A DNA stretch of 64,000 nucleotides from Bacteroidota bacterium (GTDB lineage: Bacteria; Bacteroidota; Rhodothermia; JANXDC01). The stretch is from NCBI GenBank assembly GCA_025998875.1, contig AP024675.1:2205549-2269548 (forward strand), read 5' to 3'. The position numbers and the translations under genes were made by a program. The notes below the pieces were generated by a model. That model saw nothing but the letters and a program-made list of their open reading frames with translations, ran no database searches and was not told where the DNA came from. Each line of letters opens with the position of its first letter. Within the stretch, counting starts at the first letter, position 1. Below, in pieces: positions 1 to 64,000 of the stretch.

Positions 1-1001
1 CTGCCGTTTTCGCGGGGACGGCGGCCGAACTCGGAGAACGTCATCAGCACCACCCGATCGGCACAGCCCAGCGCGCGCAGATCCTCGTAGAAAGCCCGCA
101 CGGCGCCGGCCAGCGTTCGCAACAGGTTCGTATGCGTGTTCGCCTGCAGCGCATGCGTATCATAGCCGCCCTGCTGGACCAGATAAAGGCGCGTCGAAAG
201 GCCCCCGGCAATAAGCCGCGCCACGATGGCCAGGGAGCGCGAAAGGCTATCGGCACCGTAAGAGGCCCGATTTTGCACCCGATCGGCGGCGCGCTTGATC
301 ACGCTCGCATACTGATAGGTGCCCTCATATACGGTGTGCAGGAACTGGAGCTCCTTTCCGGCCGGTGTATCCGGAAACACGCCCCGATTTACCGAGCCCT
401 CGCCGACCAGGCTGTAGAATTCATCCGGCGTGGAGAGGCTGGTGACCATTTCCCCGTTGGGCCCATGAAAGGCCAGCGAGGCCCCCAGGCCGATCTGGAT
501 GGCCATGGGGTCCGAGGGGAGCACATCGGGAAATTCCGGATACTGTCGACTCAGATACCGACCGAGCCATCCTGTGTCGAGCACGGTTGCCCCATCAGAG
601 GCCGTAAGCCAGATGTCCGTGCTCCGGAAATGCGACAGGTTCGGATTCGGATAGCCTACCGATTGCACGATGGCCAGGTCACCCTCATCCCAGATCGGGC
701 GGAGCGCTTCCAGTGCCGTGTTCAGCCCGAGGCCGGGCAAAAGGGGCAAGACTTGATCGGGCCGTATGGCCAGCGTGGGACGGAGCTGATAGTAGAGGCT
801 ATCCTCGTAGGGCACGAGTGTGTTGAGCCCATCATTGCCCCCGTTGAGCTGCACGAGCACGAGCACGCGGTCTGTTTCCAGCAACCCCAGGGCGCGCAAC
901 AGGGCGTTGTACCGAAAGGCGAAGACGGGCAGATCTCCAAAAACGACGGGCAGGGCGATGGTGCCCATGCCGGCTTTGCGAAGAAACGAACGCCGATCCA
1001 C
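1..1001 (-). CDS. DUF1501 family secreted protein, 3' end beyond left edge
   Basis: The minus frame is open from a GTG at 1001 to the left edge, so the C-terminus lies outside the window. The N-terminus reads DRRSFLRKAG followed by a hydrophobic stretch, a twin-arginine type signal, so export by Tat is likely. Further on are the family features LVQLNGGNDGLNTLVPY and FMGPNGEMV, and near the edge VVLMTFSEFGRRPREN. DUF1501 proteins resemble the alkaline phosphatase/sulfatase fold and are usually encoded beside a DUF1800 gene, as here; their biochemical role is not settled. The GTG lies 14 bases past the DUF1800 stop and follows a good GGAGG, so I chose it over the internal ATG at the glycine-methionine of the signal. 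Confidence 0.88.
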   Translation of the reverse strand, partial: MDRRSFLRKAGMGTIALPVVFGDLPVFAFRYNALLRALGLLETDRVLVLVQLNGGNDGLNTLVPYEDSLYYQLRPTLAIRPDQVLPLLPGLGLNTALEALRPIWDEGDLAIVQSVGYPNPNLSHFRSTDIWLTASDGATVLDTGWLGRYLSRQYPEFPDVLPSDPMAIQIGLGASLAFHGPNGEMVTSLSTPDEFYSLVGEGSVNRGVFPDTPAGKELQFLHTVYEGTYQYASVIKRAADRVQNRASYGADSLSRSLAIVARLIAGGLSTRLYLVQQGGYDTHALQANTHTNLLRTLAGAVRAFYEDLRALGCADRVVLMTFSEFGRRPRENG

Positions 1002-1014
1002 GGCTGGCCCTCCT

Positions 1015-2559
1015 TCAGGTGAGCTGGTATTCCGGTTGACGCAGCAAGTATTTGAAGAGCATCTGCAGGCGCAGCTCCGCCCCGGGTTTATCGATTCCCC
1101 ACTCATAGGCCGGAATGCCCTGCAGGAGCACCTCCAGCAGGGTCTGCACGCGCTGTTCGGAGGGAGATACCCCCCAGAACCACTGGGCAAGCTCCCGCAC
1201 GAGGACCTGCGCATCGTCGGGCTGACTGATCTGCTCGCGGACCAGACGCAACAGATCGGCCCGAACAGGCAACCGGCCCCCGCGGATATTCCGTCCCTCG
1301 ATGAGCCCGTCGGTGGCCCGCCAGCGCACAGGCAGCGTGGTGGTATTGATCCAGGCCCGATGCCCCGGCCATCCGGACACGTCCGGGGGACTGAGCAGGT
1401 CCTGTCCGGCCTGCTGGCAGGCCTGGTAGAGGAACCCCTCCAGGCCCGCGGGAAGTCCCAGAGCACGGGATGCGCCGATGAGGGCCTCTACCGGGCTTTT
1501 GATCTGCGCACCCATGACGGCTTCATCATAGAAGTGGGCGCTGCTCAGGAGCGTCCGCAGCACGGGCCGCAGTTCGTACTTGTGCGCTCGGAACACGTCG
1601 GCCAACCCAGCTACGATCTCCTCATTGGGGCTCACGTAGACGAAGTGCCGATACAATTTCCGGCACAGAAACAGCGCGGTCGCCGGTTCCTGGAAGATGA
1701 TCTCCACGATGTCATCGGCCGTCCAGGGCCCCGTACGCCCCAGAAACGTCTTTATCCCCGCATCAAAACCTCGAGGATCGAGTTTGCCCTGCAGCCCGTC
1801 GATGTACCATCCCGTAAAGGCGCGCGCGGCCTCCTTGACGTCCTGCTCGGTGTAATGCCCGATGCCCATGGTGAAGAGCTCCAGGAGCTCGCGCGCGTAA
1901 TTTTCGTTCGGATTCCCGGCCCGATTCTGCACCCCGTCCAGATAGATGAGCATGGCCGGCGCCTTGCCCACGGCCTTGGTGAGCTCTTTGACGTTCCCCA
2001 GCGCGTAGAGCCGAAACAGATGGAGGAGGTCGTAGAGATACTGGGGAGCCCGGACCTTGAGGGCTTCCACCACAAAGTGGTTGCTCCAGAACAGCACCAT
2101 CCGCTCCCGGATGTTGAGCACCGGATCCCGCATCCGGGCGATCCACCACAGCCGCAGCTCTTCGAGCCACTGGCGCCACTGGGCCAGGATAGCCTGGACC
2201 TCCTGCTGGCTCAGCCCCCTCAGACTCTGCGGGGGCTCCAGCGCCCATGAGCCCGGTGGGGTGGGCAGAGGCAGAGGCGCCAGGAGCGCGTCAACAAGCG
2301 CCTCGATCCCGTGGGCGCGGCCGTATTCATAGGCCCAGAGGATTTCCGACCGCTTCGGCCCGATGATCACCCGGCGCAGCAGATGCGCGGCGCGTTCGAC
2401 CGTCCAGGGCTGAGAGGGAGAAGGTCGGTAGGGTTCCAGCCCCCCGGCTGTCTGAATCGGGGAAGGTGGTTGCTCTTCCGCAGAGACGCCTGGCCCCGGC
2501 CAGCTTGATCTGAAACGGCCCGCTTCGACATCCAGCAAGGACGCTTCTATATCCGGCAT
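1015..2559 (-). CDS. DUF1800 domain protein
   Basis: This 514-residue protein starts at an ATG preceded by GGAGGAGG; longer in-frame starts read into intergenic sequence. Family landmarks occur in order: RAAHLLRRVIIGP near residue 55, LNIRERMVLFWSNHFVV near 155, NENYARELLELFTMGIGHY near 225, ARAFTGWYIDG, then SPVEALIGASRALGL and LLSPPDVSGWPGHRAWINT in the C-terminal third. DUF1800 proteins are mostly found with DUF1501 partners in Bacteroidota, Planctomycetota and Proteobacteria. No enzymatic function is established. Here the two genes are 14 bases apart and clearly cotranscribed. I see no obvious cleavable signal peptide at the chosen start, which is odd for a partner of a Tat-exported protein. 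Confidence 0.88.
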   Translation of the reverse strand: MPDIEASLLDVEAGRFRSSWPGPGVSAEEQPPSPIQTAGGLEPYRPSPSQPWTVERAAHLLRRVIIGPKRSEILWAYEYGRAHGIEALVDALLAPLPLPTPPGSWALEPPQSLRGLSQQEVQAILAQWRQWLEELRLWWIARMRDPVLNIRERMVLFWSNHFVVEALKVRAPQYLYDLLHLFRLYALGNVKELTKAVGKAPAMLIYLDGVQNRAGNPNENYARELLELFTMGIGHYTEQDVKEAARAFTGWYIDGLQGKLDPRGFDAGIKTFLGRTGPWTADDIVEIIFQEPATALFLCRKLYRHFVYVSPNEEIVAGLADVFRAHKYELRPVLRTLLSSAHFYDEAVMGAQIKSPVEALIGASRALGLPAGLEGFLYQACQQAGQDLLSPPDVSGWPGHRAWINTTTLPVRWRATDGLIEGRNIRGGRLPVRADLLRLVREQISQPDDAQVLVRELAQWFWGVSPSEQRVQTLLEVLLQGIPAYEWGIDKPGAELRLQMLFKYLLRQPEYQLT

Positions 2560-2785
2560 AGCGCCTCCTCCGCAACAGGACACGCCTTTGACGCAGCCCA
2601 TTCGGAAAGGGTTTAACGAGATCCCGGGGGCCAAGGGGCAACGCAAACGCATCTGCCTTTGAGAGCATACCCCCCCTCTCCGGGCGCTCAGACCACGGAA
2701 GCAAAACAGCTCAGGCCCACCGCTCCGAAAGCCTATACCCCATACCCTACGTGCGGAAGTCCGGACACCCCTGCCGGGGAAGCGA

Positions 2786-3688
2786 TCACCTCTTCTCGTC
2801 GGCCCAGCGCACGAGAATGTTCCCCATGCCCGTCTGCAGCCGCAGGCGCAGGGTGCCGGCCGAAGGCCGGGGCGGTTTGTACACCCATCTCCCCCGCTCT
2901 CGCATAAAGCCGTCCGGCAGATCAAGGCGTTCGAGCCATCCTCCGGCCGATCGCATCTCGATATGGCGATCCGAGGGCAGATACAAGGTCACACGGCCCA
3001 TGCCCGTATCCAGCATGATCTCGACCTCTTCGGGCAGGGATCCGGAGAAGTCCAGTTCCAGGCTTCCGAGTCCGACCTCGATGTGGTAACGGCGGGCGCG
3101 AGCGTAGCCCAGTCCGTAGGCTCGGAGGCTGGAAACCCCCGAACGCACACGAAAGCTCTCGCATATCAGCGGATTGGGCCGTTCAAGGCGGATCTCCAGG
3201 GAACTGGCCCCGCTTTCAAGCGCAAAGCGGATCAGGCTCAACCCACCCAGATCCAGCCGCCCCTCTACCGCGGCAAGCTGTAGCTCCAGATCCAGGGGCA
3301 ACATGACGGGGAGGGTCAGCTCCCAGCTGGGATGGGTTTTCGAGAGCCGGAAGAGCTCGCGCAGGCCCACCCGGATATCTCGCCCGCTGTCGATATCCTG
3401 CATACTGAGCCAGAGCCGGCCCGTCCCATCGACCAGCTGGTATTGTATCTGCGGCCTCAGGCCCGATTGACCCAGATCGGCCTCGGCGGCAAAGAGGGTT
3501 TCTTCGGCAGCGCCGGGCCTCAGGCGCACCCGGCCCAGAACAACCTCCAGATGCGCCTGCAGGATTTGCTCCGGCCCGCGAGGGATGCGTTCGGAGAACC
3601 GCGTCGGGCTCTGCGCACATGCTCCCCCCTCCTCTCCCCAGAAGGGAAGGGCAAGCAGGAGGCCGATCGCCATCCGAACGCTTCGCAC
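2786..3688 (-). CDS. secreted toast-rack/LiaF-like protein
   Basis: This is a 300-residue protein with an N-terminal signal peptide (MAIGLLLALPFWGEEGGACAQ). After it come repeated short beta-strand phrases with alternating Gly and hydrophobic residues, such as LQLAAVEGRLDLGGLSLIRF, YHIEVGLGSLELDFSG and LDTGMGRVTLYLP. This pattern resembles the right-handed beta (toast-rack, LiaF/DUF4097-like) fold found in cell-envelope stress proteins. The gene starts 39 bases after the ECF sigma factor stop, so it is probably its operon partner and may be a target or modulator of the envelope response. GTG 3688 or ATG 3673 could be the start. The domain call is by pattern and the function is inferred. Confidence 0.6.
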   Translation of the reverse strand: MRSVRMAIGLLLALPFWGEEGGACAQSPTRFSERIPRGPEQILQAHLEVVLGRVRLRPGAAEETLFAAEADLGQSGLRPQIQYQLVDGTGRLWLSMQDIDSGRDIRVGLRELFRLSKTHPSWELTLPVMLPLDLELQLAAVEGRLDLGGLSLIRFALESGASSLEIRLERPNPLICESFRVRSGVSSLRAYGLGYARARRYHIEVGLGSLELDFSGSLPEEVEIMLDTGMGRVTLYLPSDRHIEMRSAGGWLERLDLPDGFMRERGRWVYKPPRPSAGTLRLRLQTGMGNILVRWADEKR

Positions 3689-3727
3689 GTGCTGTTGTAC
3701 GTATTCCGCGTTGCCGGCGTTGCAGGG

Positions 3728-4336
3728 CTAAAAGAAGAGCTGATCCCGATGTTCGCGCAGGTATCGATACAGCAGCTCGCGGGCGCGGAAGATGTGCGCC
3801 TTAACGGTACCGAGCGGAAGGTTGAGCTGGCGTGCGATCTCCTCGTAGGAAAGCTCCTGCTGGTGGCGCATGATGATCACCTGCCGATACCGGGGGGGAA
3901 GCCGATCGATGGCCTGCTGAATGAGCTGGCGCCGCTCCTGCTCCCAGAGCGCCCGATCGGCTCGCTGTTCCGGATCCGCGAACTCCGGCTCTCGATCTTG
4001 CTCCCGGTTCGGGAGAAGATCGCCAAACGAGCTGGTCTGCAATCGCTTGCGGCGCAGGTAGTCGATGGCATGATTGGTGGCGATCCGATACAGCCAGGTG
4101 GAAAAGGCGAAGTCCCCTCGGAACGAGGGCAGGGACCGGAAGGCCTTGATGAAGATCTCCTGCAGCAGGTCCTCCACCTCGTTGCGATCGCGGACGAGGC
4201 GATACAGATGGCGGGCCAGCGGAGCGCGATACTTGCGCACCAAGCGCTCATAGGCCGCCTCCTGTCCGGAGAGCGCCTCGGCGATCCACTGTTCGTCCTC
4301 CTGACGAGAGGGCGAAAGTTGTTTGTCGTCCTGCAC
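3728..4336 (-). CDS. ECF-type RNA polymerase sigma factor
   Basis: This protein of about 202 residues has sigma-70 region 2 (YERLVRKYRAPLARHLYRLV, then DLLQEIFIKAFRSLPSFRG and FSTWLYRIATNHAIDYLRR) and region 4 (LPPRYRQVIIMRHQQELSYEEIARQLNLPLGTVKAHIFRARELL). It would direct RNA polymerase to a dedicated promoter set. I place the start at GTG 4336, 18 bases after the acyl-CoA dehydrogenase stop, because longer starts run into that gene. No anti-sigma factor with a membrane segment is encoded next to it; the following gene is a secreted beta-rich protein. So the usual adjacent sigma/anti-sigma arrangement is missing. Confidence 0.92.
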   Translation of the reverse strand: MQDDKQLSPSRQEDEQWIAEALSGQEAAYERLVRKYRAPLARHLYRLVRDRNEVEDLLQEIFIKAFRSLPSFRGDFAFSTWLYRIATNHAIDYLRRKRLQTSSFGDLLPNREQDREPEFADPEQRADRALWEQERRQLIQQAIDRLPPRYRQVIIMRHQQELSYEEIARQLNLPLGTVKAHIFRARELLYRYLREHRDQLFF

Positions 4337-4353
4337 CGAATCTGGCCTATTCT

Positions 4354-5529
4354 TCAGGCAAAGCGCTTCAGCACCTGCCGAGCGATCACCAGGCGCTGGA
4401 TCTCGCTTGTCCCCTCTCCGATCGTGCAAAGTTTGGCGTCCCGGTAGTGCTTCTCCACGGGAAATTCTTTTACGTATCCGTAGCCTCCCAGGATTTGCAC
4501 CGCCTCCCCGGTCACTCGCACAGCCACCTCGCTGGCATATAGCTTGGCCATGGAGGACTCAAGCGTGGTCGTCTGTCCCCGATCCTTCAGGGCGGCCGCT
4601 TTCATGGTCAGCAACCAGGCGGCTTCGATCTCGGTGGCCATCTCGGCCAGCTTGAACTGGATGGCCTGCATATCGAAGAGGCGCTGACCAAACTGCTGGC
4701 GCTGGAGCGCGTATCGGAAGGCCGTCTCGAAGGCCCCCTGTGCCAACCCCAGGGCGAGCGCGGCGATGGATATCCGTCCCCCGTCGAGGACCTGCATGGC
4801 CTGCCGGAAGCCCTCCCCGATGGGGCCGAGGCGCTGGCTATCGGGAACCGGACAGCCCTGGAAAATGAGCTCGCCCGTCTCCGAGGCCCGCATGCCCAGC
4901 TTATCTTCCTTCTTGCCCGCCCGGAAGCCCGGGGTGCCCTTTTCGACGATGAAGGCCGTAATACCCTCGCCCTCCGGATGCCCCTCGGCACGGGCCATAA
5001 CCACGGCCACCTGGCCCACATGCGCGTGCGTAATGAAGGTCTTCGAGCCCTCCAGCACCCAGTGTTCTCCGTTCCAGCGCGCCGTGGTGCGCAATGCGGC
5101 CGCATCGGAGCCCGCATTGGGCTCCGTCAGGCCCCAGGCCCCGATCCATCGACCGGAGGCGAGCTCGGGCAGGTAGCGGCGCTTCTGTTCCTCGGAGCCG
5201 AACAGACAGATGTGGTTCGTGCACAGCGAGTTGTGCGCCGCCATGGAAAGGGCCACCGAACCATCGACGCGGGCCAGCTCCATGACGGCCACCACGTATT
5301 CGTGATATCCCAGCCCCGCTCCCCCGTATTCCCCGGGCACGAGCACGCCCAGCAGACCCAGCTCCCCGAGGCGCTGGAAGATCTCCGCGGGGAACTCCTG
5401 TTTCTCGTCATAGCTGCGCATCACGGGCCGAATGTGTTCTTCGGCAAAGCGCCGCACCATGTCCTGGATCATGCGCTGGTTTTCTGTCAGATCCAGCTGC
5501 AGTCCTGTCGCCTCCAGCGTGGTCGCCAT
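4354..5529 (-). CDS. acyl-CoA dehydrogenase
   Basis: This 391-residue FAD enzyme is full length for the family. It catalyses alpha,beta-desaturation of acyl-CoA esters. The N-terminal helical domain, the FAD/substrate motifs WGLTEPNAGSDAA and KTFITHA, the C-terminal QAIQFKLAEMATEIEAA helix and the catalytic-base motif YRDAKLCTIGEGTSEIQR are all visible. The Glu in GEGTSE matches the short- and branched-chain group. Substrate chain length cannot be read from sequence. It lies between apt, whose start is 5' of it, and the ECF sigma gene, all within a few tens of bases, so all are probably on one transcript. Confidence 0.95.
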   Translation of the reverse strand: MATTLEATGLQLDLTENQRMIQDMVRRFAEEHIRPVMRSYDEKQEFPAEIFQRLGELGLLGVLVPGEYGGAGLGYHEYVVAVMELARVDGSVALSMAAHNSLCTNHICLFGSEEQKRRYLPELASGRWIGAWGLTEPNAGSDAAALRTTARWNGEHWVLEGSKTFITHAHVGQVAVVMARAEGHPEGEGITAFIVEKGTPGFRAGKKEDKLGMRASETGELIFQGCPVPDSQRLGPIGEGFRQAMQVLDGGRISIAALALGLAQGAFETAFRYALQRQQFGQRLFDMQAIQFKLAEMATEIEAAWLLTMKAAALKDRGQTTTLESSMAKLYASEVAVRVTGEAVQILGGYGYVKEFPVEKHYRDAKLCTIGEGTSEIQRLVIARQVLKRFA

Positions 5530-5545
5530 TTATGTTTTTCCCCTG

Positions 5546-6073
5546 CTAAAACGTCACCAGAGAAGTCACCCGATAGCCCGAAAGCCGATCCCGACCCCGC
5601 AGCTCGCCAAGCTCGACCAGAAACGAGCAACCCACCACGGTGGCCCCCATTTTTTCCACCAACGCCACCGTGGCCTGGGCCGTTCCCCCGGTGGCGATCA
5701 CATCGTCGTGCACGAGCACGCGTTCCCCTGGCTGGATGGCGTCGGCATGGATCTCAACGGTATCCGTACCGTATTCGAGCGCGTATTCCATGGAGACGGT
5801 CTGGGCCGGCAGCTTACCCCGCTTGCGGGCCATGACAAATCCGGCCCCCAGGCGATAGGCCAGCACGGCCCCGTAGATGAACCCGCGCGACTCGATAGCG
5901 ACAACCTTGTCTATACGCTCCGCGCTCCACTGGGCGTAGAGCGCATCGGCCACTTCCCGGAACAGGGGGCCCTGTTTGAGCACAGTGGTGATGTCTTTAA
6001 ACTGGATGCCCGGTTTGGGGAAATCCGGCACGTTGCGGATCTCCCGACGCAGCCGCTCCGCGAGGGTATGCAT
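5546..6073 (-). CDS. apt: adenine phosphoribosyltransferase
   Basis: The 175-residue protein is the usual length for Apt, which converts adenine and PRPP to AMP in purine salvage. The N-terminus (RREIRNVPDFPKPGIQFKDITTVL) and IESRGFIYGAVLAY are typical. The PRPP-binding loop is VLVHDDVIATGGTAQA. It is cytoplasmic and starts 15 bases after the stop of the outer-membrane protein gene, so both probably use the promoter just upstream of that gene. Confidence 0.97.
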   Translation of the reverse strand: MHTLAERLRREIRNVPDFPKPGIQFKDITTVLKQGPLFREVADALYAQWSAERIDKVVAIESRGFIYGAVLAYRLGAGFVMARKRGKLPAQTVSMEYALEYGTDTVEIHADAIQPGERVLVHDDVIATGGTAQATVALVEKMGATVVGCSFLVELGELRGRDRLSGYRVTSLVTF

Positions 6074-6088
6074 AGGCGTGCTCCCGAT

Positions 6089-6655
6089 TTAGAGCCAGAA
6101 TCGGATACCCAAACTCAGGCCCGAGCGCCGAAAGCCTATCCGGTAAAGATCGAGCTCGGCTATGAACTCCCCAGAGGGAGAGATGGGCACGGCCAGCCCT
6201 GCGTACGTCCACAGGGGGATGCGGCTGGATGTCTCCATGAGCTCCACGTTCGCCTCCAGGCCTCCATAGAGCCACACCGGTCCCAGAGCAACCTGCCCGC
6301 GCACTATCCCCTCCAGAGCGGGTCGCTCGTAGTAATGCACCCCGCCCCCTGCGCTGAGGGCCCCGCGGCGGCCTTCCAGGATACGTCTTTTCAGCTGCGC
6401 CCCGGCATAGAGGGCGCCGCGCGTGGGCAGCCCCCATCGAAGGCCGAGATCCATCTCCTGTCCCAGCCCCACCTCGGCGCGCATGAACAACCAGAGGCGC
6501 AATTTTTCTTCCAGCTGCATCCGCCCCGCGCTCAGGAAGGTCCACTGTCTCGGAGGCAGAACCGCAGCGGGCCCGTGCACATCGGCCCGGGCCATCGGGA
6601 TCGATCCCATCAGAAAAAGGATCCACCCCAGAAGTATGGCTCTACCGGTTCGCAT
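6089..6655 (-). CDS. predicted small outer-membrane beta-barrel protein
   Basis: The product of about 188 residues has a signal peptide (RAILLGWILFLMGSIPMARA) followed by alternating amphipathic strands such as LRLWLFMRAEVGLGQEMDLG and GPVWLYGGLEANVEL. It ends in a C-terminal aromatic residue pattern (LSLGIRFWL), as in outer-membrane barrels. I do not recognise a named family. The ATG at 6655 lies only 7 bases from a promoter-like -7 element, so the message may be leaderless; a longer start at 6694 is possible but would overlap the promoter. It is the first gene of the unit leading to apt, the acyl-CoA dehydrogenase and the sigma factor. Confidence 0.55.
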   Translation of the reverse strand: MRTGRAILLGWILFLMGSIPMARADVHGPAAVLPPRQWTFLSAGRMQLEEKLRLWLFMRAEVGLGQEMDLGLRWGLPTRGALYAGAQLKRRILEGRRGALSAGGGVHYYERPALEGIVRGQVALGPVWLYGGLEANVELMETSSRIPLWTYAGLAVPISPSGEFIAELDLYRIGFRRSGLSLGIRFWL

Positions 6656-6662
6656 AGCGGAC

Positions 6663-6694
6663 AAAAAGTACGCCACGCCCCGCGTTGCGGGCAA
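6663..6694 (-). promoter_or_regulatory. predicted Bacteroidota-type promoter for the 6089-6655 gene and apt
   Basis: On the minus strand TTTG ending at 6692 is followed after 21 bases by TACTTTTT at 6663-6670, close to the TTTG-N19/21-TAnnTTTG consensus. It fills the gap between the deacetylase stop and the ATG at 6655. A start point 5-7 bases further would fall at or next to that ATG. Confidence 0.5.
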
Positions 6695-6700
6695 ACCCCC

Positions 6701-8143
6701 TTAGTAGAACCCCTCCAGTTCGGCGGCTACCTCGGCCAGGCTACCCACAAACGCTCCGTTTTCCAGCGCCCAACGGGTGCTTTCCTCAAAGACGCGCCCC
6801 CATCCGGGATAATCCAGCGTATCGTAGAGCACGTTGTGCCAGAGGCTTACGGCCACTCCGCCAATATCCCGCACGATTCGATACAGGGCTAAAGTGGCCT
6901 CGAGCGCCTCCTCCGGGGAGAGACGACGGTAATCAAAAAGCGTGCTGTCCATAACCAGCAGGGGAAATTCCCAGAGGGGCAGGGTGCGGTTGGCGGGCAC
7001 ATCAAAGATCCGAAACGGGGTGGCGCAGGCCCGCCGGAAGCCCTCCTGCTCGGCAAATCCCACGGTGGTGTCGTAGCGGAAGCCCAGTTCGGCCTGGATG
7101 CGAAACGTCTCCGGCAGGGCCAGACGCAAAAAATGCTGCCGCACGGCGCGCAGCTCGGCCTGCGAACCGATTCGGCGCAGCACCCACAGCAGCCTGTCGC
7201 GCTCCTGGCGCATGTAGTCGATTCGATTGTGCGCCCGATAGCTCGGGTGCAGGCCCACCTCAAAACCTTCTTTCACGAGCCCGGAGAGCACCCGCCTGAG
7301 GTAAGGAGAGCGGTACCGGTAGCCCACATCCCGCTTATCGCGTGCCCCGGTCTTGAAGAAGTACGTGGCCCGCACGCCCCAGGCCCGCTCCAGCGCCCAG
7401 ATGCGCTCCAGGGACTGACGAAACACATCCCCCGGGCGCAACCAGTCTCGCCCCACGGCGATCAGCCGCCGCAACCGGCCCGTCCAGGAGAGCCCGAGCC
7501 GGTTTTGCAGGAAATAATGCACCAACTCTCGATACAGCATGCCCGGGCGCCATTTGCGCAGGTAATCGATGTCGTGCGTGAGCACCAGGGCCCAGGGCTT
7601 CCCCCGCCAAGAGATCCCCGGAACGGGGACGCCCGACCCCCGCAACCACCGACCCAGTAGCGCGGCGTACTCGTTCACCAGGGGCCGATGAATCCAACCC
7701 ATGTGGGCCTGCAAACTGGCCGCGTACGGGAATCGGCCGTGCCGGTCCCGTTGCGAACAGGCGTATTCCTGCCAGCCGGATACCCAGAAGAAAGCCGAGG
7801 CTACCAGATCCAGCTCGGTCTGCCAGCCGTTTCCCCGCCGATGCACCTGGGGCTGGCCGAAGAGCACGGGTACGCCCTCCCAGAACCGGATCCGCCCGGG
7901 GTCATAAGGCACCGGGTGGTCAAAATAGGCCCATGTCTCCTTCGAGGCCCGGATCAGAAGGCCCGACTCCCAGTCGGGCGGATCAGGGCCGTAGTACAGC
8001 CCCCGGCGTCCCTGGTCCGGCCCGGCGCGTACGGGCCGCAGCCCCAGCGGCAGAAGCAGTGCCTCCAGACCGAGCCAGGCTTTCGGGGCAAAAGCAGGGG
8101 GGACATCCAGGTAAACGGGCAGGGGAAGCCAGCGCGCCGCCAT
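6701..8143 (-). CDS. polysaccharide deacetylase family protein (DUF7033-like N-terminus)
   Basis: This 480-residue protein has a C-terminal half resembling carbohydrate esterase 4-type deacetylases. WALVLTHDIDYLRKWRP, near residue 185, carries the catalytic/metal Asp pair. VGLHPSYRAHN, near 290, carries a metal His. The N-terminal ~170 residues, including FDHPVPYDPGRIRFWEGVPVLFG and DLVASAFFWVSGWQEY, match what I remember of the DUF7033 region fused to deacetylases in Bacteroidota. It would remove acetyl groups from a surface glycan. Its ATG overlaps the ftsE stop as TGATG, so translation is coupled. Confidence 0.8.
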   Translation of the reverse strand: MAARWLPLPVYLDVPPAFAPKAWLGLEALLLPLGLRPVRAGPDQGRRGLYYGPDPPDWESGLLIRASKETWAYFDHPVPYDPGRIRFWEGVPVLFGQPQVHRRGNGWQTELDLVASAFFWVSGWQEYACSQRDRHGRFPYAASLQAHMGWIHRPLVNEYAALLGRWLRGSGVPVPGISWRGKPWALVLTHDIDYLRKWRPGMLYRELVHYFLQNRLGLSWTGRLRRLIAVGRDWLRPGDVFRQSLERIWALERAWGVRATYFFKTGARDKRDVGYRYRSPYLRRVLSGLVKEGFEVGLHPSYRAHNRIDYMRQERDRLLWVLRRIGSQAELRAVRQHFLRLALPETFRIQAELGFRYDTTVGFAEQEGFRRACATPFRIFDVPANRTLPLWEFPLLVMDSTLFDYRRLSPEEALEATLALYRIVRDIGGVAVSLWHNVLYDTLDYPGWGRVFEESTRWALENGAFVGSLAEVAAELEGFY

Positions 8144-8829
8144 CAGAGCACCCCGGGGTTGACCTCCACCAGCCGACCATCGACGAGCGCCACGGTGCGA
8201 GCCGGAAAACGACGCACCATGGCATAATCGTGAGTGGCCATCAGCACGGCCGTCCCCTGCCGGTTAATGTTCCACAGGATGCGCATGATATCCTCGGATA
8301 CATGGGGATCCAGATTGCCCGTGGGCTCATCGGCCAGCAGCAGCTCCGGATCCAGCGCCAGGGCGCGCGCGATGGCCACCCGCTGCTGCTCACCCCCGGA
8401 AAGCTCATGGGGCATGCGGTAGCGCTTGTGGGATAAACCGACCATGGTGAGCAGATGCAGCACCCGCGTGCGCACATCCCGGCCCGAACGCCCCGTGACG
8501 TAGAAGACAAAAGCCACGTTATCAAATACGGACCGATCGGGCAGCAACTGGAAATCCTGAAAGATCACCCCCAGCCGCCGCCGAAGGTAGGGAATCTGTC
8601 GCGGTCGGATGGTGTCGGACCGGAAAGCGCCCACCTGCACCAGCCCGGATATGGGCAGAAGCTCCATGTAGAGGAGCTTCAGCAGGGTCGATTTGCCCGA
8701 CCCCGTGGGCCCGACAAGATAGCAGAACTCCCCCTGATCCAGCCTGAAGGAGACGCCGTCTAGCACGGCCCGGCCTTCGTAGCCGGCCCGCACCCGATCG
8801 AGAATGACCAGTGGCGTAGCCGCCTTCAT
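8143..8829 (-). CDS. ftsE: FtsE-like ABC transporter ATP-binding protein
   Basis: The 228-residue ATPase has Walker A (GPTGSGKST), Q-loop (IFQDFQLLPDRSVFDNV), signature (LSGGEQQRVAIARAL), Walker B (LLLADEPTGNLD) and the switch His (ATHDYAMV). The DRSVFDNVAF stretch is typical of FtsE, which with FtsX activates peptidoglycan hydrolases at division. No ftsX-like gene lies beside it, so the FtsE call rests on sequence type. The ATG overlaps the methyltransferase stop as ATGA, and its own stop overlaps the deacetylase start. Confidence 0.85.
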   Translation of the reverse strand: MKAATPLVILDRVRAGYEGRAVLDGVSFRLDQGEFCYLVGPTGSGKSTLLKLLYMELLPISGLVQVGAFRSDTIRPRQIPYLRRRLGVIFQDFQLLPDRSVFDNVAFVFYVTGRSGRDVRTRVLHLLTMVGLSHKRYRMPHELSGGEQQRVAIARALALDPELLLADEPTGNLDPHVSEDIMRILWNINRQGTAVLMATHDYAMVRRFPARTVALVDGRLVEVNPGVL

Positions 8830-9584
8830 CCTCCCCACCGACGCATCACGTACAAAAGCCGCTCCGCATCCCGTCGGGGCCTGCGGTAGGTGAACTCCTC
8901 CCACGTGGCCAGGTGCTCCAGTTCCGGGATCCGGCTCAGTATGGTGTCGATCTCCTGCTGGCTGTAGGCCCGCTCCCGATGCTCTTCCCGCCACCAGCTT
9001 CCCTCCAGATAGACCTCGAAGATCGTCCGATGCAGTCGGGTCTGCGGATCGAAGTCGTTCCTGCGCCGGTAGCGAAAATCCGCTGTTTCCACCTCTTCTT
9101 CGAAGTCGTGCAGGTTGCGCCGGGAATTTTCCGGTGTGCTGATATCGAAGATCACCAGCCCCCCCGGACGCACAAGGCGGGCCATGTTCCGGATCGCCCC
9201 TTCCAGCTCAGCCGGATCGAGCAGGTAGTTGAGCCCATCATGGAGCATGAGCACGACGTCCAGATTTCGATCCGCTACCTGTTCGACGGGCCCTCGCACG
9301 TCGGCCTCGATCCAGCGAATGGCCGATCCCCGCAGATCGGCCTTTTTGCACGCCACCCGGAGCATGGCCTCCGAGCTATCAGCCCCCCATACTTCATACC
9401 CCAGGGCCTCCAGCGAGAAGGCCAACGATCCGGTCCCGCAGCCAAATTCGAGCAGCCTGCGGGCCTCGGGCATGTAGCGCTCCACCACGGTGGCCACATA
9501 TACGGCCCAGGCCTCATAGGGCACATGGCGCATGACGTAATCGTAGATGCCGGCCAGTACCGTATACGGCGGAACCGTCCTCAT
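8826..9584 (-). CDS. class I SAM-dependent methyltransferase
   Basis: This 252-residue protein has a Rossmann methyltransferase core. Motif I is LLEFGCGTGSLAFSLEALG (residues ~40-58), followed by the acidic motif II GADSSEAML, then LDVVLMLHDGLNYL and VRPGGLVIFDIST. The substrate cannot be inferred. The C-terminal region (HRTIFEVYLEGSWWREEHRER and YSQQEID) resembles small-molecule methyltransferases of unknown target. Overlapping ATGA junctions link it to pdxA upstream and ftsE downstream, so the three are coexpressed though not obviously related in function. Confidence 0.85.
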   Translation of the reverse strand: MRTVPPYTVLAGIYDYVMRHVPYEAWAVYVATVVERYMPEARRLLEFGCGTGSLAFSLEALGYEVWGADSSEAMLRVACKKADLRGSAIRWIEADVRGPVEQVADRNLDVVLMLHDGLNYLLDPAELEGAIRNMARLVRPGGLVIFDISTPENSRRNLHDFEEEVETADFRYRRRNDFDPQTRLHRTIFEVYLEGSWWREEHRERAYSQQEIDTILSRIPELEHLATWEEFTYRRPRRDAERLLYVMRRWGG

Positions 9585-10591
9585 ACGGAGACCTGCCGAT
9601 GCCGGACCAGATCCCAGGCCAGATGCAGGGCGGCACGCAGGCTATCGGGTCTTGCCAGCCCTTTTCCGGCGATGTCGAAGGCCGTTCCATGATCCGGAGA
9701 GGTGCGCACAATGGGCAACCCGGCCGTATAGTTAACCCCTTCGTAAAAGGCGAGCGTCTTAAAGGGGATCTGGGCCTGATCGTGATACATGGCCAGGACG
9801 GCATCGTATCGCCGATAAGCGGCGGTGGCAAAAAACCCGTCAGCGGAAAACGGCCCGAAGGCCAGTATGCCCCCCTGCCGGGCCTCTTCCAGGGCCGGCT
9901 CGATGATCTCGATCTCCTCGCGCCCCAACACCCCTCCGTCGCCCGCATGGGGGTTCAACCCCAGCACGGCGATTCGGGGACGCTGGATGCCCCAGTCCCG
10001 TCGCAGGCTCTGGTCGATGATCTCGAGCCGATCGAGAATACGCTCCCGGGTGACCTCCTCGACAACCTGGCGCAGGGGCACGTGCACGCTCACCATGCCC
10101 AGGCGCAGCTCGCCCCAGATCATGAGCATGGTGTAGCGGCTAACCCCGAGCTTCTCTGCCAGGTATTCCGTGTGGCCCGGATAGCCGTATCCCGCCCGGT
10201 GAATGGCCTCCTTGGAAATGGGCGCGGTAACGAGCGCGGCGCAGCGGCCCTCCCGACAGGCCTCCAGGGCCGCCTCCAGGGCGCGCATGGCGGCCTCCCC
10301 GGCCTGGGCAGAAACCGTCCCGGGCTCCGGGCGGGGCTCCAGGTCCTCGAGCACATCCAGCACGGGCAGCCCCTCGCCCGCTTCGGCCTCCTCCAGATCC
10401 CGGATGCGACGAATAGGGATGTCTTCCAGCCCCAGAAGGCCGCTGTAGAAACGCAGCACGGCCTCCGAGCCGAAAACGACCGGCGTATAGAACTGATACT
10501 GGCGCGGATCGGCCAGCGTTTTGAGCAGGATTTCGGGTCCGATACCGTTGTAATCGCCCAGCGTCAGGGCGATGCGGGGTTTTCCGGGCAT
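9581..10591 (-). CDS. pdxA: 4-hydroxythreonine-4-phosphate dehydrogenase
   Basis: This 336-residue protein, normal for PdxA, oxidises 4-phosphohydroxy-L-threonine in the DXP-dependent pyridoxal phosphate pathway. Visible motifs are ALTLGDYNGIGPEILLK at the N-terminus, LVTAPISKEAIHRAGYGYPGHTEYLAEKLG, the metal-binding LGLNPHAGDGGVLGREE, and DAVLAMYHDQAQIPFKTLAF with SPDHGTAFDIAGKG. TLGDYNGIG replaces the more usual TxGDPAGIG. The start is the ATG 9 bases after the GWxTD gene stop. PLP made by this pathway would serve the DegT aminotransferases in the window, but there is no regulatory link. Confidence 0.95.
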   Translation of the reverse strand: MPGKPRIALTLGDYNGIGPEILLKTLADPRQYQFYTPVVFGSEAVLRFYSGLLGLEDIPIRRIRDLEEAEAGEGLPVLDVLEDLEPRPEPGTVSAQAGEAAMRALEAALEACREGRCAALVTAPISKEAIHRAGYGYPGHTEYLAEKLGVSRYTMLMIWGELRLGMVSVHVPLRQVVEEVTRERILDRLEIIDQSLRRDWGIQRPRIAVLGLNPHAGDGGVLGREEIEIIEPALEEARQGGILAFGPFSADGFFATAAYRRYDAVLAMYHDQAQIPFKTLAFYEGVNYTAGLPIVRTSPDHGTAFDIAGKGLARPDSLRAALHLAWDLVRHRQVSV

Positions 10592-10599
10592 ATGAACAC

Positions 10600-11967
10600 C
10601 TAGCGGCGCAGCACAAAATCCCCCACCGAAGAGGTGGCCACGAAGACGAACTGCGGGCCGCTGTCGTAATACCAGACTTCTTCGGTGGGACGGCCCGGCG
10701 GGTAGCGCCGCTCTATCCGGGCCGGGGGTCCATAGGTAATATAAATCCGCCCCCGATCCGATCGCCAACCGGCCGTGCGCGGGGTGCTGAAGCGTTCCTG
10801 GGCTTCCTGCACACGCCGATAAAACTCGACCATGAGCTCATTGTAGGCCGTTTCGGGTGTGGGATCTCGCTGGCGCCAGAAGGCCATAAAGCGCTCCCAG
10901 CGCTCCTCCGGAGAGCGGGCGCGCCGGATCGCGCGCCATTCCTCCTCGGAGGCGATGTAGCGCAACACCTCCACCGACAGCTCCGCATCGTAAAGCACCG
11001 CGGGCATGTCGGTCCAGTACGTGCGCAAGGGCCAGGAGCGGACCTCCCACCGGCCAGAGGCCGCATGCCACCAGCGCAACTCGACCCGATAGGCGCCGTT
11101 GAGCTCCAGCTCCTCCCCCCGCAGATCGGCCTCCACCGCCCACAGACCCGCATCCGACGGACGCAGCCCGATCCGAGCTGTGGAGTCCACCTCCCAGTAC
11201 CCCGCCTGCACGGATGCCGGGTAACGGCCCAGCAAGAGACCGGCGCTATCGCCCCGGCCCAGACGATAGAGCCCGACCTGGAGGCTTTCAGGGGCTTCGT
11301 CCTTGAGGATCCACAGCAACCGCAAGGGCCGAGCGAAAGCCACTTCCCCTTCCCCGAGCAGGTGTAGCCTCCAGGATCCCTCCTCCGGCTCTGCCCACAG
11401 GGGAGAGCTTTCCCGGGCGCGCACCCGGAAGAAAGCCCCAAGCTGGCCTCCTCGCTCCGTGAGGGGATCTGTCCAGCGCACCTCCAGTCGGTATCGCCCC
11501 TCGGGCATCCTCTTCAGCGGGCGCACCCCTACGACAAAGCGCCTCGGATCCCGGGTTTCCTCGTACGTGGAGGCTATAACCTGCTGCCTCCAGGAGCCCT
11601 CCCAGAGCACGGGCCCTTGCTCGGAAGAAACCCTCCGGGCTTGAGGGGGGCTTCCTTCTATGTCCGGGGATCGAAAGGGAACCTGTCCTCCTCTTACACG
11701 GCCGGGGCGCACTTCCTGCGAGGAGGCCGGATAGAGGCGGCAAAGAAACTCCAGCTCGACCCGATAGCGCCCATCGGGACCCCTCAGAAAGGGCAGTTCC
11801 GAATACGGAATCCGCCATCCCACCGCCAGCAGAACCCCATCTGCCTCCGGAAACCACAGAGGGGTAAGCCAGCTCCGCGCATGAGGAGCCTCTCGGAGGG
11901 GAAGGCGCTCCTGGGCCTGCACGACCCGGGCGTTGAGCAGAACCAGCAGGAAAATCAGCGCGCGCAT
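10600..11967 (-). CDS. GWxTD domain-containing secreted protein
   Basis: The 455-residue protein has a signal peptide (MRALIFLLVLLNARVVQA). The C-terminal domain carries TAGWRSDRGRIYITYGPPARIE, where GWRSD takes the place of GWxTD, and ends EEVWYYDSGPQFVFVATSSVGDFVLRR. GWxTD domains are typical of Bacteroidota, Gemmatimonadota and Acidobacteriota; their function is unknown. The middle is beta-rich with PEGRYRLEVRWTD and AYRVELRWW, suggesting Ig-like modules. It lies 49 bases from nrnA upstream and 9 from pdxA downstream. Confidence 0.8.
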   Translation of the reverse strand: MRALIFLLVLLNARVVQAQERLPLREAPHARSWLTPLWFPEADGVLLAVGWRIPYSELPFLRGPDGRYRVELEFLCRLYPASSQEVRPGRVRGGQVPFRSPDIEGSPPQARRVSSEQGPVLWEGSWRQQVIASTYEETRDPRRFVVGVRPLKRMPEGRYRLEVRWTDPLTERGGQLGAFFRVRARESSPLWAEPEEGSWRLHLLGEGEVAFARPLRLLWILKDEAPESLQVGLYRLGRGDSAGLLLGRYPASVQAGYWEVDSTARIGLRPSDAGLWAVEADLRGEELELNGAYRVELRWWHAASGRWEVRSWPLRTYWTDMPAVLYDAELSVEVLRYIASEEEWRAIRRARSPEERWERFMAFWRQRDPTPETAYNELMVEFYRRVQEAQERFSTPRTAGWRSDRGRIYITYGPPARIERRYPPGRPTEEVWYYDSGPQFVFVATSSVGDFVLRR

Positions 11968-12016
11968 ACCCTTCTCCCATTTTGTCCCTGCATGAGACGG
12001 GCGGGGGCTTTTCCAG

Positions 12017-13039
12017 TTACCGGAGCGGCGGCATCCCGGCTTCCGGTTGGGGATCGAAAAGCGGAAAGGTCTCGATCAGCCGCCGGCGTGTGCTCTCCCA
12101 GTCCAGCTCACTGCGGCCCCCGGCCGCGTTCCGGTGCCCCCCGCCCCCGAAGAGCCGGGCCCACTGGTTGACGGGATAGGTGGTCTTGGAGCGAAAGCTA
12201 AGCCGGATGTAGTCCGGATATTCGACCATGAGCACAGTGGCCTCCACATCGGCCAGGGAGAGCCCGAAGTTGACAAACCCCTCCAGCTCCGCGTAATCGG
12301 CGCCCGTCTCCATAAGCATCATCCGACGCACCTCCAACAGGGAGAGCCGGCCCTGGCAGTGCACCTGCACGGTCTGGAGCACCATGCCCAGCAGGCGCAG
12401 GCTCTGAGGCCGCCACTGATCGAAAATGCGCCGATGCACCTCGGCGGGGGAAAATCCCCCCCGGCGCAGGAGTTCAGCCGCGATCTCGTGCACGCGTGGG
12501 GTGACGGAATCGTAGCGAAACGACCCCGTGTCTGTCATCAAGCCCACGTACAGAGCCGTGGCCATCCCGGTATCGAGGCGATCTAGATCCCAGGACTCGA
12601 TGAGGTCGAAGACCAGCTCACAGGTGGCCGCGGCCTCGGAGCGAATGTAGGCCACCTCGAAAAAGGGCTCCGGATCCAGATGGTGGTCGATGACCACCTT
12701 GCGCGCCCGGGTTTTCCGCACGGGCTCGGAGAGCTCCTCGATCCGGTGCAGCGCGTTGAGATCGAGCACCACCACGCAGGCCACCCGTTCCAGATAGGCC
12801 TGCTGTTCCGGACTGGCCGTGTAGCGCTCTATGGGGAAAAGCTCACCGAGCCAGCGCAGGTTCGGGGGCGGATCGTCGCAGTTGAAGATGCGCACCTCTT
12901 TGCCCAGAGCGCGCAGGAATCGGGCCAGCCCCACCTCGGCGCCCAGCGCATCCCCGTCCGGGCGCACATGCGTGGTCAACAGCAGGCTCGGGACCTCTTG
13001 GAGGGCGGCGCGTACCTCGGAGAGCGTATCTCGATGCAT
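12017..13039 (-). CDS. nrnA: DHH/DHHA1 phosphoesterase, NrnA-like nanoRNase/pAp phosphatase
   Basis: This 340-residue protein has the DHH-family motifs LTTHVRPDGDALGAEVGLARFL near residue 20, VVVLDLNALHRIE near 90, KVVIDHHLDPEPF near 115 and the SEAAATCELVFDLIE helix. The C-terminal DHHA1 domain ends with FGGGGHRNAAGG. Such enzymes degrade 2-5 nt oligoribonucleotides and dephosphorylate pAp. The start at 13039 is taken because MHRDTL begins the conserved domain and a perfect -7 element lies 4 bases upstream. A leaderless message is therefore possible. Confidence 0.9.
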   Translation of the reverse strand: MHRDTLSEVRAALQEVPSLLLTTHVRPDGDALGAEVGLARFLRALGKEVRIFNCDDPPPNLRWLGELFPIERYTASPEQQAYLERVACVVVLDLNALHRIEELSEPVRKTRARKVVIDHHLDPEPFFEVAYIRSEAAATCELVFDLIESWDLDRLDTGMATALYVGLMTDTGSFRYDSVTPRVHEIAAELLRRGGFSPAEVHRRIFDQWRPQSLRLLGMVLQTVQVHCQGRLSLLEVRRMMLMETGADYAELEGFVNFGLSLADVEATVLMVEYPDYIRLSFRSKTTYPVNQWARLFGGGGHRNAAGGRSELDWESTRRRLIETFPLFDPQPEAGMPPLR

Positions 13040-13043
13040 GGCG

Positions 13044-13051
13044 CAAAGATA
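13044..13051 (-). promoter_or_regulatory. -7 element TATCTTTG upstream of nrnA
   Basis: The minus strand reads TATCTTTG, an exact match to TAnnTTTG, ending 4 bases before the nrnA ATG. No TTG lies at the expected 20-21 base distance because a GC hairpin occupies that space. It is therefore a half match, and the promoter claim is weak. Confidence 0.35.
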
Positions 13052-13054
13052 ACC

Positions 13055-13084
13055 GGGGGCGGCCTCCGAGCCGCCCCCTTTTTT
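13055..13084 (+). terminator. GC-rich hairpin with T tract on the plus strand
   Basis: GGGGGCGGC (13055-13063), loop CTCCGA, GCCGCCCCC, then six T (13079-13084). It is a textbook intrinsic terminator for the plus strand, yet both flanking genes (the M28 peptidase and nrnA) are on the minus strand. In the minus direction the stem is preceded by A6 and lacks a U tract. Confidence 0.55.
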
Positions 13085-13099
13085 AGCCACAACGGCACC

Positions 13100-14764
13100 C
13101 TACGAGCCCGGCCGCATGGCCTCCCGAAGGGCCCGGAATTCGGAGCCCGGCTTCCAGTTGGGCCACTGCGTCGAGTTGGCCAGACGCCAGCCGAGCTCGA
13201 AATACAGGCGCAGATCTTCCACCGCTCCGCTCAGATCCCAGGAGGGATCGAACTCATCCTGTGGCCGATGGTAACGCTCGGCCGTATACCGATCGCGCAC
13301 CTCGCGTCCATACCCCTCCGGTTTGCCGATATATTCCTCTCCCCCCTCGGCGTAGAAGGCCGGCACGCCCTTTTTGGCGAAGCTGAAGTGATCGGAGCGG
13401 TAGTAGAAGCCCTTTTCCGGCTCCGGATCGGGGCGCATCTGCCGCCCCTGTTTCTGGACGATCGGACGGGCCAGGTCTTCAAGCTCGTTCTGCCCCCAGC
13501 CGATAACGACCAAATCGCGCGTGCGGCCGTAGACGTTCATCCCGTCCAGGTTGAAAACGGCCACCGTCTGGGCCAGGGGGTAGAGCGGATTTTCCGCATA
13601 GTAGGCCGATCCCAGCAGGCCCTGCTCCTCGGCCGTAACGGCCAGAAAGAGCACCGTACGCTCCGGGGGCGTGCGCAGGCTGGCGAAGGCGCGCGCCAGC
13701 TCCAGCAGACCCGCCGTGCCGGAGGCGTTATCTACGGCGCCGTTGAAAATCTGATCGCCCTCCAGCGTACTGTCCCGGCCGAGATGGTCCCAGTGGGCCA
13801 CGTAGAGCACATACTCTTCGGGGCGCCGGGATCCCGTGAGGCGGGCGATCACGTTCCGGCTTCGGGTGCGCTCGATACGGGTGCGCACCTCTCCGGTAAA
13901 ACGCACGCCCTCCAGGGGCACGGGCTGAAAGTCCGGCCTCTGGGCGCGGCCCTTGAGCTCGCTTAAGTCGAGCCCGGCCAGCCGGAAGAGCTCCTCGGCC
14001 TTCTGCCAGGTCATCCACCCCTCCAGGGGCACGCGCTCGGCGTTGCCATCGGGGGTGTCGAGGTTGAACTGCGGACCGGTCCAGGAGTTGCGCACCGTGG
14101 CCCACGGGTATCCGGCCGGCCCGTCCTCGTGGATGATGAAGCAGGCCGCCGCGCCCTGCCGGGAGGCTTCCTCGAACTTGTACGTCCAGCGGCCATAATA
14201 CGTCATGGCCCGGCCCCGAAAACGGGTCGTGTCCCCGGTTTCATAGTCCGGATCGTTGATGAGCACGAGCACGACCTTGCCCCGCACATCCGTTTTGTAA
14301 TCGTTCCACCCCACCTCCGGGGCGTTGACGCCGTAACCGACGAAGACGACCTCGGCCCCCTGCACACGGACGCTATCGATCGGACGGCGGGTGTTGATGA
14401 CCACCTCGTCGGCGTAGCGCAGCTCCAGAGACCGACCCCCGCGCTCAAAACGCACCCGCGCAGAGGCGGGATCCGTGGCGATGGAGACTAAGGGCACCTC
14501 CTGCACGTAGGTGCCGTTCGGATTGCCCGGCTCCAGGCCCAGACGACGAAACGCCTCCTCCAGATACCGCACCGTGCGCTCCTCGCCGATCGTGCCGGGC
14601 AGACGCCCCTGGAAGGCGTCAGAGGCCAGGATCTGGATATGACGGGCCAGCGTGTCGGCGGAAATTCCCTCCCGCGCGCGCGCAAGCTCCGCATCCGGAT
14701 TCCGGGAACAGGCGCCCAGAAACAGGGCCATCAGGCCCGGACCGAGAAGAAGACGGCGCATCAC
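13100..14764 (-). CDS. M28 family zinc aminopeptidase, lipoprotein
   Basis: The 554-residue protein starts with a lipoprotein signal (MALFLGAC, lipobox LGAC), so it is probably anchored in the envelope. An inserted protease-associated domain spans roughly residues 110-270. The M28 metal ligands are visible: AHWDHLG (His), GAVDNASG (bridging Asp), AVTAEEQGLLGS (catalytic Glu and ligand), NLDGM (Asp) and RYHRPQDEFD (distal His). The family removes N-terminal amino acids, so a peptide scavenging role is likely. It starts 12 bases after nuoN, at the end of the complex I operon, with no functional link apparent. Confidence 0.92.
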   Translation of the reverse strand: MMRRLLLGPGLMALFLGACSRNPDAELARAREGISADTLARHIQILASDAFQGRLPGTIGEERTVRYLEEAFRRLGLEPGNPNGTYVQEVPLVSIATDPASARVRFERGGRSLELRYADEVVINTRRPIDSVRVQGAEVVFVGYGVNAPEVGWNDYKTDVRGKVVLVLINDPDYETGDTTRFRGRAMTYYGRWTYKFEEASRQGAAACFIIHEDGPAGYPWATVRNSWTGPQFNLDTPDGNAERVPLEGWMTWQKAEELFRLAGLDLSELKGRAQRPDFQPVPLEGVRFTGEVRTRIERTRSRNVIARLTGSRRPEEYVLYVAHWDHLGRDSTLEGDQIFNGAVDNASGTAGLLELARAFASLRTPPERTVLFLAVTAEEQGLLGSAYYAENPLYPLAQTVAVFNLDGMNVYGRTRDLVVIGWGQNELEDLARPIVQKQGRQMRPDPEPEKGFYYRSDHFSFAKKGVPAFYAEGGEEYIGKPEGYGREVRDRYTAERYHRPQDEFDPSWDLSGAVEDLRLYFELGWRLANSTQWPNWKPGSEFRALREAMRPGS

Positions 14765-14776
14765 GAACCCTCCTTG

Positions 14777-16204
14777 TTAGCGCAACACCAGTCCGCTGTC
14801 CTCAAAAAAGCGGCCCACGAGCTCAAGTACACCGGAGGGCCACAGCCCCAGCCAGAGCAGAAGCGCGGAGGTCAGCAACAGCACACCGGAGGCCAGCTGA
14901 CCCGAGCTCGGCAGGGGGTGAGCCTCTACCGGACGCCAGATGAGCACGCACAGGCGCAGATAGTAGTAGGCCGAGATCATACTCGTGATGACCCCGATAA
15001 GCACAAGCCAGATTTTTCCGGCCTGTACGGCGGCGGCAAAAACGGCATACTTGGCCATAAAGCCCGCCAGCGGGGGGAAACCCACCAGGCTGAGCAAAAA
15101 CAGCACCCACAGGGCCCCCAGCAGGGGATGCCGGCGCCCGAGCCCGGAAAGATCTTCTGCGGGCAACTGCCGATCCGGCCTCTGCTCCCACAGGGCGGCC
15201 ACCCCGAAGGCCCCGAGGGCCGCGCTCGCATAGGCGAGCAGGTAAAAAAGCGCCCCGGCATATCCGGAGGCGCTGGCCGAGGCGATGCCCACGAGCGCAT
15301 ATCCCACATGGGCGATGCCGGAATAGGCCAGCAGGCGCTTGACCTCCCCCTGCATGAGCGCCGCCCCGTTGCCCACGATCATGCTCAGGGCCGCTACAAC
15401 GGCCAGCACGTCGGCCCATTGCGGGCGCACCAGCCCCAGCCCGTGCCCCAGCAGCAACAAGAGCGCGCTCATGGCCGCCGCTTTGGAGGCCGTGGCCATA
15501 AAACCCGCAATCGGGGTGGGCGCGCCCTGATAGGCGTCCGGCGCCCACATGTGAAACGGCACCGCGGCGATTTTGAACAGAAAACCCACTAGCAGCAGGC
15601 CGACCCCCACCCAGAAAAGGGGGGTGTTCGGGATGCGCGTGGGCAGCAGATCCAGCCGCGTCGTACCCGTAGTGCCATACAGGAAGGCCAACCCGTAGAG
15701 CACAAACCCCGTGGCGAAGGCACCCAGCAGGAAATACTTCATGGCCGCCTCGTTGGCCCGCACGTCCTCGCGCGCCAGCCCGGTCAGCACATACAGGGCC
15801 ACAGACATGGTCTCCAAGCCCAGGAACGTGAGCACCAGATCATAGGAGGCCGCCATGACCATCATGCCCACCAGCGCAAAGAGCACCAGGGCGTATACCT
15901 CCCCATGGGCATGCCAGATGCGGGGCAGATAGGCACGGCAGAAGATCACCGTCGCGATGCCCCCTAGGAGAAGGACCGCGTTCACGTAGGCCGAAAATCC
16001 CCCCACCCGCAACAGCCCCTCGAAGAGAAACCGCCCCCCTCCGCCGAGGCGATTGAGCTCCAGGACCAGCGCCCCCAGAAGCCCCAATAGCGCCACCCAC
16101 GGCAGCACGGGGCTGTCGTTGTCCAGGCTATCGAGCACAATGATGAGCAGCCCGGCCACAACCAGAAGCAGCACGGGCATCAAGGCCAGCGTGTCAAGCC
16201 ACAT
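14777..16204 (-). CDS. nuoN: NADH-quinone oxidoreductase subunit N
   Basis: The 475-residue integral membrane protein is an antiporter-like subunit of complex I with about 14 hydrophobic segments. LTFLGLETMSVALYVL holds the conserved Glu of TM5. KYFLLGAFATGFVLYG and FKIAAVPFHMWAPDAYQGAPTPIAGFM hold the conserved Lys and the discontinuous helix 7. ALMQGEVKRLLAYSGIAHVGYALVG is the hallmark of the NuoN/M/L family. It pumps protons when NADH is oxidised. It is separated from nuoM by three other genes, an unusual arrangement. Confidence 0.95.
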   Translation of the reverse strand: MWLDTLALMPVLLLVVAGLLIIVLDSLDNDSPVLPWVALLGLLGALVLELNRLGGGGRFLFEGLLRVGGFSAYVNAVLLLGGIATVIFCRAYLPRIWHAHGEVYALVLFALVGMMVMAASYDLVLTFLGLETMSVALYVLTGLAREDVRANEAAMKYFLLGAFATGFVLYGLAFLYGTTGTTRLDLLPTRIPNTPLFWVGVGLLLVGFLFKIAAVPFHMWAPDAYQGAPTPIAGFMATASKAAAMSALLLLLGHGLGLVRPQWADVLAVVAALSMIVGNGAALMQGEVKRLLAYSGIAHVGYALVGIASASASGYAGALFYLLAYASAALGAFGVAALWEQRPDRQLPAEDLSGLGRRHPLLGALWVLFLLSLVGFPPLAGFMAKYAVFAAAVQAGKIWLVLIGVITSMISAYYYLRLCVLIWRPVEAHPLPSSGQLASGVLLLTSALLLWLGLWPSGVLELVGRFFEDSGLVLR

Positions 16205-16213
16205 ATCGTCCCT

Positions 16214-16504
16214 CTAGACCCAGGAAAACCGATCGATAGCGCGCGCCAGCTCCAGATCCCGTTCCGTAACCTGCGAGCCCGCTTCATGCGTCGTGAGGGC
16301 AAGCCGCACCGTGGCGTAGACGTTGTAGATCTCCGGATGGTGGCCGAGCCGCTCGGCCTCGAAACCCACCCGGATGAGAAACGAGAGCGCCTCCGGAAAA
16401 CTGCGAAAGCGGAACTCCCGTACCAGTTTATTCCCCTCCAGCGACCATCCCTTCAGCTCCCGAAGAGCGGCCTCGATCTGGGCTGCTTGTAGTGGACGCG
16501 CCAT
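16214..16504 (-). CDS. pterin-4a-carbinolamine dehydratase
   Basis: The 96-residue protein is the normal length for PCD/DCoH. The catalytic signature ERLGHHPEIYNVYATVRLAL followed by THEAGSQVTERD is intact, with both His and the second His-containing motif. The enzyme dehydrates 4a-hydroxytetrahydropterins formed by aromatic amino-acid hydroxylases; in other bacteria PCD-like proteins also occur near molybdopterin genes. No hydroxylase is seen here. It is 9 bases from nuoN and 15 from the transporter, clearly inside the nuo operon. Confidence 0.9.
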   Translation of the reverse strand: MARPLQAAQIEAALRELKGWSLEGNKLVREFRFRSFPEALSFLIRVGFEAERLGHHPEIYNVYATVRLALTTHEAGSQVTERDLELARAIDRFSWV

Positions 16505-16519
16505 GACGCCATCCCCCGT

Positions 16520-17935
16520 TCAGTACCATCGGAGCCAGTAATATCGCACATACAGGTAGATCATGGAAACCACGATCGTACCGATCATGATCGGAAAGCC
16601 GTACTTGAAGAACTCCACGAAGGTGATCTTATGCCGGGCCCGCTCGGCAAGCCCCACGACAATGACGTTGGCCGAGGCCCCGATATAGGTGCCGTTGCCA
16701 CCTAGACAGGCCCCCAACGCGAGCGACCACCAGATGGGCAGAAGCTCCGGATGCTGTAGGGTCTGTTGTAGCGTCTCCCCACGCCAGGCCGGCTCATTAA
16801 GCGCCATTTCGATGATGAGCGGGTTCATCGTGGCCACATAGGGGATGTTGTCCACAAAGGCCGAAAGCACGGCCGAACCCCACAGGATGAGTATGGCCAT
16901 GGCCAGGAGATTGCCCTCCGTCACCTGGAGCACCCAGCTGGCCAGCAACTTAATGAGCCCGACCTTGACGATACCCCCGATGACGATGAAAAGACCGACG
17001 AAGAAGAAAATCGTGTTCCACTCCACCTCCTGCAGAATGTGGTGGGGGTTCTCCCGGGTGAGCAAAAGCAGCAGAGCGGCCCCGAAAAGAGCCACCGTGG
17101 CCGGTTCATAGCCCAGCCATCCGTGCAGCATAAACCCCAGGATCACGACCCCCAGCACGAAAAGCCCGCGCCGCAGCAGCGCCGGATCCTTGATCTGCTC
17201 CTTCGGTTGAAGGGCGAGCACCCGTTGCCGATCTTCCTCGGAGACGCGCAGAGCACGGCCCCAAATCAAACGCAGCACCCCGATGTAGAGCAACAGGATG
17301 AGGATCACGACAGGCGTCAGATGGTAGATGAAGGCCATGAAGTCCAGCTGGGCTCGCGAAGCGATCATGATATTGGGCGGATCGCCGATGAGCGTGGCCG
17401 TGCCGCCGATGTTGGAGGCCAGCGCCTCGGAGATGAGAAAAGGAACCGGATTGATCTTCAGATCCCGACAGATGGCGATCGTAACGGGCGCTATCAAGAG
17501 CACCGTGGTCACGTTGTCCAGAAAAGCCGACAGGACAGCTGTGACCACGTTCAGCATGGCCATGAGGGCAAACGGACGCCCTTGGGCCACACGAACCGCC
17601 CAGATGGCGATGGCCTCAAACAGACCCGTACCCCGAAGGATAGCGATGATGATCATCATGCTGATGAGCAGAAAGATCACATTCCAGTCCACCCCGAGCG
17701 CCTCATCGTGAAAGGCGTCCCGCTGCGTGGTGATGTGCAGCACGAGCATGAGCGCCGCCCCCATAAGGGCGATCTTCGTTTTATGCAGCTTCTTTTCCAG
17801 AAAAATGATGGCCAAATAGACGGCAATGAAGATTCCCGTGGCCACCCAGAAGGCGGTCCGAGCTGAGAAGAGCTGTACGCTTTCGTGCGCGCGTACGAGC
17901 ATCTCCTGAGTCTGTTGCCAGAAAAGAGCAAGCAT
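16520..17935 (-). CDS. ArsB/NhaD-type transporter, copy 1
   Basis: This 471-residue, roughly 12-TM protein belongs to the ion transporter superfamily. FLDNVTTVLLIAPVTIAICRDL and IGGTATLIGDPPNIMIAS form one half. FVDNIPYVATMNPLI and ACLGGNGTYIGASANVIVVGLAE form the inverted second half, with paired helix hairpins. NhaD members exchange Na+ for H+; ArsB and human P-protein relatives move other ions. I cannot separate these options. It is the twin of the gene at 18356 and shares DNA blocks with it. It lies between nuoN/PCD and nuoM. Confidence 0.88.
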   Translation of the reverse strand: MLALFWQQTQEMLVRAHESVQLFSARTAFWVATGIFIAVYLAIIFLEKKLHKTKIALMGAALMLVLHITTQRDAFHDEALGVDWNVIFLLISMMIIIAILRGTGLFEAIAIWAVRVAQGRPFALMAMLNVVTAVLSAFLDNVTTVLLIAPVTIAICRDLKINPVPFLISEALASNIGGTATLIGDPPNIMIASRAQLDFMAFIYHLTPVVILILLLYIGVLRLIWGRALRVSEEDRQRVLALQPKEQIKDPALLRRGLFVLGVVILGFMLHGWLGYEPATVALFGAALLLLLTRENPHHILQEVEWNTIFFFVGLFIVIGGIVKVGLIKLLASWVLQVTEGNLLAMAILILWGSAVLSAFVDNIPYVATMNPLIIEMALNEPAWRGETLQQTLQHPELLPIWWSLALGACLGGNGTYIGASANVIVVGLAERARHKITFVEFFKYGFPIMIGTIVVSMIYLYVRYYWLRWY

Positions 17936-18355
17936 ATCGCGGTCTCCTGCTTTTCTATTGCCCGATTTTCCGGTCAGCGCGATACTATCTCTGGAACATC
18001 CCCCCGAAACCCGGCGGGGGATCTCGACCGGAACGGACCTGCAGGGGACCGAAGCCGAAGAACAGGAGATCGAACAAAACAGGAGTAAAGCGAACGCCGG
18101 ATACTACCCCCTCATAGGGGGAGCAGACGAACGGGTCTTTTTGCGACGCACTCGGGCTGAACTGGCCACAGGCGGCCCCCTCTCCCCACAGGCAGAGATC
18201 GGCGGAACTGGTGGCCGCCTCCACAGCCCGAGCAGGCCCCCCGGAGGGGAGATGCGCTAGAAAGCCATCCGGATTCGGGGGGCCTGCCTGCGGGCAGAGC
18301 CCGATTATGCCCACCAGGGCCAAGCCGGCAAGAAGGTCGGTCACGGGCTTCCCTG
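17936..18355. other. 420-base gap between the two ArsB/NhaD genes
   Basis: The stretch contains two short G/C hairpins: ATCCCCC pairing with GGGGGAT around 17998-18021, and ACCCCCTCATAGGGGG around 18104. It also holds the doubtful reading frame 17985-18344 listed separately. I find no promoter with a convincing -33/-7 pair. Confidence 0.4.
17985..18344 (-). CDS. possible small secreted protein (uncertain)
   Basis: A 119-residue frame starts at GTG 18344, 11 bases after the copy 2 transporter stop. It begins with a hydrophobic stretch, TDLLAGLALVGIIGLCPQAG, that could be a signal peptide, and holds further Cys residues. Third codon positions are mostly G or C, as in real genes here. I recognise no family, the ribosome site is weak, and chance long frames are common at this GC content. 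Confidence 0.3.
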   Translation of the reverse strand: MTDLLAGLALVGIIGLCPQAGPPNPDGFLAHLPSGGPARAVEAATSSADLCLWGEGAACGQFSPSASQKDPFVCSPYEGVVSGVRFTPVLFDLLFFGFGPLQVRSGRDPPPGFGGMFQR

Positions 18356-19783
18356 CTAGGGCGTGTAATACCGGAGCCAGACGTACAGGTGGGCGATCAC
18401 AATCGTACCGATCATGATCGGAAAGCCGTACTTGAAGAACTCCACGAAGGTGATCTTATGCCGGGCCCGTTCGGCAAGCCCCACGACAATAACGTTGGCT
18501 GAGGCCCCGATATAGGTGCCGTTGCCGCCCAGACAGGCCCCCAACGCGAGCGACCACCAGACGGGCAATAGGTCCGGATGCCGGATGAGCGCCGAAGCAG
18601 GAAGCTCGCCGGCCTGCACCCGCGCGGCTACATCCGGAAACAGGCTCTGGGCCATCTCGATGATGAGCGGGTTCATCGTGGCCACATAGGGGATGTTGTC
18701 CACAAAGGCCGAAAGCACGGCCGAAACCCAGAGCACCAGCAGGGAGGTCTTGAACAGGTCGCCTTCCGTGAGCAGAAGCGCCTGCTCGGCGAGCAGCTTG
18801 ATGAGCCCGACCTTGACGATACCCCCGATGACGATGAAAAGACCGATGAAGAAGAAAATCGTGTTCCACTCCACCTCGGCCAGCGTGTGATGGGGATTAT
18901 GCCGCCTCAGGGCCAGCAACAACGCCGCCCCGGCCAGGGCTACCGTGGCCGGCTGATAATGCAACAGCCCGTGCAGGGCAAAACCGATGATCACCAGGCC
19001 AAGCACGAAGAGGGACTTGCGCAACAGTACCCAGTCCTTGATCTGATCTCGCGGGTTCATCGCCATCACCCGCATCCGATCCGCCTCGGAAACCCGGATG
19101 CCCCGGGCAAATAACGCGCGCAGGATGAGCGTATACAGGAGCATGATCACGAGCACCACGGGGGCCAGGTTGTAGATGAAATCCATGAAGGAAAGCCCCG
19201 TGCGCGAGGCGATCATGATATTGGGCGGATCGCCGATGAGCGTGGCCGTGCCGCCGATGTTGGAGGCCAGCGCCTCGGAGATGAGAAAAGGAACCGGATT
19301 GATCTTCAGATCCCGACAGATGGCGATCGTAACGGGCGCCATCAAGAGCACCGTGGTCACGTTGTCCAGAAAGGCGGAAAAAACGGCCGTAGCCCAGTTG
19401 AGCACGATCAAAATCCCCACCGGATTTCCGCGCGCCACCTGTACGGACCATACGGCCACGTACTCAAAGAAGCCTGTCTCTTTGAGCACGTTGATGATGA
19501 CCATCATGCCTATGAGCAGGAAGATCACATTCCAGTCCACCCCGTAGTCATGGGTATAGAAGCTCTGATCCTGCTCCGTGATGTGCAGCAGAAGCATAGC
19601 CCCCGCCCCCAGCAGGGCGATGATGGTCTTGTGCAGTTTTTTCTCGTAGAAGACGATGGCCACATACATGGCCAGGAAAATCCCCGTGGCGATCCAGAAT
19701 TCATAGGTGTGTGCAAACCACTGCACATCACGGGCCGCCTCGACCGCCATAGACCACAGGTTCATGAGCGCACTGAGGAACAT
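18356..19783 (-). CDS. ArsB/NhaD-type transporter, copy 2
   Basis: The 475-residue protein has the same architecture as copy 1, with FLDNVTTVLLMAPVTIAICRDL, GGTATLIGDPPNIMIAS, FVDNIPYVATMNPLI and GNGTYIGASANVIVVGLAE. The N-terminus (residues 1-40) and the central loop differ clearly from copy 1, but several blocks are nearly identical at DNA level. It starts 23 bases after the nuoM stop. A role in returning Na+ or H+ near complex I is suggested by position only. An anion or arsenite substrate is not excluded. Confidence 0.88.
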   Translation of the reverse strand: MFLSALMNLWSMAVEAARDVQWFAHTYEFWIATGIFLAMYVAIVFYEKKLHKTIIALLGAGAMLLLHITEQDQSFYTHDYGVDWNVIFLLIGMMVIINVLKETGFFEYVAVWSVQVARGNPVGILIVLNWATAVFSAFLDNVTTVLLMAPVTIAICRDLKINPVPFLISEALASNIGGTATLIGDPPNIMIASRTGLSFMDFIYNLAPVVLVIMLLYTLILRALFARGIRVSEADRMRVMAMNPRDQIKDWVLLRKSLFVLGLVIIGFALHGLLHYQPATVALAGAALLLALRRHNPHHTLAEVEWNTIFFFIGLFIVIGGIVKVGLIKLLAEQALLLTEGDLFKTSLLVLWVSAVLSAFVDNIPYVATMNPLIIEMAQSLFPDVAARVQAGELPASALIRHPDLLPVWWSLALGACLGGNGTYIGASANVIVVGLAERARHKITFVEFFKYGFPIMIGTIVIAHLYVWLRYYTP

Positions 19784-19806
19784 AGACGCCTCCTACCTGT
19801 AGGGGT

Positions 19807-21360
19807 TCAGGGTACGGTTTTGCCTTCAAGGTCGGGGATAGCCGGAGCGGGCAAAAAGCGCTCCACACGGGAATCGGAGCCGAGTTGCTCGGCCTTCTCG
19901 GCGCGCCACTGGATGAGGTATCCGATCTGCGCCTCCGAACGGCGAAGCCAGTACGAGGCCCCCATACCGATGCCGAAGAGCAGCAGGAGCACGGGGAGCA
20001 GGGCGGGGATGAGCAGCCGGATTCCCGGACCGGAGGGTCGGTTCCGCAACTCCCCCCAGAAAAGCCGCTCCCAGAGGCGCAGCATGTAAGCCGCGGCCAG
20101 CACCAGACCGAAAGCCGCCCCCCAGACGTAGAGGGTCGATCCCAGCAGTTCGCTCCGAAAAGCACCGAGCAGAATCAGCCATTCCCCCACGAAACCGGCC
20201 AGTCCGGGCAGACCGATAAAGCCAAGCAGGAGCAGTCCGAAGGCCACCGCGTGCAGGGGAAGCACCCCCGCCCACCCCCCGTAGGCCTCCGGATGCCGAT
20301 GTCCCCCCGAACGCCGCTCCAGGTCCTGCAGAAGCAGAAGCAGTCCGGCCACAATCCAGGTGCTCACCACGGCCAACCAGACGACCCCCTGCCAGGCTTC
20401 ACGGGAGGTGGCGGCCAGCCCCACGAAGAGCATGCCCATGTGGGCGATGGACCCATAGGCCACCAGCCGGCGCATGTCGCGCTCCGACCAGGCCAGCAGG
20501 CCCCCGTAGAGCACGCTGACGGCCCCGAGCAGAGCGCCCCAGGGGGCCAGTTCCGCCCAGGCGTTCGGGAACAAGGGAGCCCCCCAGCGCAACAGGCCGT
20601 AGACGCCCAATTTGGACAGCCCCACCAGCACGGCCGGCCCCTCGGCATAGGCGTCCGGAAGCCAGGCATGCAGGGGGACAAGCCCGGCCTTGATCATGAA
20701 GGCCAGCGCAAAGATGAGCAGCAGCCAGCGCTGGGTTGGCAGATCCGGACCGTACTCCCGGATCAGCCGGATCCAGTCGGCGGCGAAAACCCCGTTGTTA
20801 AACGCCCGTCCGGCCTCAACGCCCACATACAGGATGGCCAGCAACAGCAGCAGAGAACCCACCATCGTATAGAGGAGAAAGCGCAGGGCGATGGGGCCGG
20901 CCTCTTCGCGTCCGGAAAGGAGGATCAGAAAAAAAGCGGGCAGCAGGGTAAGCTCAAAGAAAACGTAGAAGAGCACCAGATCTACGGCCAGAAAGGCCCC
21001 GAACAGGGCGCCTTCGAGCAGGAGCAGAAGCGCGTACTGGCGAGGGTCCGCGGCCCAGATCACCCCGAGCCCCAGGACGGCACCCATGAGCAAAAACGGC
21101 ACGCTGAGCCCATCTATGGCCAGATAGTAGGACACATCAAAGCCCGCAATCCAGGGCCCGAAGCGCTCCACCAGCTGAAGCCCCCCGCTCAGTTCGGGAC
21201 GAAAACGGACCCACACGTAGGCCGTCCACAGCAGCGCAAGCAGGCTCGTCACCTGCGCCACCAGGCGCGCTCCGGAAGTCCGGCGCAACAGTGCGACCAG
21301 AAGCGCCCCCAACCAGGGCAGGGCGATCAGCGTGGAGAGGGGAAACTGCACCGGTAACAT
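19807..21360 (-). CDS. nuoM: NADH-quinone oxidoreductase subunit M
   Basis: The 517-residue antiporter-like membrane subunit has LFYVFFELTLLPAFFLIL with the conserved Glu of TM5, KAGLVPLHAWLPDAYAEGPAVLVGLSKLGVYGLLRW with the key Lys and discontinuous helix, and ERDMRRLVAYGSIAHMGMLFVGL. Its length is slightly above the usual ~500. It conducts protons during NADH oxidation and sits between NuoN and NuoL in the membrane arm. It is 23 bases downstream of nuoL. Confidence 0.96.
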   Translation of the reverse strand: MLPVQFPLSTLIALPWLGALLVALLRRTSGARLVAQVTSLLALLWTAYVWVRFRPELSGGLQLVERFGPWIAGFDVSYYLAIDGLSVPFLLMGAVLGLGVIWAADPRQYALLLLLEGALFGAFLAVDLVLFYVFFELTLLPAFFLILLSGREEAGPIALRFLLYTMVGSLLLLLAILYVGVEAGRAFNNGVFAADWIRLIREYGPDLPTQRWLLLIFALAFMIKAGLVPLHAWLPDAYAEGPAVLVGLSKLGVYGLLRWGAPLFPNAWAELAPWGALLGAVSVLYGGLLAWSERDMRRLVAYGSIAHMGMLFVGLAATSREAWQGVVWLAVVSTWIVAGLLLLLQDLERRSGGHRHPEAYGGWAGVLPLHAVAFGLLLLGFIGLPGLAGFVGEWLILLGAFRSELLGSTLYVWGAAFGLVLAAAYMLRLWERLFWGELRNRPSGPGIRLLIPALLPVLLLLFGIGMGASYWLRRSEAQIGYLIQWRAEKAEQLGSDSRVERFLPAPAIPDLEGKTVP

Positions 21361-21383
21361 AGGGGCACAATCTCCTCAAAGGT

Positions 21384-23294
21384 TTATAGGGAGCGCCACA
21401 GAAACCACGCCAGCAGGCCCAGGGCCCCGATGAGCATGACCAGCGCATAGAGGGAGAGCAGACCCGTCTGCAGCCTGCGTATCCCGCTCCCGATGAAAAA
21501 CGCGCTCCGGGAGGCGAGCCCAATGAGCCCTCCGGCGATGTAGCGCTCCGACCACCGCAGGGGCGCCGCGCTTCCCTGCAGAAGGGGGCGGACGAAAAGG
21601 CGCTCGTAGATCGCCTCGACCCGGTAGCCGCTCTGCCAGAGCGCGTAGAGACCGCCCAGTCGACGCTGGAGCATGTGATCGGCCTCCAGCCCCGCCCGCC
21701 CCCACAGACGGAAGGCCATCCATAGGCCGCCGACGGCCACGGTTACCGAGAGCGCGATGGAAAGCGCCTCCAGACCCAGGCTCAGCCCGTGCTCCAGATC
21801 GGCCGTGCTGTCCGAAAGCCAGCGACCGATCCAGTTCCAGGCCCCGTGCCCGAGCAGGTCCGGCCAGCCGATCCAGCCCGCCGCCACAGCGCCCACAGCC
21901 AGCCCCACAAGGGGCAGGCGCATCACGGCCGGGGCTTCATGGGCGCGGGAGACCGCAGGCGCCCGCGGCGCTCCATGAAAGACGAGCACAAGAAGCCGGC
22001 CCATGTAGAGGGTGGTCAGCAGGGAGCTGACCAGCCCAAGGAACCAAAGCACCTCGTGCCCGGAGCCCAGCGCGGCCGTGAGCATCATGTCTTTGGAAAA
22101 AAAGCCGGCCAATGGGGGCAGACCGGCCAGCGCAAGCGCACCGAGCAGAAAGGTGCAGTAGGTAAGCGGCATATGCCGGCTCAGCCCACCCATACGCCGG
22201 ATATCCTGCTCTCCTTCGAGGGCGTGGATAACCGAACCGGCGCCCAGAAACAGGAGGGCTTTCGAGAAGGCGTGCGTGAACACATGGAAGATGGCCGCCG
22301 AAAAGGCCCCCACGCCGGCGCCCAGAAACATGAGCCCCAGCTGAGATATGGTCGAGTAGGCGAGCACCTTCTTGATGTCCGTCTGCACAAGCGCCATCGT
22401 GGCGGCCAGCAGGGCCGTCAGCGCTCCGATGAGCGCGATGAGCCCGAGCACACCGGGAGAGAGCACGTACAGGGGAGAAAGCCGAGCCAGGAGGTAAACA
22501 CCCGCCGTCACCATGGTGGCCGCATGAATGAGCGCCGACACAGGCGTCGGGCCCGCCATCGCATCCGGAAGCCAGACGTACAGGGGGATCTGCGCGCTCT
22601 TTCCCGTCGCCCCAAGGAAAAGCAGCATCCCGATGGCCCCGAGCGCTGTGCTTTCTATGGCCCCGGCCCGATCCAGCACAACCCCCAGATCCAGGGAACC
22701 CACCTCCCGAAAAAGCCACAGAAGCCCAATCAGAAAGGCGAAATCCCCGATTCGGTTTACCACAAAGGCCTTGCGCGCCGCAAAGGCCTTCTCCCGATCC
22801 GCGTACCAGTGCCCGATGAGCAGGTACGAGCAGAGCCCCACCCCTTCCCAGCCGAGAAAGAGCAGGAGCAGGTTGTCGGCCAGCACGAGCAGGAGCATAG
22901 CGGCTATGAAGAGGTTCAGGTAGGCGAAATAGCGCCAGTACCCCGCATCGCCGCGCATGTACCCGATCGAATACAGGTGGATGAGCGCCCCAACGCCCGT
23001 GACGATGAGCGTCATCCACAGAGAAAGCGTATCGAGCCGGAAGGCGATTGGGGCCGCAAAATCTCCGGAGGCGATCCACTGGTACAGCACCACGCGCAGG
23101 GGGAGCTCTTCCTGCGGCAGGCCCACAAATAGCCCCAGCGCCAGCAGGAAGGCGAGGGCTACCACCGAGACGGCCAGCACCCCGATGCCGATCTCCCAGC
23201 GCCGATAACGAGGCCATAGGAGCCCGAGCAGGCCGCTAAGCAAAAAGCCCAGCAGAGGCAATCCGACCAGGTACGGCGTCCACTGCGGCATCAT
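21384..23294 (-). CDS. nuoL: NADH-quinone oxidoreductase subunit L
   Basis: The 636-residue protein is the distal antiporter-like subunit. FLGWEGVGLCSYLLIGHWY carries the conserved Glu. The segment near residue 230, SAQIPLYVWLPDAMAGPTPVSALIHAATMVTAGVYLL, carries the Lys-containing helix. TDIKKVLAYSTISQLGLMFLG and FTHAFSKALLFLGAGSVIHALEGEQDIRRMGGL are characteristic of NuoL. The C-terminal part contains a long amphipathic stretch compatible with the lateral helix HL. It starts 3 bases after the nuoK stop, so the two are tightly coupled. Confidence 0.97.
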   Translation of the reverse strand: MMPQWTPYLVGLPLLGFLLSGLLGLLWPRYRRWEIGIGVLAVSVVALAFLLALGLFVGLPQEELPLRVVLYQWIASGDFAAPIAFRLDTLSLWMTLIVTGVGALIHLYSIGYMRGDAGYWRYFAYLNLFIAAMLLLVLADNLLLLFLGWEGVGLCSYLLIGHWYADREKAFAARKAFVVNRIGDFAFLIGLLWLFREVGSLDLGVVLDRAGAIESTALGAIGMLLFLGATGKSAQIPLYVWLPDAMAGPTPVSALIHAATMVTAGVYLLARLSPLYVLSPGVLGLIALIGALTALLAATMALVQTDIKKVLAYSTISQLGLMFLGAGVGAFSAAIFHVFTHAFSKALLFLGAGSVIHALEGEQDIRRMGGLSRHMPLTYCTFLLGALALAGLPPLAGFFSKDMMLTAALGSGHEVLWFLGLVSSLLTTLYMGRLLVLVFHGAPRAPAVSRAHEAPAVMRLPLVGLAVGAVAAGWIGWPDLLGHGAWNWIGRWLSDSTADLEHGLSLGLEALSIALSVTVAVGGLWMAFRLWGRAGLEADHMLQRRLGGLYALWQSGYRVEAIYERLFVRPLLQGSAAPLRWSERYIAGGLIGLASRSAFFIGSGIRRLQTGLLSLYALVMLIGALGLLAWFLWRSL

Positions 23295-23297
23295 GGC

Positions 23298-23600
23298 TCA
23301 GCCTCGAAGCAAACGAATCTGGTCGACGTCGATGCTCTCTCGATTCCGGAAAAGCGCGATCACAAGCGCCAACCCCACGGAAACTTCGGCGGCGGCCACG
23401 CACATGACGAAGAATACAAGCACCTGTCCGGTGGGATCGCCCAGAAGCCGGGAGAAGGCGACCAGGGAGAGGTTAACGGCATTGAGCATCATCTCCACGC
23501 ACATGAACATGACAATGGCGCTGCGACGCAACAGCACGCCCATCACCCCCAGGGAAAACAGAAGCGCGCTCACGAGCAGGTATCCCCCTGCAGGCACCAT
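23298..23600 (-). CDS. nuoK: NADH-quinone oxidoreductase subunit K
   Basis: The 100-residue, three-helix membrane subunit has the two conserved buried Glu residues in [14 protein letters not shown] (near 36) and [13 protein letters not shown] (near 72), needed for proton transfer in the E-channel. It is of normal length. It lies 16 bases after nuoJ and 3 before nuoL. Confidence 0.97.
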
Positions 23601-23616
23601 GGCCGCAATCCCTTCC

Positions 23617-24120
23617 TTATTGAAAGCGACGTTTGGCCAGCATCACCGATCCGATCATGGCCACCAGCAACAGCACGGCCACGACTTCAAAACCCACCAG
23701 GTAACGACCAAACAGGGCCCGACCCAGCGACTCCACCGTACCCACCGCCTGCGCCTGCGGATCCTGAGGAAACGAAGCCCCCAACAGGCTCCAGATCCCC
23801 ATCCCGACCCCAAGGAGCAAGCCCAGGCTGAGGAGCACAACAAGTGGGCCGGTCCTGTCAAGGCGAAAACGCGGCAGGTCCTCGGGTCGCAGGTTGAGCA
23901 GCATGATGACAAAAAGAAACAGCACCACAATGGCCCCCGCGTAAACGATCACCTGGGTGACGGCCAGAAACTGGGCCTCAAGGGATAGATACAGGCCGGC
24001 CAGGCTAAAGAAATTCAACACCAGAAACAGGGCGCTGTAGACCGGATTGCGCGCCGTGATCACGCCCACCGCACCCACGATGGCCAGCAGCGCACAGATA
24101 CCGAAGAGCACCACCTGCAT
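23617..24120 (-). CDS. nuoJ: NADH-quinone oxidoreductase subunit J
   Basis: This is a 167-residue subunit with five hydrophobic segments, including [27 protein letters not shown] and the conserved TM3 region [24 protein letters not shown] start it at ATG 24120 because GGAGACGGGCT lies just upstream. It is the first gene of the block here; nuoA-I are not in the 40 kb that follows upstream and must lie elsewhere. A promoter-like pair stands about 40 bases upstream. Confidence 0.96.
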
Positions 24121-24159
24121 AGCCCGTCTCCTTCGGGGGCCAGAGCCCAAAAAGCCGCG

Positions 24160-24191
24160 TGAAAGTAGAAAGCCCGCCGGAGTCGGCGCAA
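24160..24191 (-). promoter_or_regulatory. predicted promoter of the nuoJ operon
   Basis: The minus strand reads TTG (24189-24191), 21 bases, then TACTTTCA (24160-24167), close to TTTG-N20-TAnnTTTG. It lies in the 178-base gap between the transporter stop (24299) and nuoJ. It would drive nuoJ through the M28 gene. Confidence 0.45.
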
Positions 24192-24298
24192 CCTGAATGG
24201 GATGATCCGCCGCCCCGGCCCCCTCCGGCCCTTGTTCGGGACCCGGCCCGCACCCTTGCCGCTTCGTTCCCTGCCCGCAGCCGGCCCCTCGGGTCCAT

Positions 24299-25858
24299 TC
24301 AGAACAGCAAGAGCCGAACCCCCAGGATCGTGCCCATCAGGGCCACCGGGTAGACGAGGGCATAGGCCATCGCGGGGGCCTCGGAATCGCTGGCCCGGGA
24401 GATGACCGACAGGGCTACCCCGGAGGTCATGGCCCCACAGAGCAGGCCCAGCCCCACCAGGGGGTTATACCGCCAGCGCCGGATGAGCACCGCCCCCACC
24501 GCCAGGGCCAGCACAGTAAGCCCCAGCCCGATCAGGGCCAACAGCCATCCTCCTCCCTGCAGCGCATCCCAGAGCCGGGATCCGGCCTCCAGCCCCGCAA
24601 CAGCCAGAAACAGGGATACGCCGAGCTGGCGTACGAGCCCCGCCCCGGCCGTGGACATGCGCCAGAGCACAGGCCCGGTCTTGCCGAGCCAGCCCAACAG
24701 AAGCCCGGCCAGGAGCACCCCTCCGGCCGTGCCCAGGCGAATCGGGCCGACCGGCACTTGCCCGAGCAAAAGCCCCAGCAGCACGCCCAGGGCGACCGGG
24801 GCCAGATCGGCCTCCCCCAGCCGCCGCAGATCATTGCCCAGCAGGCGCACCACGTCGGGAAGCACGATCTTCGGGCCCACGAGCACGAGCTTGTCCCCCA
24901 TCTCCAGGGTTTGATTGCCCGTGGGCCGCACGTCCAGCCCCGCGCGCTGGATGCGCGCCACCGTGACCCCGTAGGAACGGAGCAGATCCAGCTCCCGTAG
25001 CGTTCGGCCCACCACGGCGCGATGGGTTACCAGCACCTCCACAGAGGTAAATCCCCCGCTGAAGGGCAGATCCTCCTCCACAGGCCGGCCCACAAACAGG
25101 GCGAAGCGCTCCAGCTCCTCGGGCGTGCCGATTACGCGCAGCCGATCCCCGAGCCGGATCAGCCGATCCGGATGCGGGGGCACCACCTCTCCCCCCTGCC
25201 CATGGCGGCTGATGACCACCCCGAAGGCGCGCCCCAGATCGAGCTCCCGAAAGGTGCGCCCGTCCAAGTTGGGATTGGTGACCTCGAAGTTGCGCGCGAT
25301 CCGATCCGGCGCCCGACGCCGCTGTTCGGCCGCCCACTCCCGGTGGGCCGCCTCCAGATCCCAGCCCAGCATGCGGGGCAGGAGGACCATCCCGAGCGCG
25401 GTCGCCACCAGACCCACAGGATAGGTAAGCGTATAGCCCACCGTGGGAACCAACGCGCCGGAGACCTCCGCGGCCACGGCCAGAGCCGGGGTCGAGGTCA
25501 GGGCGCCGGCAAACACCCCGGCCCAGATCCGCAGATCCGGCTCCGGCCACAGCCAGCGCAGCAGAAAAACCCCCAGCCAGACCGTGCCGATCACCAGCAG
25601 GACCAGCAGATGAGGCCGGATTCCCTCCTGACGCAGAGCGCGGAAAAAACCCGGACCCGCCTGCAGGCCCACGGTGTAGAGGAAAAGCACCAGCCCCAGG
25701 TCCCGCAGCACCCCGGGCAACCGGATCCCGAAATGCCCCGCCAGCAGGGCCAGCAACAACACCGCCGCCGGCCCCAGCGAGACCCCGCGCCAGGACCCGC
25801 TGCCCAGCCCGAGCCCCAGGGCCAGCAAACCAAACAGAACGACCAGTTCCCCCACCAC
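24299..25858 (-). CDS. AspT/YidE-like transporter with two RCK_C domains
   Basis: This membrane protein of about 519 residues has two hydrophobic halves, each with a GxxAGALTSTPAL or GAMTSGVALSVISRASD repeat. Two TrkA-C (RCK_C) modules lie between them, near residues 195-340 (VTNPNLDGRTFRELDLGRAFGVVI and VVGRTLRELDLLRSYGVTVARI). This is the build of the aspartate:alanine exchanger/YidE family. The substrate is unknown. The start is uncertain: TTG 25903 lies inside leuS and GTG 25858 has no clear ribosome site. It follows leuS directly. Confidence 0.85.
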   Translation of the reverse strand: MVGELVVLFGLLALGLGLGSGSWRGVSLGPAAVLLLALLAGHFGIRLPGVLRDLGLVLFLYTVGLQAGPGFFRALRQEGIRPHLLVLLVIGTVWLGVFLLRWLWPEPDLRIWAGVFAGALTSTPALAVAAEVSGALVPTVGYTLTYPVGLVATALGMVLLPRMLGWDLEAAHREWAAEQRRRAPDRIARNFEVTNPNLDGRTFRELDLGRAFGVVISRHGQGGEVVPPHPDRLIRLGDRLRVIGTPEELERFALFVGRPVEEDLPFSGGFTSVEVLVTHRAVVGRTLRELDLLRSYGVTVARIQRAGLDVRPTGNQTLEMGDKLVLVGPKIVLPDVVRLLGNDLRRLGEADLAPVALGVLLGLLLGQVPVGPIRLGTAGGVLLAGLLLGWLGKTGPVLWRMSTAGAGLVRQLGVSLFLAVAGLEAGSRLWDALQGGGWLLALIGLGLTVLALAVGAVLIRRWRYNPLVGLGLLCGAMTSGVALSVISRASDSEAPAMAYALVYPVALMGTILGVRLLLF

Positions 25859-25865
25859 GTGCGGC

Positions 25866-28604
<2,739 letters not shown>

Positions 28605-28634
28605 CGCTGAGGTGCTCTCCCGTTACTAGCCCGA

Positions 28635-28666
28635 TGAAGTTACGCGCCCCCGGCCGGGGAATTCAA
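28635..28666 (-). promoter_or_regulatory. predicted leuS promoter
   Basis: On the minus strand TTG (28664-28666), 21 bases, then TAACTTCA (28635-28642), a partial match to TAnnTTTG. It lies about 30 bases upstream of the leuS ATG and after the usp terminator. Confidence 0.4.
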
Positions 28667-28726
28667 CGCGTTTGCCCAGATCCGAGAGCGCTTTAGCCCG
28701 GAGGGCGCTTCAAGGCCCAGGTAATA

Positions 28727-28760
28727 GAAAAGCCCCCGCCGCCTTCCCTGCGGCGAGGGC
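28727..28760 (-). terminator. intrinsic terminator after the usp gene
   Basis: Read on the minus strand, GCCCTCGCCGC (28750-28760), a short loop and GCGGCGGGGGC are followed by TTTTC. The 11-bp GC stem with one G-T pair stands about 120 bases past the usp stop and before leuS. Confidence 0.65.
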
Positions 28761-28880
28761 CCGGGGTGGATGCGAAGTCAGTGCACAGCAGGCCAGAAGC
28801 GTGCCGAAGCGCTTCGAGGCGGTTCTGGCCGGCTACCGAATCCCGGATCCGGGCAGAGCCGTAACAGCCCGGTTTCGAAA

Positions 28881-29792
28881 CTACTTCTCCTCCAGGTGCA
28901 TGCTTTTGGGTCGGATCGTGAGCACAGCGCAGGGGGCGTGTCGGACGACATACTCTGTCGTGCTGCCGAGGAGAATGTGCTTGAGCCCCGAATAGCCGTG
29001 CGTGGACATGATAATGAGGTCGATCTGCTTGCGCGCGGCAAAATCCACGATCCCGGCCGTTGAGCTGCCCAGGTTGAACTGCAAATAGGCGTCGGCGATG
29101 AAACGGCGATCTTCTTCGGTAAAGCGCGTCATGCGTTCTCTTTCAAGCCGACCCTGGTATTCTTTGCGCATACGCTCCAACAGCTGATTGTCGCTCAGCG
29201 GTACGTACTCGGCCACGTAAAACAGGGTGATCGTGGCCTCAAAGGCGCGCGCCACGGCGATGGCCAACGGATAAGCCTCGGCGGCCAGTTCGGAGAAATC
29301 CGTGGGCAACAGGATATGCCGTATGGGCCGCTCCGGATCGCCCCGAAAGACCCACACGGGAACGGAACTGGTGCGCACCACGCGCTCCGTCGTGCTACCC
29401 AGCAGCCATCGGGCTAATCCCGATCGACCGTGGGTGCCCAGCAAGATGAGATCACAGGTGAGCTCACGGGCCGCGCGGACGATCTCCACCGCCGGTGAGC
29501 CCTCCCGCACCTGCGCCCCGCCGGCCCACGCAGACCGATCATGTTCCTCCAGATAGCTGCGCAGGTAGGCCAGGGCTTCCTCCCGGCGCCTGCCTTCATC
29601 CGGCGGCGCGACGGTCGGCCCGTAGAGCTCGAAGGGCAGCGAAAGTACGGGATCTATGGCCGGAAGCGGGCTGAGCACATACAGGGGTATGACCTCGGAG
29701 CCGAAGCGCTCCGACAGGATTCCGGCCAGGCGCAGGGCCTCCGGAGAGCGATCCGAAAAATCCAGGGGTAAGAGCAAGCGGGCAAACGACAT
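28881..29792 (-). CDS. tandem universal stress protein
   Basis: The 303-residue protein holds two UspA domains. The first begins FARLLLPLDFSDRSPEALRLAG and ends with the nucleotide-binding ILLGTHGRSGLARWLLGSTTERVVRTSSVPV near residue 140. The second begins IRHILLPTDFSELAAEAYPLAIA and ends IIMSTHGYSGLKHILLGSTTEYVVRHAPCAVL. Both carry the G-2x-G-9x-G(S/T) loop used by ATP-binding UspA. It begins 33 bases after the rrf2 gene behind a strong AGGAGG, so it is probably under Rrf2 control. Confidence 0.93.
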   Translation of the reverse strand: MSFARLLLPLDFSDRSPEALRLAGILSERFGSEVIPLYVLSPLPAIDPVLSLPFELYGPTVAPPDEGRRREEALAYLRSYLEEHDRSAWAGGAQVREGSPAVEIVRAARELTCDLILLGTHGRSGLARWLLGSTTERVVRTSSVPVWVFRGDPERPIRHILLPTDFSELAAEAYPLAIAVARAFEATITLFYVAEYVPLSDNQLLERMRKEYQGRLERERMTRFTEEDRRFIADAYLQFNLGSSTAGIVDFAARKQIDLIIMSTHGYSGLKHILLGSTTEYVVRHAPCAVLTIRPKSMHLEEK

Positions 29793-29824
29793 GATAGACC
29801 TCCTGCGATAGGTAACGGGGGGCT

Positions 29825-30268
29825 TTATTCCTCTCGGGGCTCGATGGTGCTTTCCTGAAGCAGCTCGGCAACGGAACGCTGTCCGAGCACATCCCGGATC
29901 GCCTGCCGGGCCGGCTTCCACCGCTCATGAATGGGACAGGGGTTGTCATCGGAGCACTGCTTGAGCCCGATCCCGCACCGATCAAAGATCCCCAGCCCGT
30001 CGACCGCAGCCACCACATCCAGCAACGTGAGCCGATCGGGAGAAACGGCCAACCGGAACCCCCCCGTAGGCCCCTTGAAGGACTCTACCAGCCCCGAGCG
30101 AACCAGGTCCTGGAGGATCTTGGCCAGAAAATGCCGGGGTATATGCAGCCTGTCGGCGATCTCCTTGCTCATCACCAGCCGATCCGGATCCTGGCGAGCC
30201 AGATACAAAATGGCCTGAATAGCGTACTCGCAGGCACGCGAGAGAACCATACGGAACTCCTCGTCCAT
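29825..30268 (-). CDS. Rrf2 family transcriptional regulator
   Basis: The 147-residue protein has a winged helix typical of Rrf2 (YAIQAILYLARQDPDRLVMSKEIADRLHIPRHFLAKILQDL, then GLVESFKGPTGGFRLA). A Cys cluster CGIGLKQC plus CPIH follows, with spacing C-x6-C-x5-C-x2-H, suitable for an Fe-S cluster as in IscR/NsrR. The regulator would sense Fe-S status, NO or redox. ATG 30268 is preferred because it borders the palindromic operator at 30267-30292; ATG 30250 is possible. It heads an operon with the tandem usp gene and likely represses itself. Confidence 0.9.
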   Translation of the reverse strand: MDEEFRMVLSRACEYAIQAILYLARQDPDRLVMSKEIADRLHIPRHFLAKILQDLVRSGLVESFKGPTGGFRLAVSPDRLTLLDVVAAVDGLGIFDRCGIGLKQCSDDNPCPIHERWKPARQAIRDVLGQRSVAELLQESTIEPREE

Positions 30269-30292
30269 AATCGGATTTGCGTATCCGAATAT
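30267..30292. promoter_or_regulatory. palindromic operator of the rrf2-usp operon
   Basis: The plus strand reads ATA-A-TCGGAT-TTGCGT-ATCCGA-A-TAT. It is an inverted repeat with perfect TCGGAT/ATCCGA arms and matching outer ATA/TAT, centred between the -7 element and the rrf2 start. Its size suits a dimeric winged-helix repressor. The binding protein is inferred to be the product of the adjacent rrf2 gene. Confidence 0.7.
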
Positions 30293-30316
30293 ACGCTCTC
30301 CCCTTCTCCCGCACAA
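30286..30316 (-). promoter_or_regulatory. predicted promoter of rrf2-usp
   Basis: Minus strand TTG (30314-30316), a 20-base spacer and TATATTCG (30286-30293), one base off TAnnTTTG. The -7 element lies in the right arm of the palindrome, so repressor binding would block it. Confidence 0.6.
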
Positions 30317-30397
30317 GCCCGACCCGCACCTTGGGGGGATATTCCAGACCCTGTGCGGAGGCGCCCTCCGGCATCGGGTAGAAGGGGGAGTCCGGGT

Positions 30398-31972
30398 TCA
30401 GGATCCCGTCTTTGATCCGGCCGCTTCCTGGCGCCTGGCCTCCTCGACCATCCGGGCCACGTCTTCGAGCAGGCGTTTGGCGTCGTAGATGATGCCGTCT
30501 TTGATCGTATACAGGATGCCCCGCGTGCGCGTAACCTGGCCGTTCTCATCGAGCCGGAGCCACCCTGTGCCGTAGAGTACTTTGAAGTTCTCCAGCGGGT
30601 TTTCGGCCACGACCACCAGATCGGCCAGTTTGCCCGGGGCGACGATGCCGATATCCGGGTTGCCCAGCGCCTCGGCCCCGTGCATGGTCGCGGCCCGGAT
30701 GACCTCCAGGGGGTGGAAGCCGGCCTCCTGCAGGAGCTCCAGCTCCCGAACGTAGCCGAATCCGTAGAGCTTGAAGATGAAGCCCGAATCGGAGCCTGTC
30801 ACCACACGGCCGCCGCGGTTTTTGTATTCGTTGAGCCAGCGGAACCAGATCTGGTAGTTGCGCTTCCACTCGATTTCATCGTGTGTGGTCCAGTAAAACC
30901 AGTACGAGCCGTGCGCGGTGCGGCTGGGCTGGAAGAAGCGCCACAGGCTGGGCAGGGTATAGCGGTCGTGCCATTCGGCGCGCATCTCTCGCATCAGATC
31001 CCGGCTGGCTTCGTAGATCGTAAGCGTGGGGCTGAAAATGAAGCCCAGTCGGAGAAACTCCTCCATGACCGCGTTCCACTTCGGGCTTCCCGGTGGGGCG
31101 GCCTGCTTCCAGAGCCGGCCCGCCTGTCCGAAGCGGTGCTGTTCGTTCTGGTAGTTGTAGTCTACTGGGAAATCCTGCACGGTCCGATCCTCAAAGAGCG
31201 CCTCCGGAAGCCCGTACCAGTGTTCGAGCGTGGTCAACCCGAGCCGAGCCGCATCGAGCGCGTTCATACGCGCCACCCCCATCTGATCCAGGTGCGCCGC
31301 GGTGCCCAGACCGAGCTTGCGCGCCTCATCGATCGTGGCGGCCATGATATCCGGCGGCAGGGCGCCGAGCTTAAGCCCATCGGCCCCCCGCTTGGCCACC
31401 TCGCGCACCCAGGCGCGCGCCTGCTCCGGGGTCGTGATGGGCTGCCGGGCGCCCTGGCCGAAACGTACATAGGCGTAAATGCGGGGCGCCACGATCCGGT
31501 TCTCCGCGCTGCGCCGTTTGTGCTCCAGCACCCAGTCCAGCCCGTTTCCGGAGCCCGGATCCCGGATGGTCGTAATACCGTGCGCCATCCAGAGTTTGAA
31601 GACGTATTCTGCCGGCGTGCCCTGCTCTACCCCTCCTATGTGGGCGTGCGTGTCCACGAAGCCGGGCAGGACGTACATACCGGAAACATCCAGCTCCCGC
31701 GTGGCCCCCCCGGGGCGGCGTTGGGGATCAATGGGCACACCCGGATAGCCCACCCGGACGATCTCCTTGATGCGGTTGCCTTCGATGACGATGTCCACTG
31801 GACCGATGGGCGGGGCGCCGGTGCCGTCGATGAGTATGGCCCCACGGAGAATGAGCCGTTCAAAGGGCCCCTCACCCTCTCCCGGACGCCGGTCCGGCGC
31901 GGGCGCAATGGAGCGTATCTGGGCTGAAGCCGCGGCCGACAGGCAGAAGCAGAGAAGCCAGACTCGCCACAT
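30398..31972 (-). CDS. secreted amidohydrolase family protein
   Basis: The 524-residue protein has an N-terminal signal (MWRVWLLCFCLSAAASAQ) and the amidohydrolase superfamily layout. GAILIDGTGAPPIGPVDIVIEGNRI forms the N-terminal beta segment, and VLPGFVDTHAHIGGVEQ holds the HxH metal pair near residue 110. The C-terminal GNPDIGIVAPGKLADLVVVAENPLENF matches imidazolonepropionase/prolidase-like enzymes. Substrate is not inferable. The gene has a good GGAGGAGG site and its own promoter-like pair, so it is probably independent of the upstream methyltransferase. Confidence 0.9.
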   Translation of the reverse strand: MWRVWLLCFCLSAAASAQIRSIAPAPDRRPGEGEGPFERLILRGAILIDGTGAPPIGPVDIVIEGNRIKEIVRVGYPGVPIDPQRRPGGATRELDVSGMYVLPGFVDTHAHIGGVEQGTPAEYVFKLWMAHGITTIRDPGSGNGLDWVLEHKRRSAENRIVAPRIYAYVRFGQGARQPITTPEQARAWVREVAKRGADGLKLGALPPDIMAATIDEARKLGLGTAAHLDQMGVARMNALDAARLGLTTLEHWYGLPEALFEDRTVQDFPVDYNYQNEQHRFGQAGRLWKQAAPPGSPKWNAVMEEFLRLGFIFSPTLTIYEASRDLMREMRAEWHDRYTLPSLWRFFQPSRTAHGSYWFYWTTHDEIEWKRNYQIWFRWLNEYKNRGGRVVTGSDSGFIFKLYGFGYVRELELLQEAGFHPLEVIRAATMHGAEALGNPDIGIVAPGKLADLVVVAENPLENFKVLYGTGWLRLDENGQVTRTRGILYTIKDGIIYDAKRLLEDVARMVEEARRQEAAGSKTGS

Positions 31973-32000
31973 ACCCGATCCTCCTCCTCGGAAACACAGC

Positions 32001-32031
32001 CCAACATAGCCGCCGACCGGACAAAGCGCAA
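32001..32031 (-). promoter_or_regulatory. predicted promoter of the amidohydrolase
   Basis: Minus strand TTG (32029-32031), a 20-base spacer and TATGTTGG (32001-32008), followed about 20 bases on by a GGAGGAGG ribosome site. It lies between the methyltransferase stop and the amidohydrolase ATG. Confidence 0.5.
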
Positions 32032-32052
32032 GCCGGGAAAGGGAAAAGCTGG

Positions 32053-32793
32053 TTACGAACCGGACGGGTGGGCGGATTCGGCTACCACATAGATCTCGGC
32101 CGCGATATCCGGATAGCGTTCCCCCAGGGCCAGAAACGCCTCGAGCATCTCGGCCGTCCACTGTTCCTCGATCTGCCGGCTGGAAAGGGGCTTAAGCCAG
32201 TAGCCTCCGAAGGCCAGGATGCGGTATCCGGCCTCCAGAAAAACGGCCCGGAAGCTTTCCGGGTTGAATACCCGCCGGTGGCCGTGATATCGGTCCAGCT
32301 CGGAGAAGGCATCCTCGACCGGCAGTAGCCCCATGAGCACGGCGGCCTGCCGGTGTAGGGAACGGGCGTTGGGCACAGCGGCGCAGACGATCCCTCCCGG
32401 CTTGAGCCAGGATCGAGCCCTGCGGAGCAAGGAGACGGGATCGAGCACATGCTCAAGGACATGTCCCATGACGATGGCATCGAAGCTCCGTGGGGGTTCG
32501 TAGGTCTCAAAAAGCGAGCAGACGACCTCGGCCTCCGGGAAACGAGCCTGCAGGTCCTCGCAGAACAGGCGGGCCCCGTCGACCAGGGTCAGCTGATCGG
32601 CCGCTTCGGCCAGGTACGGGGTAAGCAGCCCTTCGGCCGGGCCCAGCTCCAGAATAGCCCCACCCCGGATGAAGCGCCGGAAGATGCGAGCGCAGTAGCG
32701 GGCCACCTGCGGGTAGCATCCGCTCGCGTACAGAGAGCGTTCCGCTATGACCTCAAGGCGTTCCTGTTCGGTGTGCAGCGTCGTCTCCCGCAT
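32053..32793 (-). CDS. SAM-dependent methyltransferase of the FkbH operon
   Basis: This 246-residue class I methyltransferase has motif I ILELGPAEGLLTPYLAEAADQL (residues ~48-69), motif II LVDGA, then MGHVLEHVLDPVSLLRRARSWLKPGGIVCAAVPN. This resembles the Methyltransf_23 type used on sugars and polyketide-like intermediates. Its ATG lies inside the VOC gene, overlapping by 41 bases, so expression is coupled. The target may be the acyl group or the sugar of the pathway encoded upstream; that is inference from position. Confidence 0.85.
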   Translation of the reverse strand: MRETTLHTEQERLEVIAERSLYASGCYPQVARYCARIFRRFIRGGAILELGPAEGLLTPYLAEAADQLTLVDGARLFCEDLQARFPEAEVVCSLFETYEPPRSFDAIVMGHVLEHVLDPVSLLRRARSWLKPGGIVCAAVPNARSLHRQAAVLMGLLPVEDAFSELDRYHGHRRVFNPESFRAVFLEAGYRILAFGGYWLKPLSSRQIEEQWTAEMLEAFLALGERYPDIAAEIYVVAESAHPSGS

Positions 32794-33184
32794 GGATGAG
32801 CTCCAGAATCAGGTTGGGAAAACCGGGATGCATGAAAAAGGCGATCCACCGACCCCCGAAGGCAGATGCCGGGTCCGGACCCCGGATAGGCCGCCATCCG
32901 GCCTGCGCAAGCCGCAAGAGCTCTTCCTCCCAGGAATCGGCCCAGAAGGCGAGCTGGTATCCAGCCCCTCCCGAAAGCCAGGGATCGAGCACGCGGCTGT
33001 CGGGCAGGTTCTCCAGCAACTCCACCCGGAGCCCCTCTGAAGAGCAGCTACCAAAACAGCCCCGCACCCCCTGAACGGAGTCGACGAAGGGCGGATCGGA
33101 AAAGGCAAACCCGAGCTCCCGCAGGGCGGCCTGTGCCCGGACGAGGCTTCGGGTGGCCAGCCCTATGTGATCAAATCGGAGCAT
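32753..33184 (-). CDS. VOC superfamily protein (methylmalonyl-CoA epimerase/glyoxalase-like)
   Basis: The 143-residue protein starts MLRFDHIGLATRSLVRAQAALRELGF and has the paired beta-alpha-beta-beta-beta modules of the vicinal oxygen chelate fold. RVELLENLP and FPNLILELIHAG carry the metal-ligand Glu positions, and the first His sits in FDHIGLA. The nearest comparison by eye is methylmalonyl-CoA epimerase. In this operon it could isomerise or epimerise a carrier-bound acyl intermediate. It overlaps the GNAT gene by 22 bases and the methyltransferase by 41. Confidence 0.8.
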   Translation of the reverse strand: MLRFDHIGLATRSLVRAQAALRELGFAFSDPPFVDSVQGVRGCFGSCSSEGLRVELLENLPDSRVLDPWLSGGAGYQLAFWADSWEEELLRLAQAGWRPIRGPDPASAFGGRWIAFFMHPGFPNLILELIHAGDDAAHRTGTP

Positions 33185-33759
33185 ACGGCCTCCATACGCC
33201 GGGCGATGGACAGACAGTGCGCACGCAGACGGGGTTCGAGGTCCCTCTCCCACCGCGCGCGCCAGATCCGGTGCTCGACGGCATCATGAGCAACCCCGGA
33301 GAAATGAAATCGACCCCGATGCAGACGCACGCGCTCAAAACCCAGCGCCTCATGCAGGGAGAGTACGGTCCGGTTCTCTACAAGCGTCAGGCTGTAGAGG
33401 CTCTCCAGGCCCAGGGCCTCGAAAGCCCAGCAGCACAACATCCAGACGCTCTCCAGCGCGGCCAGGGAGTCCGGCCGCAGGATCCACCGACCCCACTCGG
33501 CCTCTCCTGCGGTGATCCCGCAGAGGCCGATCGTACCCTCCGGTCGGCGGTCAGCGCGGCGTTCGATGAGGAAATAGTAGTCCCCGGGCCGAGCGCGCTG
33601 ATCCCGAATCCAGCGGCGCTGCGCTTCCAGATCCGGATCCACGGGATGCAGAAAACGAGCCCGCTCCGAGGTGCGCAGCTCCAGGATGAAAGCCGCGTCC
33701 GCTTCTTGCACCGCGCGCAGGCGGAAGGCGAATCCCTCGATGGGCTCTTCACGGTACAT
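33163..33759 (-). CDS. GNAT family acyltransferase
   Basis: The 198-residue protein has the GNAT fold seen in amino-sugar N-acyltransferases. FAFRLRAVQEADAAFILELR opens it, YYFLIERRADRRPEGTIGLCGI forms the central strands, and LYSLTLVENRTVLSLHEALGFERV is the typical C-terminal LxVxxxNxxxxxxYExxGF-like region. It resembles PseH-type sugar acetyltransferases. The ACP gene overlaps its start by 11 bases, so the acyl donor may be acyl-ACP rather than acetyl-CoA. Start is ATG 33759. Confidence 0.85.
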   Translation of the reverse strand: MYREEPIEGFAFRLRAVQEADAAFILELRTSERARFLHPVDPDLEAQRRWIRDQRARPGDYYFLIERRADRRPEGTIGLCGITAGEAEWGRWILRPDSLAALESVWMLCCWAFEALGLESLYSLTLVENRTVLSLHEALGFERVRLHRGRFHFSGVAHDAVEHRIWRARWERDLEPRLRAHCLSIARRMEAVCSDLIT

Positions 33760-33985
33760 GGGCGCCCTCCAGCCATGAAGCGATGGCCTGGATGGAATCC
33801 AGCTGGGGCCAGAGTTCGGGGGGGATAGGGCAACCGAAGGCCTCTTCGACGGCAAAGAGCAACTCGATATGCCGGAGCGAATTCCAGGCCTCCGTATTCT
33901 CCCGGCTCGCCTCCGGGGAAACCGGTTCCCCCAGCACGGCCACAGCCAGCTCCAGCAGCCGATCCAGCACGCTACGGCTCTCCAT
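33749..33985 (-). CDS. acyl carrier protein
   Basis: The 78-residue protein has the ACP helix pattern LDRLLELAVAVLG, then ENTEAWNSLRHIELLFAVEEAFGCPIP, then LDSIQAIASWL. The Ser of the WNSLRHIELL motif is the likely phosphopantetheine site; the usual Asp before it is Asn. It lies between the DegT-FkbH fusion and the GNAT gene and overlaps both, so it probably carries the glyceryl-type or other acyl unit made by the FkbH domain. A housekeeping fatty acid ACP would be expected beside fab genes instead. Confidence 0.88.
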   Translation of the reverse strand: MESRSVLDRLLELAVAVLGEPVSPEASRENTEAWNSLRHIELLFAVEEAFGCPIPPELWPQLDSIQAIASWLEGAHVP

Positions 33986-36869
33986 GGATCGCTTCCTCCA
34001 CCTGAAGTCCTTCCGGTACCTGCCAACCCAGGACGCGATGGGACGGAAGGGCGTAGAGACCCTCCTGCGGGATCTCCTCCAGTTCGAGAACCGACTTGAG
34101 CCAGCGCCGAACGGGCTCGTTGCGCGGCCCCGGGCGCACGGGAAAGAGAATCCGCGTTGTTTGCTCGAGAAACGGCACGGCCCGCAGGGCCAGAAACACC
34201 ATGGCCTCCTCGAGCCCTCTGCCCAGGGCGCGGCAGGAGATGGCCAGCTCGCGCACCAGCGCACCATCCCCTTGCTGCTCCACGAGCAGGGCCGCCACCA
34301 GCCCGCTGTCCGCAAGCCGATCCCGGAGCCGCACCCCCACGACCGCCCCCCGGGGATCGCAAGCCAGGGCATCGACAACGGCCAGCGAGCTTCGGGCCAG
34401 GGTCAGGTTGAACTGGTTGGTCTTCTGCAGAAGCTCAGCGATGCGGGGGAAATCCTCGGGCTCGTTTACGGACACGGACAAGCGGGTCTGCAAGGCGCCC
34501 CAGTACGCAGCCAGATCATCGAGCTGTCGGCGCAGCGCCTCCCGGACGGCCAGGCTCTGCCAGTCCCGTACCCGAAGGGCGTTCTCCGAAGTAGCCGGGT
34601 GCCACCGCCACAGGCCCGGATAGTACCTCAGGGTGCGCCGCGTACGCTCCGGATCGGCGGCATGCACCCGATGCACCTCGGGCAGATCACGGGCCACCTG
34701 AATGAGTTCGCCCGGGTTGTCGTCCACAAACAGGATGCTATCGAGACCGATGCGCAACCGCTGGGCGAGCTCGTGAAGCAAGACGGACTTCGGACGCCAG
34801 TCCGCAAGCACGGCCGCTAGATCCGCCCCGCGGAGCGGGAAACCTTCCCCCTGCAGGAGCCCGAGGACGTCTTCGGGGTGATTGCGGGTAACGAGCGCCA
34901 CGAAGAGCCCGGACCGGGCGCATCGCTCCAGGAACGCCTGAAGCTCCCGGTGTGCGGGGCTGATGCGGATCCCCTCCACCCCGTCCTCGGCCAGCACGCC
35001 GTCATAGAGCGTGCCGTCGAGATCCACGGCGATGGCCTTGATCGGGGGCAGGACCAGGCCACCGATCCAGCGGCCGGCCAGCGCGCGCGCCAGCAGCAGC
35101 TGGGCCTCGTTGCGCAGGCGGGTGCCGGCCACGGGAAGCAGATCCGGGTCCCGCCACACCAGATCCGGGGCTTCTTCGGCGAAGAAAGCGCCCAGATCCA
35201 CCCAGTGCACATCAACCAGACCAGAAAAAGGATCCCCACTTTGCGGATGGGCCAGCCAGCTCAGCACAAGCATGGGGAGCTGGCTGGCCCGGCGGCGCAG
35301 GGCGATGCGCTCCCGCAACCAGTCCAGGAACTCCGCATCGGCAATCCGATACCGATCCCGATCCAGATACACAAGTTCCAGGCTTGCGCCCTCGGGGGCC
35401 GGATCGGCCCAGGAGAGGCTGTCATCGTAGGCGCTCAGGTGGACGTCCAGGGCAAATCCGGCAAACCGCAGATACGCTTCCAGGGGCCGCAACAGGGGCT
35501 CGAAGGCGTGATTGCGCCAGACCTGCATCTGTATGCGGCCCCGCAGAGGCCACTTTTCCACGGGCAGGCGGAGGAGCGCAGCGCGTCGGGGCCGCGCGGC
35601 AAACAGGGTCTCGATGGCCAGATCGCGCTCCAGCTCCGCCGATTCGGACGCCGGATCCGGAACCCGGCCGGATGCGCCCCCCGGTGCGGGAGCGGCAGGC
35701 TCCTCCGAAGACTGTGGCCGGAGCCCCGGCACCGGATGCACGGCCCCGCCTCTTGAGGCCAGCTGCGCTACCGCTTCCCGCACAGAGGCGATCACGTACT
35801 GGAGCTCTTCCTCCTCCAGAAACGGATCCAGGGGCAGGCTCAGGACCTCGCGCGCCATCTGCTCGGCTCCGGGCAGGGCGCCCGGACCCAGCCCCAGGTG
35901 CGCATAGACGGGTTGCAGATGGGGCGGGGTGGGATAGTGCACCAGCGATTCGACGCCCCGTTCGGCCAGGAGCCGCTGCAGTTCATCCCGTCTGCGATGT
36001 CGCACGACGAAGAGATGCCAGACGGGCTCGGCCCACTCGGGAACGGGGAGCAGGGCAAGCTCCGCTTCCAGATCGGCAAACGCCTCCCGGTACCGGCCGG
36101 CCAGCTCCCTGCGCCGCTCGTTCCACGCCTCCAGATGGCGCAGTTTGGTGCGCAGCACGGCCGCCTGGAGGGGGTCGAGCCGGCTGTTGATGCCCTCGAT
36201 CTGGTGCACGTTGCGTTGCGGAGAGCCATAGTGCCGGAGCAGGCGCAGGCGTCGGGCCAGTTCGGGATCCGAGGTCGTCACCGCCCCTCCATCCCCGATC
36301 GCGCCCAGGTTTTTGCTCGGGTAGAAGCTCCAGGCCACCGCGTCCCCGTGGGCGCCGATGCGACGTCCCCGGTATCGAGCCCCGTGCGCCTGGGCGGCAT
36401 CTTCGAGCACGCGCAGCCCGTATCGGAGGGCCAGGTCCCGGATCGGCTCCAGATCGGCCGGGAGGCCATACAGATGGACCGGGATGATGACCCGTGTGCG
36501 GGCCGTGATGGCCGCCTCCAGATCGGCCACATCCATCATGCCCGTGCGGGGATCGACGTCCACGGGCACGGGCCGGGCCCCGCACCAGCTTACGGCAAGC
36601 CAGGTGGCCACATACGTGTGCGCGGGCACGATCACCTCCGCGCCCGGCCCCACCCCCATGGCGCGCAGGGCCAGGTAGAGCGCCTCCAGGCCGTTTCCTA
36701 CCCCGATGCAGTACTCCGCCCCGCAGTAGGCGGCCCACTCGGCTTCGAAGCGCTCCAGCTCCGGGCCCAGGATGAACTGGCCGGCATCGAGCACCCGCCT
36801 GATGGCCTCCTCCAGCTCCGCCTGCAGGGCGCGAGTCTGGCGTCGAAGGTCAAGAAACGGCACCTGCAT
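33972..36869 (-). CDS. DegT/DnrJ/EryC1 aminotransferase fused to FkbH-type HAD domain
   Basis: This 965-residue fusion has residues 1-373 as a PLP aminotransferase of the sugar type, with VPFLDLRRQTRAL, GVGNGLEALYLALRAMGVGPG, VHLYG, EDAAQAHGA and the PLP Lys in FYPSKNLGAIGDGGAV near residue 186. A Pro-rich linker (~374-420) follows. Residues ~420-965 are FkbH-like (HAD-IIIC): AVDLDGTLYDGVLAEDG near 613, LVTRNHPEDVLGLL, SILFVDDNPGELIQVA, and the C-terminal ELLQKTNQFNLT. The aminotransferase half resembles FdtB, which aminates dTDP-3-keto-6-deoxyhexose. FkbH enzymes load a glyceryl unit from 1,3-bisphosphoglycerate onto ACP. Its start overlaps the ketoisomerase gene by 20 bases. This pairing in one chain is unfamiliar to me. 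Confidence 0.9.
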   Translation of the reverse strand: MQVPFLDLRRQTRALQAELEEAIRRVLDAGQFILGPELERFEAEWAAYCGAEYCIGVGNGLEALYLALRAMGVGPGAEVIVPAHTYVATWLAVSWCGARPVPVDVDPRTGMMDVADLEAAITARTRVIIPVHLYGLPADLEPIRDLALRYGLRVLEDAAQAHGARYRGRRIGAHGDAVAWSFYPSKNLGAIGDGGAVTTSDPELARRLRLLRHYGSPQRNVHQIEGINSRLDPLQAAVLRTKLRHLEAWNERRRELAGRYREAFADLEAELALLPVPEWAEPVWHLFVVRHRRRDELQRLLAERGVESLVHYPTPPHLQPVYAHLGLGPGALPGAEQMAREVLSLPLDPFLEEEELQYVIASVREAVAQLASRGGAVHPVPGLRPQSSEEPAAPAPGGASGRVPDPASESAELERDLAIETLFAARPRRAALLRLPVEKWPLRGRIQMQVWRNHAFEPLLRPLEAYLRFAGFALDVHLSAYDDSLSWADPAPEGASLELVYLDRDRYRIADAEFLDWLRERIALRRRASQLPMLVLSWLAHPQSGDPFSGLVDVHWVDLGAFFAEEAPDLVWRDPDLLPVAGTRLRNEAQLLLARALAGRWIGGLVLPPIKAIAVDLDGTLYDGVLAEDGVEGIRISPAHRELQAFLERCARSGLFVALVTRNHPEDVLGLLQGEGFPLRGADLAAVLADWRPKSVLLHELAQRLRIGLDSILFVDDNPGELIQVARDLPEVHRVHAADPERTRRTLRYYPGLWRWHPATSENALRVRDWQSLAVREALRRQLDDLAAYWGALQTRLSVSVNEPEDFPRIAELLQKTNQFNLTLARSSLAVVDALACDPRGAVVGVRLRDRLADSGLVAALLVEQQGDGALVRELAISCRALGRGLEEAMVFLALRAVPFLEQTTRILFPVRPGPRNEPVRRWLKSVLELEEIPQEGLYALPSHRVLGWQVPEGLQVEEAIHGEP

Positions 36870-37317
36870 CTTCGCCCTCCCGGACCAGGCGCAGAAATTC
36901 CGCGTAATCCCGGATGTAGTCGGACTCCTCATAGGGCTCGGAGGCGAGCACCAGACAGACGGCGCCCGTGGAGAAGTTGTCCAGGTAGCGCCATACCATG
37001 GGGCAGATGTAGAGGCCGTAGTAGGAGCGGTTGAGGTGGAAACGTCGGCGCCGGAATCCATCATCGAGCACGACATCGAAGCTCCCGCTCATGGCGATGA
37101 GAAACTGCTGTAGCCGGCGGTGCGCGTGCGCCCCTCGCTCCGCCCCCCCGGGCACGTCATAGAGGTAGTAGACGCGCTCGATGGCAAAGGGAATGTGCCG
37201 ACAGGATTCAATAAAGGTGAGGTTGCCCCGGGGATCGGTGATCCGGGGCAACTGGATGATCCGGCAGTGCCGGAGCGCACCCGTCCTGCGCCCATATGCC
37301 GTAAGGAGCCCGCCCAT
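36850..37317 (-). CDS. sugar 3,4-ketoisomerase (FdtA/WxcM-like cupin)
   Basis: The 155-residue protein has the cupin-type WxcM/FdtA signature. CRIIQLPRITDPRGNLTFIES near the start, RVYYLYDVPGGAERGAHAHRRLQQFLIAMSGSFDVVLDDG with the paired His, and YICPMVWRYLDNFSTGAVCLVLASEPYEESDYIRDYAEF near the end match QdtA/FdtA proteins. They convert dTDP-4-keto-6-deoxyglucose to the 3-keto sugar before transamination. It is the first gene of the operon and matches the aminotransferase that follows. Start ATG 37317 follows GGAGGG at good spacing. Confidence 0.9.
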   Translation of the reverse strand: MGGLLTAYGRRTGALRHCRIIQLPRITDPRGNLTFIESCRHIPFAIERVYYLYDVPGGAERGAHAHRRLQQFLIAMSGSFDVVLDDGFRRRRFHLNRSYYGLYICPMVWRYLDNFSTGAVCLVLASEPYEESDYIRDYAEFLRLVREGEDAGAVS

Positions 37318-37481
37318 AGCGAAAAGACCCTCCGGCAAAAACGATTCCCGCCTCGGGCAGAGCATCCAGACGGGCTCCGGACGGCATCTTTTGCCCGCAA
37401 GGTTCTACGCTGCAGGAAGCGCTTTCCGCTCCAAGACCGGTCTTGATCCTCTCGGAGGGCCCCCTGGCTGGCACTTCCCCC

Positions 37482-37512
37482 TTGTTTTCCCCGAACGGGT
37501 TTTGTAGTTTTA
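37482..37512 (+). promoter_or_regulatory. predicted metH promoter
   Basis: TTG (37482-37484), a 20-base spacer and TAGTTTTA (37505-37512), close to TAnnTTTG. A start point about 7 bases on would give a leader that includes the riboswitch from 37540. Confidence 0.5.
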
Positions 37513-37539
37513 TGGCGGATGTGTTCTTTGCGCTATCCG

Positions 37540-37696
37540 CCCGTCATCCAGAAAGGCGGAGGGAACAGGCCCGAAGAAGCCTTGGCAACCGTCGGGTTGC
37601 GCGCCGGACCCCGAAGGGCCAGGGATCCTGCAACAAAGCGCGCCTCCGACCAGGTGCCAATGCCTGCCCCGGACAGATCCGGGGGTCGATGACGGG
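37540..37696 (+). ncRNA. SAM-I riboswitch (S box) aptamer
   Basis: P1 is a perfect 9-bp stem, CCCGTCATC (37540-37548) with GATGACGGG (37688-37696). Between them lie the conserved GGCGGAGGGA, GGCCCGAAGAAGCC, GGCAACC and AGGTGCCAATGCCTGC core elements, and a P4 hairpin CCCCGGACAGATCCGGGG. S-adenosylmethionine binding would stabilise P1 and turn metH off. The downstream part can form an anti-ribosome-site stem. Confidence 0.95.
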
Positions 37697-37741
37697 GAGT
37701 GGATGGTCCGATACCCGGCTGTGGCCCGGTTTTCCCTTCTC

Positions 37742-37791
37742 TCCCCCCTCGTCTCCTGAGATCTGTCCGCGTCTGGTTTCCGTAGGGGGGA
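37742..37791 (+). promoter_or_regulatory. predicted expression platform: Shine-Dalgarno sequestering stem
   Basis: TCCCCCCT at 37742-37749 is an exact complement of AGGGGGGA at 37784-37791, the ribosome site of metH. The P1 3' strand also contains GGGGAG (37694-37699), which could pair with CTCCCC (37741-37746) when P1 is open. SAM would then favour the closed ribosome site. This is predicted by eye. Confidence 0.5.
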
Positions 37792-37798
37792 TGAAGCC

Positions 37799-40700
37799 AT
37801 GTCGCATCCTTTTGTTGCGCTCCTTGCCGAGCGCATCGTGGTCTTCGATGGGGCCATGGGCACGCAGATTCAGGCGCGCGCCCTGGGCCCGGAGGATTTC
37901 TGGGGCAAGGAGGGCTGCAATGAACTGCTTGTGCTTTCGCGCCCGGAGGTGATCGCCGAGATTCACGCCGCCTATCTGCACGCCGGCGCGATGGTCATCG
38001 AGACCAACACCTTCGGGGCCAATCGAGTGGTGCTCTCGGAGTACGGGGAGGAGGAGCGCACCTATGAGATCAACCGCGCGGCGGCCGCACTGGCCCGTCG
38101 GGTGGCCGGGGATTTCCATCGGCTCGATGAGCCCCGGTTCGTAGCTGGCTCCATCGGTCCCGGAACCCGGCTTCCCACGCTGGGACAGATCGACTTCCGC
38201 ACCCTGCGGGCTTCGTATCTGGAACAGGCCCTGGGTCTGCTCGACGGCGGGGTGGATCTGTTCATGATCGAGACCTGCCAGGATCCCCTGCAGATCAAGG
38301 CCGCCCTTGACGCCGTTCAGGAGGCCATGCGGCAACGGGGGCGCCGGATACCCGTGATCGTCTCCCTGACGATCGAGCCCACCGGAAGCATGCTCGTGGG
38401 CACGGACGTGCAGACGGCGCTCGCGATCCTGTCCCGCTATGAACTGACCGCGCTGGGGCTCAACTGCGCCACGGGTCCGGAACAGATGGATGCCCATCTG
38501 CGCCTGCTGGCCGCGCAGAGCCCCTTTGCCCTCTCCTGCCTGCCCAACGCCGGACTTCCGGAAAACGTGGGCGGCCGGGCCGTCTACCGGCTCAGCCCGG
38601 AAGAGCTGGCCCGCTGGATGCGCACCTTTGTACTGGATCTGGGTGTGCAGATCGTCGGGGGCTGCTGCGGCACAACCCCGGAACATATCCGCCTGCTGCG
38701 TCAGAGCGTAGAGGGGCTTGCCCCCCGGGCCCGGAACCCGGAATATATTCCCTCGGTCACGAGTCTGTATCAGAGCCTGCCCACGCGGCTGGAGCCGGCC
38801 CCGCTTCTGGTGGGCGAACGGCTCAACGCCAACGGTTCGCGGCAGTTCCGCGAGCTCCTGCTTGCCCAGGACTGGGAGGGCATGGTCCAGATGGCCCGCG
38901 AGCAGGTGCGCGAAGGGGCGCACCTGCTCGACGTCTGCGTGGCCTACGTGGGCCGGGATGAGCGCCGGGATATGACGGAACTGGTGCGCCGGCTGGTGCT
39001 CGAGGTCGAAGCCCCGCTCATGATCGATTCCACAGACCCGGTCGTGATCGAAGCCGCCCTGGAGCTCATCGGGGGCAAGGCGATCGTCAACTCCATCAAC
39101 TTCGAGGACGGAGAGGATCGGGCCCGCCGGGTGCTGGAGCTCTGTCGGCGATTCGGGGCCGCGGTGGTGGGACTGACCATCGATGAGCGGGGCATGGCCC
39201 GGAGCGTGGAGCACAAACTTCAGGTGGCCGAACGGCTCTATCGGCTGGCCGTGGAAGCATACGGCCTCCGGCCGGAGGAGCTCTTCATCGATCCGCTCAC
39301 CTTCACGCTCGGCTCCGGGGATGAAGCGTTTCGCCGCGCCGCCCTCGATACCCTGCAGGCCATCCGGCAGATCAAGGCCCGCTGGCCGCGCGTGCGCACC
39401 ATCCTGGGCATCAGCAACGTGAGCTTCGGCCTCAACCCCTCAGCCCGGCAGGCGCTCAATTCCGTCTTCCTGCATATGGCCGTGGAGGCCGGGCTGGACG
39501 CGGCGATCGTGCATGCCAGCCGCATCCAGCCCCTGCACCAGATCCCCGAGGAGATCCGGGAGCTGTGTCGTCGCCTGCTGGAAGATGACCGCCGCTACGA
39601 CGAGACGGGAAAGCTCATCTCCGATCCCCTCGAAGAGCTCATCGCCGCCACGAACATCCAGCAAGAAGGCCCAAAACGGGAAGATCGGACGGAGACGCTC
39701 TCCGTGGAAGAACGCCTCCGCCATCGGATTCTGGACGGAGAGCGCCGGGGGCTGGAGGAAGACCTGCGGGAAGCCCTCAAACGCTACGGGCCGCTGGAGA
39801 TCATCAACACCATCCTGCTGGATGCCATGCGCCAGGTGGGCGAACTCTTCGGATCCGGCCAGATGCAGCTTCCCTTCGTGCTCCGATCCGCCGAGGTCAT
39901 GAAAGCGGCCGTCACCTACCTGGAGCCCTTTATGGAGCGCCTGGAGGGCGCCCACAAGGGCACCGTGGTGCTGGCCACAGTCCGGGGAGATGTGCACGAT
40001 ATCGGCAAAAACCTCGTGGACATCATCCTCTCCAACAACGGCTATCGGGTCATCAACCTGGGCATCAAAGTGCCCGTTGAGGAGATGCTCGCCGCCGCCG
40101 AGGCGCACAGGGCCGATGCGATCGGCATGAGCGGGCTGCTCGTCAAGTCCACGGCCGTGATGCGGGAAAACCTGGAGTTCATGCGGGATCGGGGCTGGAA
40201 GATCCCCGTTTTGCTGGGCGGAGCAGCCCTGACGCGCCGGTTCGTGGAAGAAGAACTGCGTTCCCTCTATCCCGGACCGGTCTTCTACTGCCAGGACGCC
40301 TTCGAAGGGCTGGAGGTGCTCGAGCGCCTGCTCGGCTACAGCGCAGCGCAGAGCCCCCCGCGGCAGACGGAGGAGGAGACCGGCTATGAGCCCGTGGAGG
40401 TTTCCCCACCCCCTGTACGGGGCACCAAGCCGGCTCAGCTGCGCCTGAGCACCCGGCCCCGGGCGCGCACCGAGGGCCTATCTCCGGCCCCTGTTCCCCG
40501 TCCCCCGTTCCTTGGGGTGCGCCTGGAGCGGGAAATCGATCTGGATACCATCTACACGTACCTCAACCGCACCGCCCTTATCAAGGGGCAGTGGGGAATA
40601 CGAGCCGGAAACCGAAACGGAGCGGAGTTTGAACGCTACCTGGAGCGGGAAATCTACCCCGTGCTCGAACGCCTGCTCCGGGAAGCCGGGCGGGACGGAT

Positions 40701-41341
40701 GGCTCAGGCCCGCTGTTGCATACGGGTTCTTCCCTGTGCGCGCCGAGGGAGAAACGCTCATCGTCTACCGGCCTGGCGGGATGCGCCCGGAAGAAGCCCC
40801 CCTTCGGGAGGACTGGCCGGGCTGGGAGGAGTTCGCAGACGCCGAGCCCACAGAATGGCTGCGCTTTCGCTTTCCCCGTCAGCGCCAGGCCCCGTACCGG
40901 TGCATTGCGGACTTTTTCCGCTCCGATGGCTTCGACGTGCTCGGCGTCCAGCTGGTCACCATGGGACCGGAGGCGAGCGCTTACGCGCAGAGGCTCTTCC
41001 AGGAGGGCCGCTATCAGGAATACCTCTACGTGCATGGCTTTTCCGTGGAGATGGCCGAGGCGCTGGCCGAATACTGGCACAAGCGCATGCGCCAGATGCT
41101 GGACATCGCGCACGAAGACGCCCGGGACCTCAAGGCGCTCTTTCAGCAGGGATACCGGGGATCCCGCTACTCCTTCGGCTATCCGGCTTGTCCGAACCTG
41201 GAGGATCAGGTCCTTATCATGCAGCTCCTCAGGCCAGAGCGCATCGGGGTGGGGCTTACGGAAGCGTTCCAGCTCGTGCCCGAGCAGTCCACCTCGGCCC
41301 TGGTGGTGCACCATCCGCAGGCGAAATACTTCCGCGTTTAG
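37799..41341 (+). CDS. metH: cobalamin-dependent methionine synthase
   Basis: The 1180-residue protein is full length. The N-terminal homocysteine/Zn domain has GLNCATGP and VGGCCGTTPEH; the pterin domain has VGERLNANGSRQF and IDSTDPVVIEAALE. The cobalamin domain near residue 731 has GDVHDIGKNLVDIIL with the axial His, and SGLLVKSTAVMRENLEFM. The C-terminal activation domain has RFPRQRQAPYRCIADFF and YRGSRYSFGYPACPNLEDQ. It methylates homocysteine from methyltetrahydrofolate. It is the only plus-strand gene in the window, read from a SAM-I riboswitch with AGGGGGG 8 bases before the ATG. Confidence 0.98.
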   Translation: MSHPFVALLAERIVVFDGAMGTQIQARALGPEDFWGKEGCNELLVLSRPEVIAEIHAAYLHAGAMVIETNTFGANRVVLSEYGEEERTYEINRAAAALARRVAGDFHRLDEPRFVAGSIGPGTRLPTLGQIDFRTLRASYLEQALGLLDGGVDLFMIETCQDPLQIKAALDAVQEAMRQRGRRIPVIVSLTIEPTGSMLVGTDVQTALAILSRYELTALGLNCATGPEQMDAHLRLLAAQSPFALSCLPNAGLPENVGGRAVYRLSPEELARWMRTFVLDLGVQIVGGCCGTTPEHIRLLRQSVEGLAPRARNPEYIPSVTSLYQSLPTRLEPAPLLVGERLNANGSRQFRELLLAQDWEGMVQMAREQVREGAHLLDVCVAYVGRDERRDMTELVRRLVLEVEAPLMIDSTDPVVIEAALELIGGKAIVNSINFEDGEDRARRVLELCRRFGAAVVGLTIDERGMARSVEHKLQVAERLYRLAVEAYGLRPEELFIDPLTFTLGSGDEAFRRAALDTLQAIRQIKARWPRVRTILGISNVSFGLNPSARQALNSVFLHMAVEAGLDAAIVHASRIQPLHQIPEEIRELCRRLLEDDRRYDETGKLISDPLEELIAATNIQQEGPKREDRTETLSVEERLRHRILDGERRGLEEDLREALKRYGPLEIINTILLDAMRQVGELFGSGQMQLPFVLRSAEVMKAAVTYLEPFMERLEGAHKGTVVLATVRGDVHDIGKNLVDIILSNNGYRVINLGIKVPVEEMLAAAEAHRADAIGMSGLLVKSTAVMRENLEFMRDRGWKIPVLLGGAALTRRFVEEELRSLYPGPVFYCQDAFEGLEVLERLLGYSAAQSPPRQTEEETGYEPVEVSPPPVRGTKPAQLRLSTRPRARTEGLSPAPVPRPPFLGVRLEREIDLDTIYTYLNRTALIKGQWGIRAGNRNGAEFERYLEREIYPVLERLLREAGRDGWLRPAVAYGFFPVRAEGETLIVYRPGGMRPEEAPLREDWPGWEEFADAEPTEWLRFRFPRQRQAPYRCIADFFRSDGFDVLGVQLVTMGPEASAYAQRLFQEGRYQEYLYVHGFSVEMAEALAEYWHKRMRQMLDIAHEDARDLKALFQQGYRGSRYSFGYPACPNLEDQVLIMQLLRPERIGVGLTEAFQLVPEQSTSALVVHHPQAKYFRV

Positions 41342-41364
41342 GCGCCGATCGCCGGATGAAACAA

Positions 41365-41393
41365 AAAAGGCAGGGCGCAAAGCCCTGCCTTTT
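41365..41393 (+). terminator. intrinsic terminator after metH
   Basis: AAAAGGCAGGGC (41365-41376), loop GCAAA, GCCCTGCCTTTT (41382-41393). The stem has GC-rich core pairs, with A tract before and T tract after, so it can also end transcripts from the other strand. Confidence 0.9.
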
Positions 41394-41484
41394 CTGCTGT
41401 CCCGACGGCGCCTGCCGTACTAGATCTGCTCTAGCTATCTCGCCCTCCGATGTACATAGCTCCGTTGCAATCCGGTGCGGGACG

Positions 41485-41524
41485 AAAAAACGGGCGCCTA
41501 CGAGCCGGGGCCTGCGAACGCCCG
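41485..41524 (-). terminator. intrinsic terminator of the polysaccharide operon
   Basis: On the minus strand CGGGCG (41519-41524), an inner loop and CGCCCG (41491-41496) are followed by TTTTTT. It stands 28 bases after the Doc-like stop. The stem is short (6 bp), so efficiency may be modest. Confidence 0.6.
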
Positions 41525-41551
41525 CAGACTTGCGCCGTATACGATACGGAC

Positions 41552-42001
41552 TCAGGCGTCTGCTGTGCTTTCCGCTCGCCCCACAGGTCCGATCAGGCGC
41601 ATGCGGCGCAGGAGCCACCTGTAGATTCGTTCGGGATCGCCCGCCTCGATGCTGCGCAGCATCCGGTAGATGGCCTCTGAAGAGGCGCGCACCTGAAACC
41701 CGTTGGTGTTGAGCAGATGCAGGAGCGCCATCCAGGCCAGGGCCACGTTGCCCTGCCGAAAGGGCCGGTAGTGAACGAGTTCAAAGAGCAGGCGCGCTCC
41801 GCAGCGGGCCAGGTGCTCTTTTTTTGATCCCCGCCGGAGCTCTTCGGCTTCCCGATACAGGAGCACAAGCGCGAGCTCCAGCGCGGCCAGCTCCCGAAGC
41901 GCCGGATCCCAGTGCATGCGCCTGCAGAGCTCTTCATGCAGCCAGCAGACCTCCCCCACGGTGGGGAGGCGCAGCCCAGGAAGGGACCTCGCTATGGCCA
42001 T
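41552..42001 (-). CDS. Doc/Fic-like protein with a degenerate motif
   Basis: The 149-residue protein fits the death-on-curing size. The core region FELVHYRPFRQGNVALAWMALLHLLNTNGF aligns by eye with the Doc motif HPFxxGNKRTA...LELNG. At that alignment the catalytic His is Arg, Asp/Glu is Gln and Lys-Arg is Val-Ala, so AMPylation or phosphorylation of EF-Tu by this protein is doubtful. It overlaps the ribbon-helix-helix gene by 10 bases, as toxin-antitoxin pairs do. It may be a dead toxin, a repurposed Fic fold, or a false fit. Confidence 0.6.
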   Translation of the reverse strand: MAIARSLPGLRLPTVGEVCWLHEELCRRMHWDPALRELAALELALVLLYREAEELRRGSKKEHLARCGARLLFELVHYRPFRQGNVALAWMALLHLLNTNGFQVRASSEAIYRMLRSIEAGDPERIYRWLLRRMRLIGPVGRAESTADA

Positions 42002-42201
42002 GGCCCGATCCGCTCCAGCAGATTCTGATAGCGCCTCCAGTTTTCTTCCACGCGATCCCGATTGCGCGCCTCAAGCCTCTCCTGCTGGGCCAGAAAGTGC
42101 TCCAGGGCGACCCGGATCACGTACTCCAGCGGCACCCCGTGGCGCCGGGCCAGGGCGCACAGGCGATCATAAAGATCCCGGGGCAACCTTATCTCCCCCA
42201 T
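41992..42201 (-). CDS. small ribbon-helix-helix-like protein, possible antitoxin
   Basis: The 69-residue protein starts EIRLPRDLYDRLCALARRHGVPLEYVIRVALEHFLAQQE, the strand-helix-helix layout of MetJ/Arc-type regulators, followed by a charged helical tail suited to binding a partner. It overlaps the Doc-like gene by 10 bases and the Wzi-like stop by 13. The classic Doc partner is Phd, not RHH, but other RHH partners are known. Autoregulation is expected but there is no separate promoter here. Confidence 0.65.
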   Translation of the reverse strand: MGEIRLPRDLYDRLCALARRHGVPLEYVIRVALEHFLAQQERLEARNRDRVEENWRRYQNLLERIGPWP

Positions 42202-43814
42202 TCCAGACCCAGACGCCAGATCCGCTGATCCGGAATCCGAGCGCCCTCCAGGACCCGGCGCAGTTCGAAGCGGACCCAGAAGACAAAGGCACGCCAGGGC
42301 TCCCAGCGCAGCATGAGGGCACCCCGGACCCAGCGGTGCCGATCGCTTCCGGTAAGAAAGCGTTTGTTGCCGGTCATGGGACCCACGCTCCCTCCCAACC
42401 GCGCATCCCCCCCCACGTTGCGCACCAGATTGCCCGAAGCATCCAGCACGTTTAGCCCCTTGCGCACGGCCTCAAGCTCGGCCTCGATCCAGCTTCTGGC
42501 TCCCACCCACCGGCGCAGACGCAACAGCCAGGAATCCGCGTTGGGCCCGAGCGGATGGCCGATCGTCCATTCCCGTTCGATATAGGCGTTATAAGGCCGC
42601 GGATGGGAATAGACAAAAGGGTCGATGTACGTGTAGGAAAGCCCCGCCTCCCAGCCCCGAGGCCCGTACCAGTGTATCCCGGCCTGCAGGCCGTGCTTGT
42701 TATCGAGCGTATCGGTAAAGAGCCCGGAAAAGGTGAGATTATCGATCAGCCAGCTGCCGTGCAGGATCCATCCCGGACGGATGCGCACCCGGGCTTCCAG
42801 AGTCCAGAGGATGTTGTCCAGGAAACCGAACTCATCTTCAGAGATGAGGAACGGATAGATCGGGATCCAGTAGGTGAGCTCCATCCCCCGGTTGCCGTAG
42901 ACGACCATTTCCGTAAAGGCAACCGTCCATCCTGCGCGGGGCTCGAACTGAACCCGGTGCAGGGCAAGCCACCGGGGTCTTCTCCAGGTGCCTGTCTGCT
43001 GAGGCCGGTCGGGCAGCGGGGTCTCGAAGACCGAATCCTGAAGGGCGGCGTGCAGGAACTGAAAATTCGTCCGCCGGTAGCGCAGGGAAAACCGCAGGTA
43101 CGGTACATAGGGTGGGTTTTCCGACCAGATCAGCGAGGAGGCCGGCTCAATGCCGTAGAGGATGCGGCCTCGGCCCATGTCCAGCATCAGAGGCCCGGAG
43201 AGGTAGCTCATGAAGGCCTGCACATCGTAGGAGCCCTCTTCCCGGATGCGCACGTTCTGTGTGCGGGACCAGATCGGATCGAATCGGCCCAGATCCGGGG
43301 GCCGGTATCCGATCGCGCGCGCGTCCAGAAAAAACCCCACCCGTCCGAGGACGCTTCCGTAGAGGCGTCCGCCCAGACGGGATACGGGACCGAAGAAGCC
43401 CTCGGTTTCACGGACGGACATGAGCTCCCCTCCCACCGAGGGGTCCACAAACAGACGGGTTTCCGGATCCCGGTAGGCGTACAGATGCCCTTGCTGGCCC
43501 CTGCTGCGCGGAAGGAGAAAGGCCTCCTGATCGGGTCGATCTTCGAGCTCCCGGACCCAGGACCACCAGCGGGTGCGGTCCTCGGCATCGAGTCGGGTGG
43601 TGTCTACCCGAAGGAGTCGGTCCAGGAGCACGGCGCGCGAGGCCGGGATGCCGTCCCATCCCCGTTCCAGAAGAAGGCCGCGCCCATAGGCGCGCTCCAG
43701 CCAGGAGTATACGGGATGGGGATAGGGCCACATTTCCGGCCGGGGCACCTGGCCGGAAACGGGCACGGCAAACGCCGAGGTGATCAACAGGAGCATCCAG
43801 AGCCGATCAGACAT
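42189..43814 (-). CDS. Wzi-like outer-membrane protein
   Basis: The 541-residue protein has a signal peptide (MLLLITSAFAVPVSG) and many aromatic-rich amphipathic strands, e.g. GWILHGSWLIDNLTFSGLF, GWEAGLSYTYIDPFVYSHPRPYNAY and ALMLRWEPWRAFVFWVRFELRR, ending in strands as a barrel would. N-terminal YPHPVYSWLERAYGRGLL resembles the leader of Bacteroidota capsule assembly Wzi-type proteins. Such proteins help attach or organise surface glycan. It is the last surface gene before the RHH/Doc pair. Confidence 0.65.
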   Translation of the reverse strand: MSDRLWMLLLITSAFAVPVSGQVPRPEMWPYPHPVYSWLERAYGRGLLLERGWDGIPASRAVLLDRLLRVDTTRLDAEDRTRWWSWVRELEDRPDQEAFLLPRSRGQQGHLYAYRDPETRLFVDPSVGGELMSVRETEGFFGPVSRLGGRLYGSVLGRVGFFLDARAIGYRPPDLGRFDPIWSRTQNVRIREEGSYDVQAFMSYLSGPLMLDMGRGRILYGIEPASSLIWSENPPYVPYLRFSLRYRRTNFQFLHAALQDSVFETPLPDRPQQTGTWRRPRWLALHRVQFEPRAGWTVAFTEMVVYGNRGMELTYWIPIYPFLISEDEFGFLDNILWTLEARVRIRPGWILHGSWLIDNLTFSGLFTDTLDNKHGLQAGIHWYGPRGWEAGLSYTYIDPFVYSHPRPYNAYIEREWTIGHPLGPNADSWLLRLRRWVGARSWIEAELEAVRKGLNVLDASGNLVRNVGGDARLGGSVGPMTGNKRFLTGSDRHRWVRGALMLRWEPWRAFVFWVRFELRRVLEGARIPDQRIWRLGLEWGR

Positions 43815-44451
43815 GATCCGCCGCCTGTTTTACCGCCCGTTCCTCCGGGTGCCAGACACCTTCGCGGCGCATGAGCTTGACCAGGGTCTGGAGGAGGATG
43901 CGCAGATCCAGCCAGAGGCTTACGTGCGCCGCATACCAGGCATCCAGTTCGTAGCGTCGCTCGAGATCCACGCTGTTACGCCCCTGAATCTGCGCCCACC
44001 CGGTAAGACCCGGACGAACCTGATGGCGGGGCATGAGCGGCCAGTGGTGTTCTTCGGGTAAATCGTCGGGAAGCAGAGGCCTTGGCCCCACCAGGCTCAT
44101 CTCCCCCTTGAGCACGTTCCAGAGCTGGGGCAGTTCGTCCACCCCAAATGCACGCAGCCACCTGCCCACAGGGGTCAGCCTGAGATCATCCTGGTGGGGC
44201 CAGCTGGTCCGATTCAGCGGGGCTCCGCGCAGCGTGCGCAGTTTGTAGAGCGTAAACGGCCTGCCCCGGTATCCGACCCGACGCTGTCGGATCAGAACAG
44301 GCCTGCCCACTCCCCATCGGACAAGAGCCCACAGCAGGGGCCACAACAGGAGGAACCCCGTAAGGGCGGGCACCACGAGGATGAGGTCCAGCAGACGCTT
44401 ACCCCATCGCGCATACAGGGTAGGAGGAGGTATAGAAGGCGGGGACTGCAT
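43807..44451 (-). CDS. undecaprenyl-phosphate sugar transferase
   Basis: The ~214-residue monotopic phosphoglycosyl transferase has a hydrophobic anchor (RLLDLILVVPALTGFLLLWPLLWALV), the GRPFTLYKLRTL motif, [24 protein letters not shown] and RPGLTGWAQIQGRNSVDLE. It moves a sugar-phosphate to undecaprenyl phosphate, starting polysaccharide assembly. The ATG at 44451 overlaps the GT26 stop (TAATG); the longer frame reaching 44616 is spurious. It is one of three such transferases in this locus and the only one that looks intact. Confidence 0.93.
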   Translation of the reverse strand: MQSPPSIPPPTLYARWGKRLLDLILVVPALTGFLLLWPLLWALVRWGVGRPVLIRQRRVGYRGRPFTLYKLRTLRGAPLNRTSWPHQDDLRLTPVGRWLRAFGVDELPQLWNVLKGEMSLVGPRPLLPDDLPEEHHWPLMPRHQVRPGLTGWAQIQGRNSVDLERRYELDAWYAAHVSLWLDLRILLQTLVKLMRREGVWHPEERAVKQAADHV

Positions 44452-45176
44452 TAGAGATAACGAAACAGGCGCAGCGCGCGCCATACACGCCGCCATCGAG
44501 CAGGTCGCTGCAGCAGACGCCAGAGAAACTCCAGCCCCATCTGTTGCACCCATCGGGGGGCGCGGCGCTCCCGGCCGCTTACGAAATCCAGCGTCCCCCC
44601 CACCCCGATGGCCCATCGCACCCCGATCGCTTCGAGTTCGTCGTGATGGGCATAGAGCCAGAGCTCCTGCTTGGGCATGCCAAAAGCAACCAGCAAGATA
44701 TCCGGACGGAAGGCGCGCACCCGGTTCAGGATCTCTTCATCGACCTGGTCCGGAAACGGGTAGGGATGGAAAGGGGGGGCATATCCTTCGATCGGGATGC
44801 CATACCGGCTCCGCAGGCGGAGGCAGCTCAGCCGGTTGGCTTCGGGACCAGCCCCCAGCAGAAACATCCGCAGCCCCTGATCGCGGGCCAGAGCGGCAAA
44901 ATGGTAGATCAGATCGGATCCAGACAGCTTCTCAAACGACATCTCCTTGTAGCGCCAGCGAGCCAGCCAGTACGGAATCTGGCCGTCTATACAGGCCATA
45001 CTGGTGCGCACCGCTTCGCGGAACAGGGCATGCTCATGGTACCAGACAATTCCTTCGGCATTGATCGTGCTGATGCGCTTGAGGCCTTGCTCCGGACACA
45101 GGAGATCTTCCAGGCAGAGGCCGGTAAACGGAATATCGGCAAAAATCAGGATGTGCCCGACAGCGGTCGTCTGCAT
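44451..45176 (-). CDS. GT26 (WecG/TagA/CpsF) glycosyltransferase
   Basis: The 241-residue protein matches the WecG/TagA family. STINAEGIVWYHEHALFREAV near residue 35, DLIYHFAALARDQGLRMFLLGAG near 90, PDILLVAFGMPKQELWLYAH and GVGGTLDFVSGRERRAPRWVQQMGLEFLWRLLQRP are all present. These enzymes add N-acetylmannosamine or its uronic acid to a lipid-linked sugar. It overlaps the Wzy gene by 31 bases and the sugar transferase by one. Confidence 0.92.
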   Translation of the reverse strand: MQTTAVGHILIFADIPFTGLCLEDLLCPEQGLKRISTINAEGIVWYHEHALFREAVRTSMACIDGQIPYWLARWRYKEMSFEKLSGSDLIYHFAALARDQGLRMFLLGAGPEANRLSCLRLRSRYGIPIEGYAPPFHPYPFPDQVDEEILNRVRAFRPDILLVAFGMPKQELWLYAHHDELEAIGVRWAIGVGGTLDFVSGRERRAPRWVQQMGLEFLWRLLQRPARWRRVWRALRLFRYL

Positions 45177-46390
45177 GGGAGTCCTCCACCTGCGTGCATG
45201 GCCAGCGCAAGCAAACTGGCATATAACCCCGTATGCAAGGGTACAGCGGGCACCAGAGGCGAAAGCAACACAGTTACCCAGAAAAAATCCTGGAGGGCGC
45301 GCACGAAGGATGCGTCCGACTCTTCGGGCATGCGGTACAGGGCTCGGCCCAGGAGCACATAGAAGAGCGCAATAGCGATTACTCCGATGAGCCCGAGCTC
45401 AAAGGCGATCCCGAGCCAGCCCACATCGGAAGTCCAGAAGTTAACCCCGTAGAAGTCTTGAAGGGTATAGCCCCACAACGGGTTTACATACCCCATACCG
45501 AAAAGCCATCGTATAGGGTCAGAGCCCAACTCGAAGAGTACACGCTCGGCTGTACTTGAGCGCAGCGCGAGGGCGGAGAGCAACTCCAGGGGCTCGAAAT
45601 ACACCACTACTCCCCCCAGCAACACCACCACAGGCGGCAGGCTCATCAGGACCAGCCGGCGCCATTTCGGGTAGCGCCAGCCCGCCAGAATTAGACCGAA
45701 AAGCAATCCAAAGAGCATACTTCGGGACTGCACCACAAAAGCCACCGTGCCTATACCCCCCACTACCCCCAGAGCATACCGCCCCCCGCCGGCGGTCCAC
45801 CATCGATGCGCCCAGTACAACGTACTCAGGGCCAGCAGGGGCAGATAGAGGTTATACCGGTAGCCCCGAATCGGATCGTAGAGCAGCAACCTGCCCCCTT
45901 CTCCTGCTCCGGAGGCGGAAAACCATTCGGGATTGGCGAAAAACTTCAAAAATCCACCGACAAGCAGGGTCATCACCCCCACGGCCGATACGGCTCGGGC
46001 TACTTCCTCAAGGGAAATGGAAAAGCGCCTCAGACCGTAGAGCACAATCCCGTAGAAAGCCACAGGCAACAATTTGATCTGCGCCCAGAGCCCCCAGTAA
46101 ACGGGCTGGCCAAAACAGACCGCACTGCGAAGCGCTGACTGCAGGGAAAGCCCGGCCGCGGCCAGAAGCAGAACAACCGCGTACGGGTAACTCACCCCCC
46201 AGCGCAGATGCCCGAGCAGGATTGCAATCCCCACAAGCAACGCCAGGGCGGGCAGAACGGCTTTGGCCAGACGGTAGAGCAGCGGAAAATCCTGTATGTA
46301 GAAAAACGCCTGCCCGAACCCCAGCACAGCGCACAGCAACAGCACCTCTCTGCCGGAGGGCAAACCCATCCTGGACGAGATCACGCCCAT
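45146..46390 (-). CDS. Wzy-like O-antigen polymerase/ligase
   Basis: The 414-residue protein has about ten or more hydrophobic segments and a soluble loop holding RLLLYDPIRGYRYNLYLPLLALSTLYW and LGSDPIRWLFGMGYVNPL. This is the usual plan of O-antigen polymerases (Wzy) and ligases (WaaL), which low sequence identity does not let me separate. With Wzx, Wzz and SLBB genes nearby, polymerase is more likely. It is adjacent to the preceding GT2 gene without a gap. Confidence 0.75.
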   Translation of the reverse strand: MGVISSRMGLPSGREVLLLCAVLGFGQAFFYIQDFPLLYRLAKAVLPALALLVGIAILLGHLRWGVSYPYAVVLLLAAAGLSLQSALRSAVCFGQPVYWGLWAQIKLLPVAFYGIVLYGLRRFSISLEEVARAVSAVGVMTLLVGGFLKFFANPEWFSASGAGEGGRLLLYDPIRGYRYNLYLPLLALSTLYWAHRWWTAGGGRYALGVVGGIGTVAFVVQSRSMLFGLLFGLILAGWRYPKWRRLVLMSLPPVVVLLGGVVVYFEPLELLSALALRSSTAERVLFELGSDPIRWLFGMGYVNPLWGYTLQDFYGVNFWTSDVGWLGIAFELGLIGVIAIALFYVLLGRALYRMPEESDASFVRALQDFFWVTVLLSPLVPAVPLHTGLYASLLALAMHAGGGLPCRRPLSGTS

Positions 46391-47344
46391 CTACAGCCGA
46401 AACATCCGCCTCGTCATCCAAGAACCGAACCGAATCCCCAGTCCGGGATGCAAAACAGTGAGCAGAAGAATCCCGAGCCGAGCCCAATCGCGACGTCCGG
46501 GATGGGGGCCCATAGAGCGCACAAAACGCCAGAATCGGACAAGCGCCCTCCCAGCTTGTCCCTTCATACGAAGCCTGTAGACGCTACCCCACGCATGAGG
46601 GAAATGCCCGTCCAGAGACCAGCTTCCCCCCTGTCGAGCTACGAGATAGTCCCGGAAGCGCTCGGCTAGCTCCATATCGAACAGCAACCGATCCGATGAA
46701 ATCCGGGCCGTATACCCGTTTCTACCATGCACACGATAGAAGCCCAGTTCTTCTTCGATTACCCCTACTTCTGTGGCCGCGGCAACCTGCACCTGCAGGT
46801 AGTAATCGGCCCGCAGGGGAAAAATCTCTTCCGGTATGGGCCCGATGCGCTCCCACAGGTCGCGCCGAATAGCCCATCCGGAGGTAGGAGCGAGGTAGTA
46901 GACCCCCCGAAAGACGCGTTCCGGGTCAAGCTTGCCTCTGCTGATCGGACCCAGCGGAAATCGGCCTCGGCGCGGACGTCCCTGATCGTCGATCAAACGC
47001 AGCGGATGCTGTAGGGCGCCACACTCAGGATGTCGATCGATAAACTCCACACACCGGGCCAGCTTATCGGCTCGCCACCGATCGTCTGCATCCAGCAGGA
47101 ACAACCATTCCCCCTGTGCCCGGGAGCAGGCCGCGTTGAGCGCTGCCCCCTGGCCCCGGCCTTCCAACTGGAGCAGTTCGATGCCGGAGAGGCGGCAGAG
47201 CGCTTCATACGATCCGTCTACAGAACCATCATCGACCACCCAGCACTCAAAATCCCGATATGCCTGGGTCGCCACACTATCGAGCGCCTCGAGCACGTAG
47301 GCCCCGTAGTTGCGGTTGGTCACAATCACAGAAACGCGCGGCAT
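46391..47344 (-). CDS. GT2 family glycosyltransferase (A)
   Basis: The 317-residue enzyme begins PRVSVIVTNRNYGAYVLEALDSVATQAYRDFECWVVDDGS, with the nucleotide-sugar site. The DAD-type metal motif is FLLDADDRWRADKLARCVEF. The C-terminal part has hydrophobic, basic stretches for membrane association. The sugar cannot be predicted. It abuts the polymerase gene, and 120 bases separate it from the next GT2 gene upstream. Confidence 0.92.
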   Translation of the reverse strand: MPRVSVIVTNRNYGAYVLEALDSVATQAYRDFECWVVDDGSVDGSYEALCRLSGIELLQLEGRGQGAALNAACSRAQGEWLFLLDADDRWRADKLARCVEFIDRHPECGALQHPLRLIDDQGRPRRGRFPLGPISRGKLDPERVFRGVYYLAPTSGWAIRRDLWERIGPIPEEIFPLRADYYLQVQVAAATEVGVIEEELGFYRVHGRNGYTARISSDRLLFDMELAERFRDYLVARQGGSWSLDGHFPHAWGSVYRLRMKGQAGRALVRFWRFVRSMGPHPGRRDWARLGILLLTVLHPGLGIRFGSWMTRRMFRL

Positions 47345-47464
47345 GTGTCAGAGGGCAGGTCCTGTTGCCGGACAAACCCGAGACCTTTCATCCCGGCCGG
47401 GCTTCAACTGCCACCGCGGGCGCGCCCACACTATCTGCACCTTGAAGCGTTGGACCAAACCGGC

Positions 47465-48466
47465 TCAAGAGGATTTCAACGGAGACGACCCGATCCTGCG
47501 CAACAGACGCCATATCCCCTGCAGGGACCAAAGAAACCGCCACCCTGCTATCTGAAGGGAACCGGCACCCCGATAGCGGCGCAGATAATACATCCCCGAG
47601 CGCACGAAAGCATCCCAGTGGTTGTCCTGCGCAGTGCGGGACCACTTATGATAGATCCGCAGTCGGGGCTCAAAACGCATCTCGATCCCCAGCCTGCGCG
47701 CTCGTTCGGCCAGAATATGCTCCTCCCAGTACAGAAACGTACCCTCGTCAAGCTCTTCGAGACGGAGCCAGACCTGCCGGGGGAAGATCCAGCAACTTCC
47801 CGGGAGCATGTAGACGGAAGCGGATACCAAACCCGTATACCAGAAGCGGCGGTACCAGATCGAATCTTTTCTGGCACGCCGGCGCCGAAACGCCCATGCC
47901 CGCAGGGGCCAGCTCCAGAGCGCGGGGGGCCGAAGTTCCGGACGCTGCCAGTCCGTACCATCCCGATAATCAAGGACCAGCGGACCGAGTACGGCATCCG
48001 GATGTTCGCCATCAAGGAGCGCCCGCAGCTGAGGCCAAAAATCCGGAGCCAGAACCGTATCGTTATTGAGCACCACGATGGCCTCGGTTTCCGCACTGAT
48101 GCGGGATCGAAGCCAACGCCACCCGGCGTTGATGGCCGCGGCATACCCCCGGTTCTGATCGAGTGTCAGGATATAGAGCCGCTCCCGGCGATCGGTCGCT
48201 TCCCCTCCCGAGCATACCCCGCAGGGAACCGGCCGCGGAATGGGGGGAAGCGGGGGCTCCCGCCGGGGATAGCATACGGGAACAGAAAGCTCACCCCGGG
48301 CCCACTGCCGCAGGATCTCCAGCTCCTCCGGGGCAGAACCGTTGTCCACCACAAGAGCCCTGACCTCCGCGCAGGCGAGCACGCTTTCCAGGCATTCCAG
48401 GGTATCCTGTACCCGTCCGTACTGGGGAATAACGGCCCAGAAATGCTCGTCACCTATTTGAGGCAT
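47465..48466 (-). CDS. GT2 family glycosyltransferase (B)
   Basis: The 333-residue enzyme resembles the rhamnosyltransferase-like GT2 group. FWAVIPQYGRVQDTLECLESVLACAEVRALVVDNGS, LDQNRGYAAAINAGWRW and IVVLNNDTVLAPDFWPQLRALL hold the fold and the DxD-like motif. SASVYMLPGSCWIFPRQVWLRLEELDEGTFLYWEEH is also typical. The acceptor is unknown. It overlaps the flippase gene end by 17 bases. Confidence 0.9.
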   Translation of the reverse strand: MPQIGDEHFWAVIPQYGRVQDTLECLESVLACAEVRALVVDNGSAPEELEILRQWARGELSVPVCYPRREPPLPPIPRPVPCGVCSGGEATDRRERLYILTLDQNRGYAAAINAGWRWLRSRISAETEAIVVLNNDTVLAPDFWPQLRALLDGEHPDAVLGPLVLDYRDGTDWQRPELRPPALWSWPLRAWAFRRRRARKDSIWYRRFWYTGLVSASVYMLPGSCWIFPRQVWLRLEELDEGTFLYWEEHILAERARRLGIEMRFEPRLRIYHKWSRTAQDNHWDAFVRSGMYYLRRYRGAGSLQIAGWRFLWSLQGIWRLLRRIGSSPLKSS

Positions 48467-49793
48467 GGATCGAAGGGGCTATCCGCTCTCGCCGATCCGG
48501 CGTGCTCCTGCGCACCATGGAAGCAGCGGCCGTAAGCAACAGGGCATCCAGCAACATACGACCCGCCCAGGCGGCCGCCGCGCCCGCAAGCCCCCCGTAG
48601 GCAACGGCCCACAGAAGCAGAAGCCCATAGAGGGGCAACTCCAGTACATGGCACAACGCAACCGTTCGGGGACGTCCCACCCCGTAGAGCACGGAAAAGG
48701 GCACCTGGGCCATCCCATTAACCAACACACCCAGCGCAAGCCAGGGAAGCAGACCCGGCGGGGCAGATACGGATTTGCCCGTCCACCAGGTCAATAGGGG
48801 ATCGACCAGAAGCAACAATCCGGCCAGCAATGGGGCAAGGAGTAATCCAATAAACAGGGCTACCCACAGCGGAGGGAGGCGCTCCATTCCTCCCGGACGG
48901 CTGTAGATCGGGATCAGGACGGTACTCACCGAACCGGGCAGAACAAGAAGGCGCGCCATAGGCTCCATGAACAGTACGTACAATCCGACGGCTTCGGGTC
49001 CGAGCTGACGTCCGATCCAGAAGCGGTCCGCATACAGAAATATGGCTCCGAGCAGAGCGGAAAAGCTCACCCAGATTCCATAGCGGAAAAGTCCGGCGAG
49101 CTCGCCTGGCACAGAGTGCCGGATCGGCCTCCCCAGCCGCCTCCATACAGCGAACGCGTATAGCCCCGCTGTTCCCCACCAGGCTAACAGCAACCCCCGG
49201 GCCACGGAGTGCAGCCCTTCTCCCTGCAGCCATAACAGAACGAGGGGCAGGAGCATACCTCCCGCCTGACTCAGCAGCCGCCCTGCGGCGCTCCAGGTGA
49301 ACGCGCCAGCTCCCTCCAGGGCGGCCCGCAGTCCGGCGGAGACAAGTATGGCCGGAAGGGCAAGCAGGCTGAGGCGAAAGGCCCCTGTGGCTTCGGGGAA
49401 CTCCTCCATCGGCACGCGCACCAGCTGGAGCAGGTTCGGGATCCAGGGCCAGATACCGATTCCGATCAAGCTGCCCAGCAGGAACTGCACTCCTATCCCC
49501 TTCCAGGCCATACGACGGGCCCGATGCGGATCTCCCTCGCCCAGGGAGCGGGAAACGGCATGCACCAGAGCCCGACCGATCCCCAGATCGAGGGAGGCGG
49601 CATGCGCAAACAGGGCCCAGAGGATCCCCACAAGCCCCATCCGCCCGGCCCCCAGGGTTTTCCAGTACAGGGGCAGCACAAGCAGGGCGACGCCCCAGGG
49701 AGCGGCCTGGCCCAGCAAAACCCATCCGGAAGCCCCGATCCAGGCCCTGTTCCGCAACAGAGCCCGAACTGATGCCGAAAAGCCGATACGCAT
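48450..49793 (-). CDS. Wzx-like polysaccharide flippase
   Basis: The 447-residue MATE/MOP superfamily protein has about twelve to fourteen TM segments. It starts with a basic RNRAWIGASGWVLLGQAAPWGVALLVLPLYW, and DLGIGRALVHAVSRSLGEGDPHRARRM is typical of Wzx. It would move the lipid-linked repeat unit across the inner membrane. It directly abuts the Wzz-like gene. Confidence 0.88.
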   Translation of the reverse strand: MRIGFSASVRALLRNRAWIGASGWVLLGQAAPWGVALLVLPLYWKTLGAGRMGLVGILWALFAHAASLDLGIGRALVHAVSRSLGEGDPHRARRMAWKGIGVQFLLGSLIGIGIWPWIPNLLQLVRVPMEEFPEATGAFRLSLLALPAILVSAGLRAALEGAGAFTWSAAGRLLSQAGGMLLPLVLLWLQGEGLHSVARGLLLAWWGTAGLYAFAVWRRLGRPIRHSVPGELAGLFRYGIWVSFSALLGAIFLYADRFWIGRQLGPEAVGLYVLFMEPMARLLVLPGSVSTVLIPIYSRPGGMERLPPLWVALFIGLLLAPLLAGLLLLVDPLLTWWTGKSVSAPPGLLPWLALGVLVNGMAQVPFSVLYGVGRPRTVALCHVLELPLYGLLLLWAVAYGGLAGAAAAWAGRMLLDALLLTAAASMVRRSTPDRRERIAPSIHASNR

Positions 49794-50789
49794 TCATGTC
49801 ACCTGCACCCGGTGAACGGTAACCTCTTGCAGCGCATCGGTTCCGTAACGCCATCGATCCCATAGAAAAACGAGCAGGAACAGCAGGAGAAGCAGTCCCC
49901 CACCTCCCAACCCGAACCAGGGCAGGGGTCTTGGAAAGGCGGGCCTGACCGGGACACGAAGGCTATCGAGCTCCAGCACCACGGGCCGACGGCGTTCGAG
50001 TTCGAGCTCGGCCAGAGCCAGCTGTCGCTGCAGTTCGGCATACAGCTCCGTACGCAGGGCGACCTGGCGTTCCAGGCGCTGACGCTCAACGGCATAGCGA
50101 GCCGTGGTGGCATCCGGATTGCGATCGACGAACGCGGCCAGGGCGTTTTCCGCCTCCCGAAGCGCCATTGCTGCCTCAGCCAGGCGGGCCCGCAGAAAGG
50201 CCACGTTTTCCACTTCCCGGCCCGTACGCAACCGTTCGACAAAATCGCGGAAATGCCGCAGAAGGCTGCGCGCCAGCTGCATGCTGAGCTCGGGATCCTG
50301 CGTCTCTACACGCACATAGAGCAGACCGGTCCGGGCATCGCGCCAGGCCCTCAGGCTCTCCCTCATGCGCTCCAGTACCCGTTCCATCCAGCGTTCCGGA
50401 TCACCCCCCGAATAGGCTACCAGCCGGGCACCCAGCAGTCCGGGCCGACCCATCCGATCCGGCACCGTATCCCGGGCTATAGCGCGCAGCACCTCGGGAT
50501 GCTGGAGCAGGGTCGGGTAGGCTTCGACAGAAAACGCCTCGGGTCGGGCGAACATGCGCCCGATGTCCAGATTGCGCAGCAACGAAGAGCCGGGTCCGAA
50601 CTGCAGTTCCAGAGCGGGCTCGGTATGGGGCACAAGACCCACCTCGATAGCCCAGGAGCGCGGCCAGAGCAAATAGCCCACCACCAGCAACACGATTCCC
50701 GCCCCGGCGCCCCAGAACAGCAGGATACGCTGGCGATAGAGCACGGCAAGCAGCTCACCCCACCGAGGATCGGGATCGGATCGGCTCAT
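49794..50789 (-). CDS. Wzz/GNVR-type chain-length determinant
   Basis: The 331-residue protein has two membrane segments (~residues 24-43 near ILLFWGAGAGIVLLVVGYLL and ~295-315 near GLGGGGLLLLLFLLVFLW) flanking a periplasmic domain with long helices (VENVAFLRARLAEAAMALREAENALAAF, then VERQRLERQVALRTELYAELQRQLALAEL). It ends without a tyrosine-kinase domain. It would set glycan chain length and work with the SLBB exporter, whose gene it overlaps by 4 bases. Confidence 0.85.
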   Translation of the reverse strand: MSRSDPDPRWGELLAVLYRQRILLFWGAGAGIVLLVVGYLLWPRSWAIEVGLVPHTEPALELQFGPGSSLLRNLDIGRMFARPEAFSVEAYPTLLQHPEVLRAIARDTVPDRMGRPGLLGARLVAYSGGDPERWMERVLERMRESLRAWRDARTGLLYVRVETQDPELSMQLARSLLRHFRDFVERLRTGREVENVAFLRARLAEAAMALREAENALAAFVDRNPDATTARYAVERQRLERQVALRTELYAELQRQLALAELELERRRPVVLELDSLRVPVRPAFPRPLPWFGLGGGGLLLLLFLLVFLWDRWRYGTDALQEVTVHRVQVT

Positions 50790-53131
50790 AGCTGTCGGAC
50801 GAGCAAAATCACGGTCAGAATCGTACTCACCAGCCCTATGCTCTGGGCCACCAGGGCAGCCAGATCAATGCGGGATCCGCCCTGAGGGGATGAAGCAGGG
50901 AAAATCCGGATCACGGATCCATCGGGCACCACGGGATCCGGACCCCGTCCCAGAAAGCCCTTCTTGAGCACCCGATACATGCGCCCATCGGGCATCTCCA
51001 GGTAGAGGCTTTTGCCCTCCTGCACCCCACCGGCCTGTCGGAGGTAGTAGGAGACGCGCCGACCGGGTTGATAGGGAATCCAGATCGATGCGGGCACATC
51101 TCCCTCCACGCGCACGGCCCGGGGAGCGGAGGGTACATACAGGGAATCCCCGTCCAGCAACGGAACCTGCGGATCGACACTCAGACGCACACCTTTCCGA
51201 TATAAGCGCATGCCGGGCTCGTATGCCGAGGGACGCAGTCCTCCGGCCCGTTCGAGCACGGCAGCCAGGCTTTCCCCCGCAGGGGTTACGGGGTAATAAC
51301 CGGGCCGCATCACCTCCCCGCCCACGTACACCCGTCCGCCGGGACGGAAGGAGGCGCTGTAGGGCACAAAAACCCGATCAAGCGGACGCAGCACGCGGGA
51401 GGAATCCCCCCGCTCTTCCTCCTCCCGGATCGGGGTGAGCTGCGCCACAGGCCGGGCTTCCGGAAGCAGACGAATCCGGTAGCGCGACGGCGCCCCGCTT
51501 CCGGACCCCTGCACGGAGGGGGCGACCTCCACTTCCTCGGCCGCACCCGGCACGAGGCCGCCTGCCAGCAACAGGAGGTCCTCTACGCGCATACCGGGAT
51601 GCCAGCTGTAGCGACCCGGACGACGAACCGCGCCCTCGATTTGCACGGTGAGTGAATCGAACACCTCCGAGGCGGAAAAGACATACAGGCTGTCGCGCGG
51701 AAAAAGAAGTATGGAACCGAGCACCTCCGAATCCCCAAGCCGGAGCACCTGCAGAGCGCGCTCGGAGCGGCCCGGCACGTAACGATACAGGTGGGCCCGG
51801 TCCCGGTAGGCGTCCGGACGCAGGCGAGCGGCTTCAAGCACGGCGGCCACTGTACGCCGACCGGGCTCCAGGCTGTAGGGACCGGGGAAATAGACCGCAC
51901 CGGCCACCACAGCGGCGTTCAGAGGCTCCCGCGGAGCCCGGGGGACAAAAAGCCGATCACCGTCAATAAGCTCCAGATCTTCTTCCTGCCCGCTCAACAC
52001 CCGCATCGGGGATACTTCCAGCAGGTATCCCGCCGGTCCCTGATCCGGACGCGCCTCCGGGGGCAGGATGCGCTCCAGACGGGCGCGCACGGCGTGCGCC
52101 TCGGGGACCAGACCTCCGGCCATGGTCAGCAGATCGGAGAGTCGCTCCCCGGGACGCAGCTCATAGAGGGCCGGCCGGCGCACGGCACCGGAGGCCACTA
52201 CGGTCGAAAGCCGCACGGGCACAAAGACCACGTCCCCCTCTCTGAGGGGCTCGGTTGTATCCGGACGCCCCTGCAGCAGCACCGGATAGAGATCGATTTC
52301 TCGAGCCGCCTGGCCGGGACGCAGAATCCGCACGCTCCGGAGCGAACCGCGCACAGTCGGCCCTCCACAGGCATAGAGGGCTTCAAGCACCCCGGAACCC
52401 GGGGACAGCTGGTAAAACCCGGGCCGCTCCACTTCACCGAGCACGAAAACCCCGATGGGCCGTGCGCGCAACAGAGCCAGATCCAGCCCGATCGTCGGAG
52501 GAGTCCGGCTCAGTCCGGCGTAAACGCGCCCCAGCGCCCGGCGTACGCGTTCGCGTGCCTCCCGGAGCGTGAGGCCGAGCACAGAAACGGGCCCGACCCG
52601 CGGCAGCAACAATCGTCCCCCGGGATCTACGGTGAGGGTGAGGCGCAACTCCGCATCGCCCCAGAGGAGCAATTGCAGCTCATCGCCAACCTGCAGGAGA
52701 TAGGAGGACTCCGGAACAGGAGCGAAAACAGCCTCTCGTCCCGGACCCGTCCGAAACATACGGTAGCCGAAGTAGGGAAGCCCGGTCTCGGGGTCCACGG
52801 GCTCCGGAGCCACGGACACAGGCGGCCTCTGCCGGTATTCCGGTAGCGTATCCTCCTGTGTGGCAGGCTGAGTGGGAACAAGGCTGGTATCGGCGAGGGA
52901 TCCCGAACCGGAGGTGACGGAGAGCCTTCCAAAGGCCTCCGGCCTGTAGCGGCGCAACCAGGCCTGGATCTGGGCCTCCGGCACCCCGAGGGCGCGGGCC
53001 TGCTGGAGAAACTGGCGCAGCCGGGCCTCTTCGACCTCGCGGGATCCGGTATGAATCGGCTGGGCCCGGGAGATCCCTCCGGATCCGATCAGGAAAACCA
53101 GCCCCAGTACCACCGGGAAAACAGGCCTCAT
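50786..53131 (-). CDS. SLBB-domain polysaccharide export protein
   Basis: The ~781-residue exporter has a signal peptide (MRPVFPVVLGLVFLIGSGGISRA), a polysaccharide-export region near YLLQVGDELQLLLWGDAELRLTLTVDPGGRLLLPRVG, and six SLBB-like repeats. Examples are VFVLGEVERPGFYQLSPG, VVASGAVRRPALYELRPG, VAGAVYFPGPYSLEPG, IEGAVRRPGRYSWHPG, VGGEVMRPGYYPVTP and VEGDVPASIWIPYQPG. The C-terminus has a hydrophobic segment. Related to Wza, it spans the envelope for glycan export. ATG 53131 overlaps the Wzi-like stop by ATGA; GTG 53140 is possible. Confidence 0.9.
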   Translation of the reverse strand: MRPVFPVVLGLVFLIGSGGISRAQPIHTGSREVEEARLRQFLQQARALGVPEAQIQAWLRRYRPEAFGRLSVTSGSGSLADTSLVPTQPATQEDTLPEYRQRPPVSVAPEPVDPETGLPYFGYRMFRTGPGREAVFAPVPESSYLLQVGDELQLLLWGDAELRLTLTVDPGGRLLLPRVGPVSVLGLTLREARERVRRALGRVYAGLSRTPPTIGLDLALLRARPIGVFVLGEVERPGFYQLSPGSGVLEALYACGGPTVRGSLRSVRILRPGQAAREIDLYPVLLQGRPDTTEPLREGDVVFVPVRLSTVVASGAVRRPALYELRPGERLSDLLTMAGGLVPEAHAVRARLERILPPEARPDQGPAGYLLEVSPMRVLSGQEEDLELIDGDRLFVPRAPREPLNAAVVAGAVYFPGPYSLEPGRRTVAAVLEAARLRPDAYRDRAHLYRYVPGRSERALQVLRLGDSEVLGSILLFPRDSLYVFSASEVFDSLTVQIEGAVRRPGRYSWHPGMRVEDLLLLAGGLVPGAAEEVEVAPSVQGSGSGAPSRYRIRLLPEARPVAQLTPIREEEERGDSSRVLRPLDRVFVPYSASFRPGGRVYVGGEVMRPGYYPVTPAGESLAAVLERAGGLRPSAYEPGMRLYRKGVRLSVDPQVPLLDGDSLYVPSAPRAVRVEGDVPASIWIPYQPGRRVSYYLRQAGGVQEGKSLYLEMPDGRMYRVLKKGFLGRGPDPVVPDGSVIRIFPASSPQGGSRIDLAALVAQSIGLVSTILTVILLVRQL

Positions 53132-54543
53132 AGCCGCCACCAGCGCATCAGGCGAACACCCACATAGCGGTTCGGGACCTCTTCGCGCAACCGGTAGTAG
53201 CGATTATACAGCACAGCATGCCAGAAGATAGCCGACACCGCCCAGAAACGCGACCGCCATCCCACCTCCAGGCCCACCCTGAGTTCGGTTTCGTGCTTCT
53301 GGAAATGGGTGGGATTGCGCTCCGGAGCATGTATGCGATAGAATCGGTCGTTGTCGATGGCCCATCGCAGCACCCAGAGGGACACGTTCGCCCCGCGGCG
53401 CTCCAGACGCAGCTGCGCCCACTGGCTGTTAGAGCCCGGGCCGATCCAGGCGCCCAGCGCCTGCCCCCGGTGCGTGTAGCCCTGTACGACCACAGAGTCG
53501 GTGTAAAAGGCCTTCTGGGGTCGGACCAGATCGGTTTTGGCCGACTCCAGCCGCGTCAGCTCCATCCGCAGATATATTGTGCCCGGGTTGCGGAGCACCC
53601 ACTGCTTCTCCACCCCCAGAGTGAAGGCGGTTCCCCGCACCCAGTACGTAAGCCAGTCCCGTAAGTTTTCGGCCGGCTCGTTGCGCGCCCATTCCAGATA
53701 GCATTCCGCTCCGTCTTCTGGCAACCTCCAGCGGAGAAAAAATCCATACAGCCCCGTCCAGGGTGCCCACCGACTCCTCAGGGGCAGCGACAGGGCGTGC
53801 AGCGGGGCCCCGGCCACTTCCTCAGCTCCAGCCCAGGTTCTGTAAGCGATTGAAACCAGCCCGAGCGTAAGGACCTGATCCCGGGCGAGCAGGTGCGCCT
53901 GCCCCAGCAGGCCGCTGATGAGCCGGCGGTCGTTTCGGGGGTTGACATCATAGAAGCGGGATTCCCGGAGCTGGCCAACCCACCCCAGAACCTCCAGGCG
54001 AAGCGAACCCGCCGAGAGGGGACGGGCCGTCTCCCCCCACAGGTGGGGATAGGCAGGCGCATGCGTACTCCAGAAGAGCGCATTCAGCCGCCCCGGACCG
54101 ATCCATCGGCTCCGGAAACCCGCCCCTATGGCCAGATGACCCCTGGAGAAGCGAAGGTATGTCTCGGATGCATACCAGCCACCCGCCCCCCTGTCCCCCC
54201 ATCGCTGGGGCCAGTCCAGTACGCGCTCCCGCAGGGGATAGGCGTACAGGGAGCGGTCCTGAGCATCCGCACCCCGGAAGGGCGAGAGGGGAAAGGACCG
54301 GTTTTCGCTTCGCCACCCCTCCAGGCCCACGGCCACGGTCCAGGGTCCCCGCTCCCGACGCATGCCAAAGCGAAACAGTCCGTTCCATCCCCTGCCCTGC
54401 CACCAGGACCCGTCGTTTTCTCCGGAGGGTCGGGCCGTGTTGTAGCTGAGCGCATTTTCCAGGTACAGGAGCACGCGAGCCGTATCCGGGATCATCCCGG
54501 AAGCTCCAAGCAGGAGCTGGGCAACAAGGAGTTTGCCTACCAT
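53128..54543 (-). CDS. Wzi-like outer-membrane protein, tandem copy A
   Basis: The ~471-residue protein starts MVGKLLVAQLLLGASGMIPDTARVLLYLENALSYN, a signal peptide before a beta-rich barrel. YLRFSRGHLAIGAGFRSRWIGPGRLNALFWSTHAPAYPHLWGETA and FYDVNPRNDRRLISGLLGQ are reminiscent of the capsule assembly Wzi family. It shares a patch near VQGYTHRGQALGAWIGPG with the next protein. It sits between the SLBB exporter and its homolog, overlapping both. Confidence 0.7.
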   Translation of the reverse strand: MVGKLLVAQLLLGASGMIPDTARVLLYLENALSYNTARPSGENDGSWWQGRGWNGLFRFGMRRERGPWTVAVGLEGWRSENRSFPLSPFRGADAQDRSLYAYPLRERVLDWPQRWGDRGAGGWYASETYLRFSRGHLAIGAGFRSRWIGPGRLNALFWSTHAPAYPHLWGETARPLSAGSLRLEVLGWVGQLRESRFYDVNPRNDRRLISGLLGQAHLLARDQVLTLGLVSIAYRTWAGAEEVAGAPLHALSLPLRSRWAPWTGLYGFFLRWRLPEDGAECYLEWARNEPAENLRDWLTYWVRGTAFTLGVEKQWVLRNPGTIYLRMELTRLESAKTDLVRPQKAFYTDSVVVQGYTHRGQALGAWIGPGSNSQWAQLRLERRGANVSLWVLRWAIDNDRFYRIHAPERNPTHFQKHETELRVGLEVGWRSRFWAVSAIFWHAVLYNRYYRLREEVPNRYVGVRLMRWWRL

Positions 54544-55997
54544 GGCCGATAGCGGATCCAGGTGGAAAGAAGCAGGCTGGAGGTGTCTTCTCCGTGCCGG
54601 TAATCCCGATTCCACTGGCGCATGCCGCTTAGCAACAGGCCCAGGCGAGTGCGGGAATTGAAGGGGCGCTCTATCCAGAACGTGGCGATCCAGAACAGCT
54701 CCGGCGCCTGAACCGAGGGCCGGTGGCGAAGCCCGTAGAAGCGATCCACATCCGGCAGCCTGCGTTCCAGCGCAAGGCCCCAGCTGTGAAATCGGCCGAT
54801 ACGCACGTAGCGCACCGCCTGCAGATTGCCATTTACCCCCACATCAGAACCCAGCAGCCGGCCCCGGTGCGTGTAGCCGTGGCGGACGGCCCCATGGATG
54901 TAAAACGGCGCCCCTCCCCGCACGAGCGCCGTGCGAGGTAGCTCCAGGTGCACGAGTTCAACCTGCAACAGGGCATACGGGCCACTCGGGGAGCCCCATG
55001 TTTTCTCCAGGCCGAACAGGTAGGAGCTCGCATGTTCCGGCTCCAGGAAGAGGTCCAGGAAATCCCAGCTGTGGTCCGCCTTGCCCCACTCCCCGTAGAG
55101 GGCAAGCTGTGCCCGCGGGAAACGCCACTCCCACCAGAGGGAGGCCATCTGGTCGGCCGTTCGATACGGCCCTTCGGGTTCTTCGGGTGTAGAGATAAAG
55201 CGCTTGAGCGGGTTCTGCAGCACCAGATCCAGAGGGATAGCCCCTCCCCGTGGCCAGTAATCCACCGCAACCCGACCCGCGCCCAGCAAAAGAGGGCCGA
55301 AGCGCCACTCCAGCCGGAGGCCGATCCAGTAGCGGCGGTCGTTGCTCGAATCTCGGTCAAATCCGCGTGATTCCATCAGCCTGCCCACGGCGTACTCATA
55401 AGCCAGCACCCCCAGAGAGACGGGCAGACGGAGGCGACCCTCAAAACCGAGACGGGCAAAACCCGGGGCGTTTGGTGCGGCCAGGATGGAAGTCCTTCGC
55501 CCCACTCCCCACCAGAGGCTCCGGGAGCTGGCCTGAAGGCCGAGCCAGGACGGGCCTGCGCGGAGGCTCTTTTCCCCCACATCCAGCCGCCACAGCGGCT
55601 CGTCTGCGGGCCGCAGGCGCAGATCCAGGCGCCGGCGCATATCCCACCCGGGGGGAAGGCGCGGATCGGTCCGGAACCAGGCCGGACTGGCGATGAACCG
55701 GTTTTCCGATGCCCAGAGGATCGGATCCAGCTGCACAGCCAGCCAGGGTCCGGAGAAGGTGAATCCTCCCGTTATGAGGGCGCTTGCCCCCCTGCCCAGC
55801 CAGACCGGACCTGTATTGGGTGCCCGGATCCAGTTCGGGGTCCAGGCGGCCTGAAGAAGAAGCGCACCGGCACGGAGATTCCAGGGTCCCCGCTTCCAGA
55901 TGAGATGCTGTTCCGGGGCCGGAACCGGACGCCACCCCCCCTGCCAGGGGAAAAGGGCGGTGGAGTCGATAAACAACAGCAGAGCGGCGGCAACCAT
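54537..55997 (-). CDS. Wzi-like outer-membrane protein, tandem copy B
   Basis: The 486-residue protein has a short signal-like start (MVAAALLLFIDSTALFPWQGG) and many barrel strands, with FDRDSSNDRRYWIGLRLEW, GRLLGSDVGVNGNLQ and HGYTHRGRLLG recalling copy A. The pair arose by duplication and is likely exported to the outer membrane to shape the glycan. It ends 6 bases after the start of copy A. Upstream lies only a truncated transferase, so an operon promoter may be further right. Confidence 0.7.
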   Translation of the reverse strand: MVAAALLLFIDSTALFPWQGGWRPVPAPEQHLIWKRGPWNLRAGALLLQAAWTPNWIRAPNTGPVWLGRGASALITGGFTFSGPWLAVQLDPILWASENRFIASPAWFRTDPRLPPGWDMRRRLDLRLRPADEPLWRLDVGEKSLRAGPSWLGLQASSRSLWWGVGRRTSILAAPNAPGFARLGFEGRLRLPVSLGVLAYEYAVGRLMESRGFDRDSSNDRRYWIGLRLEWRFGPLLLGAGRVAVDYWPRGGAIPLDLVLQNPLKRFISTPEEPEGPYRTADQMASLWWEWRFPRAQLALYGEWGKADHSWDFLDLFLEPEHASSYLFGLEKTWGSPSGPYALLQVELVHLELPRTALVRGGAPFYIHGAVRHGYTHRGRLLGSDVGVNGNLQAVRYVRIGRFHSWGLALERRLPDVDRFYGLRHRPSVQAPELFWIATFWIERPFNSRTRLGLLLSGMRQWNRDYRHGEDTSSLLLSTWIRYRPW

Positions 55998-56034
55998 CTA
56001 TCAGGGTTTCGAGCAGTTGCTTATGCGAAAGCGA

Positions 56035-56490
56035 TCAATAGGCTCCCTTCCCGCGCCACACCACACCGATCGTACGAACCAGAATGTAGAGATCCAGCCA
56101 GATCGACCAGTTGCGGATGTAGTAGGTGTCCAACGACTCCTGCACCTGAAGGTCTCCATCACTGCGAGCAGTGACCTGCCACAGTCCCGTAAGCCCTGGG
56201 AGAACACTGAGCCGGAGCTGCTGAAAGTCCACAGAGAACTTCTCCAGATGATAGCGGGGAAAGGGCCTGGGCCCCACCAGGCTCATCTCCCCCTTGAGCA
56301 CGTTCCAGAGCTGAGGCAGTTCGTCGAGACTGGTGCGCCGCAGAAAACGGCCTATTCGGGGCAACACACGGGGATCATTTTTGAGCTTGCAGTAGCGCTC
56401 CCATTCGGATCTGGCCTCCGGATTCTGCGCCAGATATTCGGTCAGACGCTTTTCGGCATCCGGATATACACATCGTCTGATGCCTATCAA
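56035..56490 (-). pseudogene. sugar transferase missing its N-terminal half
   Basis: The frame encodes about 151 residues matching only the C-terminal catalytic part of a WbaP/PglC-type enzyme. [39 protein letters not shown] is followed by [24 protein letters not shown] and [18 protein letters not shown]. The membrane anchor and the KFRTM part that should precede YPDAEKRL are gone and replaced by IGIRRCV from TTG 56490. The junction near 56468 coincides with the start of an AT-rich block. A functional enzyme is unlikely. Confidence 0.85.
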
Positions 56491-58415
56491 AAATCTCTAG
56501 TCTCTTCTACCCTAACGTGTGTTTGACCGGATTGGTATTCTGGAATTAGTTCTGATAACATCTGATATATAAAGCTGATTTCTTCATTTCGAGCAGCACA
56601 TATCAATCTATCAACTTTATAATTTAAATCTTCTGGAACAAATTCACTAGCATTACGTGCAATAAATATATTATTATGTATTGTTTCATCATATTTTTCT
56701 CCTGGAATAAATAGTTCTTCTGATAGCTTCTCACCAGGACGTAGACCAATAAAAATAATTTCTATATCTTTTTCCGAATCCATTCCATGCAATTCAATCA
56801 ACTGTCGAGCCATATCCAGTATACGCACAGGCTCTCCCATCTTCAGCACGAAGATTTCTCCGCCTTTCCCGAGCACAAGTGCCTGAAGCACGAGCTGGAC
56901 AGCCTCGGGAATACTCATGAAGTAGCGCCGAACCTCCGGATGGGTAACCGTGACCGGTCCTCCCCGTTCGATCTGTTCCTGGAAAACCAGCAACACACTG
57001 CCCCGACTTCCCAGTACATTACCGAATCGGACGGCCATATAAGGCTTTCCGGTACGCCGCGCTGCCCCGAGTACCAGATATTCAGCAATCCGCTTGGTAG
57101 CCCCCATTATGTTGGTCGGACGCACCGCCTTGTCGGTTGAAATCAGCACAAACCCGTCCACATCCACCGCCTCGGCCGCATCCACCACATTCCTGGTACC
57201 GAGCACGTTGTTATCGACAGCTTCTGCCGGGTTCAGCTCCATCAGGGGGACGTGCTTATGCGCGGCAGCGTGGAAAACAAAGTCCGGGCGAAACCTCCGA
57301 AAAATGCTGAAGATGCGCTCTCTGTCCCGCACGTCGGCAATTACCGGAAGCAACTCCACATTGCTCAGTCCCGCACGGTTGGCTTTGATCCATTCCAGTT
57401 CGTTCAGGATTTTGAAAGATGCTGTTTTCGCCATGTCCGAGCAGCACAATCTTCCGGGGACGAGCCAGCAAAATCTGACGGCACAGCTCGCTCCCGATCG
57501 ATCCTCCTGCGCCCGTGATCAGGATCGTCCGCCCCTGTAGCAGCCTTCGAACGCCTTCCAGATCGATGCGGACCGGTTCTCTTCGCAGCAGATCCTCAAT
57601 GCGGACAGGTCGTAACTGGCTAAGCCGGACCTTTCCGTTCAGGAGCTCATGAATGCCCGGAATCGTCCGCACTTCCACGTCGAGCTGGCGGCATCGGGCG
57701 ACCACGCGGCGGATTACTTCGCCCGGTGCGGTGGGCATGGCGATAACCACCTGCCGAGCGCCCGTCTCGCGCACGACCGCCTCCAGCTGGTCCAGTCCTC
57801 CCAGCACCGGTACGCCCCGAATGCGTTTCTGCTGCTTTTCGGGATCATCGTCCAGAAATGCCACCGGTAGCAACCCCAGATGGGGCTGCCGTTGCATCTC
57901 CTGCACAACGGCCAGCCCGGCCTGTCCGGCCCCGACCACCACGGTGCGTCTGGCATTTCGGGGCGGACGAATGTGCCTGCAGGCGCTGACGCAACCGTTC
58001 AGCCAGGCGAAGGCTGAAGCGCGTGGCGCCCACCCAGAGAAATGTGACGATCGCATCAATTACGGGCAGCGATCTGGGAAGTCCCTGCAGCGTCCCGCCG
58101 GCATGAAGCGCCCAGTAAATCGCCGAGCAGGCGAGGCCAGCTCCCCCGACCGACAGCGTCAGCCGCAGCAGATCATCCACGCTGGCATATCGCCAGTACC
58201 GCCGGTACAGCCCGGTGGCCCAGAAGGTGGCCGAGCTTCAGGATTGCGTAAAGCCGCCGACCATCCACCAGAATGCCGGATGCGTCAGGTAAGGGCTGCA
58301 GCGACTTCGACGCGGAGCAGGAGGGCCAGCTAAGCGAGGTGGTCCAGAGTGTGCAGAGATCCAGCAGAAAAAGGTGGCGGTTCCGCAGGTTGGCGACCCG
58401 TTCCAGCAGTTCCAT
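56487..58415 (-). pseudogene. frameshifted CapD/WbpM-type nucleotide-sugar dehydratase
   Basis: The sequence begins MELLERVANLRNRHLFLLDLC at 58415 and shows pieces of one protein in different frames. LYRRYWRYASVDDLLRL appears near 58220, VVVGAGQAGLAVVQEMQR near 57940, and ILITGAGGSIGSELCRQILLARP near 57520. FVFHAAAHKHVPLMELNPAEAVDNNVLGTRNVVDAA through VLISTDKAVRPTNIMGATKRIAEYL follows to 56487. Shifts occur near 57415 (an extra A in AAAA), near 57960, and at several places in 58235-58340. The family dehydrates UDP-GlcNAc to a 4-keto sugar. The last ~115 codons are AT-rich. The peptide sense is kept between shifts, so recent breaks or sequence errors are possible. Confidence 0.85.
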
Positions 58416-58578
58416 GGATGGTCCCCCGAAAGTTCGTGGCGCCTTTTTTTCGTTACCCCCGGGCTCCCACTCTCCCCTATAATCGGTATCACCGCACTCA
58501 AAATCCATACCCCCCCTGCGCCAGAGGTTACCCCAACAGATGCCAAAATGGAGTCAGTGTAACCTGTCCATTCGGGAT

Positions 58579-59712
58579 TCAGATGCTTTTGCACAGACTT
58601 TTGACAATTTCGATAATGCGGACCTGATCGCTTTCGGTAGAGCGACGATCCAGACGGCAGACACAGCCCCTTTGCAAACAGACTTTCCGCCACCGCTCCT
58701 CCGATCTTTTCACAGTCCCGAAAAACCGGCTGCATATGCAGGGGCTTCCAGACCGGGCGGGCCTCGATATTCTCGACCTCCAGTGCCCGACGCACTTCTT
58801 CGACAGTTGCCCCGAACAGCTCGGGCTCGATTGTCATGACGGTAAGCCAGCGGGTATGCCGCCCCCAGGGGGCTTCGGGCTGGAAGGAGATGCCGGGAAG
58901 GTCGGCAAGCTCCTGCCACGTACCGCTCGAAGATACGCCGCCGGCTTTGCCACCCGCTCCTCCAGCGTCCTGAGCTGCGCCCGGCCCAGTGCGGCCAGCA
59001 GGTTGCTCATGCGGTAGTTATACCCCACCTCCCGGTGTTCATACCAGGGTACGGGCTCCCGGGCCTGCGTGGCGAGCTTTCGTGCATGGGCAATGACCTC
59101 CTCCTGATCCGAAACCAGCATCCCCCCACCGGAAGTGGTGATGATCTTGTTGCCGTTGAAGGAGAAGATGCCTGCCAGACCGAAGGTGCCGGGAGACTTG
59201 CCCTTGTACGTACTCCCAAGGGCCTCCGCCGCATCTTCAATGAGGGGCACGCCGTACTCCTGGCACAGAGCCCGGATGGGGTCTATGTCGGCGCTCTGGC
59301 CGTAGAGGTGGACCAGCACCACCGCCCTCGGCAGGCGTCCCACCTGGGCCCGCCGCCTGAGAAACTCCTCCAACAGGCCGGGGTCCATGTTCCAGGAGGT
59401 GAGCTCCGAATCGATAAAGACCGGTCTGGCCCCCAGATAAAGCACCGGAAAGGCGCTGGCGGCAAAGGTCAGGGTGGAGACCACCACTTCGTCGCCCGGC
59501 CTTACCCCGATGTGGATCAGCGCCAGATGAATGGCCGCCGTGCCCGAACTCACCGCCAGGGCGTACTTTGCCCCTACCATCTCGGCGAATTCCTGCTCAA
59601 AGGCCTCCACTTGCGGGCCCAGCGGAGCGATCCAACCTGACTCCAGGGCCTCCAGAAGAAACCGGGCTTCAAGGCCGGAGAGATGAGGAGGAGAGAGATA
59701 GATGCGGTTCAT
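58579..59712 (-). pseudogene. frameshifted DegT/DnrJ/EryC1 aminotransferase
   Basis: The first ~255 residues are intact: RIYLSPPHLSGLEARFLLEAL, AVSSGTAAIHLALIHIGV, TFAASAFPVLYLGARPVFID, LVHLYG, LIEDAAEALG and the PLP Lys in FSFNGNKIITTSGGGM. After EERVAK the frame shifts near 58940 and again near 58922, where QELADLPGISFQPEAPWG continues. It shifts a third time near 58645, with GSSL then TESDQVRIIEIVKSLC to the TGA at 58579. The total length fits ~377 residues. It is similar to PglE/PseC-type aminotransferases, matching the neighbouring CapD pseudogene. Confidence 0.85.
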
Positions 59713-59904
59713 AAAAGTCGCCTCCTTACTTCAGCTGAAACCCCAAAAGCTATAACCCCGATCGGGCTGTCCTCCGCTACTATGACCCAATTCCCTACGA
59801 AACGCAATGGAATACTGGCCGATCCCATACTCCATAGGCATTATAACCAAACAAATTCATAGAGCCATATCTACCTTGAAATCATGTTTCTTGATCATGT
59901 AGTC

Positions 59905-60603
59905 TCAACCAGCATTTTGCTCTACTAAAGCGGCCAATGATTCTAGAGAATCTACAATGTAATCAGCACCATGTGCCGTACTTGGCGGTTGAAGATGGGT
60001 ATATAAACCTCCTGGCCGACGCACCCAGATCGTGGCCATTCCGATCGCTCGAGCACCAAGGAAATCCTTGAGCGGATTATCGCCAACATAAACAGCATCA
60101 TGAGGAGCAACCTCTAGCATTTTCAGGACCTCCCTAAACGGCTTTGTGTTTGGCTTCCAAGCTTCTCTGCCCCAGGCATCGGAAAAAACGACCGCATGAA
60201 AGAAATGAGAGAGCCCCAGCGCCTCCCATTTGCGCTGTTGGACCCCTAGATGTCCATCGCTAACGAGCCCGAGCAAGAAAGAATGGCGCATTTTCTCCAG
60301 AATAGGTCGTGTTTCAGGGAAAGGATAAATTTTAGGGTTGTGATTTCGATAAATCTCTACCAGCTTAGGAACTAGATCTTCTGCCTGATTCTCCAGACCA
60401 AGTTGTGCAAGCCAGAGATTAAATGTGTTGCCCCGAACTCCTTGCTCGAAAAGCGAGCGTAGTTGGATAACTCCCTTTTCTCTATCTATCCCAAATCTTT
60501 CTTCCATCCAAGCCGCTACAGAGCGGAACCCACTTAGTACAAAAGCGGATTCCGGGTAAAGGGTATCGTCTAAATCAAACACGATGGCTGTCCATTTTCT
60601 CAT
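59905..60603 (-). CDS. HAD family hydrolase, AT-richer than neighbours
   Basis: The 232-residue protein has HAD motif I (AIVFDLDDTLYPE near the start), motif II around LGLVSDGHLG, a basic residue in WKPNTKPFREVL, and motif IV DAVYVGDNPLKDFLGARAIGM. It would act on a small phosphorylated compound, possibly a sugar phosphate of the surface locus. Its base composition is visibly AT-richer than the core genes, suggesting acquisition. It overlaps the ATP-grasp gene's end by 29 bases. Confidence 0.9.
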   Translation of the reverse strand: MRKWTAIVFDLDDTLYPESAFVLSGFRSVAAWMEERFGIDREKGVIQLRSLFEQGVRGNTFNLWLAQLGLENQAEDLVPKLVEIYRNHNPKIYPFPETRPILEKMRHSFLLGLVSDGHLGVQQRKWEALGLSHFFHAVVFSDAWGREAWKPNTKPFREVLKMLEVAPHDAVYVGDNPLKDFLGARAIGMATIWVRRPGGLYTHLQPPSTAHGADYIVDSLESLAALVEQNAG

Positions 60604-61588
60604 AGTCCTTCTCTTCTAGGAAGAAAGAGTCGTCAAATCGAGTCATATAGAGACCCTCCCGGTATGTACCCAATGGTGGAATATCCACCTTCAGGCCCGC
60701 AGCATCGGCCAATAACCAAAGTGGTGCATCAACCCCGGCAGCAATAGCCAGGGGCAATCCTCCCCCCATCCGCGCGTTGATCTCAGTAAAATGTGGAACA
60801 CCATCTTTCCAAATGCACTGCACGGTAATAGGACCAACAGCTGGCAACGCCCGAGCGATCCTGACGCAGGCGTCAAGGATAGTCTGATCTCGGATCGTCA
60901 CGCCCTTGGCTACTTCTCCCCAGCGAACTTCAATCCGTTTGCGTGATGCTACGCCGAGCACATCTCCTTTCAGATTGCAGATGATATCGTTAGTAACCTC
61001 AGGACCACTCAGGTATTCCTGAATGATAGGATCGGGAACATAGCTTATAAAGAATCGCAACGCATCAGGATTATCCACTTTGAACGCATGTTTTGCAGCA
61101 CTACCACGGCGGGGCTTGATGAAAACCGGGAATTGAAGATCCTCAACTGATACCTGATCAGGTAACCAGGATTTAGGGGTAGGCAGTCCCAAACTCTGAA
61201 AAAAAGCCATCGTCCGCCATTTATCAGCAGCAATTTTAGCCGCATGTGTAGAGACCACTACAAGCTTTGCCCCGGTAGCTTCAATCTCCTTGCGATGAGC
61301 AGCCAAGACAGGAATGTCAGGGTCGATTAGGGGAAAGACCAGATCAATTTTCTCCCGGCGACAGATTTCGATCAGGGTCGGTATATATCTGGAATCAGTA
61401 AGCGGGGGCACCATATAAGGCCGGTCTACAACCTGTAAAGCAGGTGCAAGAGGATCAATATCTGTGGCTACTATATGCCCACAGATCTCAAGCCTACTGT
61501 AAGCGTCACGGAATGCGCGCATTAATTCAACACGACGGCCCACACTGGTAAACAGCACGTTGAGCTCTAGCCTAGCCTTTTGTCCCAT
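60575..61588 (-). CDS. ATP-grasp ligase (carbamoyl-phosphate-synthase-like)
   Basis: The 337-residue ATP-grasp enzyme has the N-terminal FTSVGRRVELMRAFRDAYS, ATP-binding VFIKPRRGSAAKHAFKV near residue 152, EYLSGPEVTNDIICNL near 195 and the Mg site TEINARMGGGLPLAIAAG near 269. Such ligases form a carbon-nitrogen or carbon-sulfur bond through an acyl phosphate. Near the aminotransferase pseudogene and a sugar transferase it could attach an acyl or amino-acid group to an amino sugar; that is inference. It is AT-richer than most of the window. Confidence 0.88.
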   Translation of the reverse strand: MGQKARLELNVLFTSVGRRVELMRAFRDAYSRLEICGHIVATDIDPLAPALQVVDRPYMVPPLTDSRYIPTLIEICRREKIDLVFPLIDPDIPVLAAHRKEIEATGAKLVVVSTHAAKIAADKWRTMAFFQSLGLPTPKSWLPDQVSVEDLQFPVFIKPRRGSAAKHAFKVDNPDALRFFISYVPDPIIQEYLSGPEVTNDIICNLKGDVLGVASRKRIEVRWGEVAKGVTIRDQTILDACVRIARALPAVGPITVQCIWKDGVPHFTEINARMGGGLPLAIAAGVDAPLWLLADAAGLKVDIPPLGTYREGLYMTRFDDSFFLEEKDYEKMDSHRV

Positions 61589-62196
61589 AAAATTCCTCCA
61601 TTGTTGCGTGGCCTGGCTGGTTAATACCCTCGCGCTTAATAACCTTCCAGAAGGTCAGAGCGATAATTTTCATGTCAAGCCAGAGAGACCAGTTATCCAC
61701 GTACCACACGTCGAGCTTGAACTTCTCCTCCCAGGAAATGCGCGTTACGCCCGTTGATCTGCGCCCAGCCGGTGATGCCCGGTTTAACTTCGTGCCGCCG
61801 GAACTGCTCCGGCGTATAGCGATCCAGATACTCCATCAAAAGTGGTCGCGGCCCTACCAGACTCATATCGCCCTTGAGCACATTGAAAAGTTCGGGCAAT
61901 TCATCCAGGCTCCAGGATCTGAGCCATGCTCCGAAGGGGGTGAGCCGCTTCTCGTCGGGCAGGAGGCGACCTTCTGCGTCTCGCTCCTCGGTCATGGTGC
62001 GGAACTTGTACATCACGAAGGGCTTGCCGTGCAGTCCAGGCCGCACCTGGCGAAAGAGGACCGGGCTGCCCAACTCCCGCCAGACCCTGAATGCGACGTA
62101 AAGCATAAGGGGACCGAAGACGAGAAGCGCAAAGCAGGCCCCCACGAGGTCCATAACCCTTTTCAGGAAGGCCGATCTACCCAACCTTCGCCACAT
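61572..62196 (-). pseudogene. sugar transferase with one frameshift
   Basis: The ~205-residue frame starts WRRLGRSAFLKRVMDLVGACFALLVFGP and holds [38 protein letters not shown] and VKPGITGWAQINGRNA. One extra base near 61738 then throws it off. In the right frame it continues ISWEEKFKLDVWYVDNWSLWLDMKIIALTFWKVIKREGI to a TAG at 61572. A PglC/WcaJ-like enzyme that started the adjacent glycan is expected. A single extra C could be a sequencing error. Confidence 0.85.
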
Positions 62197-63400
62197 GCTT
62201 CAACACCTCTTCCAGTTTATCCGCTAGGCGGTTTAACGAGTGGTACTTTTCCACGTACGCCCTTCCCCGCATCCCCATGGACCAGCGTTCTTCAGGGGAC
62301 AAAAGCGTTAAGCGTTTGATAGCATCGGCAAGGCCTTCCGGGCTTGCAGGAGAAACAGTTACGCCCGCCTTTGCTTCTTCCACTGGATTGAACGGCGTGT
62401 TCACGCAGAAAATAACAGGTCGTGCCTGCGATAAGAAGTCAAAAAGCTTGTTCGGGCTGATCCCCCAGCGAAAAAGCGGAGAATCCCGTAGAATAAACAG
62501 AAATGCATCTGCTTGTTGGAGTAATCCGTAAACGGCTCTTTTGGGCACGGGGTCTTCAAATGAAACGCTACGAAGTCCCAGCGCTTGAGCCTTTTGCATA
62601 AGATTGGGTTTTTCCGGGCCGTCCCCCACGAACCGGAAACGTACTCGTTTACCCCATCCTTCCCTTTCCAAGAGGTGGGCAGCCTCTAAAGCTAGATCAA
62701 GGCCGTTGGCTAAGCCATGGGCTCCTGCGTACATTACCGTGAATGGGCCGTCCGACTTAGGAGGCTGGGGAGGAGGAACAAGCTCCAAGTCTATTCCGGT
62801 GGGAAGCCACACGATGCGGGATGGGTCTGCTCCCTTTTCGGCCATATGTTCCTTGGCTCCAGGCAACAAGCTGAGGATAGCCGCGGCTTTACGGTAGAGA
62901 TAGCGTTCTATCGTCAACAAAGATGCGATAAAGGGATGTCTTGGGGAGAAGTTGCCGAGGTCAATAAGCGTCTGCGGCCAGAGGTCGCGTACCTCCAAGA
63001 CAAAGGGAACCTGAAAGCGATCGGCAAGCCGTTCCGCCGCCAGGGCCGCAAAAAGATGCGGGCTGGATCCGATGATTACGTCGGGTTTTCCCAATCCAGC
63101 CTTTTTGCCCAAGCGCCACATCCGGTAGGCGAATGCGGTCATATTCCACACCCGAGCAAGGGAGTTGCTTTTATACCCTGGCGTGCGAACCCAAACAAAG
63201 GGGACGCCATCCACGACTTCCCATTTCCACAGCTCTCCGGTTGTCAGGTGTTTCTCTTCTCTGCTCAGATAGTCAAAGCTTGAGGCCCAAATCGTGACGC
63301 CATGACCATGGCGGCTAAGCTCTTTAGCGAAGGTATAGTGGCGAGTTCCCCCCGCACGATCAGGAGGCAAGGCGTAGTGATTCACAATCCAGACGTTCAT
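62177..63400 (-). CDS. GT4 family glycosyltransferase (WbuB-like)
   Basis: The ~407-residue enzyme starts MNVWIVNHYALPPDRAGGTRHYTFAKELSRHGHGVTIWASSFDYLSR, which is characteristic of WbuB. The donor domain has GPFTVMYAGAHGLANGLDLALEAA, FRFVGDGPEKPNLMQKA and LFRWGISPNKLFDFLSQARPVIF. Such enzymes add FucNAc-like residues to a lipid-linked sugar. ATG 63400 overlaps the wecB stop as TAATG; the frame extending to 63571 is not used. It precedes a sugar transferase as in other PglC-type clusters. Confidence 0.93.
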   Translation of the reverse strand: MNVWIVNHYALPPDRAGGTRHYTFAKELSRHGHGVTIWASSFDYLSREEKHLTTGELWKWEVVDGVPFVWVRTPGYKSNSLARVWNMTAFAYRMWRLGKKAGLGKPDVIIGSSPHLFAALAAERLADRFQVPFVLEVRDLWPQTLIDLGNFSPRHPFIASLLTIERYLYRKAAAILSLLPGAKEHMAEKGADPSRIVWLPTGIDLELVPPPQPPKSDGPFTVMYAGAHGLANGLDLALEAAHLLEREGWGKRVRFRFVGDGPEKPNLMQKAQALGLRSVSFEDPVPKRAVYGLLQQADAFLFILRDSPLFRWGISPNKLFDFLSQARPVIFCVNTPFNPVEEAKAGVTVSPASPEGLADAIKRLTLLSPEERWSMGMRGRAYVEKYHSLNRLADKLEEVLKHVAKVG

Positions 63401-64000
63401 TACCGGGATCCCCTGAGAACGTTTACAATACGTTGGACCGCTTGTCCACTGCCGTACAGATCGGTTTCCTCGCCGATCATGTGGGCGCAATGCAGTACGG
63501 TTTGGGCAATGGTGTGGGCATCCAAGGGTGAAATCAGCTGGTTCCATCCCAACTCTACTAGCTCCACCCATTCCGTCTCGGCGCGCAGGGTTACACAGGG
63601 TACCCTGTAGAAGTAAGCTTCTTTTTGCACTCCCCCGGAATCGGTGGCGATGATACGGGCGTTCTTCTCCAGCATGACCATGTCCAGGTAGCCCACGGGC
63701 TCCGTAGCCAGCACCTTCTCCAGGTAACCTTCAAACCCAAAGATCTCCGCCCGCTTGCGGGTTCTGGGGTGCACAGGGAAGACTACGGGGACCTCCCGGT
63801 GCACCTCGGCGAGGGCCTCGAGAATGACACGCAGGCGCTCTCGGTCATCTGTGTTCTCTGCCCGGTGGATGGTAGCCAGGACGTAGCCCTTAGCTTGGAG
63901 CCCCAGCCGTTCCAGAATCCGGCTTTTACGCTCGGCCTTGACCCCGTAGTGAAGGGCGGCATCGTACATCACGTCCCCCACCAGGTGGATTCTATTCTCC
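63400..64000 (-). CDS. wecB: UDP-GlcNAc 2-epimerase, 5' end beyond right edge
   Basis: The frame runs open to the right edge, so only the C-terminal ~200 residues are seen: VGDVMYDAALHYGVKAERKSRI, ATIHRAENTDDRERLRVILEAL, VFPVHPRTRKRAE, ATDSGGVQKEAYFYRVPCVTLRAETEWVELVELGWN and VNVLRG at the end. The HRAENTD and DSGGVQKEA motifs identify the WecB family, which makes UDP-ManNAc from UDP-GlcNAc. This agrees with the GT26 enzyme in the locus. ATG 63981 is not the true start. Confidence 0.94.
   Translation of the reverse strand, partial: ENRIHLVGDVMYDAALHYGVKAERKSRILERLGLQAKGYVLATIHRAENTDDRERLRVILEALAEVHREVPVVFPVHPRTRKRAEIFGFEGYLEKVLATEPVGYLDMVMLEKNARIIATDSGGVQKEAYFYRVPCVTLRAETEWVELVELGWNQLISPLDAHTIAQTVLHCAHMIGEETDLYGSGQAVQRIVNVLRGSR

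Follow-up and report, generated by a model that had tools for sequence, protein, structure and literature searches.

A Doc-like protein without catalytic residues and its ribbon-helix-helix partner behind a capsule gene in a Bacteroidota bacterium

The last gene of a glycan operon in a Bacteroidota bacterium encodes a protein of 149 amino acids that is predicted to fold like the toxin Doc and keeps none of the four catalytic residues of that family. The gene (41552..42001, minus strand) lies in the window, i.e. the whole stretch of 64,000 nucleotides of contig AP024675.1 that was analysed, and follows an overlapping gene for a ribbon-helix-helix (RHH) protein and the capsule assembly gene wzi. 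Judged by its sequence, we classify the protein as a Doc-like pseudoenzyme within the Fido fold; since the motif of Doc toxins was searched for and is absent, it is not assigned to these toxins. Our preferred, still tentative explanation is that a former chromosomal RHH-Doc toxin-antitoxin pair has been retained as a non-toxic complex, whose role would most likely be regulatory.

The altered motif, RPFRQGNVAL, occupies residues 79-88 (41738..41767, minus strand) and replaces the HPFxDGNKR of canonical Docs: PF and GN are retained, while the catalytic His, the Asp and the Lys-Arg are absent. In alignments made via canonical Docs, His66, Asp70, Lys73 and Arg74 of P1 Doc correspond to Arg79, Gln83, Val86 and Ala87; the loss of all four positions, read in the initial annotation from the motif itself, is thereby borne out. 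Neither RPFRQGNVA nor RPFRQGNAA, the version found in the orthologue from a second genome, conforms to the Doc toxin motif HxFx[D/N][A/G]NKR of TIGR01550, a family of toxins that arrest growth by phosphorylating EF-Tu. A His elsewhere in the protein, which might have served as the base, does not seem to take over either: in the two orthologues no substitute conserved His is seen beside the loop; the second species has Glu at the position of His77, and His22, which is conserved, falls on a near-invariant column of the 41-sequence Doc alignment.

Family support from the single sequence is weak but consistent. The Pfam family Fic (E=0.0022) and TIGR01550 DOC_P1 (E=1.1e-4, 22.3 bits vs. a cut-off of 38.65) both remain under their cut-offs, and PHROG 577 'Doc-like toxin' matches across residues 15-130 with E=3.1e-5. 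A phmmer search of the PDB with the single sequence matched no Doc; a search with the 41-row profile, which includes canonical Docs, did. The AlphaFold2 model (mean pLDDT 91.3, pTM 0.84) was built on the same 41 aligned sequences, whose canonical Docs may draw it towards the Doc fold. Its top match in VIA-align is P1 Doc H66Y bound to Phd (Z 17.4, rmsd 1.8, 120 residues), followed by the remaining two Phd-Doc entries (Z 16.9 and 16.8) and, at 10.7 and below, by the next Fic structures; Foldseek returns the same Phd-Doc entries with a probability of 1.00 (best E 1.5e-3, none <0.001). The core fold of the Fido superfamily (Fic/Doc/AvrB), of the Doc type, is thus confidently modelled, and a model lacking this fold, named beforehand as the outcome that would speak against the assignment, did not arise. 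As separate observations, a PADLOC search for anti-phage defence gave a single weak match of the Doc-like protein (PDC-S04, E=0.002), and the sole above-cut-off Pfam Fic match of the genome lies at another locus (L039, G000:C1:430460-430759, minus strand) and has the intact motif HPFRNGNGR.

On the minus strand, the ORFs give a transcription order of wzi, RHH and doc-like. The RHH gene (41992..42201, minus strand; 69 aa) shares 10 bases with the Doc-like gene and 13 bases with the gene of the Wzi-type capsule assembly protein (42189..43814, minus strand; 541 aa). Of the overlaps claimed at the outset, those of the RHH gene with the Doc-like and the surface-protein gene are thus found; that between the Doc-like and the surface-protein gene is not, since only the RHH gene overlaps the gene of Wzi. 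The Wzi-like protein, which also has an orthologue in the second genome, matches Caps_assemb_Wzi (PF14052) with E=3.1e-9 and exceeds the Pfam cut-off. Upstream on the same strand are genes for a bacterial sugar transferase, a WecG-type transferase, an ORF without Pfam family and two family-2 glycosyltransferases, with further long ORFs beyond them, and the Doc-like gene is followed by a convergent methionine synthase gene; the placement of the pair at the end of a glycan operon therefore stands. Between the ends of the two convergent genes lies a hairpin (41359..41401), a probable terminator: the minus strand of 41355-41405 folds with -29.4 kcal/mol (z -5.6; 0/200 shuffles equally stable), and the pattern scan for terminators does not list it. 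Around the pair, searches revealed no promoter-like sites (0 vs. 0.4 in shuffles) and no operator-like inverted repeat common to both species, the repeats found being short and unshared. Elsewhere in the window (33972-37076, minus strand), an ORF of 1034 aa contains a DegT-type aminotransferase at residues 85-433; its second half is without Pfam match and shows by eye a HAD-like DLDGTLYDG stretch, so that two sugar-pathway activities are perhaps fused here.

Conservation could be assessed in one other genome of the same order (G001), and all evidence of this kind derives from this single species pair. This genome carries the same trio of wzi, RHH and doc in the same order, and RHH and doc again overlap by 10 bases; between wzi and RHH lie 16 bases, compared with the 13-base overlap in the window. 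The Doc-like proteins of the two species share 55% identity, the RHH proteins 45% and the Wzi proteins 66%. The contig stops 12 bases ahead of wzi, which limits the comparison to wzi onward. A match of the glycan operon was sought by a DNA search of G001 with 4.8 kb of the operon; none was obtained, and the search is uninformative. At the protein level, the WecG-type gene of the operon has in G001 only a 39% relative on another contig; hence, the pair appears not to be tied to one glycan pathway. Both genomes also possess a second site (G000:C1:1697913-1710780 and G001:C11:126916-136955) at which Wzi (37% and 33%) and WecG (39%) have relatives; neither genome yielded a second Doc-like gene.

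The position in a glycan operon is one of the points for an explanation by which the protein would be a repurposed Fido-fold enzyme acting on a nucleotide sugar in the manner of AvrB, to which we assign a very slight probability. AvrB is described as a Fido fold without Fic motif that is able to take up glycosyl transfer, a rhamnosyltransferase whose Arg266 contacts the UDP beta-phosphate (PMC10866546); the absence of the Fic motif is also stated in PMC2686095. AvrB entries also occur among the structural matches of the model, namely 2nud (Z 8.9), 8twj (8.8) and 1nh1 (8.7). However, P1 Doc is by far the better match (Z 17.4), and AvrB, itself a larger effector, lies within the general run of Fic entries; furthermore, the peptide-binding hairpin of Fic domains is reported to be absent in Doc (PMC2686095), and the WecG-like gene of the operon is represented in G001 only by the 39% relative mentioned above.

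How unusual the altered motif is can be read from a census of Doc relatives. Similarity searches covering 394 genomes from the phylum and 244 from the class gathered 67 relatives with letters at the motif, including the Doc-like protein and its orthologue. The His is kept in 63 of them, the acid in 62, Lys or Gly in 62 and the Arg in 61, and 59 keep all four. None of the four residues remains in the Doc-like protein, its orthologue and a relative whose gene is broken (L059); only the two orthologues lack all four in an unbroken gene. The same changed motif was not found in plasmids (tblastn, E up to 1e-5) or phages (tblastn, E up to 0.1), and none was confirmed by pattern scans of genome_contigs and viral_contigs, which detect close relatives only and are thus slender evidence against further copies. 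In the tree of Doc-like proteins, the stem of the two orthologues measures 4.0 changes per column and joins L011, another long row, with a long-branch warning; no line of descent is read from this tree. The same tree shows clustering of the label 'RHH partner' (3 changes vs. a shuffled mean of 11.1).

Several other relatives depart from the canonical pattern in their own ways. In L017 of G384, an open gene, three of the four residues are lost and the motif reads AGYRDCNLH; the match (L017/L033, L017 1501-1833) is a His-less Doc-like open frame with the acid kept and Lys-Arg lost, and the gene ahead of it encodes, by eye, an AbrB-type partner. L059 (G492) is an RHH-Doc module whose doc is broken into two parts in different reading frames. 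L011 (G087, match 1501-1851) keeps the His and has Thr-Cys in place of Lys-Arg (HPFVDGNTC), preceded by a small gene of unassigned kind. In L029 (G280), an ORF of 122 aa that is unlike the RHH and AbrB partners lies ahead of the Doc match.

Because the orthologue has the same altered loop in the same trio of a second genome, we take the altered locus to be more than a product of chance. The dN/dS values are about 0.24 for the Doc-like gene, 0.38 for RHH and 0.18 for wzi, and these values are rough as synonymous sites are nearly saturated. The loop YRPFRQGN is unchanged in its amino acids, with four of eight codons differing, and so is a helix block at residues 36-53 (RELAALELALVLLYREAE; 41843..41896, minus strand), in which 12 of 18 codons differ. 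This block is the longest identical run, and a run of 18 residues is attained in 0.05% of shuffles; the loop is the second-longest, and 6% of shuffles attain its eight residues. The conservation of the loop is by itself not remarkable; the helix block is the outstanding run. Compared with canonical Docs, the block has three residues inserted and is missing a Pro that is near-invariant among them. According to this single species pair, then, the lineage appears to have altered two parts of the protein and subsequently retained both.

These data bear on the alternatives of a dead toxin and a repurposed fold that the initial annotation had left side by side: as far as two species can indicate, the conserved loop favours a protein kept for something over one that is merely dead. 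Simple decay of the Doc-like gene is unlikely, because the loop has kept its amino acids through synonymous changes, with a dN/dS of about 0.24 for the gene. A milder version, in which a toxin-antitoxin pair is in slow decay and its genes persist through linkage to wzi or weak constraint, would agree with the loss of all four catalytic residues, with the faster evolution of the Doc-like and RHH genes relative to wzi, and with the existence of broken or degenerate relatives (L059, L017). Both frames are, however, open in both species at nearly saturated synonymous sites, and the amino acids of altered loop and helix are unchanged, with an 18-residue run that shuffling so rarely produces. Hence, we consider slow decay distinctly unlikely.

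The small overlapping gene was taken from the start as an RHH gene, and the Pfam profile RHH_1 supports this with a score above its cut-off (E=2.2e-6, 27.8 bits vs. 20.5). The model of the protein (mean pLDDT 89.4) places helices at residues 8-21 and 25-65. In both species, two small overlapping genes with the DNA-binding-type partner first form the layout of a type II toxin-antitoxin pair. An RHH gene also directly precedes doc in 11 of the Doc relatives (L003, L005, L007, L008, L012, L045, L053, L056, L058, L059 with its broken doc, and L072); the partners of most others are, by eye, of the AbrB type. A table passage of PMC2701414 gives AbrB, xre and yhfG as neighbours of Fic/Doc genes, with RHH not among them. 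All 11 RHH partners end in the C-terminal tail KNx[ED]L[YL][RQ]RL[AS]. The RHH protein of the window and its orthologue lack the KNx[ED]L tail and both end in RRYxxLLxRIGxWP, an end that, in the alignment, retains a Tyr and a Leu of the usual one; their scores for a Doc-binding tail are matched by 47% and 81% of shuffles, and several true RHH partners also score low. Strand residues of RHH proteins face DNA. The first strand of the two orthologues is two residues shorter than in 11/11 RHH partners and contains a conserved Glu3 that probably faces DNA, so that binding to DNA may be impaired. The likeness to a toxin-antitoxin pair is therefore upheld for the gene layout and weaker than first proposed for the proteins, because the RHH protein also departs from the partners of intact Docs.

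An altered RHH strand is also the reason why a protein-protein module without DNA binding follows closely behind the regulatory reading, unlikely as we hold it to be. The pseudo-Doc would then be a decoy or scaffold that the RHH protein dimerises, binding for example the target of Doc or the antitoxins of incoming Doc modules. The shortened strand with its conserved Glu3 and the strong conservation of the rebuilt helix and loop would fit such a role, for which BepC offers a parallel: this degenerate Fic protein is described as binding GEF-H1, with no enzymatic activity found (PMC8401265). On the other side, the RHH_1 score is still above the Pfam cut-off, the tie to wzi is left unexplained, and there is no known binding partner.

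It is improbable that the protein is still a toxin, acting by altered chemistry or by binding only and neutralised by the RHH protein. The gene order with an overlapping partner has been kept, a degenerate Fic2 of Campylobacter fetus is reported to be toxic (PMC5651007), and a conserved Doc clade with Gln for His has been argued not to be dead (PMC4454073). But the Fic2 protein, according to the same account, retains the catalytic His and is non-toxic as the H184A variant (PMC5651007), and the Doc clade, D2, retains the acid and Lys-Arg (PMC4454073), whereas here none of four positions remains; moreover, a Doc-binding tail is not recognisable in the RHH protein.

What argues for the preferred reading, a non-toxic regulatory complex, is the dual nature of Doc, which is described as a kinase and also as a corepressor bridging Phd dimers on the operator (PMC4803016); its H66Y variant lacks toxicity, and crystals of this variant were obtained with Phd bound (PMC2686095). 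By analogy, a Doc lacking the His and the phosphate-binding residues should retain nothing but the binding role, which is why a non-toxic regulatory complex is favoured. We propose that the toxin of a former RHH-Doc pair lost its enzyme residues and that selection may retain a non-toxic protein complex. The RHH dimer and the pseudo-Doc would bind each other, the latter serving as a corepressor and linking RHH dimers in the manner of Doc in transcriptional control, and the pair would tune its own transcript and the joined capsule gene wzi. In favour of this count the predicted Doc fold, the loss of four positions, and the altered sequence and the wzi-RHH-doc trio in both species, and in favour of an RHH-Doc pairing the 11 relatives with an RHH gene just ahead of doc. 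Against it count the shortened RHH strand with Glu3, a tail that scores no better than shuffles, the lack of a promoter-like site or a shared operator-like repeat, and the dependence on one species pair; the pair is furthermore the last part of the operon, so that the promoter would sit far upstream. A more specific version is possible, if rather doubtful: the Doc toxin would have become a non-enzymatic subunit of a regulator or switch of the capsule operon, a lineage-specific RHH/pseudo-Doc device tied to wzi, in which selection would have preserved a remodelled active loop and nearby helix along with a remodelled RHH partner.

The closest known system is Phd-Doc of phage P1 (3dd7, 3k33, 3kh2), which shares the fold over 120 residues (Z 17.4) and the position of a small gene right behind an overlapping DNA-binding-type partner. 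It differs from the locus studied here, where the Doc-like protein lacks the four catalytic residues, the partner is RHH and not Phd, and the pair is chromosomal and joined to wzi. RHH-Doc modules on chromosomes from the same class and phylum (e.g. L003, L012, L045) likewise have RHH preceding doc, and their Docs align with the present protein at 20-28% identity, but the motif is kept in ten of their eleven Docs (the eleventh, L059, being broken) and all their RHH proteins have the usual tail and a longer first strand. Doc clade D2 consists, as described in PMC4454073, of conserved single-domain Doc-like proteins without the catalytic His; it retains the acid and NKR and has Gln for His, in contrast to the present protein, which does not match the D2 motif Qx[F|Y]x[D|E][G|V]NKR, having Arg for His, Gln for the acid and no Lys-Arg. 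The non-canonical BepFIC domains of Bartonella are reported to retain PFxxGN and to miss the His in about a quarter of sequences (PMC8401265), but they belong to host-targeted, multi-domain Fic effectors, unlike a Doc-like protein paired with RHH. Doc and Fic proteins without the His have thus been published before, and the protein is a variant among them; searches of open-access literature turned up neither a Doc in which Arg replaces the His nor a Doc-like gene linked to wzi, which argues only weakly that none has been described.

The toxins of toxin-antitoxin pairs also serve as corepressors of transcription, and the locus bears on how often such a pair outlives its toxicity. It presents a Doc-like protein without any catalytic residue, with a loop conserved in the sole relative compared, beside a surface-glycan gene. 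If the proposed complex and its DNA binding are true, the two small genes would represent a natural separation of the regulatory role of Doc from its toxic role.
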